IMG/VR virus record: IMGVR_UViG_3300038555_000011
Coordinates: 1-42,948 of that record
Reading direction: 5' to 3' (one strand)
DNA length: 42,948 nt
From: a virus
How positions within the stretch are numbered: position 1 is the first letter of the stretch; each line of letters begins with the position of its first letter. The notes beneath the pieces were generated by a model. That model made no database searches. It worked only from the letters and a program-made list of their open reading frames with translations, and was not told the DNA's origin. Of this stretch, positions 1-42,948 are shown piece by piece. Position numbers and translations under genes: made by a program.

Positions 1-498
1 CTATTGGAGTATTCTCCGGATCTCCTCTTCTGAGAGAGGATTGTCGCGATAGTCGCGTCCTCCGTCCCAGCCGTCGAACCGCTCGATCATTTCCCGATAA
101 CGCTCAACACGAGGGCTATGGGAGTTCATGCCGTGCGCCGGCCGGAAAGATGCCCAGCGGCCGTCGTCGAACAGATATTCAGCGTAGCCGGCCAACCGGG
201 CCTCATATGGGACGTTGAAATCGAAGCCGATGAACTGCGCACGGTGGATGAGTGAGGCATCGTCAAGCTTCAACGTTTCGATGCTGTCTTTTAGGGCCTC
301 GAGCCGACAAAAGACTGCATGGAGAAACTCAGCGTCAGCGGTCGAAACCGGCTCATAGAAGTGGACGGTGAGATCGCCGTACTCGGCCTCGAAGCCCTTC
401 TGTAGGACCTCGGCCGATTTGTCCCAGCCCTGCCCGGGTTCGAGATTGTGGAGAATGCGGTACTGGAGCCAAAGGTGGTGACGCTTCTCGATATCCAT
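1..498 (-). CDS. yfbU: YfbU-family protein
   Basis: A 165-residue protein that I recognise as YfbU family (UPF0304). It has the family's N-terminal helical segment with LQYRILHNLEP, then the conserved block FIGFDFNVPYEARLAGYAEY, a GRW-x-SF stretch, an NSHSP motif and a C-terminal LSEEEIRRIL tail. Length fits the family (about 160-165). I start it at the ATG at 498, preceded by GGAGG four bases upstream; an upstream in-frame start would add 15 unrelated residues. Its biochemical role is unknown; E. coli YfbU has been reported as toxic when overproduced. It lies 41 bp downstream of, and on the same strand as, the adenine methyltransferase, so the two are probably co-transcribed. In a phage setting it is cargo (a moron gene), not a structural gene. 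The window begins exactly on its stop codon. Confidence 0.8.
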   Translation of the reverse strand: MDIEKRHHLWLQYRILHNLEPGQGWDKSAEVLQKGFEAEYGDLTVHFYEPVSTADAEFLHAVFCRLEALKDSIETLKLDDASLIHRAQFIGFDFNVPYEARLAGYAEYLFDDGRWASFRPAHGMNSHSPRVERYREMIERFDGWDGGRDYRDNPLSEEEIRRILQ

Positions 499-539
499 GG
501 GTCCTCCGAATCGAGCGAGCGAACACCGTACCACGACAC

Positions 540-1403
540 TCACAGCAGCCGCGCCTGCGCTGCCGCCGGGGCCAGCTCAACCCCTCGCCCGATCAGCAGC
601 TCGGCCGCCGGCGCACTGCGTTCGCCGCCGGCGAGGGAATAGGTCGTCATCACGCCCTCGATGTCGGCCCAGGCAAACATCTCGCGGATCTCGGGCCGGT
701 CATTGATCGACAGCAGGAACATGCCCTCGGTCGCCTCGAGGCGGTCCGCCATGCGCTGGAAGTCGGCACGGCTGAACAGGCCTGCGCCATAATCGCCCTC
801 GCTGCCCCAGTAGGGCGGGTCCAGATAGAACAGCGTCCCCGGCCGATCGTAGCGGCCGATGAAGTCGATCCAGTCCAGGTTCTCGATCACGACGCCGCCC
901 AGCCGGTCGTGCAGCCGGCGCACCCGTTTCTCGATCCGCTGCAGGTCGAAATTGTGGGGCTGATCCGTCGCCGTGCCGAAGTTCTGGCCCGCCACCTTGC
1001 CGCCGAAGGCGAGGGTCTGGAGATACAGGAACCGTGCCGCACGCTCGATATCCAGCAGGTCGCAGCCGCGCGTTTCCTTCAGCCGGTCGAACTCGGCCCG
1101 CATCGCCGGCCGCCAGCGCAGTTCGCCCATCAGCGCCTCGGGGAACCGCTGGAGGACCCGGAACAGGGTGACGATCTCACCCGAAATGTCGTTGATGATC
1201 TCCACCGGCGGGCGAACCCGTCGGCGCAGGAAGACGCCACCCATGCCGATGAACGGCTCGGCATAGGCCGCGTGGGGCGTCGCGGCCAGGGCCGCGCAGA
1301 TCCGGCGGGCCAGGTGGCGCTTGCCCCCGATCCACGCGGCGGGCGGGTCGCAATCGCCCACAGGGGACTGGGGCGGGATGAGAACAGAACCAGAACTTTT
1401 CAT
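540..1403 (-). CDS. D12-class N6-adenine DNA methyltransferase
   Basis: A 287-residue Dam-like enzyme predicted to transfer a methyl group from S-adenosylmethionine to N6 of adenine in DNA. Motif order is that of the D12 class: AWIGGKRHLARRI near the N-terminus (corresponds to WxGGK), AEPFIGMGGVFLRR (SAM-binding FxGxG), INDISGEIV, and the catalytic DPPY in LFYLDPPYWGSEGDYG. I chose the ATG at 1403 because residues upstream of it are low-complexity and the family motif begins about 25 residues after it. No restriction endonuclease is visible nearby, so this is an orphan methylase. Likely roles are protection of phage DNA from host restriction or mimicry of a host methylation pattern. The target sequence cannot be read from the protein. 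Confidence 0.9.
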   Translation of the reverse strand: MKSSGSVLIPPQSPVGDCDPPAAWIGGKRHLARRICAALAATPHAAYAEPFIGMGGVFLRRRVRPPVEIINDISGEIVTLFRVLQRFPEALMGELRWRPAMRAEFDRLKETRGCDLLDIERAARFLYLQTLAFGGKVAGQNFGTATDQPHNFDLQRIEKRVRRLHDRLGGVVIENLDWIDFIGRYDRPGTLFYLDPPYWGSEGDYGAGLFSRADFQRMADRLEATEGMFLLSINDRPEIREMFAWADIEGVMTTYSLAGGERSAPAAELLIGRGVELAPAAAQARLL

Positions 1404-1572
1404 TGCGGGCAGACCCTTTGCACGGTTAGGAGTCCCCGGCTCGCGTGAGCGGGGGCGGCGACCGGCCGGGCGGCCGATCGGTCCTGTCGTGCGGGGGTCT
1501 GCCCGCAGATCGACGCGTTGCAGCGCGCCGATCCCGCCCCGGACGTGGGGCATGGATGAAGAGGAGGAGGAA
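1404..1572. promoter_or_regulatory. Divergent intergenic region, methylase / zinc-ribbon operon
   Basis: About 170 bp without a convincing gene between the leftward methyltransferase and the rightward cargo operon. It must hold both promoters, but I see no clear -35/-10 pair. It contains small GC-rich inverted repeats: CCCC-G-GCTC with GAGC-G-GGGG around 1435-1458, and GCGGG with CCCGC around 1491-1505. A strong purine-rich Shine-Dalgarno run (GAGGAGGAGG, 1561-1570) decides the start of the next gene. Confidence 0.4.
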
Positions 1573-1839
1573 ATGTTGATCGCTGCCAATGACGAACCGG
1601 GTTCGCCTCAGCCGACCCCCGCCGCCCGCAGGCTACAGCTGCAGACACTCGTCGCCGCCCTCGAGCATGGTGCCGACGGCCGCGCCGGGGTCGGCGCCAT
1701 CCTGCGAGAGATCGAGGCCCTACATCCCGGGGCGATCGACCAAGCTGCCGCCCGTCTACAGGCCCGACGCCTGGGCATCCCGGCCTTGGCCGACCTAACC
1801 CCGCTGGACTATCCGGACCCGGCGGGCACCCACCCGTGA
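1573..1839 (+). CDS. Small hypothetical protein, first gene of cargo operon
   Basis: An 88-residue protein of unknown function. I start it at the ATG at 1573 because the Shine-Dalgarno run GAGGAGGAGG ends two bases before it; an in-frame ATG at 1552 would place that run inside the gene. The protein is Ala/Leu/Arg-rich and probably mostly helical (residues about 20-70), with a short Pro-rich start and end. Its residues DEPGSP are encoded by one copy of the dispersed 13-bp palindrome (1593-1605). Its TGA overlaps the GTG start of the next gene (GTGA), so translation is probably coupled. Confidence 0.6.
   Translation: MLIAANDEPGSPQPTPAARRLQLQTLVAALEHGADGRAGVGAILREIEALHPGAIDQAAARLQARRLGIPALADLTPLDYPDPAGTHP
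1593..1605. repeat. Dispersed palindrome CGAACC-S-GGTTCG, copy 1
   Basis: Exact 13-bp hyphenated palindrome with central G, followed by CCTCAG as in copies 2 and 3. It lies inside the small gene at 1573-1839, where it is read as E-P-G-S. Confidence 0.85.
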
Positions 1840-2189
1840 CCGCCCGGACCCGGCCGCCGCCCCAGTACCCGGGGCCGATGGCCGAGGCGGCGGTCCTGCC
1901 CGAACTGAGACAGGTCACGATCGAGGACATGACCCGCGGGGCACAGGCCCTGCGGCTGTGGTGTCGGGCCTGTGGCCGGGACGTCCTGATCACGCCGCTG
2001 GGGCTGCGCCAGCTGGGCCGACGGGTTCAGCCCTGGCCGGTCGAGCGGTTCGTCCGCGCGGCGCGCTGCGACACATGCGGCGAACAGCAGGCCCAGGGGT
2101 CCGGCTGGCCGCTGGAGCCCAAACACATGGGCCGGGCCATCATCATCCGGCAGGAACGGCACAACGGGCCGAGGCTGGACCGGAAATAG
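1836..2189 (+). CDS. Zinc-ribbon-like small protein
   Basis: A 117-residue protein with two Cys pairs, CRAC (about residue 43) and CDTC (about residue 78), spaced like a treble-clef or zinc-ribbon metal site. The C-terminus is basic (ERHNGPRLDRK). It starts with GTG overlapping the previous stop (GTGA); an ATG 14 codons later is an alternative. Function is unknown; Cys pairs of this kind suggest nucleic-acid or protein binding. The last 123 bp, coding for residues CDTCGEQQ to the stop, are duplicated at 3178-3300 on the far side of the nuclease gene, with only synonymous differences. That indicates recombination at this locus. Confidence 0.6.
   Translation: MTARTRPPPQYPGPMAEAAVLPELRQVTIEDMTRGAQALRLWCRACGRDVLITPLGLRQLGRRVQPWPVERFVRAARCDTCGEQQAQGSGWPLEPKHMGRAIIIRQERHNGPRLDRK
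2067..2189 (+). repeat. 123-bp direct repeat, left copy
   Basis: Left copy of a 123-bp direct repeat (offset 1111 bp to 3178-3300, five mismatches). It is the 3' end of the intact zinc-ribbon gene. All five mismatches fall on third codon positions and are synonymous. Confidence 0.95.
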
Positions 2190-2286
2190 TATGAACGCGC
2201 GTCCTTCAGAGAAAAGGTCAAAACCGTCACCTTAGTGGTGCATGAGATTGACCGACGATTCCCCTTCGCCACCCTCAAGGTTGCCC
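2190..2286 (+). promoter_or_regulatory. Leader of the nuclease cargo gene
   Basis: 97 bp between the zinc-ribbon stop and the nuclease start. It is AT-richer than its surroundings (AGAGAAAAGGTCAAAACC near 2210-2225) and is the only place where a promoter private to the nuclease could lie. No confident -35/-10 pair is visible. An in-frame ATG at 2242 would put 15 polar residues before the signal peptide, and I judge it unused. Confidence 0.3.
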
Positions 2287-3156
2287 ATGTTCCGCTTCTC
2301 TGCAGTAGCCGCCTCCGTCGCCATTCTGTCTGTCGCGGCATCGGCTTCCCCGGCTGCGGCTTGGGGTGCCGCTGGCCACCGCCTGATCGGCGATCTGACC
2401 TATGAGCGCCTGTCGCCCAAGGCCCAAGCGATGGTCGACCGGCTGATCGCGGTTGCACCCGGTCAGGAGGGTGCCGACCGCTGCCCGACCCGCTCGCTCG
2501 CCGATGCCTCGGTCTGGGCGGACTGTGTGCGCGGGGAGCGGATGGCCAGTTTCGCCTACATGTCCCCGCTGCATTACGTCAGCGCGCCAATCTGTGAGGC
2601 GGCCCCGACTGGGAGCTTCTGCCCGGACGGGAAATGCGTCACAGAGGCCGTGCGGTATGCCGAAAGCGTCTTGGGCGATCCTTTGGCCTCCGATATGAGC
2701 CGACTGCTGGCGCTCCAGCACCTCGCCCACTTCCTGCAGGACATGCACCAGCCGCTCCACGTCGGCCAGAACGACGACCGCGGAGCCAACGAGGTCACGA
2801 TCACCACGTTCGAGGGCGGCCGCGCTCGCAACCTTCACTCACTCTGGGATGGGGATCTGGTGATCGCGACCGTGGGGACCGAACGGGAGCGGGTCGCCGA
2901 GGTTGAGGCGATGATCGAGGCGCGCGAAGCCACCTGGACCAACCAGACGATCGAAGACTGGGGCCGGGAGTCTCACGCGCATAGCCGCGACTATGCCTAT
3001 GCCCGCCTGGAGCAGCCCCCTGAGTGCGGTGAGGCCCCGGCCGAGGGCGGGACGATCACGGATGCCTACGTCGAGGGGGCGCGTCCGATCGTGCGCGAAC
3101 AGTTGGCCAAGGCTGTTGTCAGGCTGACGGAAAGCATTGAGCGCGCTGCCGGCTGA
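2287..3156 (+). CDS. Secreted S1/P1-family zinc nuclease
   Basis: A 289-residue precursor of an S1/P1 nuclease, a three-zinc enzyme that cleaves single-stranded DNA and RNA. Residues 1-25 are a Sec signal peptide ending PAAA; cleavage would leave Trp26 as the mature N-terminus, which is itself a zinc ligand in this family. All expected ligands are present with P1-like spacing: W26, H31, D73, H96, H148, D152, H158, H184, D188. The HFLQDMHQPLH and NLHSLWD motifs are clear. I chose the ATG at 2287 because the signal peptide starts there. The enzyme would act in the periplasm or outside the cell. It sits between two copies of a 123-bp direct repeat, as an acquired cargo gene would. Possible roles are nucleotide scavenging by the lysogen or degrading incoming or released DNA; neither can be decided from sequence. 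Confidence 0.9.
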   Translation: MFRFSAVAASVAILSVAASASPAAAWGAAGHRLIGDLTYERLSPKAQAMVDRLIAVAPGQEGADRCPTRSLADASVWADCVRGERMASFAYMSPLHYVSAPICEAAPTGSFCPDGKCVTEAVRYAESVLGDPLASDMSRLLALQHLAHFLQDMHQPLHVGQNDDRGANEVTITTFEGGRARNLHSLWDGDLVIATVGTERERVAEVEAMIEAREATWTNQTIEDWGRESHAHSRDYAYARLEQPPECGEAPAEGGTITDAYVEGARPIVREQLAKAVVRLTESIERAAG

Positions 3157-3300
3157 GTGAGCCCGGCCGGCTCGCGGTGCGACACCTGCGGGGAACAGCA
3201 GGCCCAGGGGTCCGGCTGGCCGCTGGAGCCCAAACACATGGGCCGGGCGATCATCATCCGGCAGGAACGCCACAACGGTCCGAGGCTGGACCGGAAATAG
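3157..3300 (+). pseudogene. Truncated duplicate of the zinc-ribbon gene 3' end
   Basis: Directly after the nuclease stop and in the same frame, a GTG-led stretch of 47 codons ends in the same C-terminus as the zinc-ribbon protein (CDTCGEQQ...RLDRK). The N-terminal half with the first CxxC is missing, so this is most likely a remnant and not a functional gene. Its five differences from the intact copy are all synonymous. It therefore diverged while still under coding selection, probably in a related phage, before being joined here. Confidence 0.7.
3178..3300 (+). repeat. 123-bp direct repeat, right copy
   Basis: Right copy of the repeat that brackets the nuclease gene (left copy 2067-2189). 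It ends exactly at the TAG and is followed by a strong terminator hairpin. Confidence 0.95.
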
Positions 3301-3303
3301 AAA

Positions 3304-3337
3304 AAAGGCCCCCGCCGCGGGTGCGGCAGGGGCCTTT
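3304..3337 (+). terminator. Rho-independent terminator (A-tract/T-tract)
   Basis: Stem AAAGGCCCC-C-GCCGC / GCGGC-A-GGGGCCTTT with loop GGGT and one C/A mismatch. A six-A run lies on the left and TTTCT on the right, so it could work on both strands. It closes the zinc-ribbon/nuclease unit. The rest of 3338-3473 holds nothing I can identify. Confidence 0.85.
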
Positions 3338-3473
3338 CTACGCGGTTACTCAGAGCGGCGCATATTGCCGGGCCACCGCTCCACGGCCGGCTCCGATTCC
3401 TCAATGGTCGGGCCGATGTCCGGTTCCGGCCGGCGGATTCGACTCTCGCCCGGCGGTGTGATGATTTGCGCCC

Positions 3474-3704
3474 ATGGTGATCAGGAAAACCGAGCTGAAG
3501 GTAGAAGCCGGGGTCAGGCTGACCTTGGTGGAAGAGGTATCGCCCCTCGGCAACGTCCGCAGCCAGCATTACCGCCTGACCACCCAGCGGCCGAACCAGC
3601 CGCGCGTGCTGGCCCAACGCGAGTTGGCCGAGAACGCCTTTGATCTTGAGGTCATCGCGTCGCTCATGGATCCGGTCGTGCAAAAGCTGATCACCCGCCA
3701 CTGA
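3474..3704 (+). CDS. Small hypothetical protein upstream of SRAP gene
   Basis: A 76-residue protein, no recognised domain, predicted beta strands (LKVEAGVRLTLVEEV, HYRLTTQR) followed by a helix. Its TGA overlaps the ATG of the SRAP gene by one base (TGATG), so the two are translationally coupled and probably act together or are at least co-expressed. Confidence 0.55.
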   Translation: MVIRKTELKVEAGVRLTLVEEVSPLGNVRSQHYRLTTQRPNQPRVLAQRELAENAFDLEVIASLMDPVVQKLITRH

Positions 3705-4348
3705 TGTGCGGCCGCTTCGACACCTCCCGCCTGACCTGGGCGGACATCCATGGCCAGCTGTCGAACTGGGGCGAGGTGAAGACCCCGCCGCTGAACCTTG
3801 AGCCGAACGACGACGTGCGGCCGACCACCCAGCAGATCTTCGCGCGCATGGAAGATGGCGGCTGGATCGTCGAGAAGGGCCGCTGGGGTCTCGTCCCCTT
3901 CTGGCGCAGCGGAAAGCCGCTGAAAGACACGGCCAAGGGGGCGAACGACGGCTGGAAGATGACCACCTTCAACGCCCGGTGCGAAGGCGTGGCCACGGCC
4001 TCCACGTTCAAGGGGGCCTTCGCCCGCCGGCGCTGTCTCGTGCCGGCCAGCGCCTGGTACGAATGGACCGGCGAGAAGGGTTCAAAGACGAAGCACACCT
4101 TCCGCCGCGCCGACGGCGGCATCATCTGGTTCGCCGGCATCTGGGACAAATGCACCACGACCGATGCGGGCGACGTCACCAGCTTCACGATCCTGACGGG
4201 CTCCTCGGCCGACATGCTGGCCGACTATCACGACCGCGCGCCGGTCATCCCTGAGCCCGAGGATTTCGGCGTCTGGATGGACCCGGCCAATGACCCGGCC
4301 GAGGTGATGGCGGCCGTGCGGGCGCATCGGTTCGAGCGGCTCGAATGA
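3704..4348 (+). CDS. SRAP (HMCES/YedK-type) abasic-site DNA-protein crosslinking protein
   Basis: A 214-residue SRAP-domain protein, full length for the family. The invariant catalytic Cys2 is in MCGRFDT; removal of Met exposes it to react with an abasic site in single-stranded DNA. Other family marks: N90 in FNARCEG, E120 in WYEW, and H176 in YHDRAPVI. Known members (YedK in E. coli, HMCES in animals) crosslink to and shield abasic sites at replication forks. In this phage it may protect replicating DNA from base-excision damage or from host attack on modified or deaminated bases. It is coupled on both sides (TGATG upstream, ATGA downstream), so it is expressed from the plus-strand cargo operon and not from the replication arm. 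Confidence 0.93.
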   Translation: MCGRFDTSRLTWADIHGQLSNWGEVKTPPLNLEPNDDVRPTTQQIFARMEDGGWIVEKGRWGLVPFWRSGKPLKDTAKGANDGWKMTTFNARCEGVATASTFKGAFARRRCLVPASAWYEWTGEKGSKTKHTFRRADGGIIWFAGIWDKCTTTDAGDVTSFTILTGSSADMLADYHDRAPVIPEPEDFGVWMDPANDPAEVMAAVRAHRFERLE

Positions 4349-4938
4349 TCGCGTACAGATACCTAGACCCTCGCTGGGCGCTGGATTTTGCGGAAGGTAA
4401 GCTCCGGATCAATAGTCTCGATTACTTTCGCCGGATGGAAGGGCCGCAGGGAGACGCGCTCGACTCCGCAGTACAGAATACGATCGATCAAGCGATTTAT
4501 GAGGACGCTCGCGGCGACCCCATTCTTGAACGGATGGGGATCAAAATATCAGGAGACGGCCCCGCCTTCGTCCAGGTTGGAAACACTTCGATGGTGGCCG
4601 CGCTCCCAGGAGCAGCGCTCTGCTTCTGTCAGATCGGCTTCTCAGCAGCGTTCCCCGGGAAGACAGCAGTCTTTGAGGTGAGCGATATGACCAGTTTTGC
4701 AGAGATCGCAACCAACGCGGCCAGCGGTCGTCTCGGCGCGCGCTTCGAAATTGCGAAGATCGAATACGCATCCCGGGTCTTTGACCCCCGCAAGGGTTTC
4801 GGCTCCCCCAGCGCGTTTCACAAAAGTATTGCCTTTGCTAGCGAGGCAGAGGTCCGAATCTACTGGCCTGATTGTACTGGCGACCACGTAGACATTGATG
4901 CACCGGAGCTGTCTTCACTGATCGCTCGTGTCGCCTAG
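4345..4938 (+). CDS. Unknown protein, last gene of cargo island
   Basis: A 197-residue protein without a confident family. The start MIAYRYLDPRWALDFAEGKLRINSLDYFRRMEG recalls, only loosely, proteins of the DUF2971 type (a W-x-L-x-F...LR-x-S/T-x-x-x-F opening), so I do not assign a name. Codon use is less GC-biased than in the surrounding phage genes (AATAGT, CAAAATATCA, AGTATT), which suggests recent acquisition. The ATG overlaps the SRAP stop (ATGA). Its TAG and the TAG of the convergent spanin gene share the CTAG at 4935-4938. Confidence 0.6.
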   Translation: MIAYRYLDPRWALDFAEGKLRINSLDYFRRMEGPQGDALDSAVQNTIDQAIYEDARGDPILERMGIKISGDGPAFVQVGNTSMVAALPGAALCFCQIGFSAAFPGKTAVFEVSDMTSFAEIATNAASGRLGARFEIAKIEYASRVFDPRKGFGSPSAFHKSIAFASEAEVRIYWPDCTGDHVDIDAPELSSLIARVA

Positions 4939-5273
4939 TACGGCAACAACCTCTGCCACCACGGCCGGGCCGCCTCGGCTCGCGCCTCAGCCTGCCGGTC
5001 GGCCAACGCCCGCTCGGCCGTCAGCGTGTCGACCGCCAGCTGGCGCGCGCCGTCACAGTTCGCGATCTGGCCGCCCCGGACCATGTAGCCGGCCTCGAGA
5101 TCGGCCAGCGTCGGGGCTTCAGGCATGCGGTGGATCTCGCACGGCCGCGCCGCCGCCGCCGGCAGGGTCAGCCGCGGGGCCGCAGCCGGCGAGGGTGGGC
5201 GAGATCCGGCACAGCTCACCGTCATGGCGGCGCAGGCGATCAGCGCGATCAGGGTCAAGCAGCGTGTCGGCAT
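4935..5273 (-). CDS. Rz1-like outer-membrane spanin lipoprotein
   Basis: A 112-residue lipoprotein starting at the ATG at 5273 inside the neighbouring Rz-like gene but in another frame. It has a signal peptide with lipobox (LIALIACAAMTVSC; the Cys becomes the lipidated N-terminus), then a Pro/Ala-rich stretch, as in o-spanins, and a helical C-terminal half. The nested, out-of-frame arrangement with a membrane-anchored partner identifies the pair as two-component spanins, which fuse inner and outer membranes in the last step of lysis. Longer in-frame upstream starts would destroy the signal peptide. Rz1 proteins are often shorter than this one. Confidence 0.75.
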   Translation of the reverse strand: MPTRCLTLIALIACAAMTVSCAGSRPPSPAAAPRLTLPAAAARPCEIHRMPEAPTLADLEAGYMVRGGQIANCDGARQLAVDTLTAERALADRQAEARAEAARPWWQRLLPY

Positions 5274-5592
5274 CGGGGGCGCTCCGGGCCTCGGCCGCGC
5301 CCTGCGCGGTGGCCGTCTGGATGGTGATGATCTGGTGGGCATAGGTGTCGATCCGCCGGACCTGGTCGGACTCGCCCTCGGCCTGCAGGCCGCTGGCCAG
5401 GGCCTGATCCTCGGCCGTGTCGGCGCGCTGGGTCTGACCATCCAGCTGGCGCTCCGTCGACCACGGCAGCCAGGCCCACAACCGGTCCCACGCCGCCGCC
5501 AGCATGCCGACGGCGATCAGGACGGCCACGCCTGCGATCAGCCAGCCCAGCGGCGTCAGCGGCCCGGGCAGGCGCGGCATGGACACCTTCAT
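5119..5592 (-). CDS. Rz-like inner-membrane spanin
   Basis: A 157-residue protein with one N-terminal transmembrane helix (about residues 14-35, LGWLIAGVAVLIAVGMLAAAW) followed by a periplasmic helical region rich in Q, A, D and R (about 45-110). This is the usual build of an i-spanin. Its last 155 bp overlap the lipoprotein gene in a different frame. Its ATG overlaps the endolysin stop (ATGA), so endolysin, Rz and Rz1 form one lysis operon. Confidence 0.75.
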   Translation of the reverse strand: MKVSMPRLPGPLTPLGWLIAGVAVLIAVGMLAAAWDRLWAWLPWSTERQLDGQTQRADTAEDQALASGLQAEGESDQVRRIDTYAHQIITIQTATAQGAAEARSAPDADTLLDPDRADRLRRHDGELCRISPTLAGCGPAADPAGGGGAAVRDPPHA

Positions 5593-6023
5593 CGGGCCAG
5601 CTCGAAATGCGGGCTGTCGCTCTCGCCGCGCTCGCGCGGCTTGCCGTCGCCGTCCCAGTCCGCACCCCAGCGGATCGGAATGTTCAAGTCCTCGGCCGCG
5701 ACCAGCATGGCCTTGGCGATCGCGTCGAACTTCGGGAACCGCGTCGGGCCCTCCCAGTCAATCGGCCAAGGGGCCAGGTCCACGGCGTGGCCGTAACCGT
5801 CCGCCTTGGGGATGTGCCGACTGTTCAGGGTCCAGGTCACGACCTGACCCGGCTTGGTCCGGCCCTGGGCATACAGCTCGCGCTGGCGGGCCTTGGTTCG
5901 CACCCCTTCCAGCACGGTAAAGTCCTGATCGGTGATCTGGATCGCGCGCTCGACCACCTTGATCAGGTCCGGGTGAACGCCTTTCAGGCGCGCGCGCGAT
6001 CGCTCGCCTAGCGAGTAGGGCAT
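5589..6023 (-). CDS. Endolysin, M15-type L-alanyl-D-glutamate peptidase
   Basis: A 144-residue peptidoglycan peptidase of the VanY/M15 fold, a typical size for single-domain phage endolysins of this class. Zinc and catalytic residues are seen in SRH...GHAVDLAPW (H70, D82) and in DSPHFEL (H139); the EGVRTKARQRELYAQG segment is the conserved substrate-side helix. No signal peptide, so export to the cell wall would depend on a holin. The ATG at 6023 has an AGGAGA Shine-Dalgarno. It would cut the stem-peptide bond between L-Ala and D-Glu. Confidence 0.88.
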   Translation of the reverse strand: MPYSLGERSRARLKGVHPDLIKVVERAIQITDQDFTVLEGVRTKARQRELYAQGRTKPGQVVTWTLNSRHIPKADGYGHAVDLAPWPIDWEGPTRFPKFDAIAKAMLVAAEDLNIPIRWGADWDGDGKPRERGESDSPHFELAR

Positions 6024-6056
6024 GTTCGTCTCCTATGGATGTGGGGGTGTCGGGAT

Positions 6057-6073
6057 GGCGCACGGCGTGCGCC
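6057..6073. repeat. 17-bp palindrome upstream of endolysin
   Basis: Perfect hyphenated palindrome GGCGCACG-G-CGTGCGCC, 34 bp upstream of the endolysin start. With a one-base centre it is too tight for an RNA hairpin loop, so a protein-binding site is more likely than a terminator. Found once in the window. Confidence 0.5.
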
Positions 6074-6194
6074 GGCGTGGGATCGCGCGATGACCGCCGC
6101 CGATGTGAAGGCGGGGTGCACTGCGGGTTCAGCAGCAGTTCAGGGGCGGCGGCTCACGGTATAGCCGTCGCTCTCGGGGGCGTGTGAGACGACA

Positions 6195-6238
6195 GGCGGC
6201 CCGGACGGCCCGCTGGAGAAAGCCACGTCCGGGCCGCC
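6195..6238. terminator. 12-bp inverted repeat in the lysis-region gap
   Basis: Perfect 12-bp arms GGCGGCCCGGAC (6195-6206) and GTCCGGGCCGCC (6227-6238) with a 20-base loop. No T-tract follows on either strand, so termination is uncertain; it may act as a weak terminator or RNA-processing element. It lies in the largest gene-poor stretch of the late region (6024-6481), where I see only this repeat, the 17-bp palindrome and a 33-codon ORF. Confidence 0.5.
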
Positions 6239-6281
6239 AAGGCGCTTTGCGAACGGCGTGCGTCGGTATCAGTCTTGCGCG

Positions 6282-6383
6282 ATGAAGCGGCGCGACGTTC
6301 CGGAATGGGTGCTGGCGGCCCTGCTGATCGTCGTCACGGCTGCGACGATCGCGGCGACCGTCATGTCATGGCGCATCGGCTAG
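6282..6383 (+). CDS. Possible 33-residue membrane peptide
   Basis: Short plus-strand ORF: charged start MKRRDVPEW, then about 20 hydrophobic residues (VLAALLIVVTAATIAATVM), ending SWRIG. It reads like a single-span membrane peptide. It has no clear Shine-Dalgarno and is antisense to the neighbouring lysis genes, so it may be fortuitous. Confidence 0.3.
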   Translation: MKRRDVPEWVLAALLIVVTAATIAATVMSWRIG

Positions 6384-6481
6384 TTACCGGCCGCAGGGCC
6401 GATCAGGCGCTGCCTGACTGAATGATCCGACACAGCCTGCCACTGGATCCCGGTCTGGTCGCTGAAGATGTCCAACAACGA

Positions 6482-6889
6482 TCACTTCGCGGCGGGCACC
6501 TGGATGATGATCGGCTGAATAGGCGCAGCTGCGACTGCGGCAGGAGGTGGAGACCGGCGGGAGTCGAGCCAGTCCATGCCCGCAATGAACAGCGCGATCG
6601 ATGCGATCACGATCCCGAGGCCAGTGAGCAGATATCCACGCATGTCTGTCTTGGTGGGCAGGCCGCCCTGCATTTCCAATATCCGATCGATCTTGCCGTC
6701 CATGCGATCCATTTTGCCGTCCATAGACTGGAGACGCAGGTTGACCTGCCCTGACCAGCCCTCGAGACGCGCCAAGCGATCGGATGTGGAGGGCGGGCCG
6801 CTGCCACCCGAGTTTGCCGGTTCGGTCACGAGTGCTCCTTCCGGGAAGTCGTACTTGAGGTCTGGGAAAGGAATGATGTTGTCGGTCAT
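6482..6889 (-). CDS. Coiled-coil plus transmembrane protein, lysis region
   Basis: A 135-residue protein: polar N-terminus (MTDNIIPFPDLKYDFPEG), a coiled-coil segment with repeated MDGKMDRMDGKIDRI (about 60-75), one transmembrane helix (about 90-110, LLTGLGIVIASIALFIAGM) and a Pro/Ala-rich tail. This order resembles haemolysin-XhlA-like or DUF1640-like phage lysis accessory proteins, but I make no firm assignment. The ATG at 6889 overlaps the stop of the upstream gene (TGATG), which fixes the start; a GTG nine bases upstream is the alternative. Confidence 0.6.
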   Translation of the reverse strand: MTDNIIPFPDLKYDFPEGALVTEPANSGGSGPPSTSDRLARLEGWSGQVNLRLQSMDGKMDRMDGKIDRILEMQGGLPTKTDMRGYLLTGLGIVIASIALFIAGMDWLDSRRSPPPAAVAAAPIQPIIIQVPAAK

Positions 6890-7476
6890 CACACCCACCG
6901 ACGTGGATTGATGATCGGCTTCTTGAGTTCCTCCTCGAACGCCGAGCGGATCTCATCATCACCGAGGACGGTTTGCGACAGCAGGATCTGGTGTGTCAGC
7001 ATCCGCGACACCCCAAACAGTCCATCGCTGCTGCGACCGAGGGTAATCGCCCCTTGCAGAGTTTCACCCGGCGGATGAATGGGCAGGTTGATACTGCTGA
7101 CCCTTTCACCCTGAATGAAAAGGTCGACGAACCGCCAACCGTCGCGATCCGTCATCTGCACGTCAAACACCAGTGCCAAGCCGGGGACGAAGGGGTCCGC
7201 CAAGTCGGTCGCCGCGTCTTGGTAAAGCCTGTCCAGGCCTTGGCTAACGCTGGCAGAAAGAGTCCGGCCACCCTCGCGAAAACCGACCGATATGCCGGTT
7301 CCGAGCATCCTGACTTCAACTCCGTACCTCCCGACGCCACCCATAGAGACCAGCGTCTGAACGCGATCGGGCGCGGGCGGCGGGGGGACGGCGATTAGCC
7401 TTAGCCTGAAGCCACCGTCCAGCGGGACAGGCTGAATCGGGATATAGCCAGGGTCGGGTTCAGCGATATCGGACAA
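6889..7476 (-). CDS. Predicted beta-sandwich (LamG/concanavalin-like) phage protein
   Basis: A 195-residue protein rich in beta strands. The pattern GGRTLSASVSQGLD...LALVFDVQMTDRDGWRFVDLFIQGERVSSINLP...GAITLGRSSDG is what one sees in LamG/concanavalin-like jelly-roll domains of tail-associated proteins. The start appears to be TTG at 7476: GGAGG lies five bases upstream and no better ATG exists. It might be a minor virion decoration or carbohydrate-binding protein. It is coupled to the coiled-coil membrane gene downstream. Confidence 0.5.
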   Translation of the reverse strand: MSDIAEPDPGYIPIQPVPLDGGFRLRLIAVPPPPAPDRVQTLVSMGGVGRYGVEVRMLGTGISVGFREGGRTLSASVSQGLDRLYQDAATDLADPFVPGLALVFDVQMTDRDGWRFVDLFIQGERVSSINLPIHPPGETLQGAITLGRSSDGLFGVSRMLTHQILLSQTVLGDDEIRSAFEEELKKPIINPRRWV

Positions 7477-7525
7477 CGGCGCCTCCGCCGCGCCTCATAC
7501 GTGCAGTCCGGCCTGTGAGTCGAGA

Positions 7526-7538
7526 CGAACCCGGTTCG
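7526..7538. repeat. Dispersed palindrome CGAACC-S-GGTTCG, copy 2
   Basis: Exact 13-bp copy with central C, followed by CCTCAG. It is the only one of the nine copies outside a coding region, in the 64-bp gap 7477-7540 just after the stop of the two-span membrane gene. Confidence 0.85.
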
Positions 7539-7540
7539 CC

Positions 7541-7930
7541 TCAGTCCCCGGTCGTGACCGACATGGACGCCGGCCCGGCCTTGGCCTCGATCCGCTTCAG
7601 TCCGCCGGAGGCCAGCCGGAACACCACGACGGCCAGGATGGCGCACAGGGCCAGGGCGATGGCGGCCAGCGCCTCGATCCGCCGTTCCGCCACGGCCTCG
7701 GGCCACAGGGTCGGCTTCCACAGGGTCAGGCCGAAGATCCCGATCCCCGACCCGCCGATGATGGCGATGACCCACGCCACCATGGTCGACAGGGCTGGCC
7801 CCGACAGGGCCAGCATCCGCACGGCCCAGTCATTCGGCTTGGCCACGATCGCCGCGCTCTCGGGCGTGTCGGGCCCGGTCACGGCGGCCGCCACGCTGGC
7901 CATGGCGCTGGTTGTTTCCTTGTCGGTCAT
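7541..7930 (-). CDS. Two-span membrane protein, holin candidate
   Basis: A 129-residue protein with two predicted transmembrane helices (about residues 46-68, ALSTMVAWVIAIIGGSGIGIF, and 83-105, RIEALAAIALALCAILAVVVF), a polar N-terminus and a C-terminal tail. Two-span small membrane proteins next to an endolysin cassette are the usual holins; this one is the best candidate in the window. Its ATG overlaps the TGA of the coiled-coil membrane gene upstream (ATGA). Confidence 0.55.
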   Translation of the reverse strand: MTDKETTSAMASVAAAVTGPDTPESAAIVAKPNDWAVRMLALSGPALSTMVAWVIAIIGGSGIGIFGLTLWKPTLWPEAVAERRIEALAAIALALCAILAVVVFRLASGGLKRIEAKAGPASMSVTTGD

Positions 7931-8355
7931 TTTGCCACCTGATCAATGCCGAGCCCGGCGGCCAGGGCGACGGCGACGGTCAGGATCCACGGCGCGTATT
8001 TGGCGACCCAGCCGGTCGCGCCCATGGCCCCGGTGGCTTTGTCCCGGACGCCCTCCAGCTGGTCGACTTTCTTGGACAGTTCGGAGAGCCCCGATTCCAG
8101 TCGTTCAATCTCGCGGCCGTGCTTGGCCTCCTCCAGCCGCGTCAGGCGCGTTCCCATGCCGTCCACCTTGTCGGTCAGGCGTTCCATCGCCCGGGTGCTG
8201 GCGGCCGAATGTTCCGCCTGCGCCTTGCCCTGAGCCGACACGACGTCGGACAGCACCCGCAGAGAGTCCGCGACCTGTCGCATCGCGTGGGCATTGGCGA
8301 GCGAGGCGGCTTCCGATGTGGAGACAGGCGTCATGATTTCATCGGTTGCGGTCAT
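7927..8355 (-). CDS. Coiled-coil protein with C-terminal membrane helix
   Basis: A 142-residue protein with a long heptad region (about 35-100, RLTDKVDGMGTRLTRLEEAK...GLSELSKKVDQLEGV) and one C-terminal transmembrane helix (about 115-137, YAPWILTVAVALAAGLGI). The build matches haemolysin XhlA/Bdr-like phage proteins that accompany holins. It forms an ATGA-coupled pair with the two-span membrane protein, so the two probably act in one lysis or membrane complex. Confidence 0.55.
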   Translation of the reverse strand: MTATDEIMTPVSTSEAASLANAHAMRQVADSLRVLSDVVSAQGKAQAEHSAASTRAMERLTDKVDGMGTRLTRLEEAKHGREIERLESGLSELSKKVDQLEGVRDKATGAMGATGWVAKYAPWILTVAVALAAGLGIDQVAK

Positions 8356-8374
8356 GGGCGCTCCAATCGGTCGG

Positions 8375-8737
8375 TCAGTGGCGGGAGAAGTTCAGCAGGA
8401 CAGCGAGAGTGGCCACCGTGCGCCAGAACGCGGGGACGCCCTCGACGCCCATCGCCTCCCAGAAGGCATAGTCGCTCTGAAGTTTGCGCCAGCGGCGGTC
8501 CTTGCGAGTCAGATCGTGGACCACGGCCGGGCGCTTCATTTTCTCCACCGGCATGATCTGCAGCAGCAGGCGTTTGAACCACGCGGGCCCGCGCAGGCTG
8601 ATCCCGTCCGACCAGAACCCGGCCGGTGCCCAAACGATCAGGCCGGAGCCGAGGAACAGCAGCTCATAGGCCAGAGGCGTGACCAACAGGATTCCGTCAT
8701 CGTACAGCTCGACCTCGGCCTCGGTGAACCGGCTCAT
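8375..8737 (-). CDS. DUF1353-family phage protein
   Basis: A 120-residue protein with the DUF1353 hallmarks: a GFWSDGISL motif (family GF-x-(S/T)DGaSvP) around residue 40 and AVVHDLT (family AA-hHDyL) around 70. The catalytic-looking D and H residues are retained. The function of the family is unknown; it is common in the late regions of tailed phages near tail-fibre and lysis genes. C-terminal residues 100-117 are hydrophobic and could associate with a membrane. Confidence 0.7.
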   Translation of the reverse strand: MSRFTEAEVELYDDGILLVTPLAYELLFLGSGLIVWAPAGFWSDGISLRGPAWFKRLLLQIMPVEKMKRPAVVHDLTRKDRRWRKLQSDYAFWEAMGVEGVPAFWRTVATLAVLLNFSRH

Positions 8738-8741
8738 GGCG

Positions 8742-9158
8742 TCAGTCGGGCCAGCCGGTGTTGATGTCGATGGCGGCGAACGCTGCGGCCGTTTCCGCGC
8801 CGGCCCCTTCGCCGATCAGGGCCGTCTGGCGATCAAAGCACGCCTGGATCTTGGCCCCGCCGGTCAGCAGCAGCTGGCGCAGATCGTTGAGGGTCATCTG
8901 CACATAGGTGCCGTCCAGCGCCTCCCAGCCCGCCGTGGCGTCCGTGGCTTCGAGGCCCAGCGCCTGCGCCGTCTGCCGCACCGTGATCGCGGCGGTCAAC
9001 CTCAGGGTGGCGGTATCGTCCGACGCGAACACCACCCCGTTGAACGTCACCGTCTGGTGCCCCGCCCAGCGGCGGGCGCGCACGGCGGCCTTGAACGCCG
9101 CGTGGTGCTGGTCCAGCGTCGTGGCATGATCGACGACGTCTCCGGTCACGCGGCGCAT
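8742..9158 (-). CDS. DUF4376-family tail-fibre-associated protein
   Basis: A 138-residue protein resembling the DUF4376 domain that occurs in or beside tail-fibre assembly proteins: a helical N-terminus, FNGVVFASDDTATLRL, GWEALDGTYVQMTLNDLRQL, and a QACFD motif before the Ala-rich end. The start ATG at 9158 overlaps the stop of the tail-fibre gene (TGATG), in agreement with a role as the fibre's chaperone or attachment factor. Confidence 0.65.
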   Translation of the reverse strand: MRRVTGDVVDHATTLDQHHAAFKAAVRARRWAGHQTVTFNGVVFASDDTATLRLTAAITVRQTAQALGLEATDATAGWEALDGTYVQMTLNDLRQLLLTGGAKIQACFDRQTALIGEGAGAETAAAFAAIDINTGWPD

Positions 9159-11395
9159 CAGGCGGCTCCTTCCGTAATCATGCCCCACGCGGTCGCGTAA
9201 TAGCGGGCGTTGTCATCGGTCAGCAGGCGCAGCCGCTCCGCCGTCCCGGCCGAAAGGCCGGACAGGTCCACCGCCCCGACGCTGTCGAACAGGGTGAAGT
9301 TCCCCGCCGAAATCCCGGTCGCGGTCAGGGTCGCGGCGGCCCAGTCACCCTCGCCTGCCGGACTGGCGACGCGGCTGACGAGAAGATCGAGATCCGTCCC
9401 CGGCACCGGCACACCGGCCGCGTCCTTGCGCGCAATGACGAAGACATAGGCCTTCTCGGGCTGGGTCAGGCGGGTGACCGGCAGCGAGCGCAGGTCCATG
9501 GGTATGTAGGTGTCAGGACCAGCAGGGGCACCCGTGCCAATAAACTCCACCTCTTTAATGTTGGGATTATTCTGTGATGATGAAACAAACCATCTGTAAC
9601 AGGAATACGCAGGAGGCGAGTCAAGGTCGAAGGTCTGTTTAGAGTCACCACTATTCGGCCAGGCATAACCCGTCACCGTATCCAGAACATCCCATGTAAG
9701 ACCGTTGTCGTTTGTGCCCTCAAACGTCCATGCCGTCGCAAAAGCGTTCGCTGAACAAAATGCTGAGTATTGCGTCAGCTGGACAGGGAAGCCGAAGTCG
9801 TATCGCAGCCAACCAGGAATGGCGAGGCTAAACACGGTCGCTTGGTCTCGATCGAAAGCCCTCCACTCTAGAGACGAGCCGTTGGAGGACGAAACCACTC
9901 CAGTCGGTGCGGTGTTCGAGGTCATGTCCGGCACAGCATTGCCGGGGGGGACCTCCGGCGATCCCGGCGTAAAGTTTGCGGCGTACCAGTCGTTCGTCGC
10001 GTCATAGACCTCGTCGACCGAGTTCGCCGCGTCGATCCCGTCGGTATCGCTGAAGTCGTCGACCCATCCGCGCGGCGTCTGGAACTGAGACCCGCCCCGC
10101 AGCTGCGCGATGGCCAGCAGCATGGCCAGACCATCGGCCGCCGACACCCCGCCCGCAGCCGCAATGTCCAGTTCGAGATTCCCCGTCCCGTCCGGGCCCT
10201 GCCCGTTCACCGTCACGACCGGCTGGGGCGCGGCTTCCAGCACGTCCAGCCGTCCGGCGGCGGCGGTCTGGGCGGCCTCCGTGGCCGCCACGAACGCGTC
10301 ATAGGTCGCCTGCGGAACCTTGCCCGCAATCGCGGCAGTGACGGTGGCGGCAAAGTCGGGATCGCCTCCCAGCGCACCGGCGATCAGGGCGTCGACCGCG
10401 ACGGCGACGGCGTCGTCCACCTGCGTCTGGGTGCGGAACAGGGCGACGGCCGATCCCTTGTCCAGAATGTCGGTGTCGGCGGCGGCCCCGATCGCGCGCT
10501 TGACGAAGGTGTCGGCGGCCGTCTGTTCCACCAGTCCGGCGGTCGCGTTCAGGCCCGCCAGTGCGGTCAGGGTCGGGTCGCTGGGCTGGAAGTCGCCGCC
10601 GGCGATGGCCTGCGCCTCATCCCGGGCCGTCTCCGCCGCCAGCTGGGCCGCCTCGGCGTCACTGGCGGACGATGCGGCGGCCGTGCGATCCAGACCGGTC
10701 TGGACCCGGTCGGCGGCCGTGGCCGTGGCATCCGCGCCGGTGGCCACCCGATCCGCAGCGGTCTGGACCCTGTCGGCCGCCGTGGCCGTGGCGTCGGCAT
10801 CGGTCGCCGCACGATCCAGCCCGGTCTGGACGCGATCGGCGGCGGTCGCGGCGGCGTCGGCGTCGGTGGCCACCCGATCCAGACCGGTCTGGACCCGGTC
10901 GCCCGCTGTGGCCGTGACATCCTCGCCGGTCGCGGTGCGATCCAGACCCGTCTGGACGCGATCGGCGGCGGTGGCCACGGCATCGGCACCGGTGGCCACC
11001 CGGTCTGCGGCCGTGGCCGTGGCGTCGGCGTCGGCCGAGGTTGCCGATCCGGCGGCGGCATCCCGCGCGGCCTCTGCGGCGTCCAGCAGGGGCTGGACCG
11101 TCGCGATCTGGGCGTTGCCGATGAAGGTGATGAAGTCGGCTTCCGTACCCGCCTCATTGCCCGGCAGGCTCTGCCAGACCTCGAACACGCTCTGGCCCAC
11201 CAGGCTGAACCCGGTGCCCCACGGATCGACCTCGTCATCCGTCTTGGGCCCGTACCAGCGCCGCCCGACCAGGTCGACGGCCACGGCACCCACCAGTCCC
11301 AGGTCCACGGTCGGCGCGACCTCCAGGATGATGACATTGTCGATCCGGCCCAGCGTCGCCTGCAGGATGGCCGCGAGTTCGTTCAGCGTGGTCAT
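9158..11395 (-). CDS. Tail fibre with heptad repeats and discoidin-like domain
   Basis: A 745-residue mosaic protein. Residues 1-110 form the probable tail-attachment domain. Residues 122-240 hold 21-residue repeats built of three heptads (DRVQTGLDR-x-AT-x-x-D-x-x-ATAA), a likely trimeric coiled coil or fibre shaft. After a shaft containing a TVNGQGPDGTGNLEL turn, residues about 485-620 look like a discoidin/F5-8C-type carbohydrate-binding module (EWRAFDRD...GWLRYDFGFPVQLTQYSAF...SCYRWFVSS). The C-terminal 125 residues form a beta-rich tip. The discoidin-like part (about 9535-9935) has visibly lower GC than the rest, so it was probably swapped in. The protein should determine host receptor binding. 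Confidence 0.75.
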   Translation of the reverse strand: MTTLNELAAILQATLGRIDNVIILEVAPTVDLGLVGAVAVDLVGRRWYGPKTDDEVDPWGTGFSLVGQSVFEVWQSLPGNEAGTEADFITFIGNAQIATVQPLLDAAEAARDAAAGSATSADADATATAADRVATGADAVATAADRVQTGLDRTATGEDVTATAGDRVQTGLDRVATDADAAATAADRVQTGLDRAATDADATATAADRVQTAADRVATGADATATAADRVQTGLDRTAAASSASDAEAAQLAAETARDEAQAIAGGDFQPSDPTLTALAGLNATAGLVEQTAADTFVKRAIGAAADTDILDKGSAVALFRTQTQVDDAVAVAVDALIAGALGGDPDFAATVTAAIAGKVPQATYDAFVAATEAAQTAAAGRLDVLEAAPQPVVTVNGQGPDGTGNLELDIAAAGGVSAADGLAMLLAIAQLRGGSQFQTPRGWVDDFSDTDGIDAANSVDEVYDATNDWYAANFTPGSPEVPPGNAVPDMTSNTAPTGVVSSSNGSSLEWRAFDRDQATVFSLAIPGWLRYDFGFPVQLTQYSAFCSANAFATAWTFEGTNDNGLTWDVLDTVTGYAWPNSGDSKQTFDLDSPPAYSCYRWFVSSSQNNPNIKEVEFIGTGAPAGPDTYIPMDLRSLPVTRLTQPEKAYVFVIARKDAAGVPVPGTDLDLLVSRVASPAGEGDWAAATLTATGISAGNFTLFDSVGAVDLSGLSAGTAERLRLLTDDNARYYATAWGMITEGAA
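9535..9935 (-). other. Low-GC discoidin-like domain insert in tail fibre
   Basis: Within the fibre gene this stretch carries many A/T-ending codons (ATAAACTCC, TTTAATGTTGGGATTATTC near 9541-9570) in contrast to the GC-rich flanks. It encodes the discoidin-like module. The edges are approximate. Confidence 0.6.
10676..11032 (-). repeat. 63-bp degenerate tandem repeats in fibre shaft
   Basis: About five to six degenerate 63-bp units coding 21-residue (three-heptad) repeats with the signature DRVQTGLDR. Units differ at the DNA level but keep the heptad phase. Confidence 0.8.
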
Positions 11396-11583
11396 CAGGC
11401 GGGCTCCTCAAGGGGCACAAAGGCTTCGCTGGCGAAATCGAAGCGATGGGTCGAACCCGTCATCTTCGGGTCTTCCAGGAAGGTCAGGACCAGGTCCCCC
11501 TGCAGCGGGGCGTCCTCGGCCTCGCAGCAGCCGGCGCGCAGGATCTCGCCAGACGGGTTGATGACCGCGAACCACAGTTTCAT
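11395..11583 (-). CDS. Small hypothetical protein between tail tip and fibre
   Basis: A 62-residue protein (MKLWFAVINPSGEILRAGCC...) of unknown function. Coupled at both ends: ATGA with the tail-tip protein upstream and TGATG with the fibre gene downstream. The tight packing suggests a small structural or assembly factor of the fibre. The two adjacent Cys (residues 19-20) are unusual. Confidence 0.6.
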   Translation of the reverse strand: MKLWFAVINPSGEILRAGCCEAEDAPLQGDLVLTFLEDPKMTGSTHRFDFASEAFVPLEEPA

Positions 11584-14500
11584 CGCTTGGTTTCCAGCAG
11601 GGTGATCAGGGCGACCTGACCCACGGTCGCGCCGACGGTGGAAAAGATTTCGGCGGTCCAGGTGTGCCCGCCCGGTGCCACTGCGGGGTCGACGGTAAAG
11701 GGGTGGACGTAGGATGACAGCACCGTGTTCAGCACGACATAGCCGCCGGCCTCGGGCCCGGAACTACCCTCGATGAAGGCCGTCGTGGCCCCCAGCAGTT
11801 CAAACAGCTGGAACTGGGCCATCGACACCCCGTCGCGCAGGAAGCGCACGAAGACCTGGCCGTTCGGCCCGTTCGTGTTGACCGCGTCGATCCGGGCCCC
11901 GAAGTCGATCCGGACGTCCCCGCCCCCGGTCGTCATGGCCGCCGACACGATGGGGGTCCAGACGTTGACCCCGACGCTGACCTCGCTGCCCGAGAAGGCG
12001 AACGCGCCCTTGGTTACCGCATTGGCGACCATGCTTTCGGTCGCGACCCGGTTGCCGGCGATATAGACCTGCCCGTCCGTCACCGCGAACGCCGGCACGC
12101 TGGTCGAGCCGGACCAGATGCGGAAAAAATCGAACTCGAAATCGATCGTCGAGACCTGGCCGTCATCGGCGGCGTACATGCCCGAGACCCGGCCGTTGGC
12201 GTTCAGCGCGAACCCGTAAAGCAGGCTCAGCCGGCCGTTGATGTCGATCTGTGCCGACTGGATCGTCGAGACCGACCCCTCGACGTTGCCGACCTGCACC
12301 CCCAGTCCGCTGATCGCCGTGGCGTTGGCCGTGCCCTGATTGGCCGCCGTGGTGATCCGGCTGTCATAGGCGGCCAGTGTCGACTGGGTGGCGCTGTACT
12401 GGGTATTCCGGGTGTCGGTCTCGGCGGCCAGATTGGTGGCGAGAGTGTTCACGCTCGACGTCACCGACGCCAGATTACCCTCAACCGAACTGATCGCCGC
12501 GGTGCGCTGCGAGGTCTCGGCCGACAGGGCGGTGGCTAGCGTCCCGACCGTCATATCCACGGCGGCAATACTGTCGCCCAGCGCACTGACCTGCAGGTTC
12601 CGGGTTTCCGTCTGGGCCTGATCGCGCGTGATCGACGCCGTGCTGACGTCCTCGATCAGGGCGAAGGCATTGGCGTCGGCCAGTTCCAGCGTCTCACGCG
12701 TGAAGATCAGCTCCGCCTCAATCCGCTCCTCGCGCGTGATCGCCGCGCGCTTCTCCGTCGTGACCCGGTTCCACCGCTCCGCGATCTCGCGGATCAGGAT
12801 CTCCGCCTGCGCCTCCTGATCCCCCGCGATCTGCCCCAGATCGATCCCCGGCGGGAACAGTTCCGACACCGGCCGGCCGCCCAGATTCACCGTGTCATTG
12901 GCGATCAGAGCCCCGGACTGGAACGGCCCATAGACCATCCGCGCCGACTGATTTCCCGCCGCGTTGAAATAGCTGACCGCGACCCAGAACGTGCTTTCCG
13001 GCTGGACGATCAGCTCGACCCGTTCCGTGGTCGGCGGGCCGTCGTACATCGGCGACCACGGACCGTCGGCGCTATAGCCGATATCGACCAGCACCCGCGC
13101 GGCGGTGGCATTGTTGACCAGCCCCTCAAGATCGAACCCCGGGATCCCGCCAGGCCGCACCACCACTTCCCAGTCACCCGATCCCGGCGGCTCGACGAAG
13201 GTCGGATCGACCGGCGTCAGGGTCGGGCTTGCCGGGGCCGTCGGCGACTGGCCCAGGGCGAAGGGATATTTCGTGTCGGTGTCCGACACGAAGGTGACGC
13301 GGTGGACCCCGGTCGCGGGATCATAGTCCGTGTTCAGACACAGGCATTTCAGCCCATCCAGAACGAACCCTGCCTCGGTAATCGTGAAGGCATCGCCCGG
13401 CCGGATGCGCTGCAGGTGCGGCTTCAGCGGAATGGTGCCGGTGATTCCCTCGCGCGTGTGGGCGATCTGCAGCGCCGCCAGTTGGCCGCACTGGACCGCG
13501 TCCGGCACGAACGGGAAATCCACGCCCCGGGTCCGCTTGCCGCCGTCTTCCGTTTGATACGTCTCGGCCGTGACCTCATCGATCGCGGTCATCTGCCAGC
13601 GGTTGCCGGCGGACCAGTACCGGGGCCGCAGCGTGTTCACCCGGTTGATCCGGCTGGCCGCCGTGTCGAACTCGACCGGACCGGCCGTATCGGTCGCGCT
13701 GATCGTGACGATCGAGGTCCGCGGGGCCGCGCGCTGGATGCAGCTGATGCGCCCGGCCGACTGGGAATAGATCGCGCCACCGGCCTGCAGGAAGCCGTCC
13801 AGGACCTGCGCCTTGTCGTCATCCGTGGTCGGATAGGCCGCGCAGGTCCAGCCGTTGGCATCCGCCACATTGGCGGCCGCCACGAAGGCCGCGACATCGA
13901 TGCCCTCGACCTTGGCCCCGATGCCGCCGACCTGATAATCAACCTGCGGCGCACCCTTGCCGGTCGGGCCCTCCCACAGGCCCAGCGCCCATTTCAGGGC
14001 CCACAAGATCGGATTGTCGTCATAGACCCAGGTGTCCGGGTCATTCAGGCGGCAATCGCCCTCGCCGCCCGGAAAGGTGTCGTCCAGACGCGGATCCCAC
14101 AGCTTCAGGCCCTCGATCACCCACAGCGGCTTGGGCTCGCCGGTCGGATAGGCGGTGCGCTTGGAGTTCTCCCCCAGGATCATCAGATAGGCGGCCTTGC
14201 CCGACAGGGGCCCCAGCCCCGGCATGGCCGCGTTGTTCTTCAGGCCGGTCGGACTGGTCAGCGTCGCGGCCGGCTGGGCCCCGACGCTGGTCTTCATCCA
14301 CATTTCGCCGGACCATTGCGACGACACGGCCTTGCCGCTCCCGTCGAACGTCACGGACTGATCGTCGCCGGTGAAGCTGGAAAAGCCGGTGATCGGCCCG
14401 GCCCCGGACAGCACGGTGACGAAGCCCTGATACATGTTGTCGGGCCCGAAGATGACCCGGTCGACGATCGATCCGGCCACGCCGACGCGTCCCGCGGCGA

Positions 14501-14729
14501 ACGGAATCGGGCCGTCCGGATTGGCGGTCCAGTCCGTCGGGTTGCCAACCTCCGCCACCTTCGGGGCCAGCAGGGCGGTGGCCGTTGTCAGGGCCAGAGA
14601 GGCCGCCGCGTTCACGGCGATGACGGTCGCCGTCTGGGCCAGGGTCGCGGTGCCGGCGGCGGCTGCGGCCGTGGCGCTGCCCACATAGGTGACGACGGCA
14701 CTGATCGCGGCGGTGATCGGATCGGCCAT
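11580..14729 (-). CDS. Tail tip / host-specificity protein (J-like)
   Basis: A 1049-residue tail-tip (baseplate hub) protein in the position of lambda gpJ. Residues 10-55 are hydrophobic and Ala-rich (ATAAAAAGTATLAQTATVIAV), possibly for membrane contact during DNA entry. The middle is beta-rich with fibronectin-like segments. Residues about 640-870 are helical or coiled-coil (EERIEAELIFTRETLELAD; repeated SxVN-x-LAT-x-L-A-E-T). The stretch FRIWSGSTSVPAFAVTDGQVYIAGNRV is typical of the DUF1983 segment of J-like proteins. The C-terminus is a beta-rich tip. It should complete the tail and contact the host surface. Confidence 0.8.
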   Translation of the reverse strand: MADPITAAISAVVTYVGSATAAAAAGTATLAQTATVIAVNAAASLALTTATALLAPKVAEVGNPTDWTANPDGPIPFAAGRVGVAGSIVDRVIFGPDNMYQGFVTVLSGAGPITGFSSFTGDDQSVTFDGSGKAVSSQWSGEMWMKTSVGAQPAATLTSPTGLKNNAAMPGLGPLSGKAAYLMILGENSKRTAYPTGEPKPLWVIEGLKLWDPRLDDTFPGGEGDCRLNDPDTWVYDDNPILWALKWALGLWEGPTGKGAPQVDYQVGGIGAKVEGIDVAAFVAAANVADANGWTCAAYPTTDDDKAQVLDGFLQAGGAIYSQSAGRISCIQRAAPRTSIVTISATDTAGPVEFDTAASRINRVNTLRPRYWSAGNRWQMTAIDEVTAETYQTEDGGKRTRGVDFPFVPDAVQCGQLAALQIAHTREGITGTIPLKPHLQRIRPGDAFTITEAGFVLDGLKCLCLNTDYDPATGVHRVTFVSDTDTKYPFALGQSPTAPASPTLTPVDPTFVEPPGSGDWEVVVRPGGIPGFDLEGLVNNATAARVLVDIGYSADGPWSPMYDGPPTTERVELIVQPESTFWVAVSYFNAAGNQSARMVYGPFQSGALIANDTVNLGGRPVSELFPPGIDLGQIAGDQEAQAEILIREIAERWNRVTTEKRAAITREERIEAELIFTRETLELADANAFALIEDVSTASITRDQAQTETRNLQVSALGDSIAAVDMTVGTLATALSAETSQRTAAISSVEGNLASVTSSVNTLATNLAAETDTRNTQYSATQSTLAAYDSRITTAANQGTANATAISGLGVQVGNVEGSVSTIQSAQIDINGRLSLLYGFALNANGRVSGMYAADDGQVSTIDFEFDFFRIWSGSTSVPAFAVTDGQVYIAGNRVATESMVANAVTKGAFAFSGSEVSVGVNVWTPIVSAAMTTGGGDVRIDFGARIDAVNTNGPNGQVFVRFLRDGVSMAQFQLFELLGATTAFIEGSSGPEAGGYVVLNTVLSSYVHPFTVDPAVAPGGHTWTAEIFSTVGATVGQVALITLLETKR

Positions 14730-15152
14730 CTAGATGGACCTCCACGCCGCATCGATCAGGTGGGGTTCCCCGACCTGAAACAGGCCGTCGAAATAGCCGA
14801 AAGCCCGTCCGTTCCCGACCGCGATCATCAGCGCGCCGCCGAACGCTTCGGCCGGCAGGCTCAGCACGTCACCCGCCAGAACCCGCGCGGGCGCGATCCG
14901 GGGCAGGCCCAGACCGTCGACCGCGTCCGGCAAGGTGGCGAACCCGGTTCGCCTCAGGGCCTTGGCCGCACCCAGTGCCGACGCATAACGCCCCGAGGTC
15001 AGCAGCCCGACCTTCAGCCCTTGCCGCTTCAAGCAGAACACCACCATCCGGGCGCAGTCATCGCGCCCATAGGCCAGCGGCCGGGCGACGAACCGCGCCA
15101 TGGTCGCTTCCACCGCCTGCTGGCGGCGGATCAGCGGGTGAACCCCCTTCAA
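14730..15152 (-). CDS. NlpC/P60-like tail peptidase (DUF6950-like)
   Basis: A 140-residue protein with the conserved RPLAYGRDDCARMVV motif, whose Cys is the probable nucleophile of the NlpC/P60-like fold; it occupies the place of gene 14 in gene transfer agents and gene K in lambda. I start it at TTG 15152, which overlaps the previous stop (TTGA). This keeps the helix HPLIRRQQAVEATMARFVA that belongs to the family. The ATG at 15101 would begin only 11 residues before the active-site motif. It may cut peptidoglycan locally during DNA injection. A catalytic His is not obvious from reading alone. Confidence 0.7.
   Translation of the reverse strand: MKGVHPLIRRQQAVEATMARFVARPLAYGRDDCARMVVFCLKRQGLKVGLLTSGRYASALGAAKALRRTGFATLPDAVDGLGLPRIAPARVLAGDVLSLPAEAFGGALMIAVGNGRAFGYFDGLFQVGEPHLIDAAWRSI
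14939..14951. repeat. Dispersed palindrome CGAACC-S-GGTTCG, copy 3
   Basis: Full 15-bp form GCGAACCCGGTTCGC at 14938-14952, followed by CTCAG. It is inside the NlpC/P60-like gene and is read on the minus strand as R-T-G-F-A, a different frame from the other copies. Confidence 0.85.
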
Positions 15153-15745
15153 CGGGTCACCCACGCGCCGTTCGGGCTGGATTGCCGCCAGTACAGTTTC
15201 TGCGGAAGGTTCGTGACATGGATCAGCCCTCCCTCGCCGGGCCAGACCCGGCTGTGAAACGCATGGTTCAGCCGCCAGTCGGCGTTCGGTTCCAGCTGGC
15301 GTTCCGCCTGGGTGCCGCACTGCAGGGTCAGCGCCCAGCTGCCGCCGACCGAAAAAACCGGCTTGTCGATCTCGCCGTCGAACTTCAGCAGCGGCACGCC
15401 CGCCAGACCGCCGGACCCCGGATCGATCACGCCTTCCCACCACTGGACCCGCGCGCCCTGCGCCAGCGGCGAGCCCAGGGCCGCCGCCGCCGCGTCATCG
15501 CGCGGCAGGATCACCAGATCGATCCGCGTTGTGGTCGCCTCGGCCCCGTCCGCGATCGACCCGATCGACGACAGCACCCCGATGGTCGGATGCTCGCTCT
15601 CATAAAGTTCAGGGCCGTCGCCAGCGTCGAATACCGCGAACCCGCCATCGGTCAGACAGACATTCCCGCCCGCCAGCCCGATCCGCACCAGGCTGCATTT
15701 GACCGGCGCGACGCCCTGCAGGGCCGTGACCAGACCGGAATCCAT
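15149..15745 (-). CDS. Minor tail protein, GTA gene-13-like position
   Basis: A 198-residue beta-rich protein (SLVRIGLAGGNVCLTDGG, GARVQWWEGVIDPGSGG, GEIDKPVFSVGGSWALTLQCG). By place (between the tail protein after the tape measure and the NlpC/P60 peptidase) it matches gene 13 (DUF2163-like) of gene transfer agents and lambda gpL. I see a family resemblance mainly in the inner strands, so the assignment rests partly on order. Coupled to both neighbours (TGATG upstream, TTGA downstream). Confidence 0.6.
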   Translation of the reverse strand: MDSGLVTALQGVAPVKCSLVRIGLAGGNVCLTDGGFAVFDAGDGPELYESEHPTIGVLSSIGSIADGAEATTTRIDLVILPRDDAAAAALGSPLAQGARVQWWEGVIDPGSGGLAGVPLLKFDGEIDKPVFSVGGSWALTLQCGTQAERQLEPNADWRLNHAFHSRVWPGEGGLIHVTNLPQKLYWRQSSPNGAWVTR

Positions 15746-16335
15746 CAGGCCCGCTCTTCAATCGTGAAGCTTACCCCAACGGCATCCAGTCGACTGATCG
15801 ACCAGCCCTGCCCGGGTTCGATGAAGCCTTCGATCATCGGCGTGGCCAGTTCGACCACGTCATTGTCGGCCGGCGGGCGGCGCAGCATCGGCCAGATCGC
15901 AAGGGTCGCCTCCCCGCCTGCGGACGCCGTGGCCTCGGCCGTCACCAGATGGACGTAGCGCCGACCCGCCATGATGATGGACAGAAACTTGCCCTTGGGC
16001 ACCACAACGTCCGCCAGCAGGCCGTCGATCGGCAATGACGTGCCCGCGTGACCGGCCCCCACGACAAGAGGCGCGCCATAGTCAGCCGCCGCGCGCCCCT
16101 CAGGAATCGCCGCGACGATGGTCTCGACCTCACCCAGCGTCAGGTCGGTGATCAGGGACATTCCGCATCCGGCCTGCTTCAGGGCGGGCACCGTGATGTC
16201 CAGCGCGAACCGGGATCCCTTTCGCGCCAGCCGCTGCACCGCGCCACCGAACGCCGGGGTCAGGGTGTTGGCGGCCGAGATCAGCCGCATGGAATAGGTT
16301 GTGGCCCGGGGAAGTGCCGGCAGGAGTACACTCAT
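15745..16335 (-). CDS. Minor tail protein next to tape measure
   Basis: A 196-residue protein beginning MSVLLPALPRATTYSMRLIS. The ATG at 16335 overlaps the tape-measure stop (ATGA), which fixes the start against a longer open frame. No named domain. The position immediately after the tape measure equals the distal-tail or gene-12 slot of siphophages and gene transfer agents, so it is probably a distal tail component. Confidence 0.6.
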   Translation of the reverse strand: MSVLLPALPRATTYSMRLISAANTLTPAFGGAVQRLARKGSRFALDITVPALKQAGCGMSLITDLTLGEVETIVAAIPEGRAAADYGAPLVVGAGHAGTSLPIDGLLADVVVPKGKFLSIIMAGRRYVHLVTAEATASAGGEATLAIWPMLRRPPADNDVVELATPMIEGFIEPGQGWSISRLDAVGVSFTIEERA

Positions 16336-18743
16336 CGGCGATAGGCCTGTTTCTGCGCCAGATCGGCCGGCACCTGAGACCGGGCCGCGCCAAAAGCCTG
16401 GACGCCCGCCTGCGCTGCCGACCGGGCCCCTGCGGCCCGCATTTCGGACATCAGGCTGTCGGCCAGCACGGCCCCCTGGGCGTTGACCTGAAACACCTGA
16501 ACGACAGGGCGGCGCGCGGATCCACCCATTCCGGCCACGGCCGCGCCGACGCTCGGGATGATGGTGCCGTTCGTTTGGGGAACGAACACCTCGGCCCGCT
16601 TCTCGCCAACGATATAGGGGCGTCCGGCCGACACCGGCCCGCCATTGGCCCGAAAGCCGAACAGTCCCGCCAGAACCGAACTGATCCCGCCGCCGTTGCT
16701 GCCTTGGCCGCCGGCGAACGCCTGCCCGACGATTTTCCAAAGACTGTCCGCCAGACCTTCCAGCGCCTTGCGCTTGAACCGGTCGCCGGCCGCCTCGACC
16801 ATTCCGCCGAAATCCGTGCCGGCCTCGACGATGAAGGATTTGAACCGGCCCTTGGCGTCCGCGTCATCCAGCGCGGTCATCTCGCTCTGGGCCCGCGCCC
16901 GTGCCTCGGCCTCGGTATAGGCCAGACGCAGCCTCAGGATCTCGTTGGTCCGCTCCTCCAGCCACACCCGGCGCTCGACATCGCGCAGCGCCCCTTCGTC
17001 GCCCGAGATCCGCGCCAGCGCCGACTGCATGTCCAGCTGGTCCATCAGGGCGTCGTGGATCTGCTGCTGATAGTCGGCGTCGCGCTCCAGCTGACGCATC
17101 CGACCTTCAAGGATCAACTCGACGGACGCCTCGGCCTTCTCCCGTTCCTCGGCCAGCATAGTGGCCTGGTTGATCAGGGCCAGATGTTCGGTCGCTGCGA
17201 CAGTCGCGTTGGCATAGCCGGCCGCCTCATACTGTTGCGTCAGGCGCACCAGTTCCTCGCGTTCCTCGGCGGCCCGGATCGCGGCTTCGTTGCCGCTGGC
17301 CCGGGCCTGGGCGATAGCCAGTTCCAGTTCCAGCGCCGCGCGCAGCTCCGGCGTGCGGTCGACCGATCCCCGCCCGGAACGGCCGCCAGATCCCCCGCCG
17401 ACGGCCGATGTCTGCCCACCCGACAGCCCGAAGTCTCCGAGTCCCGCCAGCGCCGCCTGCGCGGCACGATCTGCCTGTTCCCCGGGCGTGCCGTTGCCAA
17501 TGTCGTTAAGCCCGGAACGCAGGGCGTCCTTGCGGGCCTTCTCGGCCTCCAGGCGGCGGATGTATCCGGTCGCGCCGGACTGGTGTCGCCGCGCGAACGC
17601 CAGGCGTTCCTCAACCGGCGCATCGTCGCGCGGAGGCGCGGGGGCGAACCCGGCCGTGCCGACCAGCAGGCCCGTTCCGAGCGCCGCCGCGCCTCCGGCG
17701 GCGACACCTGCACCCGCACCGAGGGCGGCCGCGCCACGACCGGCCACTCCCGCACCGGCGATGCCCGCAAGCGCCGCCTTGGCGGCTATTGCTGCGCCGA
17801 TAACGGCGCGAAGCCCGTTAATCACCGCCGCGATGGGACCTGAGGCGGCCACCAGCGCCAACAGACCCACAGCGGCCGCCTGTGTGCCTTGCGGAAGGTT
17901 CGTGAAGGCCTGAAGGGCGTCGGTGGCCCACTTCAAAACATCGGCGGCAATGGGCAGGAATTTCTGCCCGAAATCCTCGGCCGCTTTGGTGAACTCGGCG
18001 CGCGTGCGCTTTTCCTGTTCCGCCAGGGTCTCGGATTCCCGCGCGACCTGTCCGTGCATCTCGGCCGATTGGCGCAGGATGATATTGGCCCGCGCGATCG
18101 ACTTGGCCGCCTCGCTCGCCTGACTGGCGTTGCCCTTGAAGCCCAACCGCAGCAGCTCGGCCTTCGTGGCCGTCTCATTGACCACGATACCAAAGCGCTT
18201 CAGCGGCTCGGTCTCGCCCGTGATGCCCGAAATCACGGCCCGGAACGCATCCGCATCGGACACGTCGCGGAAGGCTGCGATATCGAGCGAGCGGCGGTTT
18301 AGTTGATCGACGATCTGCAGCGACTGTTCGGCATCGACGCCCAGGGCGGTCAGCACGCTGCGCAGCTGGGTGAAGTTGTCCTTCACATCGGTTTCCAGCC
18401 GGCCGAACTCCTCCGAGATCGCGGCCACGGCCTTCTTCGCCTCGGCCGGCATGTCGCGGAACGTCTGTTCGAACGCGCCGTCCACCGCCTCGGCCCGCTT
18501 GGCCGCGTTGTAGGAAAAGGCGACGATCGCCCCCAGCGCCACCGAGGCGGCCAGCTGCACCGGCGCGAGCGACTGGGCCATGTTGCGGCCGGCCTTGTCC
18601 CAGTCGCGCTTGATCTGGTTCAGCGTCTTCCGGGTCTCGGCCGCCGAGCCGTACAGGGCCCGGTTGACCTTCTTCATCTGGGCCTCGAACTGGGCCGCAT
18701 TGGCCTCGACGCGCACCAGCAGCCGCTCAATCTCGGTTGTCAT
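16332..18743 (-). CDS. Tail tape measure protein
   Basis: An 803-residue tape measure that sets tail length and helps DNA delivery. N-terminal IERLLVRVEANAAQFEAQMKKVNRAL and a following coiled region match tape measures of the lambda-H/GTA type; hydrophobic segments lie in the middle (about 270-360, ALVAASGPIAAVINGLRAVIG and the Ala/Gly-rich run). A long helical portion with IQAR-type heptads follows. The C-terminus has the conserved GQAFAGG...NGGPVSAGRPYIVGEKRAEVFVPQTNG module common to many tape measures. A strong Shine-Dalgarno (GAGGAGGT) lies six bases before the ATG. The tail-chaperone frameshift product overlaps its start by 17 bp. Confidence 0.92.
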   Translation of the reverse strand: MTTEIERLLVRVEANAAQFEAQMKKVNRALYGSAAETRKTLNQIKRDWDKAGRNMAQSLAPVQLAASVALGAIVAFSYNAAKRAEAVDGAFEQTFRDMPAEAKKAVAAISEEFGRLETDVKDNFTQLRSVLTALGVDAEQSLQIVDQLNRRSLDIAAFRDVSDADAFRAVISGITGETEPLKRFGIVVNETATKAELLRLGFKGNASQASEAAKSIARANIILRQSAEMHGQVARESETLAEQEKRTRAEFTKAAEDFGQKFLPIAADVLKWATDALQAFTNLPQGTQAAAVGLLALVAASGPIAAVINGLRAVIGAAIAAKAALAGIAGAGVAGRGAAALGAGAGVAAGGAAALGTGLLVGTAGFAPAPPRDDAPVEERLAFARRHQSGATGYIRRLEAEKARKDALRSGLNDIGNGTPGEQADRAAQAALAGLGDFGLSGGQTSAVGGGSGGRSGRGSVDRTPELRAALELELAIAQARASGNEAAIRAAEEREELVRLTQQYEAAGYANATVAATEHLALINQATMLAEEREKAEASVELILEGRMRQLERDADYQQQIHDALMDQLDMQSALARISGDEGALRDVERRVWLEERTNEILRLRLAYTEAEARARAQSEMTALDDADAKGRFKSFIVEAGTDFGGMVEAAGDRFKRKALEGLADSLWKIVGQAFAGGQGSNGGGISSVLAGLFGFRANGGPVSAGRPYIVGEKRAEVFVPQTNGTIIPSVGAAVAGMGGSARRPVVQVFQVNAQGAVLADSLMSEMRAAGARSAAQAGVQAFGAARSQVPADLAQKQAYRR

Positions 18744-19298
18744 CGAATGACCTCCTCACGGCTTCGTCGAACTCGGCCTCGGTCGGCGACGCGGGCTTGT
18801 CTTCCAGCCCATTGGCCCGGCGATAGCCGCGATAGGCGGCCATCAGCCGCCAGACCGATGTGGCCGCGACGTCGGACGGCGACAGGCCCAGGGCCCCGCC
18901 GATTTCATAGAAGCTGGCGAACCTCAGCTTGCGGCGGGGGAGGCCTTCCGGCTCCGCCGCTTCGGCTTTCCCGGCGGACCGTCCTCATCGACAGCGCCGA
19001 CCAGCGCCGCGCCGATGATGTTGGCCACAAGGGGCTTGAGTTCCGAGAGAGCGCCCGCGCCGGCATAGCGCTCGACCATGACCAGCGCCTTGATCGGTTC
19101 CATGCCGCCGCCGATCAGGCCGATCCGGATCGGCTCGCGCAGATCCGCAACCCGCCAGCCGCCGGCGAGAACGCGGGACCAGATCTCCTCCGGCCCCGCG
19201 TCGCACTTCTCCTGCAGCTCCTCCAGCCCGCCGATGGTCAGCAGGAAGTCGTGCTTTCCGTCGCCGAAAACACCGCTGAAACGAGCCGATCGGCTCAT
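18727..19298 (-). CDS. Tail assembly chaperone -1 frameshift extension (G-T type)
   Basis: Product of a predicted -1 ribosomal frameshift: 111 residues in the frame of the chaperone at 18924-19298, then slip on G-GGA-AAG (minus strand; plus 18966-18972), then 79 residues in the -1 frame to the TGA at 18729-18727, about 190 residues in total. The extension (FYEIGGALGLSPSDVAATS, then VWRLMAAYRGYRRANG) has no start codon of its own downstream of the -1-frame stop that precedes the slip site. This is what lambda G/G-T looks like, and the slip heptamer is the same one. The fused form would link tape measure and tail tube subunits during assembly. Confidence 0.75.
18924..19298 (-). CDS. Tail assembly chaperone (GTA gene-10-like)
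   Basis: A 124-residue protein, non-frameshifted form. FSGVFGDGKHDFLLTIGGLEELQEKCDAGP and IRIGLIGGGM match the gene-transfer-agent family tail chaperone, which lies between tail tube and tape measure. Expected to coat the tape measure before tube polymerisation. It overlaps the tube-protein stop by one base (TGATG). The C-terminal 13 residues after the slip site are basic. Confidence 0.8.
   Translation of the reverse strand: MSRSARFSGVFGDGKHDFLLTIGGLEELQEKCDAGPEEIWSRVLAGGWRVADLREPIRIGLIGGGMEPIKALVMVERYAGAGALSELKPLVANIIGAALVGAVDEDGPPGKPKRRSRKASPAAS
18966..18972 (-). other. Slippery heptamer GGGAAAG for -1 frameshift
   Basis: Minus strand G-GGA-AAG in the zero frame, placed just after the -1-frame TGA, so the shifted frame is open from the slip site through to the tape-measure start. 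It is identical to the heptamer used in lambda gene G/G-T. Confidence 0.8.
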
Positions 19299-19738
19299 CA
19301 GGTGTTGGCCGTGTCAGCGACAGCGCCGTCCGACACCAGGGTGACCGAACAGGTCGCCTTGGACTTGCGCGTGCCCGTCAGGCCGAACTCGGTCAGCTTG
19401 AACGCCCCGGTGAAGGTCCGGCCGCCGACCTTGTCGATCTTGACCTTGACGTTCTTGTTCAGGCCCGAGGTGTACCAGTCGAAGAATTCCTCGACGGACG
19501 CCACGTCCAGCATGCCGGCACCCGAGATGGTCGCGCTCAGGCCGTCGACCTCGGTCGAGGTCCAGGCCGGGTCGCCCGGGGTCGCGCAATCCGGCACGAC
19601 TTCGGAAGTGACGCTCGAGGAAAACTGGATCCCCCGTTCCGTGTTGATCAGACAGGGATGGGCAAACACCTCGGGATCAGCACCGTCACCGATCTGGATC
19701 AGGATTTTTTCGCCATTGATGACGTCGACTGCGGCCAT
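19298..19738 (-). CDS. Major tail tube protein
   Basis: A 146-residue tail tube protein of the TP901-1/GTA gene-9 type: N-terminal VINGEKILIQIGDGADPEVFAHPCLI, then the beta-barrel with NTERGIQFSSSVTSEVVPDC and DGLSATISGAGMLDV, and the C-terminal GAFKLTEFGLTGTRKSKATCSVTLVSDG. Length is normal for the family. It should polymerise into the tail tube. A terminator-like hairpin with a T-tract lies just upstream, between this gene and the tail-terminator gene, so its transcription may be adjusted separately. Confidence 0.88.
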   Translation of the reverse strand: MAAVDVINGEKILIQIGDGADPEVFAHPCLINTERGIQFSSSVTSEVVPDCATPGDPAWTSTEVDGLSATISGAGMLDVASVEEFFDWYTSGLNKNVKVKIDKVGGRTFTGAFKLTEFGLTGTRKSKATCSVTLVSDGAVADTANT

Positions 19739-19756
19739 GGTCAGGGCCCTCTCTCA

Positions 19757-19781
19757 CAAGAAAAGGCCCCGATCAGGGGCC
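19757..19781 (-). terminator. Terminator/attenuator inside the late operon
   Basis: On the minus strand: GGCCCC-TGATC-GGGGCC followed by TTTTCTTG. It stands between the DUF3168 gene and the tail tube gene, with no promoter recognised downstream of it in the 69-bp gap (19739-19807). Stem plus U-run satisfy the intrinsic terminator form, so late transcription must read through it or restart after it. Confidence 0.7.
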
Positions 19782-19807
19782 GGTGGACCGCGCGGGGCGG
19801 GATAGGG

Positions 19808-20218
19808 TCAGGCGGTGGGTGCCAGGACGTAGCGCAGCTGCACATCGGCGCGACGGTGAAGGTCACCCTCTTCCTTCAGCGTGCGGCAGCGGGTGACTTC
19901 ATGGGTGATGACCTCGAACCCGGTCACCGTCAGCGGGGCGTCCAGCAACAGGGCCAGCGCTGCGGCGATGCGCTTGGCCTCGATCGTGCCGACCTCGCGG
20001 GACCAGCCGTCCAGGTCCACGAACACCTCAACGCCGTCGTGACAGGCGTCGGAGGCATCGACCGAGTCCATGCCGCGGAATGCGACATACGGAAACAGCA
20101 CGGCCGCGCGTGTCGGAACCTTGTCATAGATCCTGTCGCCGATCAGCGCGCCCATGGCCGCCGAGGCCTTGACCGCCGACACGATCGCCGTCTGCAGCGC
20201 CTCCTGGGCATCGATCAC
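19808..20218 (-). CDS. Tail terminator / completion protein (DUF3168)
   Basis: A 136-residue DUF3168 protein (GTA gene-8 slot), the neck or tail-terminator subunit. Typical segments: ALQTAIVSAVKASAAMGALIG, PYVAFRGMDSVD, DLDGWSREVGTIEAKRIAAAL and the LDAPLTV strand. The start is GTG at 20218, overlapping the previous stop (GTGA), with GGGAGG seven bases upstream. Confidence 0.85.
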   Translation of the reverse strand: MIDAQEALQTAIVSAVKASAAMGALIGDRIYDKVPTRAAVLFPYVAFRGMDSVDASDACHDGVEVFVDLDGWSREVGTIEAKRIAAALALLLDAPLTVTGFEVITHEVTRCRTLKEEGDLHRRADVQLRYVLAPTA

Positions 20219-20640
20219 AGGCCTGCCTCCCGCTTGATGGCCTTACGCATGTCGGCCGCGATGCGGCGTTTCACGCCCCGCCGGCTGGCGCGCACGACCG
20301 GGTAGAAGGACGGGCTCGGTTCGACCTTGGTCCCGTCCGGTGCCATGTGGCCCAGCTCGACGCGGACCGCTTTCGAGCGACCCTTGGCGTCCTTCGCGTC
20401 CGAGATGACGACGGCCGAGATCTCCTCGATGCGGCCCTTCTCGACCCGGATCCGGTCTCGCACCTGTTGACCGTTGTCCGGACGGTCGTCGCGCGGCGCG
20501 ATCCGGCGCATCTGCTCGGCCATCGCCTCGGCTTCGGCCTTCACCCGGGCGCCTGTGGCCAGTTTGACCGCCGGCGTCATCGCCGCGAAGCGCCGGGCCA
20601 GTCGCGCGACGCCGCGCGCATACTCATCACCCGGTGGCAA
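20215..20640 (-). CDS. HK97-gp10-family neck/tail protein
   Basis: A 141-residue protein of the HK97 gp10 type: helical N-terminus with KAEAEAMAEQMRRIAPRDD, then RDRIRVEKGR and a basic C-terminus. It joins the head-tail connector. The start is TTG at 20640 with GGAGG six bases upstream; the ATG at 20580 would lose the family's first helix. It overlaps the stop of the head-closure gene by 14 bp. Confidence 0.78.
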   Translation of the reverse strand: MPPGDEYARGVARLARRFAAMTPAVKLATGARVKAEAEAMAEQMRRIAPRDDRPDNGQQVRDRIRVEKGRIEEISAVVISDAKDAKGRSKAVRVELGHMAPDGTKVEPSPSFYPVVRASRRGVKRRIAADMRKAIKREAGL

Positions 20641-20986
20641 CGCCGGCCTCCAGCTGAATCAGCCGCCATTCGCGCGTGCCGTCCATGTCCTCGGAAAAGC
20701 GGACATTCCAGACCCGGTTCGCATCCCGCGCGTCCACCGCCCGGTCGCCGGTCCGGATCGTCCGGGTGCCGCTGTCGTCGCGAACCCAGCAGTCCCACAT
20801 CGCCGTGCCGCTCAGGCGTCCGGCGATGACGGTTTCCCCGCCCCGCGTCGGGGCCAGAGCGCAGGTACGCTCGATCCCCAGCGGCGTCCACGGCCCGTCC
20901 TCGTTCCCCGCGCCGTCATCGACCAGCGCACGCCGCTCGAACAGCACCTTGTCGCGCAGGGCCGAGGCGTCGCTAGGCCTCGGCAT
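20627..20986 (-). CDS. Head closure (head-tail joining) protein
   Basis: A 119-residue protein of the phage head-tail joining family (SPP1 gp16/HK97 gp7 type): LRDKVLFERRALVDDGAGNEDGPW near the start, then the beta-barrel (RTCALAPTRGGETVIAGRLSG), WDCWVRDDSGTRTIRTGDRAVDAR and WNVRFSEDMDGTREWRLIQLE. I use the ATG at 20986 (overlaps the previous gene by 14 bp); a GTG at 21004 is possible. It closes the portal ring after packaging. Confidence 0.82.
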   Translation of the reverse strand: MPRPSDASALRDKVLFERRALVDDGAGNEDGPWTPLGIERTCALAPTRGGETVIAGRLSGTAMWDCWVRDDSGTRTIRTGDRAVDARDANRVWNVRFSEDMDGTREWRLIQLEAGVATG

Positions 20987-21224
20987 CTGCCGAGACCTTG
21001 GCACCGCCCGGCTCCCCGTCGCGATCGTGATCGAACGCGTCTGGATCGGCTCCGTTGAAAGTCAGGTCTTCAGCCCTGCCGGCGGCGATCGCGGCTTCAC
21101 CGCATTCCCGTCGCACGACGTAGGTCCCGTCTTTTCGTGGGCCGCCATCGGACAGGAAAGCGATGCTGATCCGCGGATCGGCGGAGGGCGTGTAATCATA
21201 GTTCTCGGTGAACCGAACCTTCAT
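20973..21224 (-). CDS. Small hypothetical protein in connector block
   Basis: An 83-residue protein (MKVRFTENYDYTPSADPRISIAFLSDG...). Start ATG at 21224 is coupled to the connector stop (TGATG). Small proteins with a 'KVRFTENYDY(T/R)P' opening are common between connector genes of alphaproteobacterial phages. Function unknown; the C-terminus is acidic and Gly/Ala-rich, probably disordered. Confidence 0.6.
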   Translation of the reverse strand: MKVRFTENYDYTPSADPRISIAFLSDGGPRKDGTYVVRRECGEAAIAAGRAEDLTFNGADPDAFDHDRDGEPGGAKVSADAEA

Positions 21225-21775
21225 CACACCCTCCGCAGTCTGAAAGGGGAAAGCAGCGCGTCACGCGCCCGCTCCAGCGCCATCAGCGACTTCTCGTCGC
21301 CCGGGTCGTACTGGATCTTCACCTGCATCAGGATCGCCGCGCTGATGGGAGGCGGCAGATCGTTGGCGCCGTAGCCGGCCTGATACTCGATCGTAACCCG
21401 CCCAAAGCCCACAGCGGGCCAGGCTGCGCCCTGCACCAGGCGAACCCGGTTCGCGACCAGCTCATACAGGCCTTCATCAACCATCTGGGTCTCGCCCAGA
21501 CCGTCCAACCACGAAATGCTGTCGATCTCGGTCACCGGACCCTGCGGCAGCTCCAGCCCGTGCAGCCCGCTGAAGCCGGGCTTTTCGATCCGCAATCTCT
21601 GCGGTCCCAGCGACAGCCCCAGCAGACCTGTCGGTCCGTCCAGCCACGCGACGGCGGCATTGATGTGCATCTGGATCAGGGGGTCGTGGTCGTCATGCTC
21701 CACGCGCAGATAGGCTTTCACGATCCCCAGCGGGATCACCTCATCTGTGCGCGGCGTGACGACCACGACGGCCAT
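21224..21775 (-). CDS. Head-tail connector protein (gp6-like)
   Basis: A 183-residue gp6-like adaptor protein that binds beneath the portal. PLGIVKAYLRVEHDDHDPLIQMHINAA is the typical helical opening, followed by a GP-rich strand region (LPQGPVTEIDSISWLDG) and IEYQAGYG...LPPPISAAILMQVKIQYD. One copy of the dispersed palindrome (21441-21453) codes its A-N-R-V-R. Confidence 0.85.
   Translation of the reverse strand: MAVVVVTPRTDEVIPLGIVKAYLRVEHDDHDPLIQMHINAAVAWLDGPTGLLGLSLGPQRLRIEKPGFSGLHGLELPQGPVTEIDSISWLDGLGETQMVDEGLYELVANRVRLVQGAAWPAVGFGRVTIEYQAGYGANDLPPPISAAILMQVKIQYDPGDEKSLMALERARDALLSPFRLRRV
21441..21453. repeat. Dispersed palindrome CGAACC-S-GGTTCG, copy 4
   Basis: Full 15-bp form GCGAACCCGGTTCGC at 21440-21454, inside the connector gene; read on the minus strand as A-N-R-V-R. 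Confidence 0.85.
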
Positions 21776-21777
21776 GG

Positions 21778-22038
21778 TCAGTCGGCCTTGCTGTCAGCGA
21801 CCGACTTCATGCCGAGCGCCTGGGTGACCGCTTCCGAGTCCGAAAGGCCCGGATCGTTGAAGTCGATCTTGTTCTGGGCGACCGAAGTGTTCGCCCGCGG
21901 ATCGGCGTCGACCGACGGGTTGGAGGGATCGACGTCGGAGACGGTTTGCTCCGGTGCGCCCGATGGGTTGAACCCTGTCGCAGGGGGAATGTTCGCGGGC
22001 GTTTCGCCCGCGGATTGTGTGTCCGTGGCCTTGGTCAT
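21778..22038 (-). CDS. Disordered hypothetical protein next to capsid gene
   Basis: An 86-residue protein rich in A, P, T, D and S (SAGETPANIPPATGFNPSGAPEQTVSDVDPSNPS) with a short helical end (SDSEAVTQALGMKSVAD). Probably mostly unfolded. Located between the capsid terminator and the connector block, so it may be a small head component. Not related to anything I recognise. Confidence 0.55.
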   Translation of the reverse strand: MTKATDTQSAGETPANIPPATGFNPSGAPEQTVSDVDPSNPSVDADPRANTSVAQNKIDFNDPGLSDSEAVTQALGMKSVADSKAD

Positions 22039-22106
22039 CGTGGTCTCCTTGATTGAAATCTATGGCGTGCCCCGACGGGCTCAGTCCGCGCCGATACGAG
22101 GGGGAA

Positions 22107-22133
22107 ACCGGGCCGGGGATCACCCGGCCCGGT
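22107..22133. terminator. Strong hairpin after capsid gene
   Basis: Perfect 11-bp stem ACCGGGCCGGG / CCCGGCCCGGT with a five-base loop. On the minus strand it is followed by TTTCCCCC, on the plus strand by CTTTTG. It lies 9 bp past the capsid stop and probably limits readthrough from the abundant capsid mRNA into the connector genes. Confidence 0.75.
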
Positions 22134-22141
22134 CTTTTGCG

Positions 22142-23437
22142 TCAGGCCGCGATCTGCTGGGCCTTCATGGCGTCGGGGTTCTTGACCCCGCCACCGACAC
22201 GCTTGGTGGTGTAGAAGTGGACGAAAGGCTTGTTCGTGTACGGATCGCGAAGGACCCGGATGCCGATGCGGTCGACGATGATGTAGGTCTCGGCCATGTC
22301 GCCATACAGCAGGGCGATGTTGCCGGCGGCCACGCCCGGCATCGCGGGCAAATCGACCACGGCTTCGCCATTCAGCGTTGCAGGCTGGCCAAGCGCGAAG
22401 CTCGGCTGCCACAGGTAGTTGCCCTGCCCGTCCTTCAGTTTGCGTGCAGCCGTGGTGGTGGCGCGGTTCATGAAGAACTTGGCGTTGGCCGCGTATTCCG
22501 ACTGAAGTTCGCCGACCAGTGAGAGAATACCGTCACCGGTCAGGGCTGCGGCAGCGCCGGAGTTGACGACACCGATCGCGCCCCACGGGTGCCGAGCCGC
22601 CTGAGCAGCGCCGGTCACATAGGTCAGGATGCCGTGGGGCTTGTTGACCCCGTCGCCGGAAAGGAAGGCGATCCCTTCTTGCCGATCGAACTCGGTCTCC
22701 ACTTCGCCGGCGAGCCAGGCCTCGATGTCGACCTCGGCGTCGTCGATCAGTCCCTGCGAGGCACCGGGGTTGGCGTAGATTTCACCCAGCGGGAAGTCGA
22801 GCGAGGACAGAGCAGGCGTCGTGGTGGCGGGACGGGCGGCCGTCTCTCCGACCCAGCCGGAGCCGACATTCCGGTCAGAAAAGACCTTCTTGAAGCCCGC
22901 GCCACTGATCGCCTGGACCGTCGCGTGCTGACGCATCGGCGAGATCTGCTTCAGTCGGCCGGAGATCGTGCGGTCCCACTCGATCGGAGCGAGGTAACCG
23001 CCCTCGCCGTCCGTCTTGGTCGCGGCGGCGCGCACGCTCTCCAGTTTGTCCGTCAGTGCCCCGGCCTTGAAATAGGCCTGGAACTGATCGGTGTATTCCG
23101 GGTCGCGGGGTGCCTTGCCGCCGTTGGCGGCTCCTGCGGCGATCTTGGCGTTGAGATCGTCGATCGTCTTCTGGAAGCCGTCGATGACGCCGTCGAGAGC
23201 AGCGACCTTGGCGACGATCTCGCCGTCAGCCTTGCCTGCCAGAACCTTGTCGTTCTCCTCGCGAAAGGTGGCGAACGCCTTCTGGACTTCGGCGATCATC
23301 GCCTTCGGGTCGGACACATCGGCCCGGACGGGGCTCGTGTAGGCGCGCGGCGGTTCAGCCTGCGTGGCCGAGGTCAGGGCCATGGCAGCGGCCACGGCCG
23401 AGGATCCCGCCAGCAGGCGGGCGCGGTTGGTATTCAT
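22142..23437 (-). CDS. HK97-fold major capsid protein
   Basis: A 431-residue capsid precursor. Residues 45-110 are a coiled delta/scaffold domain (MIAEVQKAFATFREENDKVLAGK...). The HK97-fold shell follows: GGYLAPIEWDRTI, SPMRQHATVQAISG, GWVGETAARPATTTPALSSLDFPLGEIYANPGASQGLIDDAEVDIEAWL, EFDRQEGIAFLSGDGVNKPHGIL and the terminal YTTKRVGGGVKNPDAMKAQ. The first 29 residues (MNTNRARLLAGSSAVAAAMAL...TQA) unexpectedly look like a Sec signal peptide. The ATG at 23437 has a GGGAGA Shine-Dalgarno seven bases upstream, so this N-terminus is probably translated and later removed with the delta domain. Confidence 0.92.
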   Translation of the reverse strand: MNTNRARLLAGSSAVAAAMALTSATQAEPPRAYTSPVRADVSDPKAMIAEVQKAFATFREENDKVLAGKADGEIVAKVAALDGVIDGFQKTIDDLNAKIAAGAANGGKAPRDPEYTDQFQAYFKAGALTDKLESVRAAATKTDGEGGYLAPIEWDRTISGRLKQISPMRQHATVQAISGAGFKKVFSDRNVGSGWVGETAARPATTTPALSSLDFPLGEIYANPGASQGLIDDAEVDIEAWLAGEVETEFDRQEGIAFLSGDGVNKPHGILTYVTGAAQAARHPWGAIGVVNSGAAAALTGDGILSLVGELQSEYAANAKFFMNRATTTAARKLKDGQGNYLWQPSFALGQPATLNGEAVVDLPAMPGVAAGNIALLYGDMAETYIIVDRIGIRVLRDPYTNKPFVHFYTTKRVGGGVKNPDAMKAQQIAA

Positions 23438-23476
23438 GATGGGTCTCCCTGCGCCCTCGGGCGCGAATGAAGCGCT

Positions 23477-24361
23477 CTAGGCGCGGATGGTGGCCAGCAG
23501 ATCAGCCAAAGGGCCGATCAGGTCGGTGTCACCAGCGCCGGGCGTGGTGTCGGCATCCAGAGCAGCGCCAGGCGTGCCCTTGATCTTGTTGATGCGCTCG
23601 CGCGCCTGCGTTCGGGTCAGACCCGCAGACACCAGCTGCAGCTCCATCGCGCGCAGGTCATTGACCTTGCGGTCCTCTGCCTTGGCCGACTCGTCGACCG
23701 TTAGCTTGTCGGCGGCCAACAGGGCGTCCGCGAATCCGCGCTCGATGGCTGTGGAGCCGGACATGAAGGTCTCGGCGTCCATCCATTTGACGACCGAGGC
23801 CTGATCCTGACCCGCCCGCGCAGCATAGAGATCAGCCATGGCCTGATCGAAGGGTGCCAGCCAGTCAGACATCTCCTTCATGTCGTGACGATTGCCGATC
23901 GCCAGGACCCAGCAGTTATGGATCATCAAGAACGACGCCGCGCCGATTTCAACGGTATCGCCGGCCATGGCGATGATCGAAGCCGCTGAAGCCGCCATCC
24001 CCATGATCTTGACTGTGATCGCCTGCGGATGCTCGCGCAGCACGTTGTAGATGGCGATGCCCTCGAACATGTCGCCACCCGGCGAGTTGATCTGGACCTC
24101 GACCGGGCGGTCGCCGATGGCGCGTAGCTGGGACGCGACCTTCTTCGCGGTGATCCCACCGCCGCTCCAATAGTCCTCGCCGATGATGTCGAACATGGTG
24201 ATGACGTTGTCGCCGCGCTCCAGTGCGCGCACGCCAGAGGCGTCTTCCGACCACTTCTCCAGAACGGACGGCTTGGTAAAAGCCGACACGTCCTGTCGCG
24301 CCGGGACCGGCATGGCACCGGGACGAGCTTTGGCGAAAACTCTAGGGGTCGGTCGGCGCAT
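23477..24361 (-). CDS. ClpP-like head maturation protease
   Basis: A 294-residue prohead protease of the ClpP/S14 type. Substrate-binding INSPGGDMFEGIAIYNVLR, nucleophile Ser in MGMAASAASIIAMAGD and His in MIHNCW are visible; the Asp is probably in the MADLYAARAGQD region. It removes the capsid delta domain after prohead assembly. I use the ATG at 24361 (GGAGG five bases upstream), which overlaps the portal gene by 20 bp; a longer frame upstream is low-complexity. The C-terminal 60 residues are a linker probably serving as scaffold. Confidence 0.9.
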   Translation of the reverse strand: MRRPTPRVFAKARPGAMPVPARQDVSAFTKPSVLEKWSEDASGVRALERGDNVITMFDIIGEDYWSGGGITAKKVASQLRAIGDRPVEVQINSPGGDMFEGIAIYNVLREHPQAITVKIMGMAASAASIIAMAGDTVEIGAASFLMIHNCWVLAIGNRHDMKEMSDWLAPFDQAMADLYAARAGQDQASVVKWMDAETFMSGSTAIERGFADALLAADKLTVDESAKAEDRKVNDLRAMELQLVSAGLTRTQARERINKIKGTPGAALDADTTPGAGDTDLIGPLADLLATIRA

Positions 24362-25643
24362 CTTCGCCTCCAGGCTTGTCGTCGTTGGCGGGCTTGGGCG
24401 GGGTGCCCTGGCTGATTGTGTTGCTGGCCGCATCGGGATCATCCGGCAGGTCGTTAAGACGACGCACCTCGTTGGGCGTCATCCACCCCCGCGCGCCAGG
24501 GCCTCCCAGCGCTTTGCCGAAGAAGTCGGACTGGTCCTTGATGGAGCCGCGCAGCAGGCCGGCCGGATTGAACTTGGCGGCGTAGCGGTCCTTGTCGGTG
24601 CCACTCAGAAGAGATCGCTCGACAGCCTGCTGCCAGGCCTCGAACCATGGCCCGAGCGCGTACTGGACGAAGAACTGACCCAGCGCCTGGATGCCTGAAC
24701 CCCAGCTGGTTTCGTCGACCATCAGCAGGGGGCGGGGCACGCCGGTGAAACGGGCGACCTCCTCGACCTGCATCTTGCGCAACTCAGCCAACTGAGCGTC
24801 GCGAGCCGTCGAGCCGACCGACACGTACTCGGTGCCTTCCTCCAGCAACGGCGTCTTCCCTGCGTTCTCAGCGCCGGTGTAGCGGTCGTTCCAGCTTTCC
24901 TGGAGGCGCGAGAACGCGACGTCACTCAGCCCCCCGGTGGCCTTCAGATAGCCGTCGATGAACGATCCATTTTTGTAGAGCCGCCCGGCCGCGAGTTCTG
25001 CGGACAGGGCCAGGCCGAGCGCGTCACGGGCCTGTTTGACCATGGACAGTCCGTTGACGCCGTTCAGCGAAATGCCGCGCAGATGGAAGATCTGGTCGGC
25101 GCGATAGATAACCTGCGCCCCCTTGGTTGGCTGATACCGGTAGGTTATCGACCAGTCGTCCTGCTGGACCGCCTGCATCTTCTCGCTATGCAGCGGAATC
25201 AGCCGGACGATCTCTTCGCGACCGGTTCGGATCTGGCGCGACCGCACGATCAACGCATAGGCATCGCCGTGGACCAGGGCACGCAGCTGCATCAGGGTCC
25301 GAAAGTCGAAGGCCGTCTGCCAGTTGTTCGGCTCGCGATGCAGCAGACGATACAACGGATGATCCGTCGCCTTCGTCTTGGTCTCCTCGTCGTGGAGGTG
25401 AAACGGCAGCATGCCGATCGCATAGGAAATTAGGCTACAGGCCCGGAACATCGCCGGATTGCGAAGCGCAGCTTCGACCGTCACCACCTGCCCCGAAAGG
25501 CTCTCCAGCCCCGACCGCACAAAGTCGCGGATGCGGGGGTCATCCAGCGACAGGAAGCCCGCGCTCTCTGCATGCACGGCGCGAACCGGGTTCGCCGATG
25601 TCGTCGCCGGGCGGTCCCAGAAGCGGAGGTCGCGAAGTTTCAT
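24342..25643 (-). CDS. HK97-family portal protein
   Basis: A 433-residue portal of the HK97 family, normal length. Features: EAALRNPAMFRACSLISYAIGMLPFHLH, HPLYRLLHREPNNWQTAFDFRTLMQLRALVHGDAYALIVR, IFHLRGISLNGVNGLSMV and the basket/stem with EVARFTGVPRPLLMV. It forms the dodecameric DNA entry ring. One dispersed palindrome codes A-N-P-V-R near its N-terminus (25582-25594). Confidence 0.93.
   Translation of the reverse strand: MKLRDLRFWDRPATTSANPVRAVHAESAGFLSLDDPRIRDFVRSGLESLSGQVVTVEAALRNPAMFRACSLISYAIGMLPFHLHDEETKTKATDHPLYRLLHREPNNWQTAFDFRTLMQLRALVHGDAYALIVRSRQIRTGREEIVRLIPLHSEKMQAVQQDDWSITYRYQPTKGAQVIYRADQIFHLRGISLNGVNGLSMVKQARDALGLALSAELAAGRLYKNGSFIDGYLKATGGLSDVAFSRLQESWNDRYTGAENAGKTPLLEEGTEYVSVGSTARDAQLAELRKMQVEEVARFTGVPRPLLMVDETSWGSGIQALGQFFVQYALGPWFEAWQQAVERSLLSGTDKDRYAAKFNPAGLLRGSIKDQSDFFGKALGGPGARGWMTPNEVRRLNDLPDDPDAASNTISQGTPPKPANDDKPGGEDAPTDP
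25582..25594. repeat. Dispersed palindrome CGAACC-S-GGTTCG, copy 5
   Basis: Full 15-bp form GCGAACCGGGTTCGC at 25581-25595, near the 5' end of the portal gene; minus-strand reading A-N-P-V-R. Confidence 0.85.
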
Positions 25644-25652
25644 GCGCGCTCC

Positions 25653-27362
25653 TCAAACCATCCGAATGCCGCGCCGCTCGTAGACGGAGGCACCTTGGGC
25701 AGCCGGGTTTCGGCTCATCAGCATCATGGCGTTGAACGCCGCGACCAGCGGGTCGATCTTGGCGCGGCCGGCCGACTGTTTGGTCACGATTACCGCGCCG
25801 CCTCTGACCTCGACCTTGGCGTTGCCGGCGCACCACGTCATCAGAGGCTGCCCGCCATGGACCAGGGTCTTGTTCTTCAGTTTCAGCTCGCTGCCCCACG
25901 ACGCCGGGGCCAGGGCGTAGCCCTGTCGGATGGCGACGTACTGGCCATCCTCGATACCCCGCGCCACCAGTTCCTCGACCAGCTCAGCGACGCCTGCAGG
26001 GTCGAGGCCGACGCCTTCCTTTTCCGGAATCAGCCCGGAAGCCTTGACGCGCTTGGTGATCTCGGCCGCTTCGATCACCGGCAGCATGGGGTCGGCGCAC
26101 AGCGTCAGATCCCCGGCCGTCTGGAAGTCCCGCAGTCGCGGCGCGATCTCCTGGCGCAGCGTCAGGACGTCATCATGGGCCCAGGCGTGGACCCACAGAA
26201 GCCAGCGGCGCGTCTCCCGTTCGCGCCCGAGGATCGCAATAGCGAACAGGTCATCCAGCCCGCCGCCGTCGATGCCGACTGTGACGACTTCCGACCGCGC
26301 CAACAGGGCCTCAAGCGTCAGGCCTGCCTCGGCCGCGGCCTCCCAATAGTCGGCACCGCGCCAGCGATCGTTCGCCAGCCGCAAGCCGATCTCGATGTTC
26401 AGATGCTTCGCCAGAAAGACCTGCAGCTCACCGCCCGTGGCGTTGATGACCTTTCGCAGTTCCTGGACAAGCCATTCCAGATCGACCGAGCGGCCGATGT
26501 TGGGATTTGTGATGTAGAAGTTCGCCGGGTCCAGGTAGGCCTTTGCCTCGATCATGGCCGCGGGGAACTCATAAATCACCGGCAGAGAACGGGTATCGAC
26601 CACGACCCCGTCCCGCACGTTTCGGAAGTAGGTCAACTTGGCCTTGAAGACGCCCGCCGGTTCTTCATCCGACTGGGTCGAGGCCCAGATCACGAAGCCC
26701 TCGGGCCGCGAAACCATCCCGCCGGTCGCCTCGCGCAGCATGGCGTCCGCCTTGGGGCGCTTACCGAAGACCCAGAGTTCATCGACGAAGATGAAGCCCG
26801 CCTTTTTGCCCGAGACCGTGTCCGTGTCCGCCGCGACGACCTTCAGCTTCGCGTCGGTAACCCGGTGGGTGATCGTCCGCGTGTGGTCCTGAATGTGCAG
26901 AAGTTGTTCAAGGTCGGGATCCGCCTTGACCATGCCCCGGGCCGGTTCGAAGGCGTTGTTCGCGACCTCGAGCGTAGGCGCCAGGATCAGCAGTTCGGCC
27001 GAGTGCCGCCAGTTCCGGATCAGCGCCGTGACCATGATCCCGGCCGCGATCGTGGACTTGGAGTTCTTCTTGCTGATCAGCAGGAAGAACTCGTTGATGA
27101 GCCGTCGGCCTGCGGCGGCGTCATAGGCCCCGAAGATCGCTGCGACGAAGTTGAAGACCCACTCCTCACAGGCCTCGCCGAAGGTCGGCGGTCGAAGGGC
27201 ACCCAGCCCGGCATCCCAAACGGGCGGAGCATCGACGATCTTCAGGGACTTGAAGACCGCCAGCGCGTCTGTGGCCTCGTCCTCGAACAGGGGGGACGGG
27301 ATCAACGATCGACCGTCAACAACCCGCTCCTCCCAGTCGGTGCAGGCCGTTGACCAACTCAT
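25653..27362 (-). CDS. terL: Terminase large subunit
   Basis: A 569-residue packaging motor. The ATPase P-loop-like motif is SKKNSKST (residues 97-104), Walker B is GFIFVDELW (about 190), and the C-terminal nuclease domain begins GIDGGGLDD with the metal-binding Asp. The sequence is of the HK97/YmfN type with the conserved [10 protein letters not shown] linker. ATG coupled to the small-subunit stop (ATGA). Confidence 0.94.
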
Positions 27363-27832
27363 GCGTCGTTGTCGATCGCCAGCCGCGGGCCTGCAGGAGT
27401 CGCGAACCTGCCACCGACCGCGCGCGCCGCCTCGGCCCTCTGAACTTTCAGGCCCGGCTCAGGCGAGCGCGGTTCGCGGCTCTTGACCCTGGTCTCGGCT
27501 GCCTTGGCCTCGCCTTTTCCAAACGTCTCGCGGATGAACCGAGCCGCCCCGACGTTGCCCGCCTTGGCCTTCTTCCACATCGCCTCGGCCAGTACGGCGT
27601 TCGCCATCGCGGCCCCCCCGTCCAGCTCCCGAAAATAATACTTCCGCAGCGTGGGTTCGCTTAGCACCAGCCGCGACGCGATCTGCTCGACCGTCAGGCC
27701 CGAAGCCCGCAAAACCGCAACCTGTTCAGCTACTTGCGTCAAACGCTTGTGCCGCTTGCGGCCCCGCGGATCGGGCTCCGGGGTCCAGGGATCGCCCCAC
27801 AGATCAACCAGCCCCTCGTTTTCATCGGCCAT
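27359..27832 (-). CDS. terS: Terminase small subunit
   Basis: A 157-residue DNA-recognition subunit of terminase. The N-terminal region has a helix-turn-helix ([33 protein letters not shown]), followed by an oligomerisation helix ([25 protein letters not shown]) and a basic tail. I start it at ATG 27832 (GGAGA upstream); the longer frame runs into unrelated sequence. It should bind the packaging site, probably within or near 27833-27908. Confidence 0.8.
27463..27477. repeat. Degenerate relative of the dispersed palindrome
   Basis: GCGAGCGCGGTTCGC, 13 of 15 positions match GCGAACCCGGTTCGC; the right half is exact. Inside terS. It could be a decayed or weak site, or chance. Confidence 0.35.
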
Positions 27833-27908
27833 CGGAAAAAATCTCCGAATGAGAGGGAGGCCGGTCCCGGAGAGAGAGAGGGCCCAGACTTTCGCCCCCC
27901 CCTCCCGA
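27833..27908. other. Gap between HNH and terS genes, candidate packaging site
   Basis: 76 bp with striking composition: a GAGAGAGAGAG run (about 27880-27890) and a C8 run at 27895-27902. Between an HNH gene and terS this is where cos-type phages carry their cohesive end site. No direct cos signature can be read. Confidence 0.35.
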
Positions 27909-28289
27909 TCAGTCCCAGACGCCGATGGTGTGGCGGCTGATCTGTTCTTCGGTCTGGATGAGACTGTCGTGGATAGCCTTCGAGACTGTCTCGATGTTGT
28001 CCGGGTCCCAGAACAGCTTGGCGTTGCCCCGGTGCGGCTGCTTGTGGTTGGCAACAGGGCTGTCATGCGCAGGGTAGTGGCCTGAACAGATCACGCCCGA
28101 CCGCTGGCAGGTATAGGCGTCGCGGACATGGACCTCCTGCTTCAGGTCTCGCCAGCGTTTCGTCTTGTACCAGGCCTTCCACGGACCGCTTGCCAACCGT
28201 GTCGGGGATCGCCCGGCAGCCTCAGATGCGAAGCCGGTCAAGCGGGGGGGTACGGACATCCTGGACGCCGGCCGCGTCAACTTGCCCAT
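27909..28289 (-). CDS. HNH endonuclease next to terminase
   Basis: A 126-residue HNH nuclease. The core is VRDAYTCQRSGVICSGHYPAHDSPVANHKQPHRG...LFWDPDNIETVSKAIHDS: the N-H-K-x-x-H of the first H block, N in the DNIETVSKAIHDS helix and the terminal H. The start is ATG 28289 with GGAGGGG seven bases upstream. HNH proteins beside terminase genes of cos phages (for example HK97 gp74) are needed for terminase to cut concatemers, and the context argues for the same role here. Confidence 0.82.
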   Translation of the reverse strand: MGKLTRPASRMSVPPRLTGFASEAAGRSPTRLASGPWKAWYKTKRWRDLKQEVHVRDAYTCQRSGVICSGHYPAHDSPVANHKQPHRGNAKLFWDPDNIETVSKAIHDSLIQTEEQISRHTIGVWD

Positions 28290-28307
28290 GCGCCCCTCCG
28301 GATACAC

Positions 28308-28339
28308 GAAGCCCGCCTCCGGGGACCGGGGCGGGCTTC
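28308..28339. terminator. Hairpin between HNH gene and replication arm
   Basis: Stem GAAGCCCGCC / GGCGGGCTTC (10 bp) with a 12-base loop. No T-tract, but its site between leftward operons fits a transcriptional boundary. 28340-28389 holds nothing else. Confidence 0.5.
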
Positions 28340-28389
28340 TGGCGCAGTTCGCGATGTGGTCCTTTGATGCCGTTAGTTGCCCCGCTCTG

Positions 28390-29322
28390 TCAACGGGCCT
28401 CCGGCAGGTTGTCCGAAACGACTGTGAGGGCCAGCGCCAGACCCTCTGCCAGCCGAACCCGACGACGCGCCGCTGTGGAGATGCTGTTCACCGTCCGCGC
28501 CTCGCCTGCAATCAGACGCAGGGCCAGCAAGGCGTCCGGGTGCAGCCGGGTCGAGACTGCAGCCTCCATCGCGCGAACCCGGTTCGCCACCGCCGCCCGA
28601 CGCGAGGCGGCCCGGTACTGGGTCCAGAGGGTCGACTGCCGATGCTCCCGGTCCGAGACCTCAAGGCAGGACTTCAGCGAGGCCTGCGCCAGCTCGTACC
28701 AGGCCCGATACCGCAACCCGACCGCCAGCTGATGCGTCGTCAACGCCCCGCTTTCGTGCAGCATCACCAGACCATCCCTCGTCTTCAGCCGCCGGGTCAC
28801 CTGTCCGCGCCGGATGTCCAGAACCTGATCGGCGGCCACGCCCTCTCGCACGGCGTCCAGTGCGATCGTCTGGGTCAGCCGAAGGTCATCGCGCAGCGAC
28901 GACGCCCGGCCGGCCCGGTCCCGGGTCACCGTCATCCGCATCCGCGCGGCCTGTGAGCGCGCGGCGGTCGCCGGCTTGCCCTTCACCGACTGGATCCGCG
29001 CGGCCATCGCCTCGACCACGTCCGCCTCGGCCAGGGTGGCCAGCTCCGCCGCCGACCAGTCCGGCTCATCTTCGCCGTCCCTCAGCGCCACGGCCCGGTG
29101 ACGCTCCAGCCGGCGACGACGCCGGTCCGCCCTCAGCCGCCCACCCTCACGATCCAGCCGCGCCTGCCCCTCGGCCAGTGTCAGGCCCGACGCCACCAGC
29201 GCCAGGGCCCTGCGGAACGGCCCCAGATCCAGCCCGGCCGCCGGCGGGCCTTCCTCAAAGGGTTCAGCCTGAAGGCTGTTTTGATCTTCGATCCTTATTT
29301 TGGCTTGAGCCATATCCAACAT
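28390..29322 (-). CDS. Helical DNA-associated hypothetical protein (possibly DUF6456-like)
   Basis: A 310-residue Arg/Ala-rich helical protein. The C-terminal half (HESGALTTHQLAVGLRYRAWYELAQ...ALLALRLIAGEARTVNSIST) weakly recalls the DUF6456 domain found in Caulobacterales regulators and prophages; I hold this with low confidence. The middle is strongly basic (RADRRRRRLERHR). Start uncertain: ATG 29322 or ATG 29313. It lies downstream of the helicase, across a repeat-rich gap, and may act in replication or late gene control. It holds copy 6 of the dispersed palindrome (A-N-R-V-R). Confidence 0.5.
   Translation of the reverse strand: MLDMAQAKIRIEDQNSLQAEPFEEGPPAAGLDLGPFRRALALVASGLTLAEGQARLDREGGRLRADRRRRRLERHRAVALRDGEDEPDWSAAELATLAEADVVEAMAARIQSVKGKPATAARSQAARMRMTVTRDRAGRASSLRDDLRLTQTIALDAVREGVAADQVLDIRRGQVTRRLKTRDGLVMLHESGALTTHQLAVGLRYRAWYELAQASLKSCLEVSDREHRQSTLWTQYRAASRRAAVANRVRAMEAAVSTRLHPDALLALRLIAGEARTVNSISTAARRRVRLAEGLALALTVVSDNLPEAR
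28574..28586. repeat. Dispersed palindrome CGAACC-S-GGTTCG, copy 6
   Basis: Full 15-bp form GCGAACCCGGTTCGC at 28573-28587; minus-strand reading A-N-R-V-R in the helical hypothetical protein. Confidence 0.85.
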
Positions 29323-29455
29323 CCAAACCCGAAGGGTCACACCTGAAAACGCACCGCACTCACCTCGCCAGACGGACCCAGACGAACAGACCCGCCCGCA
29401 TCCATCACGCCCCGCACGGGCGCACGCCCGCCCGCTATCCGCTCAACACCGGCTG

Positions 29456-29622
29456 ATTGTCTGGACTGTCTGGACTGTCTGTTGATCCAATGATTTCAAC
29501 AGGTTGTCGCCAGACAGACACAGGCGGACAGACAGTCGCGATTGTCTGGCCGGGCGGCCTGCGACCGGTCGCCCCCTGTTTCCCCACCGCCCGAAGGTCT
29601 GGACTGTCTGTAACTGTCTGCC
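29456..29622. repeat. TGTCTG/CAGACA iteron-like cluster downstream of helicase gene
   Basis: In the 303-bp gap 29323-29625, TGTCTG or its complement recurs: three tandem 9-bp units TGTCTGGAC at 29458, 29467 and 29476; CAGACAG at 29511 and 29529; TGTCTG at 29543, 29605 and 29615; GGTCTG at 29596. The arrangement, direct units followed by inverted ones beside a primase-helicase gene, resembles replication iterons or a multi-site operator. The rest of the gap (29341-29455) shows no gene. Confidence 0.65.
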
Positions 29623-29625
29623 GGA

Positions 29626-31422
29626 TCATCGATCGAACGGGCTCTCATCGTCGGCCGGGAAATGGCCGGACAGGCCGCCCCCTGACGGGCCGCCGGCGCT
29701 CGCGCCCGAACCCGGTTCGCCTCGCTCATCCTCGCTGTCGCGAGCCAGTGCCCGGCGATCTTCCTCCAGCTCGGCCGGGGTCTTCAGACGCGCGCCCTTG
29801 CGCATCACCCGGCCCAGGCCGTCCAGCTTTGACCTCAGGATCTGCCGCTCACCCAGCGCTGTGCCGAACGCGCGCTGCGTCATCACCTTGGCGTCCGGGT
29901 CCGCCTTGGACATCCAGGCCTTGAAGTCGTCGTAGAACTCGCTGGCCAGCGTCTCGATCTGTGGCTCGATCACCACACGTTCGGCCAGCCATTCCCCAAA
30001 CGGGCTGGACCCCTTGCGATAGTCGATCAGCGCCTCGCTTACCCGCTTGGGCGGATCCAGCCCGACCCGCAACCAGTCGCCGACGCCGTCCAGCAACCAG
30101 TTCAGGATGCCGGGCCCTTCCTCGCGCGCCAGGATCTTGTCGAAGTCCTTAATGCGATCGACCTTGGCGACCCGCACCTCCCACAGGACGATAAACACCC
30201 GTCGCCAGATGCCTTCGTCATCGCCCTTGATCACCGGCCGGGTGTTGCACTCCATCTGGACCTTGCCCTTGGGCATGAACTCGAACTGGTCCTGCCTCAG
30301 GCGTCGAGCGGCGAGGGGCGCGCCTCCGGTGAAGGACTTGATCATGGCCTCGTTCAGCTTCGCGCCGCGGGGCGGTTCGGCCGTACAGACCATCCGGGTC
30401 TCGCCGGCCAGCCGCGCCACGTCCGATGACGCGTCCGACCCCGATCGCTGGCCGGTGTCGAGGAAGGTCTTCACATCCGAGGTTACGGCGTAATCGCCGA
30501 CGATCCGCCGCACCGCCCCGATCATGGTCGACTTGCCGTCACCGCCCAGACCCTGGTGGATGAAGAAGGCCTGTTCCGACGTGTCGCCCGTGACCGAATA
30601 GCCCATGATCCGGCGCAGGAACTCGCGCATTGGCTCGGTGGGCTGCCATTTGACCAGCGACCCGTCCCACTTCGGAGCCTTGGCCTCGGGGTAGTAATCG
30701 ACCTCCATCAATCGGGTGATCCGGTCCGCCGGGTCGTGGGCGGGCATGAAACGCAGCGTCCAGTCCGGCTTGCGCCCCTGACCGGAGTTGACCCAACGCA
30801 GCGTCCCGTTCCGAACATTCAGGACCAGAGGATCCGGGTCGAACGCCTCCAGCTCGACCAGCAGATAGGATTCCGCCTGCGCCAGCATCGCCGCCGTCCG
30901 GCCCGCGTTCCCGCTGGCCCGGCTGAACTCATAGAACTCGGCCACCTGCGGCGGTGTCCGCTCCTTCTTCGCCTTGGTCGCCGAGGTGGACCTGGCCGCA
31001 TCCAGCGCCGCCTCGCGCCGCTCGGCCTCACTGGTCGCCGACGCCTCGACCGGAGCTGGCGCATCGTCCGCCGGGGCCTCGCGCCCCTTCTTCCCGGCCA
31101 GATGGTCGTCCAGCGCCTTGGCCTGCCCGAACAGGCCTTCTGCCACCTTGTGCGCCAGCTTGCGCGCCATCGCCTGCCCGTGGGCCAGATTCCAGCGCCG
31201 CCCGTCGAAAGCGATCCAGCCGTGATCGCGCAGATAAAGCAGCCGCGCGCCGCTCAGCAGCACCTCGTCATCGTCACCGAACACACCGCCGGCCAGGCGG
31301 ATCAACCGCTTGGCGTTGCCTAGGTCGTTCAGTTCGAACCACATCAGCTCCTGCGGCGACGGTGCCGCCGGCAGGCCACCCAGATCACCGAGGCCGGCAA
31401 ACCCAAATCCGTCCGCGCTCAT
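29626..31422 (-). CDS. P4/D5-type primase-helicase (SF3)
   Basis: A 598-residue replicative helicase. The N-terminal D5_N-type region includes WNLAHGQAMARKLAHKVAEGLF. Walker A is HQGLGGDGKST, followed by the SF3 B region with VCTAEPPRGAKLNEAMIKSFTGG and motif C near ARRLRQDQFEFMPKGKVQMECNTRPVIKGDDEGIWRR. The C-terminal 60 residues are a disordered, acidic Gly/Ser-rich tail. Its ATG is coupled to the primase stop (ATGA). Together they should start and drive phage DNA replication. Copy 7 of the palindrome lies near its 3' end. Confidence 0.9.
   Translation of the reverse strand: MSADGFGFAGLGDLGGLPAAPSPQELMWFELNDLGNAKRLIRLAGGVFGDDDEVLLSGARLLYLRDHGWIAFDGRRWNLAHGQAMARKLAHKVAEGLFGQAKALDDHLAGKKGREAPADDAPAPVEASATSEAERREAALDAARSTSATKAKKERTPPQVAEFYEFSRASGNAGRTAAMLAQAESYLLVELEAFDPDPLVLNVRNGTLRWVNSGQGRKPDWTLRFMPAHDPADRITRLMEVDYYPEAKAPKWDGSLVKWQPTEPMREFLRRIMGYSVTGDTSEQAFFIHQGLGGDGKSTMIGAVRRIVGDYAVTSDVKTFLDTGQRSGSDASSDVARLAGETRMVCTAEPPRGAKLNEAMIKSFTGGAPLAARRLRQDQFEFMPKGKVQMECNTRPVIKGDDEGIWRRVFIVLWEVRVAKVDRIKDFDKILAREEGPGILNWLLDGVGDWLRVGLDPPKRVSEALIDYRKGSSPFGEWLAERVVIEPQIETLASEFYDDFKAWMSKADPDAKVMTQRAFGTALGERQILRSKLDGLGRVMRKGARLKTPAELEEDRRALARDSEDERGEPGSGASAGGPSGGGLSGHFPADDESPFDR
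29707..29719. repeat. Dispersed palindrome CGAACC-S-GGTTCG, copy 7
   Basis: Exact 13-bp copy with central C, at the 3' end of the helicase gene and about 85 bp from the iteron-like cluster; minus-strand reading G-E-P-G-S. Confidence 0.85.
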
Positions 31423-32696
31423 CCGGCAGCCCCCTGTGTATCGGCGCTCAAGCAGCGAGAGACCGCGTCACGAGCGGTAGCGCCACTGAGCAGCATGTCG
31501 TTGAAGTCCATGCCGGCAGGCGGCGCGATCACGCGAACCGGGTTCGCGCCCGCCGCGGTCCAGTGCTGGGTGGCCAGCGCCCCGCACACCCGCGCCCGGT
31601 CATCGGCGTTCAGGGTCCGCTTGCGTTTGCCACCCCCGCCCCCCCGAACAGGCACCGTGACCGGGCTCATATCGCGATCGACCGCGATCCAGACCTCGCC
31701 GGCAACCGGCCAGGTGAAACAAGGCGAACCCATATCGGCCGCCGGCGCATCGACATCGTATCGGCCGCGCTCATCGCTGGCCCATCCGCCGGACAGCGCC
31801 CGCAGAGACAGGGCCGCCGCCATGCGCGGGACGATGCCTGTCATCCGATACTGGATCTCGGCCGCTGACCCCGTGGTCTCGATACCCTCGCCGACGATCA
31901 GCGGCCGGCCCTGCCATTCGCCCCCGCCGGGCGACAGCCAGGCCCCGCCGGGGCGGCCATGGCGGGTCTGGGGCCCCAGCATCGACTTGGCCCGCTTGAC
32001 CCGTGCCTTGCCGGTGCCGTCCGCCTTCAGGAAGGTCTGATGAACGCCGCCGGTCCGCCCTTCCGGCGTCCGCGCCGCGGCGACCATGGCCGGCAGCAGG
32101 AGCCCGCGCCGACCGCCCGAAAGGTCCATGACCCTGCCGAACCGGGGCGTCACACCGTCGGGCAGAACGCCATAGAAGGCCTCCGGGTGATACCGCAGCT
32201 CGGCGCGCATCACCGCCCGCACCGCCTCGCCGAGGCCCCGCGCGGTCAGATATCGATCGACCAGCGACCCGGGCGACACCGGCCGGCTCTCCTTCCACAG
32301 ACGCGCGGCGCTCTCAGCCTTCCTCGCGTCCTCGTCATCCGGCGTCCGCGCCCGGGCCGGCCCGGCCTTGTGCACGATCTCCGCGCGCCGGGGCGCGACA
32401 TAGCCCGACCCGGCGAACCGCTCGGCGATCTCGCGCGGTGTCCCGCCGCGCAACAGCTGTTCCAGCCGGATCGCATCTCCCCCGCGCTCGCAGTCGCCCT
32501 GGCCGGCGAAACAGCCCCAGCGGCCGATCCCGTCGTCGATCCAGAACGGCCCGTCCTTCAGCTTGCCCTCGCCCGCCTTGCAGACCGGGCAGGGGCCGCG
32601 CAGCCGGTGACCGACGCGGCCGTACTTGCCACCGGCGACGTCGCTGACGGATACGGCCTCACGGGCACGGTCGAAAAGTTCAGAGGCGGCGTTCAT
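31419..32696 (-). CDS. DNA primase with CHC2 zinc finger and Toprim domain
   Basis: A 425-residue primase. The zinc finger is C36-P-V-C39 with C62 and C69 (RGPCPVCKAGEG...GRWGCFAGQGDCE). The Toprim fold has GEGIETT (about residue 270), AVDRD (about 337) and DFNDMLL (about 398). Such DUF7146/Toprim primases partner with SF3 helicases, as here. Copy 8 of the palindrome codes A-N-P-V-R just before the DFND motif. Confidence 0.9.
   Translation of the reverse strand: MNAASELFDRAREAVSVSDVAGGKYGRVGHRLRGPCPVCKAGEGKLKDGPFWIDDGIGRWGCFAGQGDCERGGDAIRLEQLLRGGTPREIAERFAGSGYVAPRRAEIVHKAGPARARTPDDEDARKAESAARLWKESRPVSPGSLVDRYLTARGLGEAVRAVMRAELRYHPEAFYGVLPDGVTPRFGRVMDLSGGRRGLLLPAMVAAARTPEGRTGGVHQTFLKADGTGKARVKRAKSMLGPQTRHGRPGGAWLSPGGGEWQGRPLIVGEGIETTGSAAEIQYRMTGIVPRMAAALSLRALSGGWASDERGRYDVDAPAADMGSPCFTWPVAGEVWIAVDRDMSPVTVPVRGGGGGKRKRTLNADDRARVCGALATQHWTAAGANPVRVIAPPAGMDFNDMLLSGATARDAVSRCLSADTQGAAG
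31534..31546. repeat. Dispersed palindrome CGAACC-S-GGTTCG, copy 8
   Basis: Full 15-bp form GCGAACCGGGTTCGC at 31533-31547, inside the primase gene; minus-strand reading A-N-P-V-R. Confidence 0.85.
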
Positions 32697-32703
32697 GGGA
32701 ATT

Positions 32704-32729
32704 GGCCCCAGCGGTTACCCGCCGGGGCC
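32704..32729. terminator. Hairpin between DUF2303 gene and primase
   Basis: Stem GGCCCC-A-GCGG / CCGC-C-GGGGCC with a four-base loop in the 39-bp gap. Without a T-tract on the minus strand it may attenuate transcription or stabilise mRNA rather than stop it. Confidence 0.45.
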
Positions 32730-32735
32730 TCTCTC

Positions 32736-33557
32736 TCAGATCTTGCCGTAATAGGCGGGGCGGTCGATCTGGTCGGCGGCGGTCGCCACCACTTCCTTGA
32801 ATACGGCCTGACGGATGTGTTCGCGGTTGTGCAGCTTGATGCCCAGTTTCAGGCCTTCGCCCTCCTCCAGCCGCCACCGCAGGAAAGCCCCGACGGTGTA
32901 GGTCAGCCCGCCGAAATAGATCGGGATCTTCAGTTCGAACCGGGTCGGAATTTCGATGCCGCCCTTGCGGGTCGTGGCCGTCGTCGTGTCCTCGAACTCG
33001 AAGTTTTCGTTGTCCGAGTTCGTGCGCACAGCCTTCTTGAAGTCGACCTTGCGGTTGGCCTGCAGGTCGCGGCAGGTCTCCAGCAGATCGGCGGCGGCCG
33101 GCGCCGCGATGTCGGCGGCGTTCTCTTCCAGAAACCGGGCGAACTCCAGCTGGCCCATCAGCTTGCCGTCGATCTCCGTCCAGGTCTTCCACTCGACCGA
33201 ATAGGGCAGGTCGAGGACCGCGAGGTGATCGGCGCGGGCGGCGGCGTCGCCGTGATAGTCCAGCACCGCGACGATGCGGTTGGCCATGATGTCGGCGAAC
33301 AGGCTGGTGTCCTTGCCGGCGAAGCGCTTGACGTACTCGACCAGGCTGTCGGTCGTCTGCACGACCACCTCCTGATCGATCCATTTCAGGTCGGCGTCCA
33401 GTTGCGCGCCCTTCGGCGTCACCTCGATCTGTGTCGCGCTCCCCTCGGGCGACGGCAGGATCAGGAACTCACGACCTCCGGCGGTCACAAGGGTCTGGGG
33501 CGTCACCACCCCGGTGCGGGCCAGTTCGGCCACAGCGTCAGCATTCGTCCTGTCCAT
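32736..33557 (-). CDS. DUF2303-family protein
   Basis: A 273-residue protein of the DUF2303 family: GREFLILPSPEGSATQIEVTP near the start, LVEYVKRFAGKDTSLFADIMANRIVAVLDYHG, then WTEIDGKLMGQLEFARFLEENAADI and the C-terminal IPIYFGGLTYTVGAFLRWRLEEGEGLKLGIKLHNRE. The family is common in early regions of phages of proteobacteria; its function is not known, though its place by replication or recombination genes suggests DNA metabolism. Strong AGGAGA Shine-Dalgarno. Confidence 0.8.
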   Translation of the reverse strand: MDRTNADAVAELARTGVVTPQTLVTAGGREFLILPSPEGSATQIEVTPKGAQLDADLKWIDQEVVVQTTDSLVEYVKRFAGKDTSLFADIMANRIVAVLDYHGDAAARADHLAVLDLPYSVEWKTWTEIDGKLMGQLEFARFLEENAADIAAPAAADLLETCRDLQANRKVDFKKAVRTNSDNENFEFEDTTTATTRKGGIEIPTRFELKIPIYFGGLTYTVGAFLRWRLEEGEGLKLGIKLHNREHIRQAVFKEVVATAADQIDRPAYYGKI

Positions 33558-33595
33558 GACAGGTCTCCTTTTCGGGTTTCAGATGCGGCTGGGAT

Positions 33596-33623
33596 AACGC
33601 CCGCGCGCCGCTGGACGGGCGTT
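33596..33623. terminator. Hairpin downstream of the small early gene
   Basis: AACGCCCG / CGGGCGTT with a 12-base loop, 10 bp past the stop of the 109-residue early gene. Weak terminator at best. Confidence 0.4.
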
Positions 33624-33633
33624 CAGGTCTTGA

Positions 33634-33963
33634 TCAGTCGCCGACGGCGCGCGGCCGGCCCGAGGGCTCGGCCTCGCCGAACAGCGGGCGCTGGTCCGGA
33701 TCGTCCCGAACCAGACCCCCATCGACGTTCGAGAAGAACACCGCGTCAGGCAGATCCTTGCGCGGGACCGAGGTCGAGATTGACGCCGTCAGCGTCTTCT
33801 CCAGCCCGCCGTCCTTCGACGGTTTGATGGTCAGCTTGATCGTGATCGAGCCGGCCTTGTCGGTGGCGTCGACCGCCTTGACCACTTCGGTCAGGGCCTC
33901 GGTGGCGTCGTCGACGATGCGGCCCTTGCGCATGTCGCGCAGGACGTCGGTGATGGGTCTCAT
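33634..33963 (-). CDS. Small early protein of unknown function
   Basis: A 109-residue protein: N-terminal helix RPITDVLRDMRKGRIVDDATEAL and a beta section (AGSITIKLTIKPSKDGGLEKTLTASISTSVPRKDLPDAVFF), which reads like a compact nucleic-acid- or protein-binding fold. Proteins of this type precede DUF2303 genes in related prophages. Good Shine-Dalgarno (AAGGAAA). Confidence 0.6.
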   Translation of the reverse strand: MRPITDVLRDMRKGRIVDDATEALTEVVKAVDATDKAGSITIKLTIKPSKDGGLEKTLTASISTSVPRKDLPDAVFFSNVDGGLVRDDPDQRPLFGEAEPSGRPRAVGD

Positions 33964-34049
33964 GGTTGGTTTCCTTTTGCTGAGGTGAAGGGCCGGTGCT
34001 GGACGCCGTGACGAGAAAATCGTCTGATGGTTCGGGGGAGAGTGTCCGA

Positions 34050-34679
34050 ATGGCGCTGCCAGAGTTGTGCGGAACGGCGGGCTGTGTCCTGGCGTGGATC
34101 AATGACAGCCAAGGGGTCGCGGCCTGGGTTCAGGGGATCGGCACCGTCGTCGCCCTGGGGCTGACCTACTGGACGGTTCGCCACCAAGCGCGCACCGCGA
34201 AGCATCGCGAAATCGCCAAGGCGATCGGGTTCATCGAATGGATCGAAGAAGTGACCAATGAAGCGGTCGTGCACTTCGCCAGCGAACCGGCGGTTGAGGC
34301 GCCCAGCGCGAAAGTCCTGCTTCCGATGGCGGAAGACAACTTGTCGACCTTCAAAAGCCTGCTTGCCATCTCGCTCGCGGACTGGCCCCAGCCGAGGCTG
34401 CGTGAAGCTTTCTGGCGGTTCGATCGGCAGTTTTCGGCACTGGTTAGCCAAGGTCGCAAGTTGCACACCCCCGCACCAACCGGTCCTCTCTCCGCAGAGG
34501 TCAAGCGAAAGCGCGCGCTCGAGTATTACCGACTTCAGAACGAAATGGCGGCGGCAGGGGATGCCGTTATCTGGGCTTGCCAGAGGATCCGCCGTGATCT
34601 GACAGGGCAGGAGATCGTCTTCAGCAGAGAGTCGTTCACCAACAGGCTTGTTCTCCGACTGGCGACCAAGGGCCAGTAG
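34050..34679 (+). CDS. Membrane-anchored hypothetical protein, cargo in early arm
   Basis: A 209-residue protein transcribed against the surrounding early genes. It has one transmembrane helix near the N-terminus (WVQGIGTVVALGLTYWTV, about residues 25-45), then a long cytoplasmic helical part starting with basic residues (RHQARTAKHREIAKAIGFIEWIEE). I start it at ATG 34050 with GGGGGAGAG upstream. The opening W-I-N-D...AAWVQGIGTVVAL resembles the protein at 41010-41543, which has the same build. Its opposite orientation and own start signal suggest a lysogenic-conversion gene, perhaps for exclusion or defence. Confidence 0.6.
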   Translation: MALPELCGTAGCVLAWINDSQGVAAWVQGIGTVVALGLTYWTVRHQARTAKHREIAKAIGFIEWIEEVTNEAVVHFASEPAVEAPSAKVLLPMAEDNLSTFKSLLAISLADWPQPRLREAFWRFDRQFSALVSQGRKLHTPAPTGPLSAEVKRKRALEYYRLQNEMAAAGDAVIWACQRIRRDLTGQEIVFSRESFTNRLVLRLATKGQ

Positions 34680-34689
34680 ATCTGAGCGA

Positions 34690-34881
34690 CTAGGCTTCAC
34701 TGCAGCTCTCCGCGAACGCGCGCCGGACATCCGGCTCCGATCGGCCCAGGTTCCGGGCGATGGCCGCCCAGTTCATGCGCTGGCGCCGCCACCGGGCGAC
34801 GCGCGCTTTCATCTCGTCGTCGGCGTGAAGCAGGCCGCGACCGCTGCCCGTCACCTGATCGCGCTCGGTCCGCACGCTCAT
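34690..34881 (-). CDS. Small HTH-like protein
   Basis: A 63-residue protein: basic N-terminus, then a homeodomain/Myb-like helix-turn-helix (DEMKARVARWRRQRMNWAAIARNLGRSEPDVRRAF, about residues 22-57). Probably binds DNA. It is the last gene of the leftward regulator chain, one base after the stop of the next gene upstream. Confidence 0.6.
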   Translation of the reverse strand: MSVRTERDQVTGSGRGLLHADDEMKARVARWRRQRMNWAAIARNLGRSEPDVRRAFAESCSEA

Positions 34882-34882
34882 C

Positions 34883-35284
34883 TCAGTTGTCCCGGTAGGG
34901 CAGGCGCACGGCGAACTCGCCCACCCGATCCGGCTTGGATGACAGGTCGACCCCCACGGTCATCGTGGCGCGCTCGATGACCTGGTCGGCGAGGCCCGCG
35001 GCCTGCATCAGAACATCGCGGGTTGCGGCCCTCAGAGCCGGGTCGGATTGGCGACCCCAGGCATAGACGAGGTGGGCGAACGACAGTGCCAGCAGGCCGT
35101 CAGGATACCGGGCAGGGGGATTCCAGACACTGCGCGCCGAACAGCCGGCCGCTGCGACGACCGCGCGCTGTTTCGGGTCATCGGACGCCACCGCGGCATG
35201 GGTGTCATGGATCAACCGAACCCAACGCGCGCGGTCGCGGGCATAGTCGATCGGCGGTCGGACCGGGGTGCGCTTCAGGCTCAT
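34883..35284 (-). CDS. Hypothetical protein in regulator operon
   Basis: A 133-residue helical protein (RWVRLIHDTHAAVASDDPKQRAVVAAAGCS...SFAHLVYAWGRQSDPALRAATRDVLMQAAGLADQVIER). No recognised domain. Coupled to the preceding regulator gene (ATGA), so expressed with it in the leftward early operon. Confidence 0.55.
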   Translation of the reverse strand: MSLKRTPVRPPIDYARDRARWVRLIHDTHAAVASDDPKQRAVVAAAGCSARSVWNPPARYPDGLLALSFAHLVYAWGRQSDPALRAATRDVLMQAAGLADQVIERATMTVGVDLSSKPDRVGEFAVRLPYRDN

Positions 35285-35721
35285 GCCCCCACCTTGCCGG
35301 GCTTCAGCCGCGCCGCGGCGTCAGCCGCTTCCTGGGCCTCGCGGAGCATGCGTTGCGTGCGCGCCTGGACGTCACGGATCTCGGCTTCCGATCGCGAGCC
35401 ATCGGCGTCCATGGCGTGGACCGACGTTAGCGCCTCGGCCGAGGCAGAAACCGCGTCCACCATCGCGTCTTTCAAACTGTCGTCGGCCTCGCCTTCAATC
35501 GCCCGGGACGCGGCGCCGGTGATCACCGCGCGGCCGACCACGGACTCGAGGGTCAGGATCTGGCGCAGGTTCGGCATGTCCAACGCGCCGGCTGATTGCA
35601 GAAGGCTGATCCGCTGATGTTTGCATCCCAGCTCGACGGCCGCTGCCTCGACACCCCCAGCCGCCCTCACCAGCTGCCGGAACAGGGCCTTGATCTCGCC
35701 GTCCGTCAGGGCGCGGCTCAT
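35281..35721 (-). CDS. Putative phage regulator (CII-like position)
   Basis: A 146-residue protein. The N-terminal half (ALTDGEIKALFRQLVRAAGGVEAAAVELGCKHQRISLLQSAGALDMPNLRQILTLESVVG) reads as a helix-turn-helix of the kind seen in phage regulatory CII-type proteins. The C-terminal half is a long helix rich in A, E and R. It is placed two genes downstream of the Cro-like gene. Role inferred from domain and place only. Confidence 0.55.
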   Translation of the reverse strand: MSRALTDGEIKALFRQLVRAAGGVEAAAVELGCKHQRISLLQSAGALDMPNLRQILTLESVVGRAVITGAASRAIEGEADDSLKDAMVDAVSASAEALTSVHAMDADGSRSEAEIRDVQARTQRMLREAQEAADAAARLKPGKVGA

Positions 35722-35903
35722 TGCAAATCTCCGGATTTTGCACCGGCGCCAGCAGCCTTCAACGGCGCCACAGATGCGGCATGACCAGCAACGTCATCGA
35801 CCTCTGGACCCGCCGGCCCATCCAGCCGGACAGCCTCTTCTGGCCCGAGGCGAACCGCGTTCGCGTCGGTGATGGCGTCGGCCAGCTCGCGGAGAGCGCT
35901 CAT
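35718..35903 (-). CDS. Small hypothetical protein after Cro-like gene
   Basis: A 61-residue protein (SALRELADAITDANAVRLGPEEAVRLDGPAG...). Overlaps both neighbours by four bases (ATGA), so its expression is tied to the operon. Function unknown. It contains the one-mismatch relative of the dispersed palindrome. Confidence 0.5.
   Translation of the reverse strand: MSALRELADAITDANAVRLGPEEAVRLDGPAGPEVDDVAGHAASVAPLKAAGAGAKSGDLQ
35850..35864. repeat. Near-copy of the dispersed palindrome (14/15)
   Basis: GCGAACCGCGTTCGC differs from GCGAACCGGGTTCGC by one base, which breaks the inner palindrome. It lies in the early regulator operon; minus-strand reading A-N-A-V-R. Confidence 0.5.
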
Positions 35904-36172
35904 TGGGCGACCTCGGGCTCTGCGCCTGAGACAATGGAGTCCGGCGAGGGCGCGGAAGGCGCAGGGTCGTGACGCAACTTCGGACAGACGCTTGCCGCGG
36001 CGACCTGGCCGTCACTCCATCGCTCAATGCGAATAGCGAGCAGAGGAGAGGCATCCCGCTTTCCGGTTTCGATGTCAGACAGCCAGCCGGCAGACTTCTC
36101 GGAAAGCCCGAGTTCGCCGCAGGTTTGCTGAAGGGTCAGGCCGCGCTCGCGGCGAAAATCGGCGAAGAGCAT
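35900..36172 (-). CDS. Cro-like XRE regulator
   Basis: A 90-residue protein with an XRE helix-turn-helix: MLFADFRRERGLTLQQTCGELGLSEKSAGWLSDIETGKRDASPLLAIRIERWSDG, with the family 'DIETGKR' turn. Transcribed away from the repressor and followed by the leftward early operon, which is the position of Cro. The promoter holds a -35-like TTGACG (minus; plus 36201-36206) and operator O1. The mRNA leader appears very short, perhaps leaderless. Confidence 0.75.
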   Translation of the reverse strand: MLFADFRRERGLTLQQTCGELGLSEKSAGWLSDIETGKRDASPLLAIRIERWSDGQVAAASVCPKLRHDPAPSAPSPDSIVSGAEPEVAQ

Positions 36173-36206
36173 GCCGTTGTTTCACCTGACGTGAAACTTC
36201 CGTCAA
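36173..36206 (-). promoter_or_regulatory. Leftward early promoter (Cro side)
   Basis: On the minus strand TTGACG (plus 36206-36201) is followed 17-18 bp later by an A-rich hexamer near GAAACA. Operator O1 fills the spacer and -10. The start codon lies only about 7 bases beyond, so a leaderless transcript is possible, as is common in Caulobacterales. Confidence 0.5.
36179..36197. promoter_or_regulatory. Operator O1, GTTTCAC-CTGAC-GTGAAAC
   Basis: Perfect 7-bp arms and 5-bp spacer. It overlaps the leftward promoter. Centre 36188. Confidence 0.75.
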
Positions 36207-36213
36207 GCGCCAT

Positions 36214-36232
36214 TTTTCACGATGCGGGTAAC
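36214..36232. promoter_or_regulatory. Operator O2, TTTTCAC-GATGC-GGGTAAC
   Basis: Same geometry; left arm 6/7 and right arm 5/7 to the O1 arms. Centre 36223, 35 bp from O1 and 34 bp from O3. Weak by sequence, supported by spacing. Confidence 0.5.
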
Positions 36233-36247
36233 TACTTCTCTTGCGGA

Positions 36248-36266
36248 GTTTCACATCCTACGAAAA
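36248..36266. promoter_or_regulatory. Operator O3, GTTTCAC-ATCCT-ACGAAAA
   Basis: Left arm perfect, right arm 4/7. It ends on the A of the repressor start codon, so binding would block repressor expression (autoregulation). Centre 36257. Confidence 0.55.
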
Positions 36267-36580
36267 TGGCTGTCCCAGCAAAGCATGACTGGTATCTGCA
36301 GGAATGGTTCGCCACCGTTGGGCTGAGGCAGTTCGACCTGGTCACAAAGCTCGATTACCCGCGCGGAACGGCTCACAAGCTGTGGCACGGCCTCCAGCCG
36401 TACCGTCGCGACAACGTCGAGGAGATCTCAGCCCTGCTGAACATCGCACCACACGAACTCCTGATGCACCCCGATGATGCGATGGCCATCCGCAGGTTGA
36501 CGGCTGCCGTCACCGAGATCGCCCGTCAGCCTGCATCGGCGGAGGTTGATCAGGCCCAGCCCAAGCGTGTGGCCGGCTGA
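36266..36580 (+). CDS. XRE-type phage repressor (CI-like, short)
   Basis: A 104-residue protein with a helix-turn-helix (WYLQEWFATVGLRQFDLVTKLDYPRGTAHKLWHGLQPYRRDNVEEISALLNIAPHELLM, residues 8-65) and a short C-terminal tail. Unlike lambda CI it has no S24/LexA-like peptidase domain, so induction by RecA-driven self-cleavage is not expected. It is divergent from the Cro-like gene with three operators between, and is followed after one base by the lipoprotein gene, so the two form a lysogeny operon. The start at ATG 36266 overlaps operator O3. It could bind the GTTTCAC-N5-GTGAAAC operators here and at 37.4 kb. Confidence 0.75.
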   Translation: MAVPAKHDWYLQEWFATVGLRQFDLVTKLDYPRGTAHKLWHGLQPYRRDNVEEISALLNIAPHELLMHPDDAMAIRRLTAAVTEIARQPASAEVDQAQPKRVAG

Positions 36581-36581
36581 C

Positions 36582-37046
36582 ATGCGGGCAACCCGGCCCT
36601 GGATGACGGTGACAATTGTAGGACTGCTTGTCTCCGCATGCTCGCAACCTGCGACGGGCCCAATCGAGACCGACGGCACGGGCTCTCTATGGTCGGATGC
36701 AGCCAAGGCGGCGGAGCGGCGATGGTCCCCGGACGCGGACCTCACGATCGAAATGCAGATCAACCTAGTCGACCCCTATGGCAACGGGACATCCGAGCCT
36801 GCGCTGGACTTCCTGTGGAGCCGTCAGGAGCTGGCGCGCATCAACCCGGATGCCGCCGATGGATGGCGGCTCCTGAATCTTGCCGACGTGACCATTCGAA
36901 GCCAGCGCGGGGTCATCGCACTGGCGGAGTGGTGCGAAGATCGGGGCCGTACGCTTACGCCTCGACTGTGCCGGGACCCTCGCTCAGCCGCCGAGGACCG
37001 GTGGGCTCTCCGCTTCGAGAACCGCGACGCTAAACCCGAAAGCTGA
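36582..37046 (+). CDS. Lysogeny-operon lipoprotein
   Basis: A 154-residue lipoprotein. Signal peptide RATRPWMTVTIVGLLVSAC ends in a lipobox (VSAC), with Ser at +2, compatible with outer-membrane sorting. The mature part is acidic, with two paired Cys in the C-terminal half (WCEDRGRTLTPRLC). No family recognised. It starts one base after the repressor stop, so it should be made in the lysogen. Lipoproteins in this position often block receptors or DNA entry for related phages (superinfection exclusion) or alter the host surface. This is inference from position and export signals. Confidence 0.7.
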   Translation: MRATRPWMTVTIVGLLVSACSQPATGPIETDGTGSLWSDAAKAAERRWSPDADLTIEMQINLVDPYGNGTSEPALDFLWSRQELARINPDAADGWRLLNLADVTIRSQRGVIALAEWCEDRGRTLTPRLCRDPRSAAEDRWALRFENRDAKPES

Positions 37047-37280
37047 TCAGGCCGCGTCATCCTCTGGGACCTCCCCGACGATCGAGAGCAGCTCAATCTC
37101 CGTCCACTGGTCGCCAGAAGCTGACGCATCGACTTTGAAGAAGGCAACGCCCGCCACGCGGTGCGCCATGGCCCTGCCACGCCTCGCTGCCTCATCCTCC
37201 GTCTCGCAGGCCAGCGGTGTGTCGGCCTCCAATCTCCCGCTCCTGCGCCTGAAAGGCTGAACGACATACAGATCCGACAT
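37047..37280 (-). CDS. Small hypothetical protein convergent to lipoprotein gene
   Basis: A 77-residue protein (MSDLYVVQPFRRRSGRLEADTPLACETEDEAARRGRAMAHRVAG...AFFKVDASASGDQWTEIELLSIVGEVPEDDAA). The form, a strand, a helix beginning ETEDEAARRG, then strands, is common in small phage proteins of this group. Its stop abuts the lipoprotein stop in a shared TGATCA. Its promoter would lie in the 37281-37546 control region. Function unknown. Confidence 0.6.
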   Translation of the reverse strand: MSDLYVVQPFRRRSGRLEADTPLACETEDEAARRGRAMAHRVAGVAFFKVDASASGDQWTEIELLSIVGEVPEDDAA

Positions 37281-37365
37281 ACGCGCCCCCGGCAAAAACT
37301 TAACGGTCCACTGATTCCCGTGGAGTGAACCAGAGTCGAGGGTGGATACGACAGAAACGGACGTA

Positions 37366-37384
37366 GGTTCACGTCAGGTGAAAA
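37366..37384. promoter_or_regulatory. Operator O4, GGTTCAC-GTCAG-GTGAAAA
   Basis: Inverted relative of O1: the reverse complement TTTTCAC-CTGAC-GTGAACC shares the CTGAC spacer and 17 of 19 bases with O1. Centre 37375, just upstream of the rightward -35. Confidence 0.7.
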
Positions 37385-37390
37385 ACTAGC

Positions 37391-37419
37391 TTGACGACGG
37401 AGTTTCACTTGTGATGAAA
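37391..37419 (+). promoter_or_regulatory. Rightward early promoter (ParB side)
   Basis: TTGACG (37391-37396), 17-bp spacer, ATGAAA (37414-37419). The layout (TTGACG, then AGTTTCAC of an operator in the spacer) mirrors the leftward promoter at 36173-36206. The -10 is poor, so an activator or another exact -10 is possible. Confidence 0.5.
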
Positions 37420-37429
37420 CTCCGTCGTC
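37393..37429. repeat. Perfect 15-bp inverted repeat around O5
   Basis: GACGACGGAGTTTCA (37393-37407), 7-base loop, TGAAACTCCGTCGTC (37415-37429). If transcribed it would form a very stable hairpin at the mRNA 5' end; as DNA it extends the operator symmetry. Confidence 0.85.
37402..37420. promoter_or_regulatory. Operator O5, GTTTCAC-TTGTG-ATGAAAC
   Basis: Arms 7/7 and 6/7 with the same 5-bp spacer; centre 37411, 36 bp from O4. It is inside the larger 15-bp-arm inverted repeat. Confidence 0.7.
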
Positions 37430-37546
37430 GCCCGCGTCGGGCGATCGCCGCCGGTCCTGACAGCCCCCGCCCAACCGGTGTCGATGATGTTGCGTTTGTA
37501 CTGACCTCAGCCCGACGCGGGCGCGCCCATTCACCGGGAGCGCCCC

Positions 37547-38083
37547 ATGACTGCCTCGCCCATCGCCACCGCCCAGATCCTGCCCTTCCCGCGGCGGGTC
37601 CAGCCGCACAGTCTCGACCTCTCACGTGCCACGCCGGCCGACCAGGCCGCGCTCGAAGCGGTCCGCCGCAACACCGTCGCCGTGATCGCCGCCCATCGGC
37701 AGGCAGATCGCGCCGAACTGGTCTCGGCCCTGCTGATGGCCATGGAGTCCCTGCCTCTCGACCGGCCGCTCTGCTACCCCAGCCGCGACATAACAGGGCG
37801 CGCCTTCGTGGTCGTGACCGTGGGCGGCACCGTGTTCCGGCTTCAGCCCGACGACTGCCGCACGGCCGCCGACGCTCTGATCGCCGACCCGTCGGTCACC
37901 GGCTGCATCGGTGACGCCGCCCGCCTTCGCGAAGCGGCCGCGCTCGCCGAGGTTCGGCCCGCCCATGGCGGCCCGCTGTCGCCGCCGGCATCGCATCCGG
38001 GCCGGACCGGCATGGTCACGACCGTGACCCTGGTCGTGCTGATCGTCACCTGCCTGATCCTGGCCCGGGGCCTGTCCCTCTGA
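37547..38083 (+). CDS. Tail-anchored hypothetical protein, first gene of ParB operon
   Basis: A 178-residue protein with a soluble helical/beta part (ATPADQAALEAVRRNTVAVIAAHRQADRAELVSALLMAMES..., FVVVTVGGTVFRLQPDDCRTAADALI) and one C-terminal transmembrane helix (about 155-175, VTTVTLVVLIVTCLILARGLS). Function unknown. First gene after the operator-controlled promoter, so it should be expressed early after infection or induction. Coupled to the next gene (TGATG). Confidence 0.6.
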   Translation: MTASPIATAQILPFPRRVQPHSLDLSRATPADQAALEAVRRNTVAVIAAHRQADRAELVSALLMAMESLPLDRPLCYPSRDITGRAFVVVTVGGTVFRLQPDDCRTAADALIADPSVTGCIGDAARLREAAALAEVRPAHGGPLSPPASHPGRTGMVTTVTLVVLIVTCLILARGLSL

Positions 38084-38277
38084 TGCGCGTCCAGATCGCC
38101 GTCGTCGCGCCGACGCCCGGCACGGAAACCCTCTCGGTTCGGCTCATCGAACGCATGCTCCGCCACCTCGACTATGACGTGTCGGTGGCAGGGTCGCAGC
38201 CGGACCCGTCGTCTGCCGAGATGGCCGACATGGTCGCCGAGGCGCGCTCTACCGGCCTTGCCTTCCAGATCGTCTGA
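38083..38277 (+). CDS. Small hypothetical protein in ParB operon
   Basis: A 64-residue protein (MRVQIAVVAPTPGTETLSVRLIERMLRHLDYDVSVAG...), beta-helix-beta in appearance. Both ends overlap its neighbours (TGATG). Unknown function. Confidence 0.55.
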   Translation: MRVQIAVVAPTPGTETLSVRLIERMLRHLDYDVSVAGSQPDPSSAEMADMVAEARSTGLAFQIV

Positions 38278-38570
38278 TGACGGCCGCCCGCGAACCCGGT
38301 TCGCCGCTCTTGCTGATCGCTGACACGGCCGCCCCCGAACAATTCGACGGCGCGGAGGCGCTCGCCCGCCGGGTTCACCAGCTGCGCCAGGGCGGCGGAC
38401 TGGACTTCACCGTTGGCCACGCCTCGACCGGCGGCCCGGCCTTTCCCGGCGTCCTGATCTGGCGCTCGGCGCCCCGGACCTATCTCGCCTTCGCGGCCGG
38501 GCGCGGCGCCGACACTCCGACGGCCCTCGTGGCCGCCCTTTCCCGCACCCGCGCCGCCGTCGCGGCCTGA
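38277..38570 (+). CDS. Small hypothetical protein before ParB
   Basis: A 97-residue alpha/beta protein (PLLLIADTAAPEQFDGAEALARRVHQLRQGGGLDFTVGHAS...). Unknown function. It carries copy 9 of the dispersed palindrome in its first 10 codons, where it reads R-E-P-G-S-P, about 290 bp upstream of the ParB start. Confidence 0.55.
   Translation: MTAAREPGSPLLLIADTAAPEQFDGAEALARRVHQLRQGGGLDFTVGHASTGGPAFPGVLIWRSAPRTYLAFAAGRGADTPTALVAALSRTRAAVAA
38291..38303. repeat. Dispersed palindrome CGAACC-S-GGTTCG, copy 9
   Basis: Full 15-bp form GCGAACCCGGTTCGC at 38290-38304; plus-strand reading E-P-G-S. It is the copy closest to the ParB-like gene. Confidence 0.85.
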
Positions 38571-38583
38571 CGAAAGACCCGAG

Positions 38584-40236
38584 ATGGACAAGCTGCTCGC
38601 CTTCAAGAACCTCGACACCTTCCGTGCCATTCAGGCGCAAGGGCCTGCGGCCACCAACGCCAGCCTAGCCGAGGCCCTGGCCCGCGACCCCTCCAATATG
38701 AACAAGACACTTGGCCTGCTGGTCGCGGACGGCCTGATCACCCGCGACCCGTTCGCCCTGACCGAAAAGGCCGAGGCTGTCCTGCGCGCTGACGATGTCG
38801 CCGAGGGCCGAGCGTCGCTGACCCGCGACACGTCCGACCCGGCCAACCTCTCCCTCCGCCATGCCGACATCCTGCCCGATCCGGATAACGCACGCCGCGA
38901 CTGGACCAGCGACGACGCCGTCGCCGACCTTCAGGCTCTCGCGAACGACATCCGCGACAACGGCTTGCTGCAGAACCTGATTGTTCGCCCGCACGCGGAT
39001 CCCCTGATTGACGAATGGATCCTCGTCGGCGGCGAACGCCGCTGGCGCGCCCTCGGTCTGTTGATCGAACGCGGCGAATGGCTGGCCGAGCAGACCGTCC
39101 CCGCCCGCCGCCTCCATGCTGATGACGTCGGCATCCGCCTCGCCGCCCTGGCCGAGAACCTCCAGCGCCGCGCCCTAAACCCGATCGAGGAGGCGAACGC
39201 CTATCGCGGGCTGGAAGCCGTGGGCCTGACGACGAAGGAGATCGCCGCCCGCATCTCCATGACCCAGCGCCACGTCCAGATGCGGCTTCAGCTGCTGGAC
39301 CTGCTGAACGAGGACCAGCAGCGTCGCATGACCCTGCCCAGTGACGACAAGGATCGCCTGTCGGTGTCCGAGGCCCGCAAACTGGTCGCCAACGCCGAGG
39401 CCAAGGCCCGTGCCCGCGAACAGATCGAGAGCGAGCTTTCGCCTCGCGCGCGGCTGATCCTGGCCGAGGTCAAGCTGGCGGGTCCGGGCTGGTGGGATCG
39501 TGTCCCGGTCGACGCCATCGCCATGAACGCCGACGCCGACGCGGTCGCCCTGAACCAGGCGGGCTATCTCAAACTGCCGACCACGGTCGATCTGGACGGC
39601 AACGCCAACACCGTGATCGAGAGCGGCGGCTTCGAAGCGGTCACGACCCTGTTCAATCACGAGGTCGCCGCCCGCGCCGCCGCCCTGCGCGCGGAACTGG
39701 GCCTGCCCGCCCCGGAAGATGGGCGATACTCCACCGCCTGGCTCAATGGCCCGTTCGAACTCCCGGCCGAGGTCGAGGCCGATCTCGCCGCCCGCCGCGC
39801 CGAGCGCGAACGACAGGAGGAGGAACAGCAGGCCCGGATCGACGCCAACATCGCGGCCCGGGAGGCCGCTGCCAACCGGGCCGCCCTGTCCCGCGTGCAC
39901 GCCGAGGCCATGCTGTTCAAGGCTGCCGTGCCGCCCGCCGCTCCGATCATCGACGACGTGCCCCAGCTGGCCGCCAGCCTCGACCGCCGCCTGCCATGGG
40001 CCGCGACCGACAAGGGCACCGTTCATGACGCCGACGGCAAACAGATCACCAGCTTCTGCGGCCAGTGGCAGTCGGCGGGCGACCGCGAGATCGCCCTGGC
40101 CATCCTGACCGCCACCGCCGTCAACACCGCTGCCGGCGTCGAGACCCCGCCGCTGATCGTCGCCGAGCCGGAACAGGCCGCGGATGGCTCGGACGCCGAC
40201 GCTGAAGACGACGACGAGCCCGAGGCCGACGACTGA
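38584..40236 (+). CDS. Orphan ParB/KorB-like protein with N-terminal winged helix
   Basis: A 550-residue ParB-family protein. Domains in order: winged-helix-like DNA-binding segment (about 10-70, LDTFRAIQAQGPAATNASLAEALARDPSNMNKTLGLLVADGLI); ParB N-domain (about 90-195) with ILPDPDNARRDW and the CTP-binding box GGERRWRA (149-156); the ENLQRRALNPIEEA motif; central KorB/ParB helix-turn-helix (208-237, GLTTKEIAARISMTQRHVQMRL); then a long helical Glu/Arg region (about 390-430) and an acidic tail. Known ParB proteins clamp on DNA at palindromes and either segregate it with ParA or, like KorB, also repress transcription. No ParA is found. Its likely targets are the nine dispersed 13-bp palindromes. 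Coupled to the next gene (TGATG). Confidence 0.85.
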   Translation: MDKLLAFKNLDTFRAIQAQGPAATNASLAEALARDPSNMNKTLGLLVADGLITRDPFALTEKAEAVLRADDVAEGRASLTRDTSDPANLSLRHADILPDPDNARRDWTSDDAVADLQALANDIRDNGLLQNLIVRPHADPLIDEWILVGGERRWRALGLLIERGEWLAEQTVPARRLHADDVGIRLAALAENLQRRALNPIEEANAYRGLEAVGLTTKEIAARISMTQRHVQMRLQLLDLLNEDQQRRMTLPSDDKDRLSVSEARKLVANAEAKARAREQIESELSPRARLILAEVKLAGPGWWDRVPVDAIAMNADADAVALNQAGYLKLPTTVDLDGNANTVIESGGFEAVTTLFNHEVAARAAALRAELGLPAPEDGRYSTAWLNGPFELPAEVEADLAARRAERERQEEEQQARIDANIAAREAAANRAALSRVHAEAMLFKAAVPPAAPIIDDVPQLAASLDRRLPWAATDKGTVHDADGKQITSFCGQWQSAGDREIALAILTATAVNTAAGVETPPLIVAEPEQAADGSDADAEDDDEPEADD

Positions 40237-40709
40237 TGCGCCCGCCCTGGTCCGAATCCGCCGCCCTGCTGGCCGCCCACGACCTTGCCGTGCCGGCCGA
40301 GCTTACCACCCGAACTCAATCGATCTGGAGCCGCCTGATGTCACAAAGCATCGACTTCGCCTTCCTGCCCCGCATCGACGCCGTGACGCGGCCGGTTGTC
40401 TTCACCGACCTTTCCGGGCTCGCCCGTTACATCGAACGCCAGCGCCATGGGCAGGCCATCCAGCTGGAAGAAATTGAGGACATCCACGCCCGCCGCCGCA
40501 TGGCGACGGGGGAAGGTCCCGCCGCGCCGTCGCCGGGCTTGCGCGACCGCGGCGTGCAGATCCACACCCGGCTGATCGACGGCGGCATTGACCGATCCAT
40601 GGGTTTCGCATGGCTGCGCGGTCAGGGCCGCGACGCCCTGCAGGCGGCACTGCTGCGAGCCGCACTGGACCGGCCGATCCACCGCCAAAGCCTGATGCAC
40701 GCGGCCTGA
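40236..40709 (+). CDS. Hypothetical protein downstream of ParB
   Basis: A 157-residue protein: helical N-terminus (SAALLAAHDLAVPAELTTRTQSIWSRLM), centre VFTDLSGLARYIERQRHGQAIQLEEIEDIHARRRM, and a basic C-terminal helix. Unknown function. TGATG coupling to the ParB gene suggests a joint role. Confidence 0.55.
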   Translation: MRPPWSESAALLAAHDLAVPAELTTRTQSIWSRLMSQSIDFAFLPRIDAVTRPVVFTDLSGLARYIERQRHGQAIQLEEIEDIHARRRMATGEGPAAPSPGLRDRGVQIHTRLIDGGIDRSMGFAWLRGQGRDALQAALLRAALDRPIHRQSLMHAA

Positions 40710-40711
40710 CC

Positions 40712-40987
40712 ATGACCGGCTGCCGCAGCTGCCTGTTCTCAGTCCTTGAGCCCGCCACCGAGGCCGACGCATGGCACCATGGCGGCCGCTTCATCCGCAC
40801 CTGCGCCTTCGGCAAGCGCGCGACCGCTCGGCCCTTAGCCTGCGCGAGCTGGGCCAATAAACCCGGCGAAGGCCTACCGGCGGCAGCATTCACCCGGGCC
40901 GTCGCCGCGGAGCGTCAGCTGGACTCGAACGGCGTTCGTCGCTGGTCGGAGAGCCAGAGCAAATACCTTTGCTCTGGGCACGATTAG
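40712..40987 (+). CDS. Cys-rich small protein
   Basis: A 91-residue protein with Cys at CRSCLF, RTCAF and LACASW, plus two His (AWHHGG): a probable small metal-binding fold. Starts at ATG 40712, two bases after the previous stop. It resembles the small Cys-rich proteins often seen in phage early operons; function unknown. Confidence 0.55.
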   Translation: MTGCRSCLFSVLEPATEADAWHHGGRFIRTCAFGKRATARPLACASWANKPGEGLPAAAFTRAVAAERQLDSNGVRRWSESQSKYLCSGHD

Positions 40988-41009
40988 ACCGATGGGGAGC
41001 CTTGCGTCA

Positions 41010-41543
41010 TCACCGTTCGCCGGCGCGATATTCTTCGAGAGCCTGCGTAATCCCTTCCAGCGACCAGACGAGTCGCTCTCGGCATTTGTCTGCACGGATG
41101 CCCAAGGTGGCCATGCCCAAACCCATCTCGACGTTACTGTGAAAGTCAGAAAGAGCGTTGCAGGCCTCGGTGACGAACGAACTGGCCGTTGCAACCAGCG
41201 ATCCGACCCTGGGCGTGGGTGGCTGCGAGACGTAGTACATACCGACCGCCGTTTGGGCGTTATACGCCAGCCGCTTCGCGTCGCTGGTGAACAGCTCTTG
41301 CATCGAATGGCCTTGCGGCCGCGCCGCCTCGATGGCGCGGCCGATCAACTGCGACGCCTCCTCGGCCGCTCCAAGCCACGCGAGACGGTCGGCCTCAGAG
41401 CGATCAACCGCAGCCTGCCTCAGCCGGCGGGCGGACCCTTGATCAATCCAGATTGCGGCGGCAATGGCTGCGACACTCCCGATCGCCTGCGCCCAGGCGG
41501 GCCAGTCCGTACCCTCGTTCACCAATTCGACGGGAATGATCAT
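41010..41543 (-). CDS. Membrane-anchored hypothetical protein next to integrase module
   Basis: A 177-residue protein with one N-terminal transmembrane helix (WAQAIGSVAAIAAAIWI, about residues 15-32) and a helical cytoplasmic part (SEADRLAWLGAAEEASQLIGRAIEAARP...). The opening NEGTDWPAWAQAIGSVAAI corresponds to NDSQGVAAWVQGIGTVVAL of the protein at 34050-34679, so the two belong to one type. Leftward between two rightward units, it has its own promoter in the 35-bp divergent gap; that position suggests a lysogenic-conversion gene. The start is ATG 41543. Confidence 0.6.
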   Translation of the reverse strand: MIIPVELVNEGTDWPAWAQAIGSVAAIAAAIWIDQGSARRLRQAAVDRSEADRLAWLGAAEEASQLIGRAIEAARPQGHSMQELFTSDAKRLAYNAQTAVGMYYVSQPPTPRVGSLVATASSFVTEACNALSDFHSNVEMGLGMATLGIRADKCRERLVWSLEGITQALEEYRAGER

Positions 41544-41578
41544 GACGCGGAAGCTGCCACGCCAAGGGCGGACGAACA

Positions 41579-41923
41579 ATGATCGCGGTATCCATCGGCC
41601 CCGTCACCGAGGCACGCATCCTCGCCGCCTTCGCGGACAGGGCGGTACTGACCATCAAGGACGCGGCCCAGCTGCTGGGCATGGACCCAAAAACGCTGGA
41701 CGCCATCACCGAAGTTGGGGCCATCAGGGCCGTGCGTCGCGGTGGCGGCGAGACGCGCGGCTATACCGAAGGTGACATCCGCGCCTACCTGACAGAGAGT
41801 GCCGCCCCATGTCGGTCTACAAACCCAAAGCCAGCCCCTATTTCCACTACGACTTCCAGATCCGTGGTGCTCGATTTCACGGCTCGACGGGCGTTGAAAC
41901 GAAGCGCGCAGCTGAAGAGATAG
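41579..41923 (+). CDS. Excisionase-like HTH protein
   Basis: A 114-residue protein with a MerR/HTH_17-like winged helix (LTIKDAAQLLGMDPKTLDAITEVGAIRAVRRGGGETRGYTEGDIRAYL, about residues 23-72), the usual fold of recombination directionality factors placed next to integrases. The last 38 codons overlap the integrase gene in another frame (41809-41923), an unusually long overlap. It should bend att DNA and favour excision; it could alternatively regulate the integrase. Confidence 0.7.
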   Translation: MIAVSIGPVTEARILAAFADRAVLTIKDAAQLLGMDPKTLDAITEVGAIRAVRRGGGETRGYTEGDIRAYLTESAAPCRSTNPKPAPISTTTSRSVVLDFTARRALKRSAQLKR

Positions 41924-42948
41924 AACGCCGAATTCGTCGCCAAGCCGCCTCGGGCGAGCTGGACGATGCCAGCCGCATGACCCTGGACCAGGCCGCTGCG
42001 CGCTGGATGGATGAAGTCGGGGCCACCCTGAAGGGCGGCGACCGACTTGAATCCCGCATCGAGCGCGCCATCACCCTGATCGGCCCCCAACGCCCGATCT
42101 GCGAGATCACCACCCCCGTCATGTCCCGCGCGATCGAGAAGCGGCGGGGCCAGACCCGGAAGCATTCCAAAGCCAAGGGGGCGAAGGAATACCTGCCCAG
42201 CGCATCGACAGTGAACCGCGACATGATCGACGCGGTCCGGCCGATCCTGAACCGCGCCCGCAAGGTCTGGGGTGCCACCCTGCCCGAGATCGACTGGTCC
42301 CAGCTGCGCATGGTCGAACCAAAGGCCAAGCCCAAGGAATTCGCCGGCGACGACTTGGACCAGCTGCTCGCCGAGATCCGACCGCACTGGCACGACATGG
42401 TCCGGTTCGCGACGGTCTATGGCGTGCGTCTCGGCGAGCTTTTCTTCAGCCTGGACGACGTGGACGTCCACCGCCTCGATGAGGCGCGGATCAAGCTACG
42501 CGACCGTAAAGGCGACGACGATCACACCATTCCACTGCTGCCAGAGGACGCGGCGGCCATGGCAGCGCGTCTTGGCCGCGCGCGAGCCGGCGGGCTGAAG
42601 ACTGTTTGGTTCCGGGAGAATCGGCTGCCAGGTCCAGGCGGGAGGGTGATCCTCAAACCCCTGACCTATGCCGGCCTCGCCATCGCCGTTCGTCGCGCCA
42701 TGACGCGCTCCGGCCTTCGCGCGTCCAAGGGGATGCGCGGCATCCACGCGGCTCGCCACCACGCAGGGATGCAGATGCTGCGGGCCACCGGCAACCTGCG
42801 CCTGGCGCAGCGCCTTCTGGGCCATGCCGACATCAAATCGACCATGGTCTACGCCCACGCGATCGAGACCGACGTCCGTGCTGGCCTCGCGGCTTTGCGC
42901 CAGCCGTCACCAACAAAATCTGATGGGAAGCGCGCGAATGAAGCTTGA
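41809..42948 (+). CDS. int: Tyrosine integrase
   Basis: A 379-residue tyrosine recombinase. N-terminal arm-binding part (YKPKASPYFHYDFQIRGARFHGSTG), a core-binding helical domain (about 55-165), and the catalytic domain with R207 (YGVRLGEL), a likely Lys in the RDRKGDDD beta turn (about 234), H313-x-x-R316 (GIHAARHH), H339 (LLGHADIKS) and the nucleophile Y348 (MVYAH). All six active-site positions are in order. It integrates and excises the phage at att sites not contained here. The window ends on its TGA. Confidence 0.94.
   Translation: MSVYKPKASPYFHYDFQIRGARFHGSTGVETKRAAEEIERRIRRQAASGELDDASRMTLDQAAARWMDEVGATLKGGDRLESRIERAITLIGPQRPICEITTPVMSRAIEKRRGQTRKHSKAKGAKEYLPSASTVNRDMIDAVRPILNRARKVWGATLPEIDWSQLRMVEPKAKPKEFAGDDLDQLLAEIRPHWHDMVRFATVYGVRLGELFFSLDDVDVHRLDEARIKLRDRKGDDDHTIPLLPEDAAAMAARLGRARAGGLKTVWFRENRLPGPGGRVILKPLTYAGLAIAVRRAMTRSGLRASKGMRGIHAARHHAGMQMLRATGNLRLAQRLLGHADIKSTMVYAHAIETDVRAGLAALRQPSPTKSDGKRANEA

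What the first reader, a model, noticed from the sequence alone, without database searches (positions are those of the whole stretch)
36179..37420. Five operators of one type link the repressor switch and the ParB operon
GTTTCAC-N5-GTGAAAC occurs as O1, O2, O3 (centres 36188, 36223, 36257) between repressor and Cro-like gene and as O4, O5 (37375, 37411) before the rightward operon. Centre spacing is 35, 34 and 36 bp, so bound dimers would face the same or nearly the same side of DNA. Both early promoters share the layout TTGACG followed by AGTTTCAC. This parallels the OL/OR pair of lambda, with a loop of about 1.2 kb that encloses the repressor and lipoprotein genes.
Basis: partly seen in the sequence, partly recalled or inferred. 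Interest (0 to 1): 0.72.

Follow-up and report, generated by a model that had tools for sequence, protein, structure and literature searches.

The report
Miniature lambda-type prophage switch
The five repeated DNA sites are almost certainly the binding sites of a very small phage repressor that keeps two sets of viral genes off, in the same layout as the textbook lambda switch; the layout is conserved in more than 40 related phages and prophages although the repressor lacks the large second half that lambda's repressor needs.

Summary
All five sites are at the stated places (one exact, four with 1-3 mismatches; not chance). The 104-aa HTH protein has relatives in phages, prophages and viral contigs. 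Across 41 loci, unaligned palindromicity before cI peaks at -78, -42 and -9 from the ATG (O1, O2, O3). Each genome's own O1 finds a second operator pair before the rightward operon in 36 of 39 genomes; centre spacing is 34-36 bp, or 45 bp in two. Five held-out loci agree. Operator half-sites differ between genomes and co-vary with the CI recognition helix only (partial r 0.51, 0/500 permutations). This is a lambda-type immunity region: cro-OR-cI-cargo-OL-early operon-int. It differs from lambda in a ~104-aa CI without a C-terminal domain, ~34.5-bp spacing (lambda plus one turn), two OL sites, and apparently leaderless cI and cro. Corrections: the core operator is 17 bp; O2 and O3 are weak and O3 is missing in one clade; 34-36 bp is 3.24-3.43 turns, so the dimers do not share a face, though phase is conserved; looping is untested, and OR-OL distance runs from 418 to 4085 bp without phasing. 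No description of this family was found in the papers searched.

The parts
36179..36197 (.). O1 (OR1-like), 17-bp core 36180-36196, centre -78 from cI ATG; lies in the -35/-10 spacer and -10 of the leftward promoter
   Evidence: exact motif; palindromicity peak at -78 over 41 loci, z 6.7
36214..36232 (.). O2 (OR2-like), core 36215-36231, centre -43; good left half-site, degenerate right half abutting the PRM -35
   Evidence: 3 mismatches; conserved at -42/-43 in relatives
36248..36266 (.). O3 (OR3-like), core 36249-36265, centre -9; covers the PRM -10 and ends at the base before the cI ATG
   Evidence: 3 mismatches; palindromicity peak at -9; absent in the GTTTAG clade
37366..37384 (.). O4 (OL2-like), core 37367-37383, GTTCAC half-site
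   Evidence: 2 mismatches; OL pair found with own O1 motif in 36/39 genomes
37402..37420 (.). O5 (OL1-like), core 37403-37419, over the -35/-10 spacer of the rightward promoter
   Evidence: 1 mismatch; conserved OL1
36201..36206 (-). -35 (TTGACG) of the leftward (PR-like) promoter, between O1 and O2
   Evidence: sequence; TTGNNN usually 9-11 bp before O1 in relatives
37391..37396 (+). -35 (TTGACG) of the rightward (PL-like) promoter, between O4 and O5
   Evidence: sequence; TTGNNN usually 9-11 bp before OL1 in relatives
36231..36259 (+). inferred PRM-like promoter of cI: -35 region 36231-36236 (ACTACT; ACGACN in relatives), -10 36254-36259 (CATCCT; TATAAT-like in relatives), start at the A of the ATG (leaderless)
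   Evidence: column conservation over 42 loci
36266..36580 (+). cI-like repressor, 104 aa, HTH only, six predicted helices, C-terminal tail disordered
   Evidence: HTH_26 below cut-off, 27 of 39 relatives match HTH_26, AlphaFold2 pLDDT 84.6, recognition helix covaries with operator
35900..36172 (-). cro-like XRE gene, 90 aa, first gene of the leftward lytic operon; no Shine-Dalgarno seen
   Evidence: HTH_31 E 2e-5, below cut-off; conserved position in relatives
35281..35721 (-). possible CII-like regulator in the leftward operon
   Evidence: phrog_101 E 0.006, weak
36582..37046 (+). putative lipoprotein (VSAC lipobox) in the rex position, TGA-C-ATG after cI
   Evidence: phrog_25219 of unknown function, E 1e-6
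37047..37280 (-). 77-aa ORF of opposite strand between cargo and OL; function unknown
37547..40236 (+). rightward early operon (three small ORFs, then ParB-like protein 38584-40236)
   Evidence: ParB_N and HTH_ParB above cut-off, phrog_4715 E 8e-25
41809..42948 (+). tyrosine integrase at the right end of the record
   Evidence: Phage_integrase E 2e-13

Best explanation
This is the immunity region of a temperate phage, built like lambda's with minimal parts. The 104-aa HTH protein (CI) binds, as a dimer, 17-bp operators. O1 and O5 lie across the two early promoters, so bound CI shuts off the leftward lytic operon (cro, CII-like, primases, then terminase and structural genes) and the rightward operon (ParB-like to integrase). 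O2, centred at -43 of cI, abuts the poor -35 of the cI promoter, so CI there probably helps RNA polymerase make its own mRNA; O3 covers the -10, so high CI (or Cro) shuts that promoter down. The mRNA probably starts at the A of the ATG (leaderless) and reads into the lipoprotein, which stays on in the lysogen as rex does. The Cro-like protein probably binds the same sites to favour lysis. Shown by sequence and comparison: the sites, their positions, their presence in both clusters, the match of site to CI recognition helix. Inferred: dimer binding, repression, activation from O2, O3 feedback, pairwise contact between neighbouring dimers. Not shown: looping between the clusters, and how a repressor without a cleavable domain is induced.
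For: Sites exceed chance. Relatives in 37 viral contigs, Sphingomonad genomes and phages Mae-JY04 and Pam1. Unaligned palindromicity peaks at -78, -42, -9. OL pair with the genome's own half-site in 36/39 at 2 or fewer mismatches of 24; shuffled regions and other-class motifs never below 4. Held-out loci 5/5. CI residues 30-41 co-vary with operators (partial r 0.51, 0/500), other CI blocks do not. PRM consensus ACGACN-N17-TATAAT-N6-ATG. Model resembles lambda repressor N-domain with operator DNA (1lmb among top hits, E 0.035, prob 0.99, TM 0.47-0.54). Gene order cro, primases, terminase leftward, int rightward.
Against: No binding or expression data. Window O2 and O3 are poor matches and its PRM -10 (CATCCT) and -35 region are weaker than in relatives. 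The -10 of the two early promoters is not clear. O3 is missing in the GTTTAG clade. HTH matches of the window proteins are below curated cut-offs. Fold hits have E > 0.001. Cro binding rests on weak covariation (partial r 0.27, 21/1000).
Confidence: 0.87

Rival explanations
1. The Cro-like 90-aa protein is the main or only binder of the five sites, and the 104-aa protein is a regulator of something else.
For: Cro is an HTH protein, its gene also abuts O1, and in 19 XRE-type loci its recognition block shows weak covariation with the operators (partial r 0.27, 21/1000).
Against: In the same 19 loci CI gives 0.52 (0/1000). Cro proteins look dissimilar between clades while site geometry stays the same. 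Sharing of the sites by both proteins remains likely.
Confidence: 0.06
2. The five sites also work as a loop: CI bound at O4/O5 contacts CI at O1-O3 across 1.2 kb, as in lambda.
For: Same two-cluster layout as lambda; the OL pair is kept in nearly all relatives; pair spacing keeps one helical phase (34-36 or 45 bp), which suggests contacts between neighbouring dimers.
Against: Simple repression of the rightward promoter explains the OL pair. O1-OL1 distance 418-4085 bp with no 10.5-bp phasing (R 0.04). CI has no C-terminal oligomerisation domain.
Confidence: 0.3
3. The sites are chance or low-complexity inverted repeats, or RNA hairpins such as terminators.
For: O5 lies in a 15-bp perfect inverted repeat. 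Four of five sites deviate from the stated motif.
Against: Shuffles, conserved positions and covariation with the CI helix. No run of T follows O5, and the promoter -35 lies inside the repeat. The longer repeat is not conserved.
Confidence: 0.01

Closest known systems
Phage lambda immunity region (OR, cI, rexAB, OL)
   Same: Gene order cro-OR-cI-cargo-OL-early operon-int (mirrored); three tandem operators at OR; OR2-like site at about -42/-43 of a leaderless cI promoter and OR3-like site on its -10; strongest sites over the early promoters. Lambda: two sets of three operators about 2.3 kb apart, adjacent dimers interact pairwise (PMC5880393); other lambda details from general knowledge.
   Different: CI about 104 aa without the C-terminal domain; neighbour spacing about 34.5 bp instead of 23-24 (one more turn); two OL sites, not three; cro probably leaderless; clusters 0.4-4.1 kb apart; no sequence relation beyond the HTH fold.
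Small 'CI repressor' genes of phages Mae-JY04 and Pam1
   Same: Homologous CI (47% and 43% identity), divergent cro-like gene, same five-site layout. The Pam1 paper notes CI, Cro and CII-like folds (PMC9382816).
   Different: Operators GTTTCAT and GTTCGCA; the Pam1 paper has no mention of operators. No paper on Mae-JY04 found.
Phage P2 C repressor (short, about 99 aa) and similar HTH-only repressors
   Same: Repressor of similar size without a cleavable domain (general knowledge).
   Different: P2 C uses a different operator arrangement; the C/Cox-type pair of Pam5 (L011) is only 29% identical and lacks the O1-O3 geometry by eye.

Membership tests
Lambda-type immunity region | Divergent cI and cro with tandem operators between them | tested here: met
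Lambda-type immunity region | Second operator cluster of the same specificity before the early operon on the cI side | tested here: met
   (two sites; no third site)
Lambda-type immunity region | Cargo gene(s) cotranscribed with cI between cI and OL (rex position) | tested here: met
   in the window a lipoprotein gene one base after the cI stop; absent in several relatives. Cotranscription itself inferred.
Lambda-type immunity region | CI-type HTH domain that recognises the operators | tested here: met
   fold and covariation; binding itself not tested
Lambda CI / S24 repressor family | C-terminal oligomerisation and self-cleavage (peptidase S24) domain | tested here: not met
   104 aa; only HTH matches; model ends with helix 69-87 and a disordered tail
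Lambda-type immunity region | CII activator with its own promoter for cI | tested here: inconclusive
   phrog_101 E 0.006 for 35281-35721; promoter not sought
Lambda-type immunity region | N antiterminator and nut sites on the OL side | not tested
   -
Lambda-type immunity region | Cooperative binding and OL-OR looping | not testable with these tools
   conserved 34-36/45-bp phase is suggestive only

The most novel reading that the evidence does not exclude
A repressor of about 100 residues with no C-terminal domain makes helically phased, cooperative dimer pairs (about 3.3 or 4.3 turns apart) and bridges OL and OR, so that a full lambda-like switch runs on an HTH domain and one extra helix, with an induction route that does not use RecA-stimulated self-cleavage.
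Probability: 0.27. Interest if true: 0.72.

Novelty: new variant of a known kind. Interest (0 to 1): 0.57.

Why it matters
It gives a natural, compact version of the best-studied genetic switch, in many independent genomes with about eight operator specificities. That makes it directly testable which lambda features are essential: five operators, phase, OR2-type activation and OL are kept, while the oligomerisation and self-cleavage domain is not. The operator-helix pairs are a ready-made data set for HTH recognition rules and for orthogonal small repressors. It also allows prediction of immunity groups and lysogen-expressed cargo genes in related prophages.

Tried and rejected
Search for relatives of the 90-aa Cro-like protein in viral contigs gave none. 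Near-identity DNA search in phage records gave none. OR-OL distance was tested for 10.5-bp phasing: none. A third OL site was sought: none. The 15-bp inverted repeat at O5 was tested as a conserved element: window only. Cargo genes were tested as known defence systems: only weak domain-level matches. Genomes of the order and class: strong homologues in 4 of 401 Sphingomonadales genomes including the query's own, and no further ones in a class-wide sample of 385; weaker hits there are other HTH proteins. A first pass with an automatically chosen O1 register misplaced O1 in L035, L041 and L045 and a 30-40 bp limit hid the 45-bp pairs of L022 and L029; corrected. Literature searches found no description of this family's operators; the library holds open-licence papers only.

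Full report
Observation. The window is a 42,948-base virus record with tail, portal and terminase genes and two primase-like genes on the minus strand and an integrase at the right end. Only O1 matches GTTTCAC-N5-GTGAAAC exactly; O5, O4, O2 and O3 have 1, 2, 3 and 3 mismatches. They are not chance.

Neighbourhood. O1-O3 lie between a leftward 90-aa XRE gene and a rightward 104-aa HTH gene. The leftward operon continues with a possible CII-like gene (weak), primases and structural genes; the 104-aa gene is followed after one base by a putative lipoprotein gene, then an opposite 77-aa ORF, then O4 and O5 and the operon with ParB-like protein and integrase. Mirrored, this is lambda's order cro-OR-cI-rex-OL-early operon-int.

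Relatives. Close relatives of the 104-aa protein are few, but an alignment found 37 viral-contig loci, two Sphingomonad genomes and phages Mae-JY04 and Pam1. Without aligning DNA, mean palindromicity over 41 loci, measured from the cI ATG, has its top three peaks at -78, -9 and -42. Column conservation gives an inferred cI promoter ACGACN-N17-TATAAT-N6-ATG, hence a leaderless message, with O2 ending at the -35 and O3 on the -10. In the window these promoter elements are weaker (ACTACT, CATCCT). O3 is not seen in the clade with GTTTAG operators.

The OL test. I took each genome's own O1, which differs between genomes (GTTTAG, GTTCGC, GTTTGC, GTTTCA, GTTCC, GTTCGG, GTTCAC and others), and sought a pair of like sites 25-45 bp apart downstream of cI. 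In 36 of 39 genomes a pair was found with at most 2 mismatches of 24; in 780 shuffled regions and 486 searches with a different class of O1 the best was never below 4. Among these pairs, spacing was 34 bp (16), 35 (17), 36 (the window) and 45 (2), and a TTG-type -35 usually lies between the two sites, most often 9-11 bp before the second. Five loci fetched afterwards all fit: O1 at -76 to -78 and a pair at 34 or 35 bp with at most one mismatch.

Who binds. Distances between operators follow distances between CI proteins only in residues 30-41, the turn and recognition helix (partial correlation 0.51, none of 500 permutations), and not in the other four blocks. On a common set of 19 loci CI gives 0.52 and Cro 0.27 (21 of 1000), so Cro probably also binds, with less support. 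The AlphaFold2 model has six helices and a disordered tail and resembles lambda repressor N-domain structures among many HTH proteins (no hit below E 0.001).

Phase. But 45 bp in L022 and L029 is one turn more than 34.5, and lambda's 23-24 bp (general knowledge) is one turn less, so the angular offset of about 0.3 turn is kept. L022 and L029 are 56% identical in CI and their relation is not resolved, so this may be one event. In these two loci the extra bases lie between the -35 and the outer site. A contact between neighbouring dimers, or with RNA polymerase, is the simplest reason; this is inference.

Loop. O1-OL1 distance runs from 418 to 4085 bp with no preferred phase. This neither supports nor excludes looping. 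Repression of the rightward promoter alone explains O4 and O5.

Cargo. The stretch between cI and OL is empty in some relatives and holds one or more genes in others, often membrane or lipoprotein genes, HIRAN, zinc-ribbon, WYL or protease-like proteins: the place of rex.

Verdict. A lambda-type immunity region by layout and inferred working; not a member of the lambda CI (S24) protein family, because the C-terminal domain is absent. New variant of a known kind. The five operators are real; the loop and the same-face claim are not established.

Noticed in passing
37393-37429: O5 sits in a 15-bp perfect inverted repeat (GACGACGGAGTTTCA / TGAAACTCCGTCGTC); 8 of 8 flanking positions pair against a mean of 2.4 over 38 loci. 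Not conserved; unexplained.
   Followed up: partly
36582-37046 and the cI-OL interval of relatives (L004, L006, L027, L028, L033, L042-L044 and others): Variable cargo slot between cI and OL, often with single-helix membrane proteins or lipoproteins, sometimes HIRAN or WYL domains; candidate lysogen-expressed exclusion or defence genes.
   Followed up: partly
L022 (+296) and L029 (+858 from cI start): OL pair spaced 45 bp instead of 34-36, one helical turn more. L029 also has a fuller site GTTCGATACGCCGGAAC 47 bp from O1 in addition to a poor O2.
   Followed up: partly
L013-L021, L024, L030 (GTTTAG clade): No O3; OL2 in most of this clade has a mixed left half GTTTCG with right half CTAAAC.
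   Followed up: no
35718-35903 and 35900-36172, minus strand: Cro gene start lacks a Shine-Dalgarno sequence and lies where transcription from the leftward promoter would begin: cro is probably leaderless too.
   Followed up: partly
37860-37941 minus: ARAGORN calls a tRNA-Cys inside ORF 37547-38083; probably a false call.
   Followed up: no
37313-37331: A further 3-mismatch match 53 bp before O4, out of register with the 34-36 bp spacing; probably chance.
   Followed up: no
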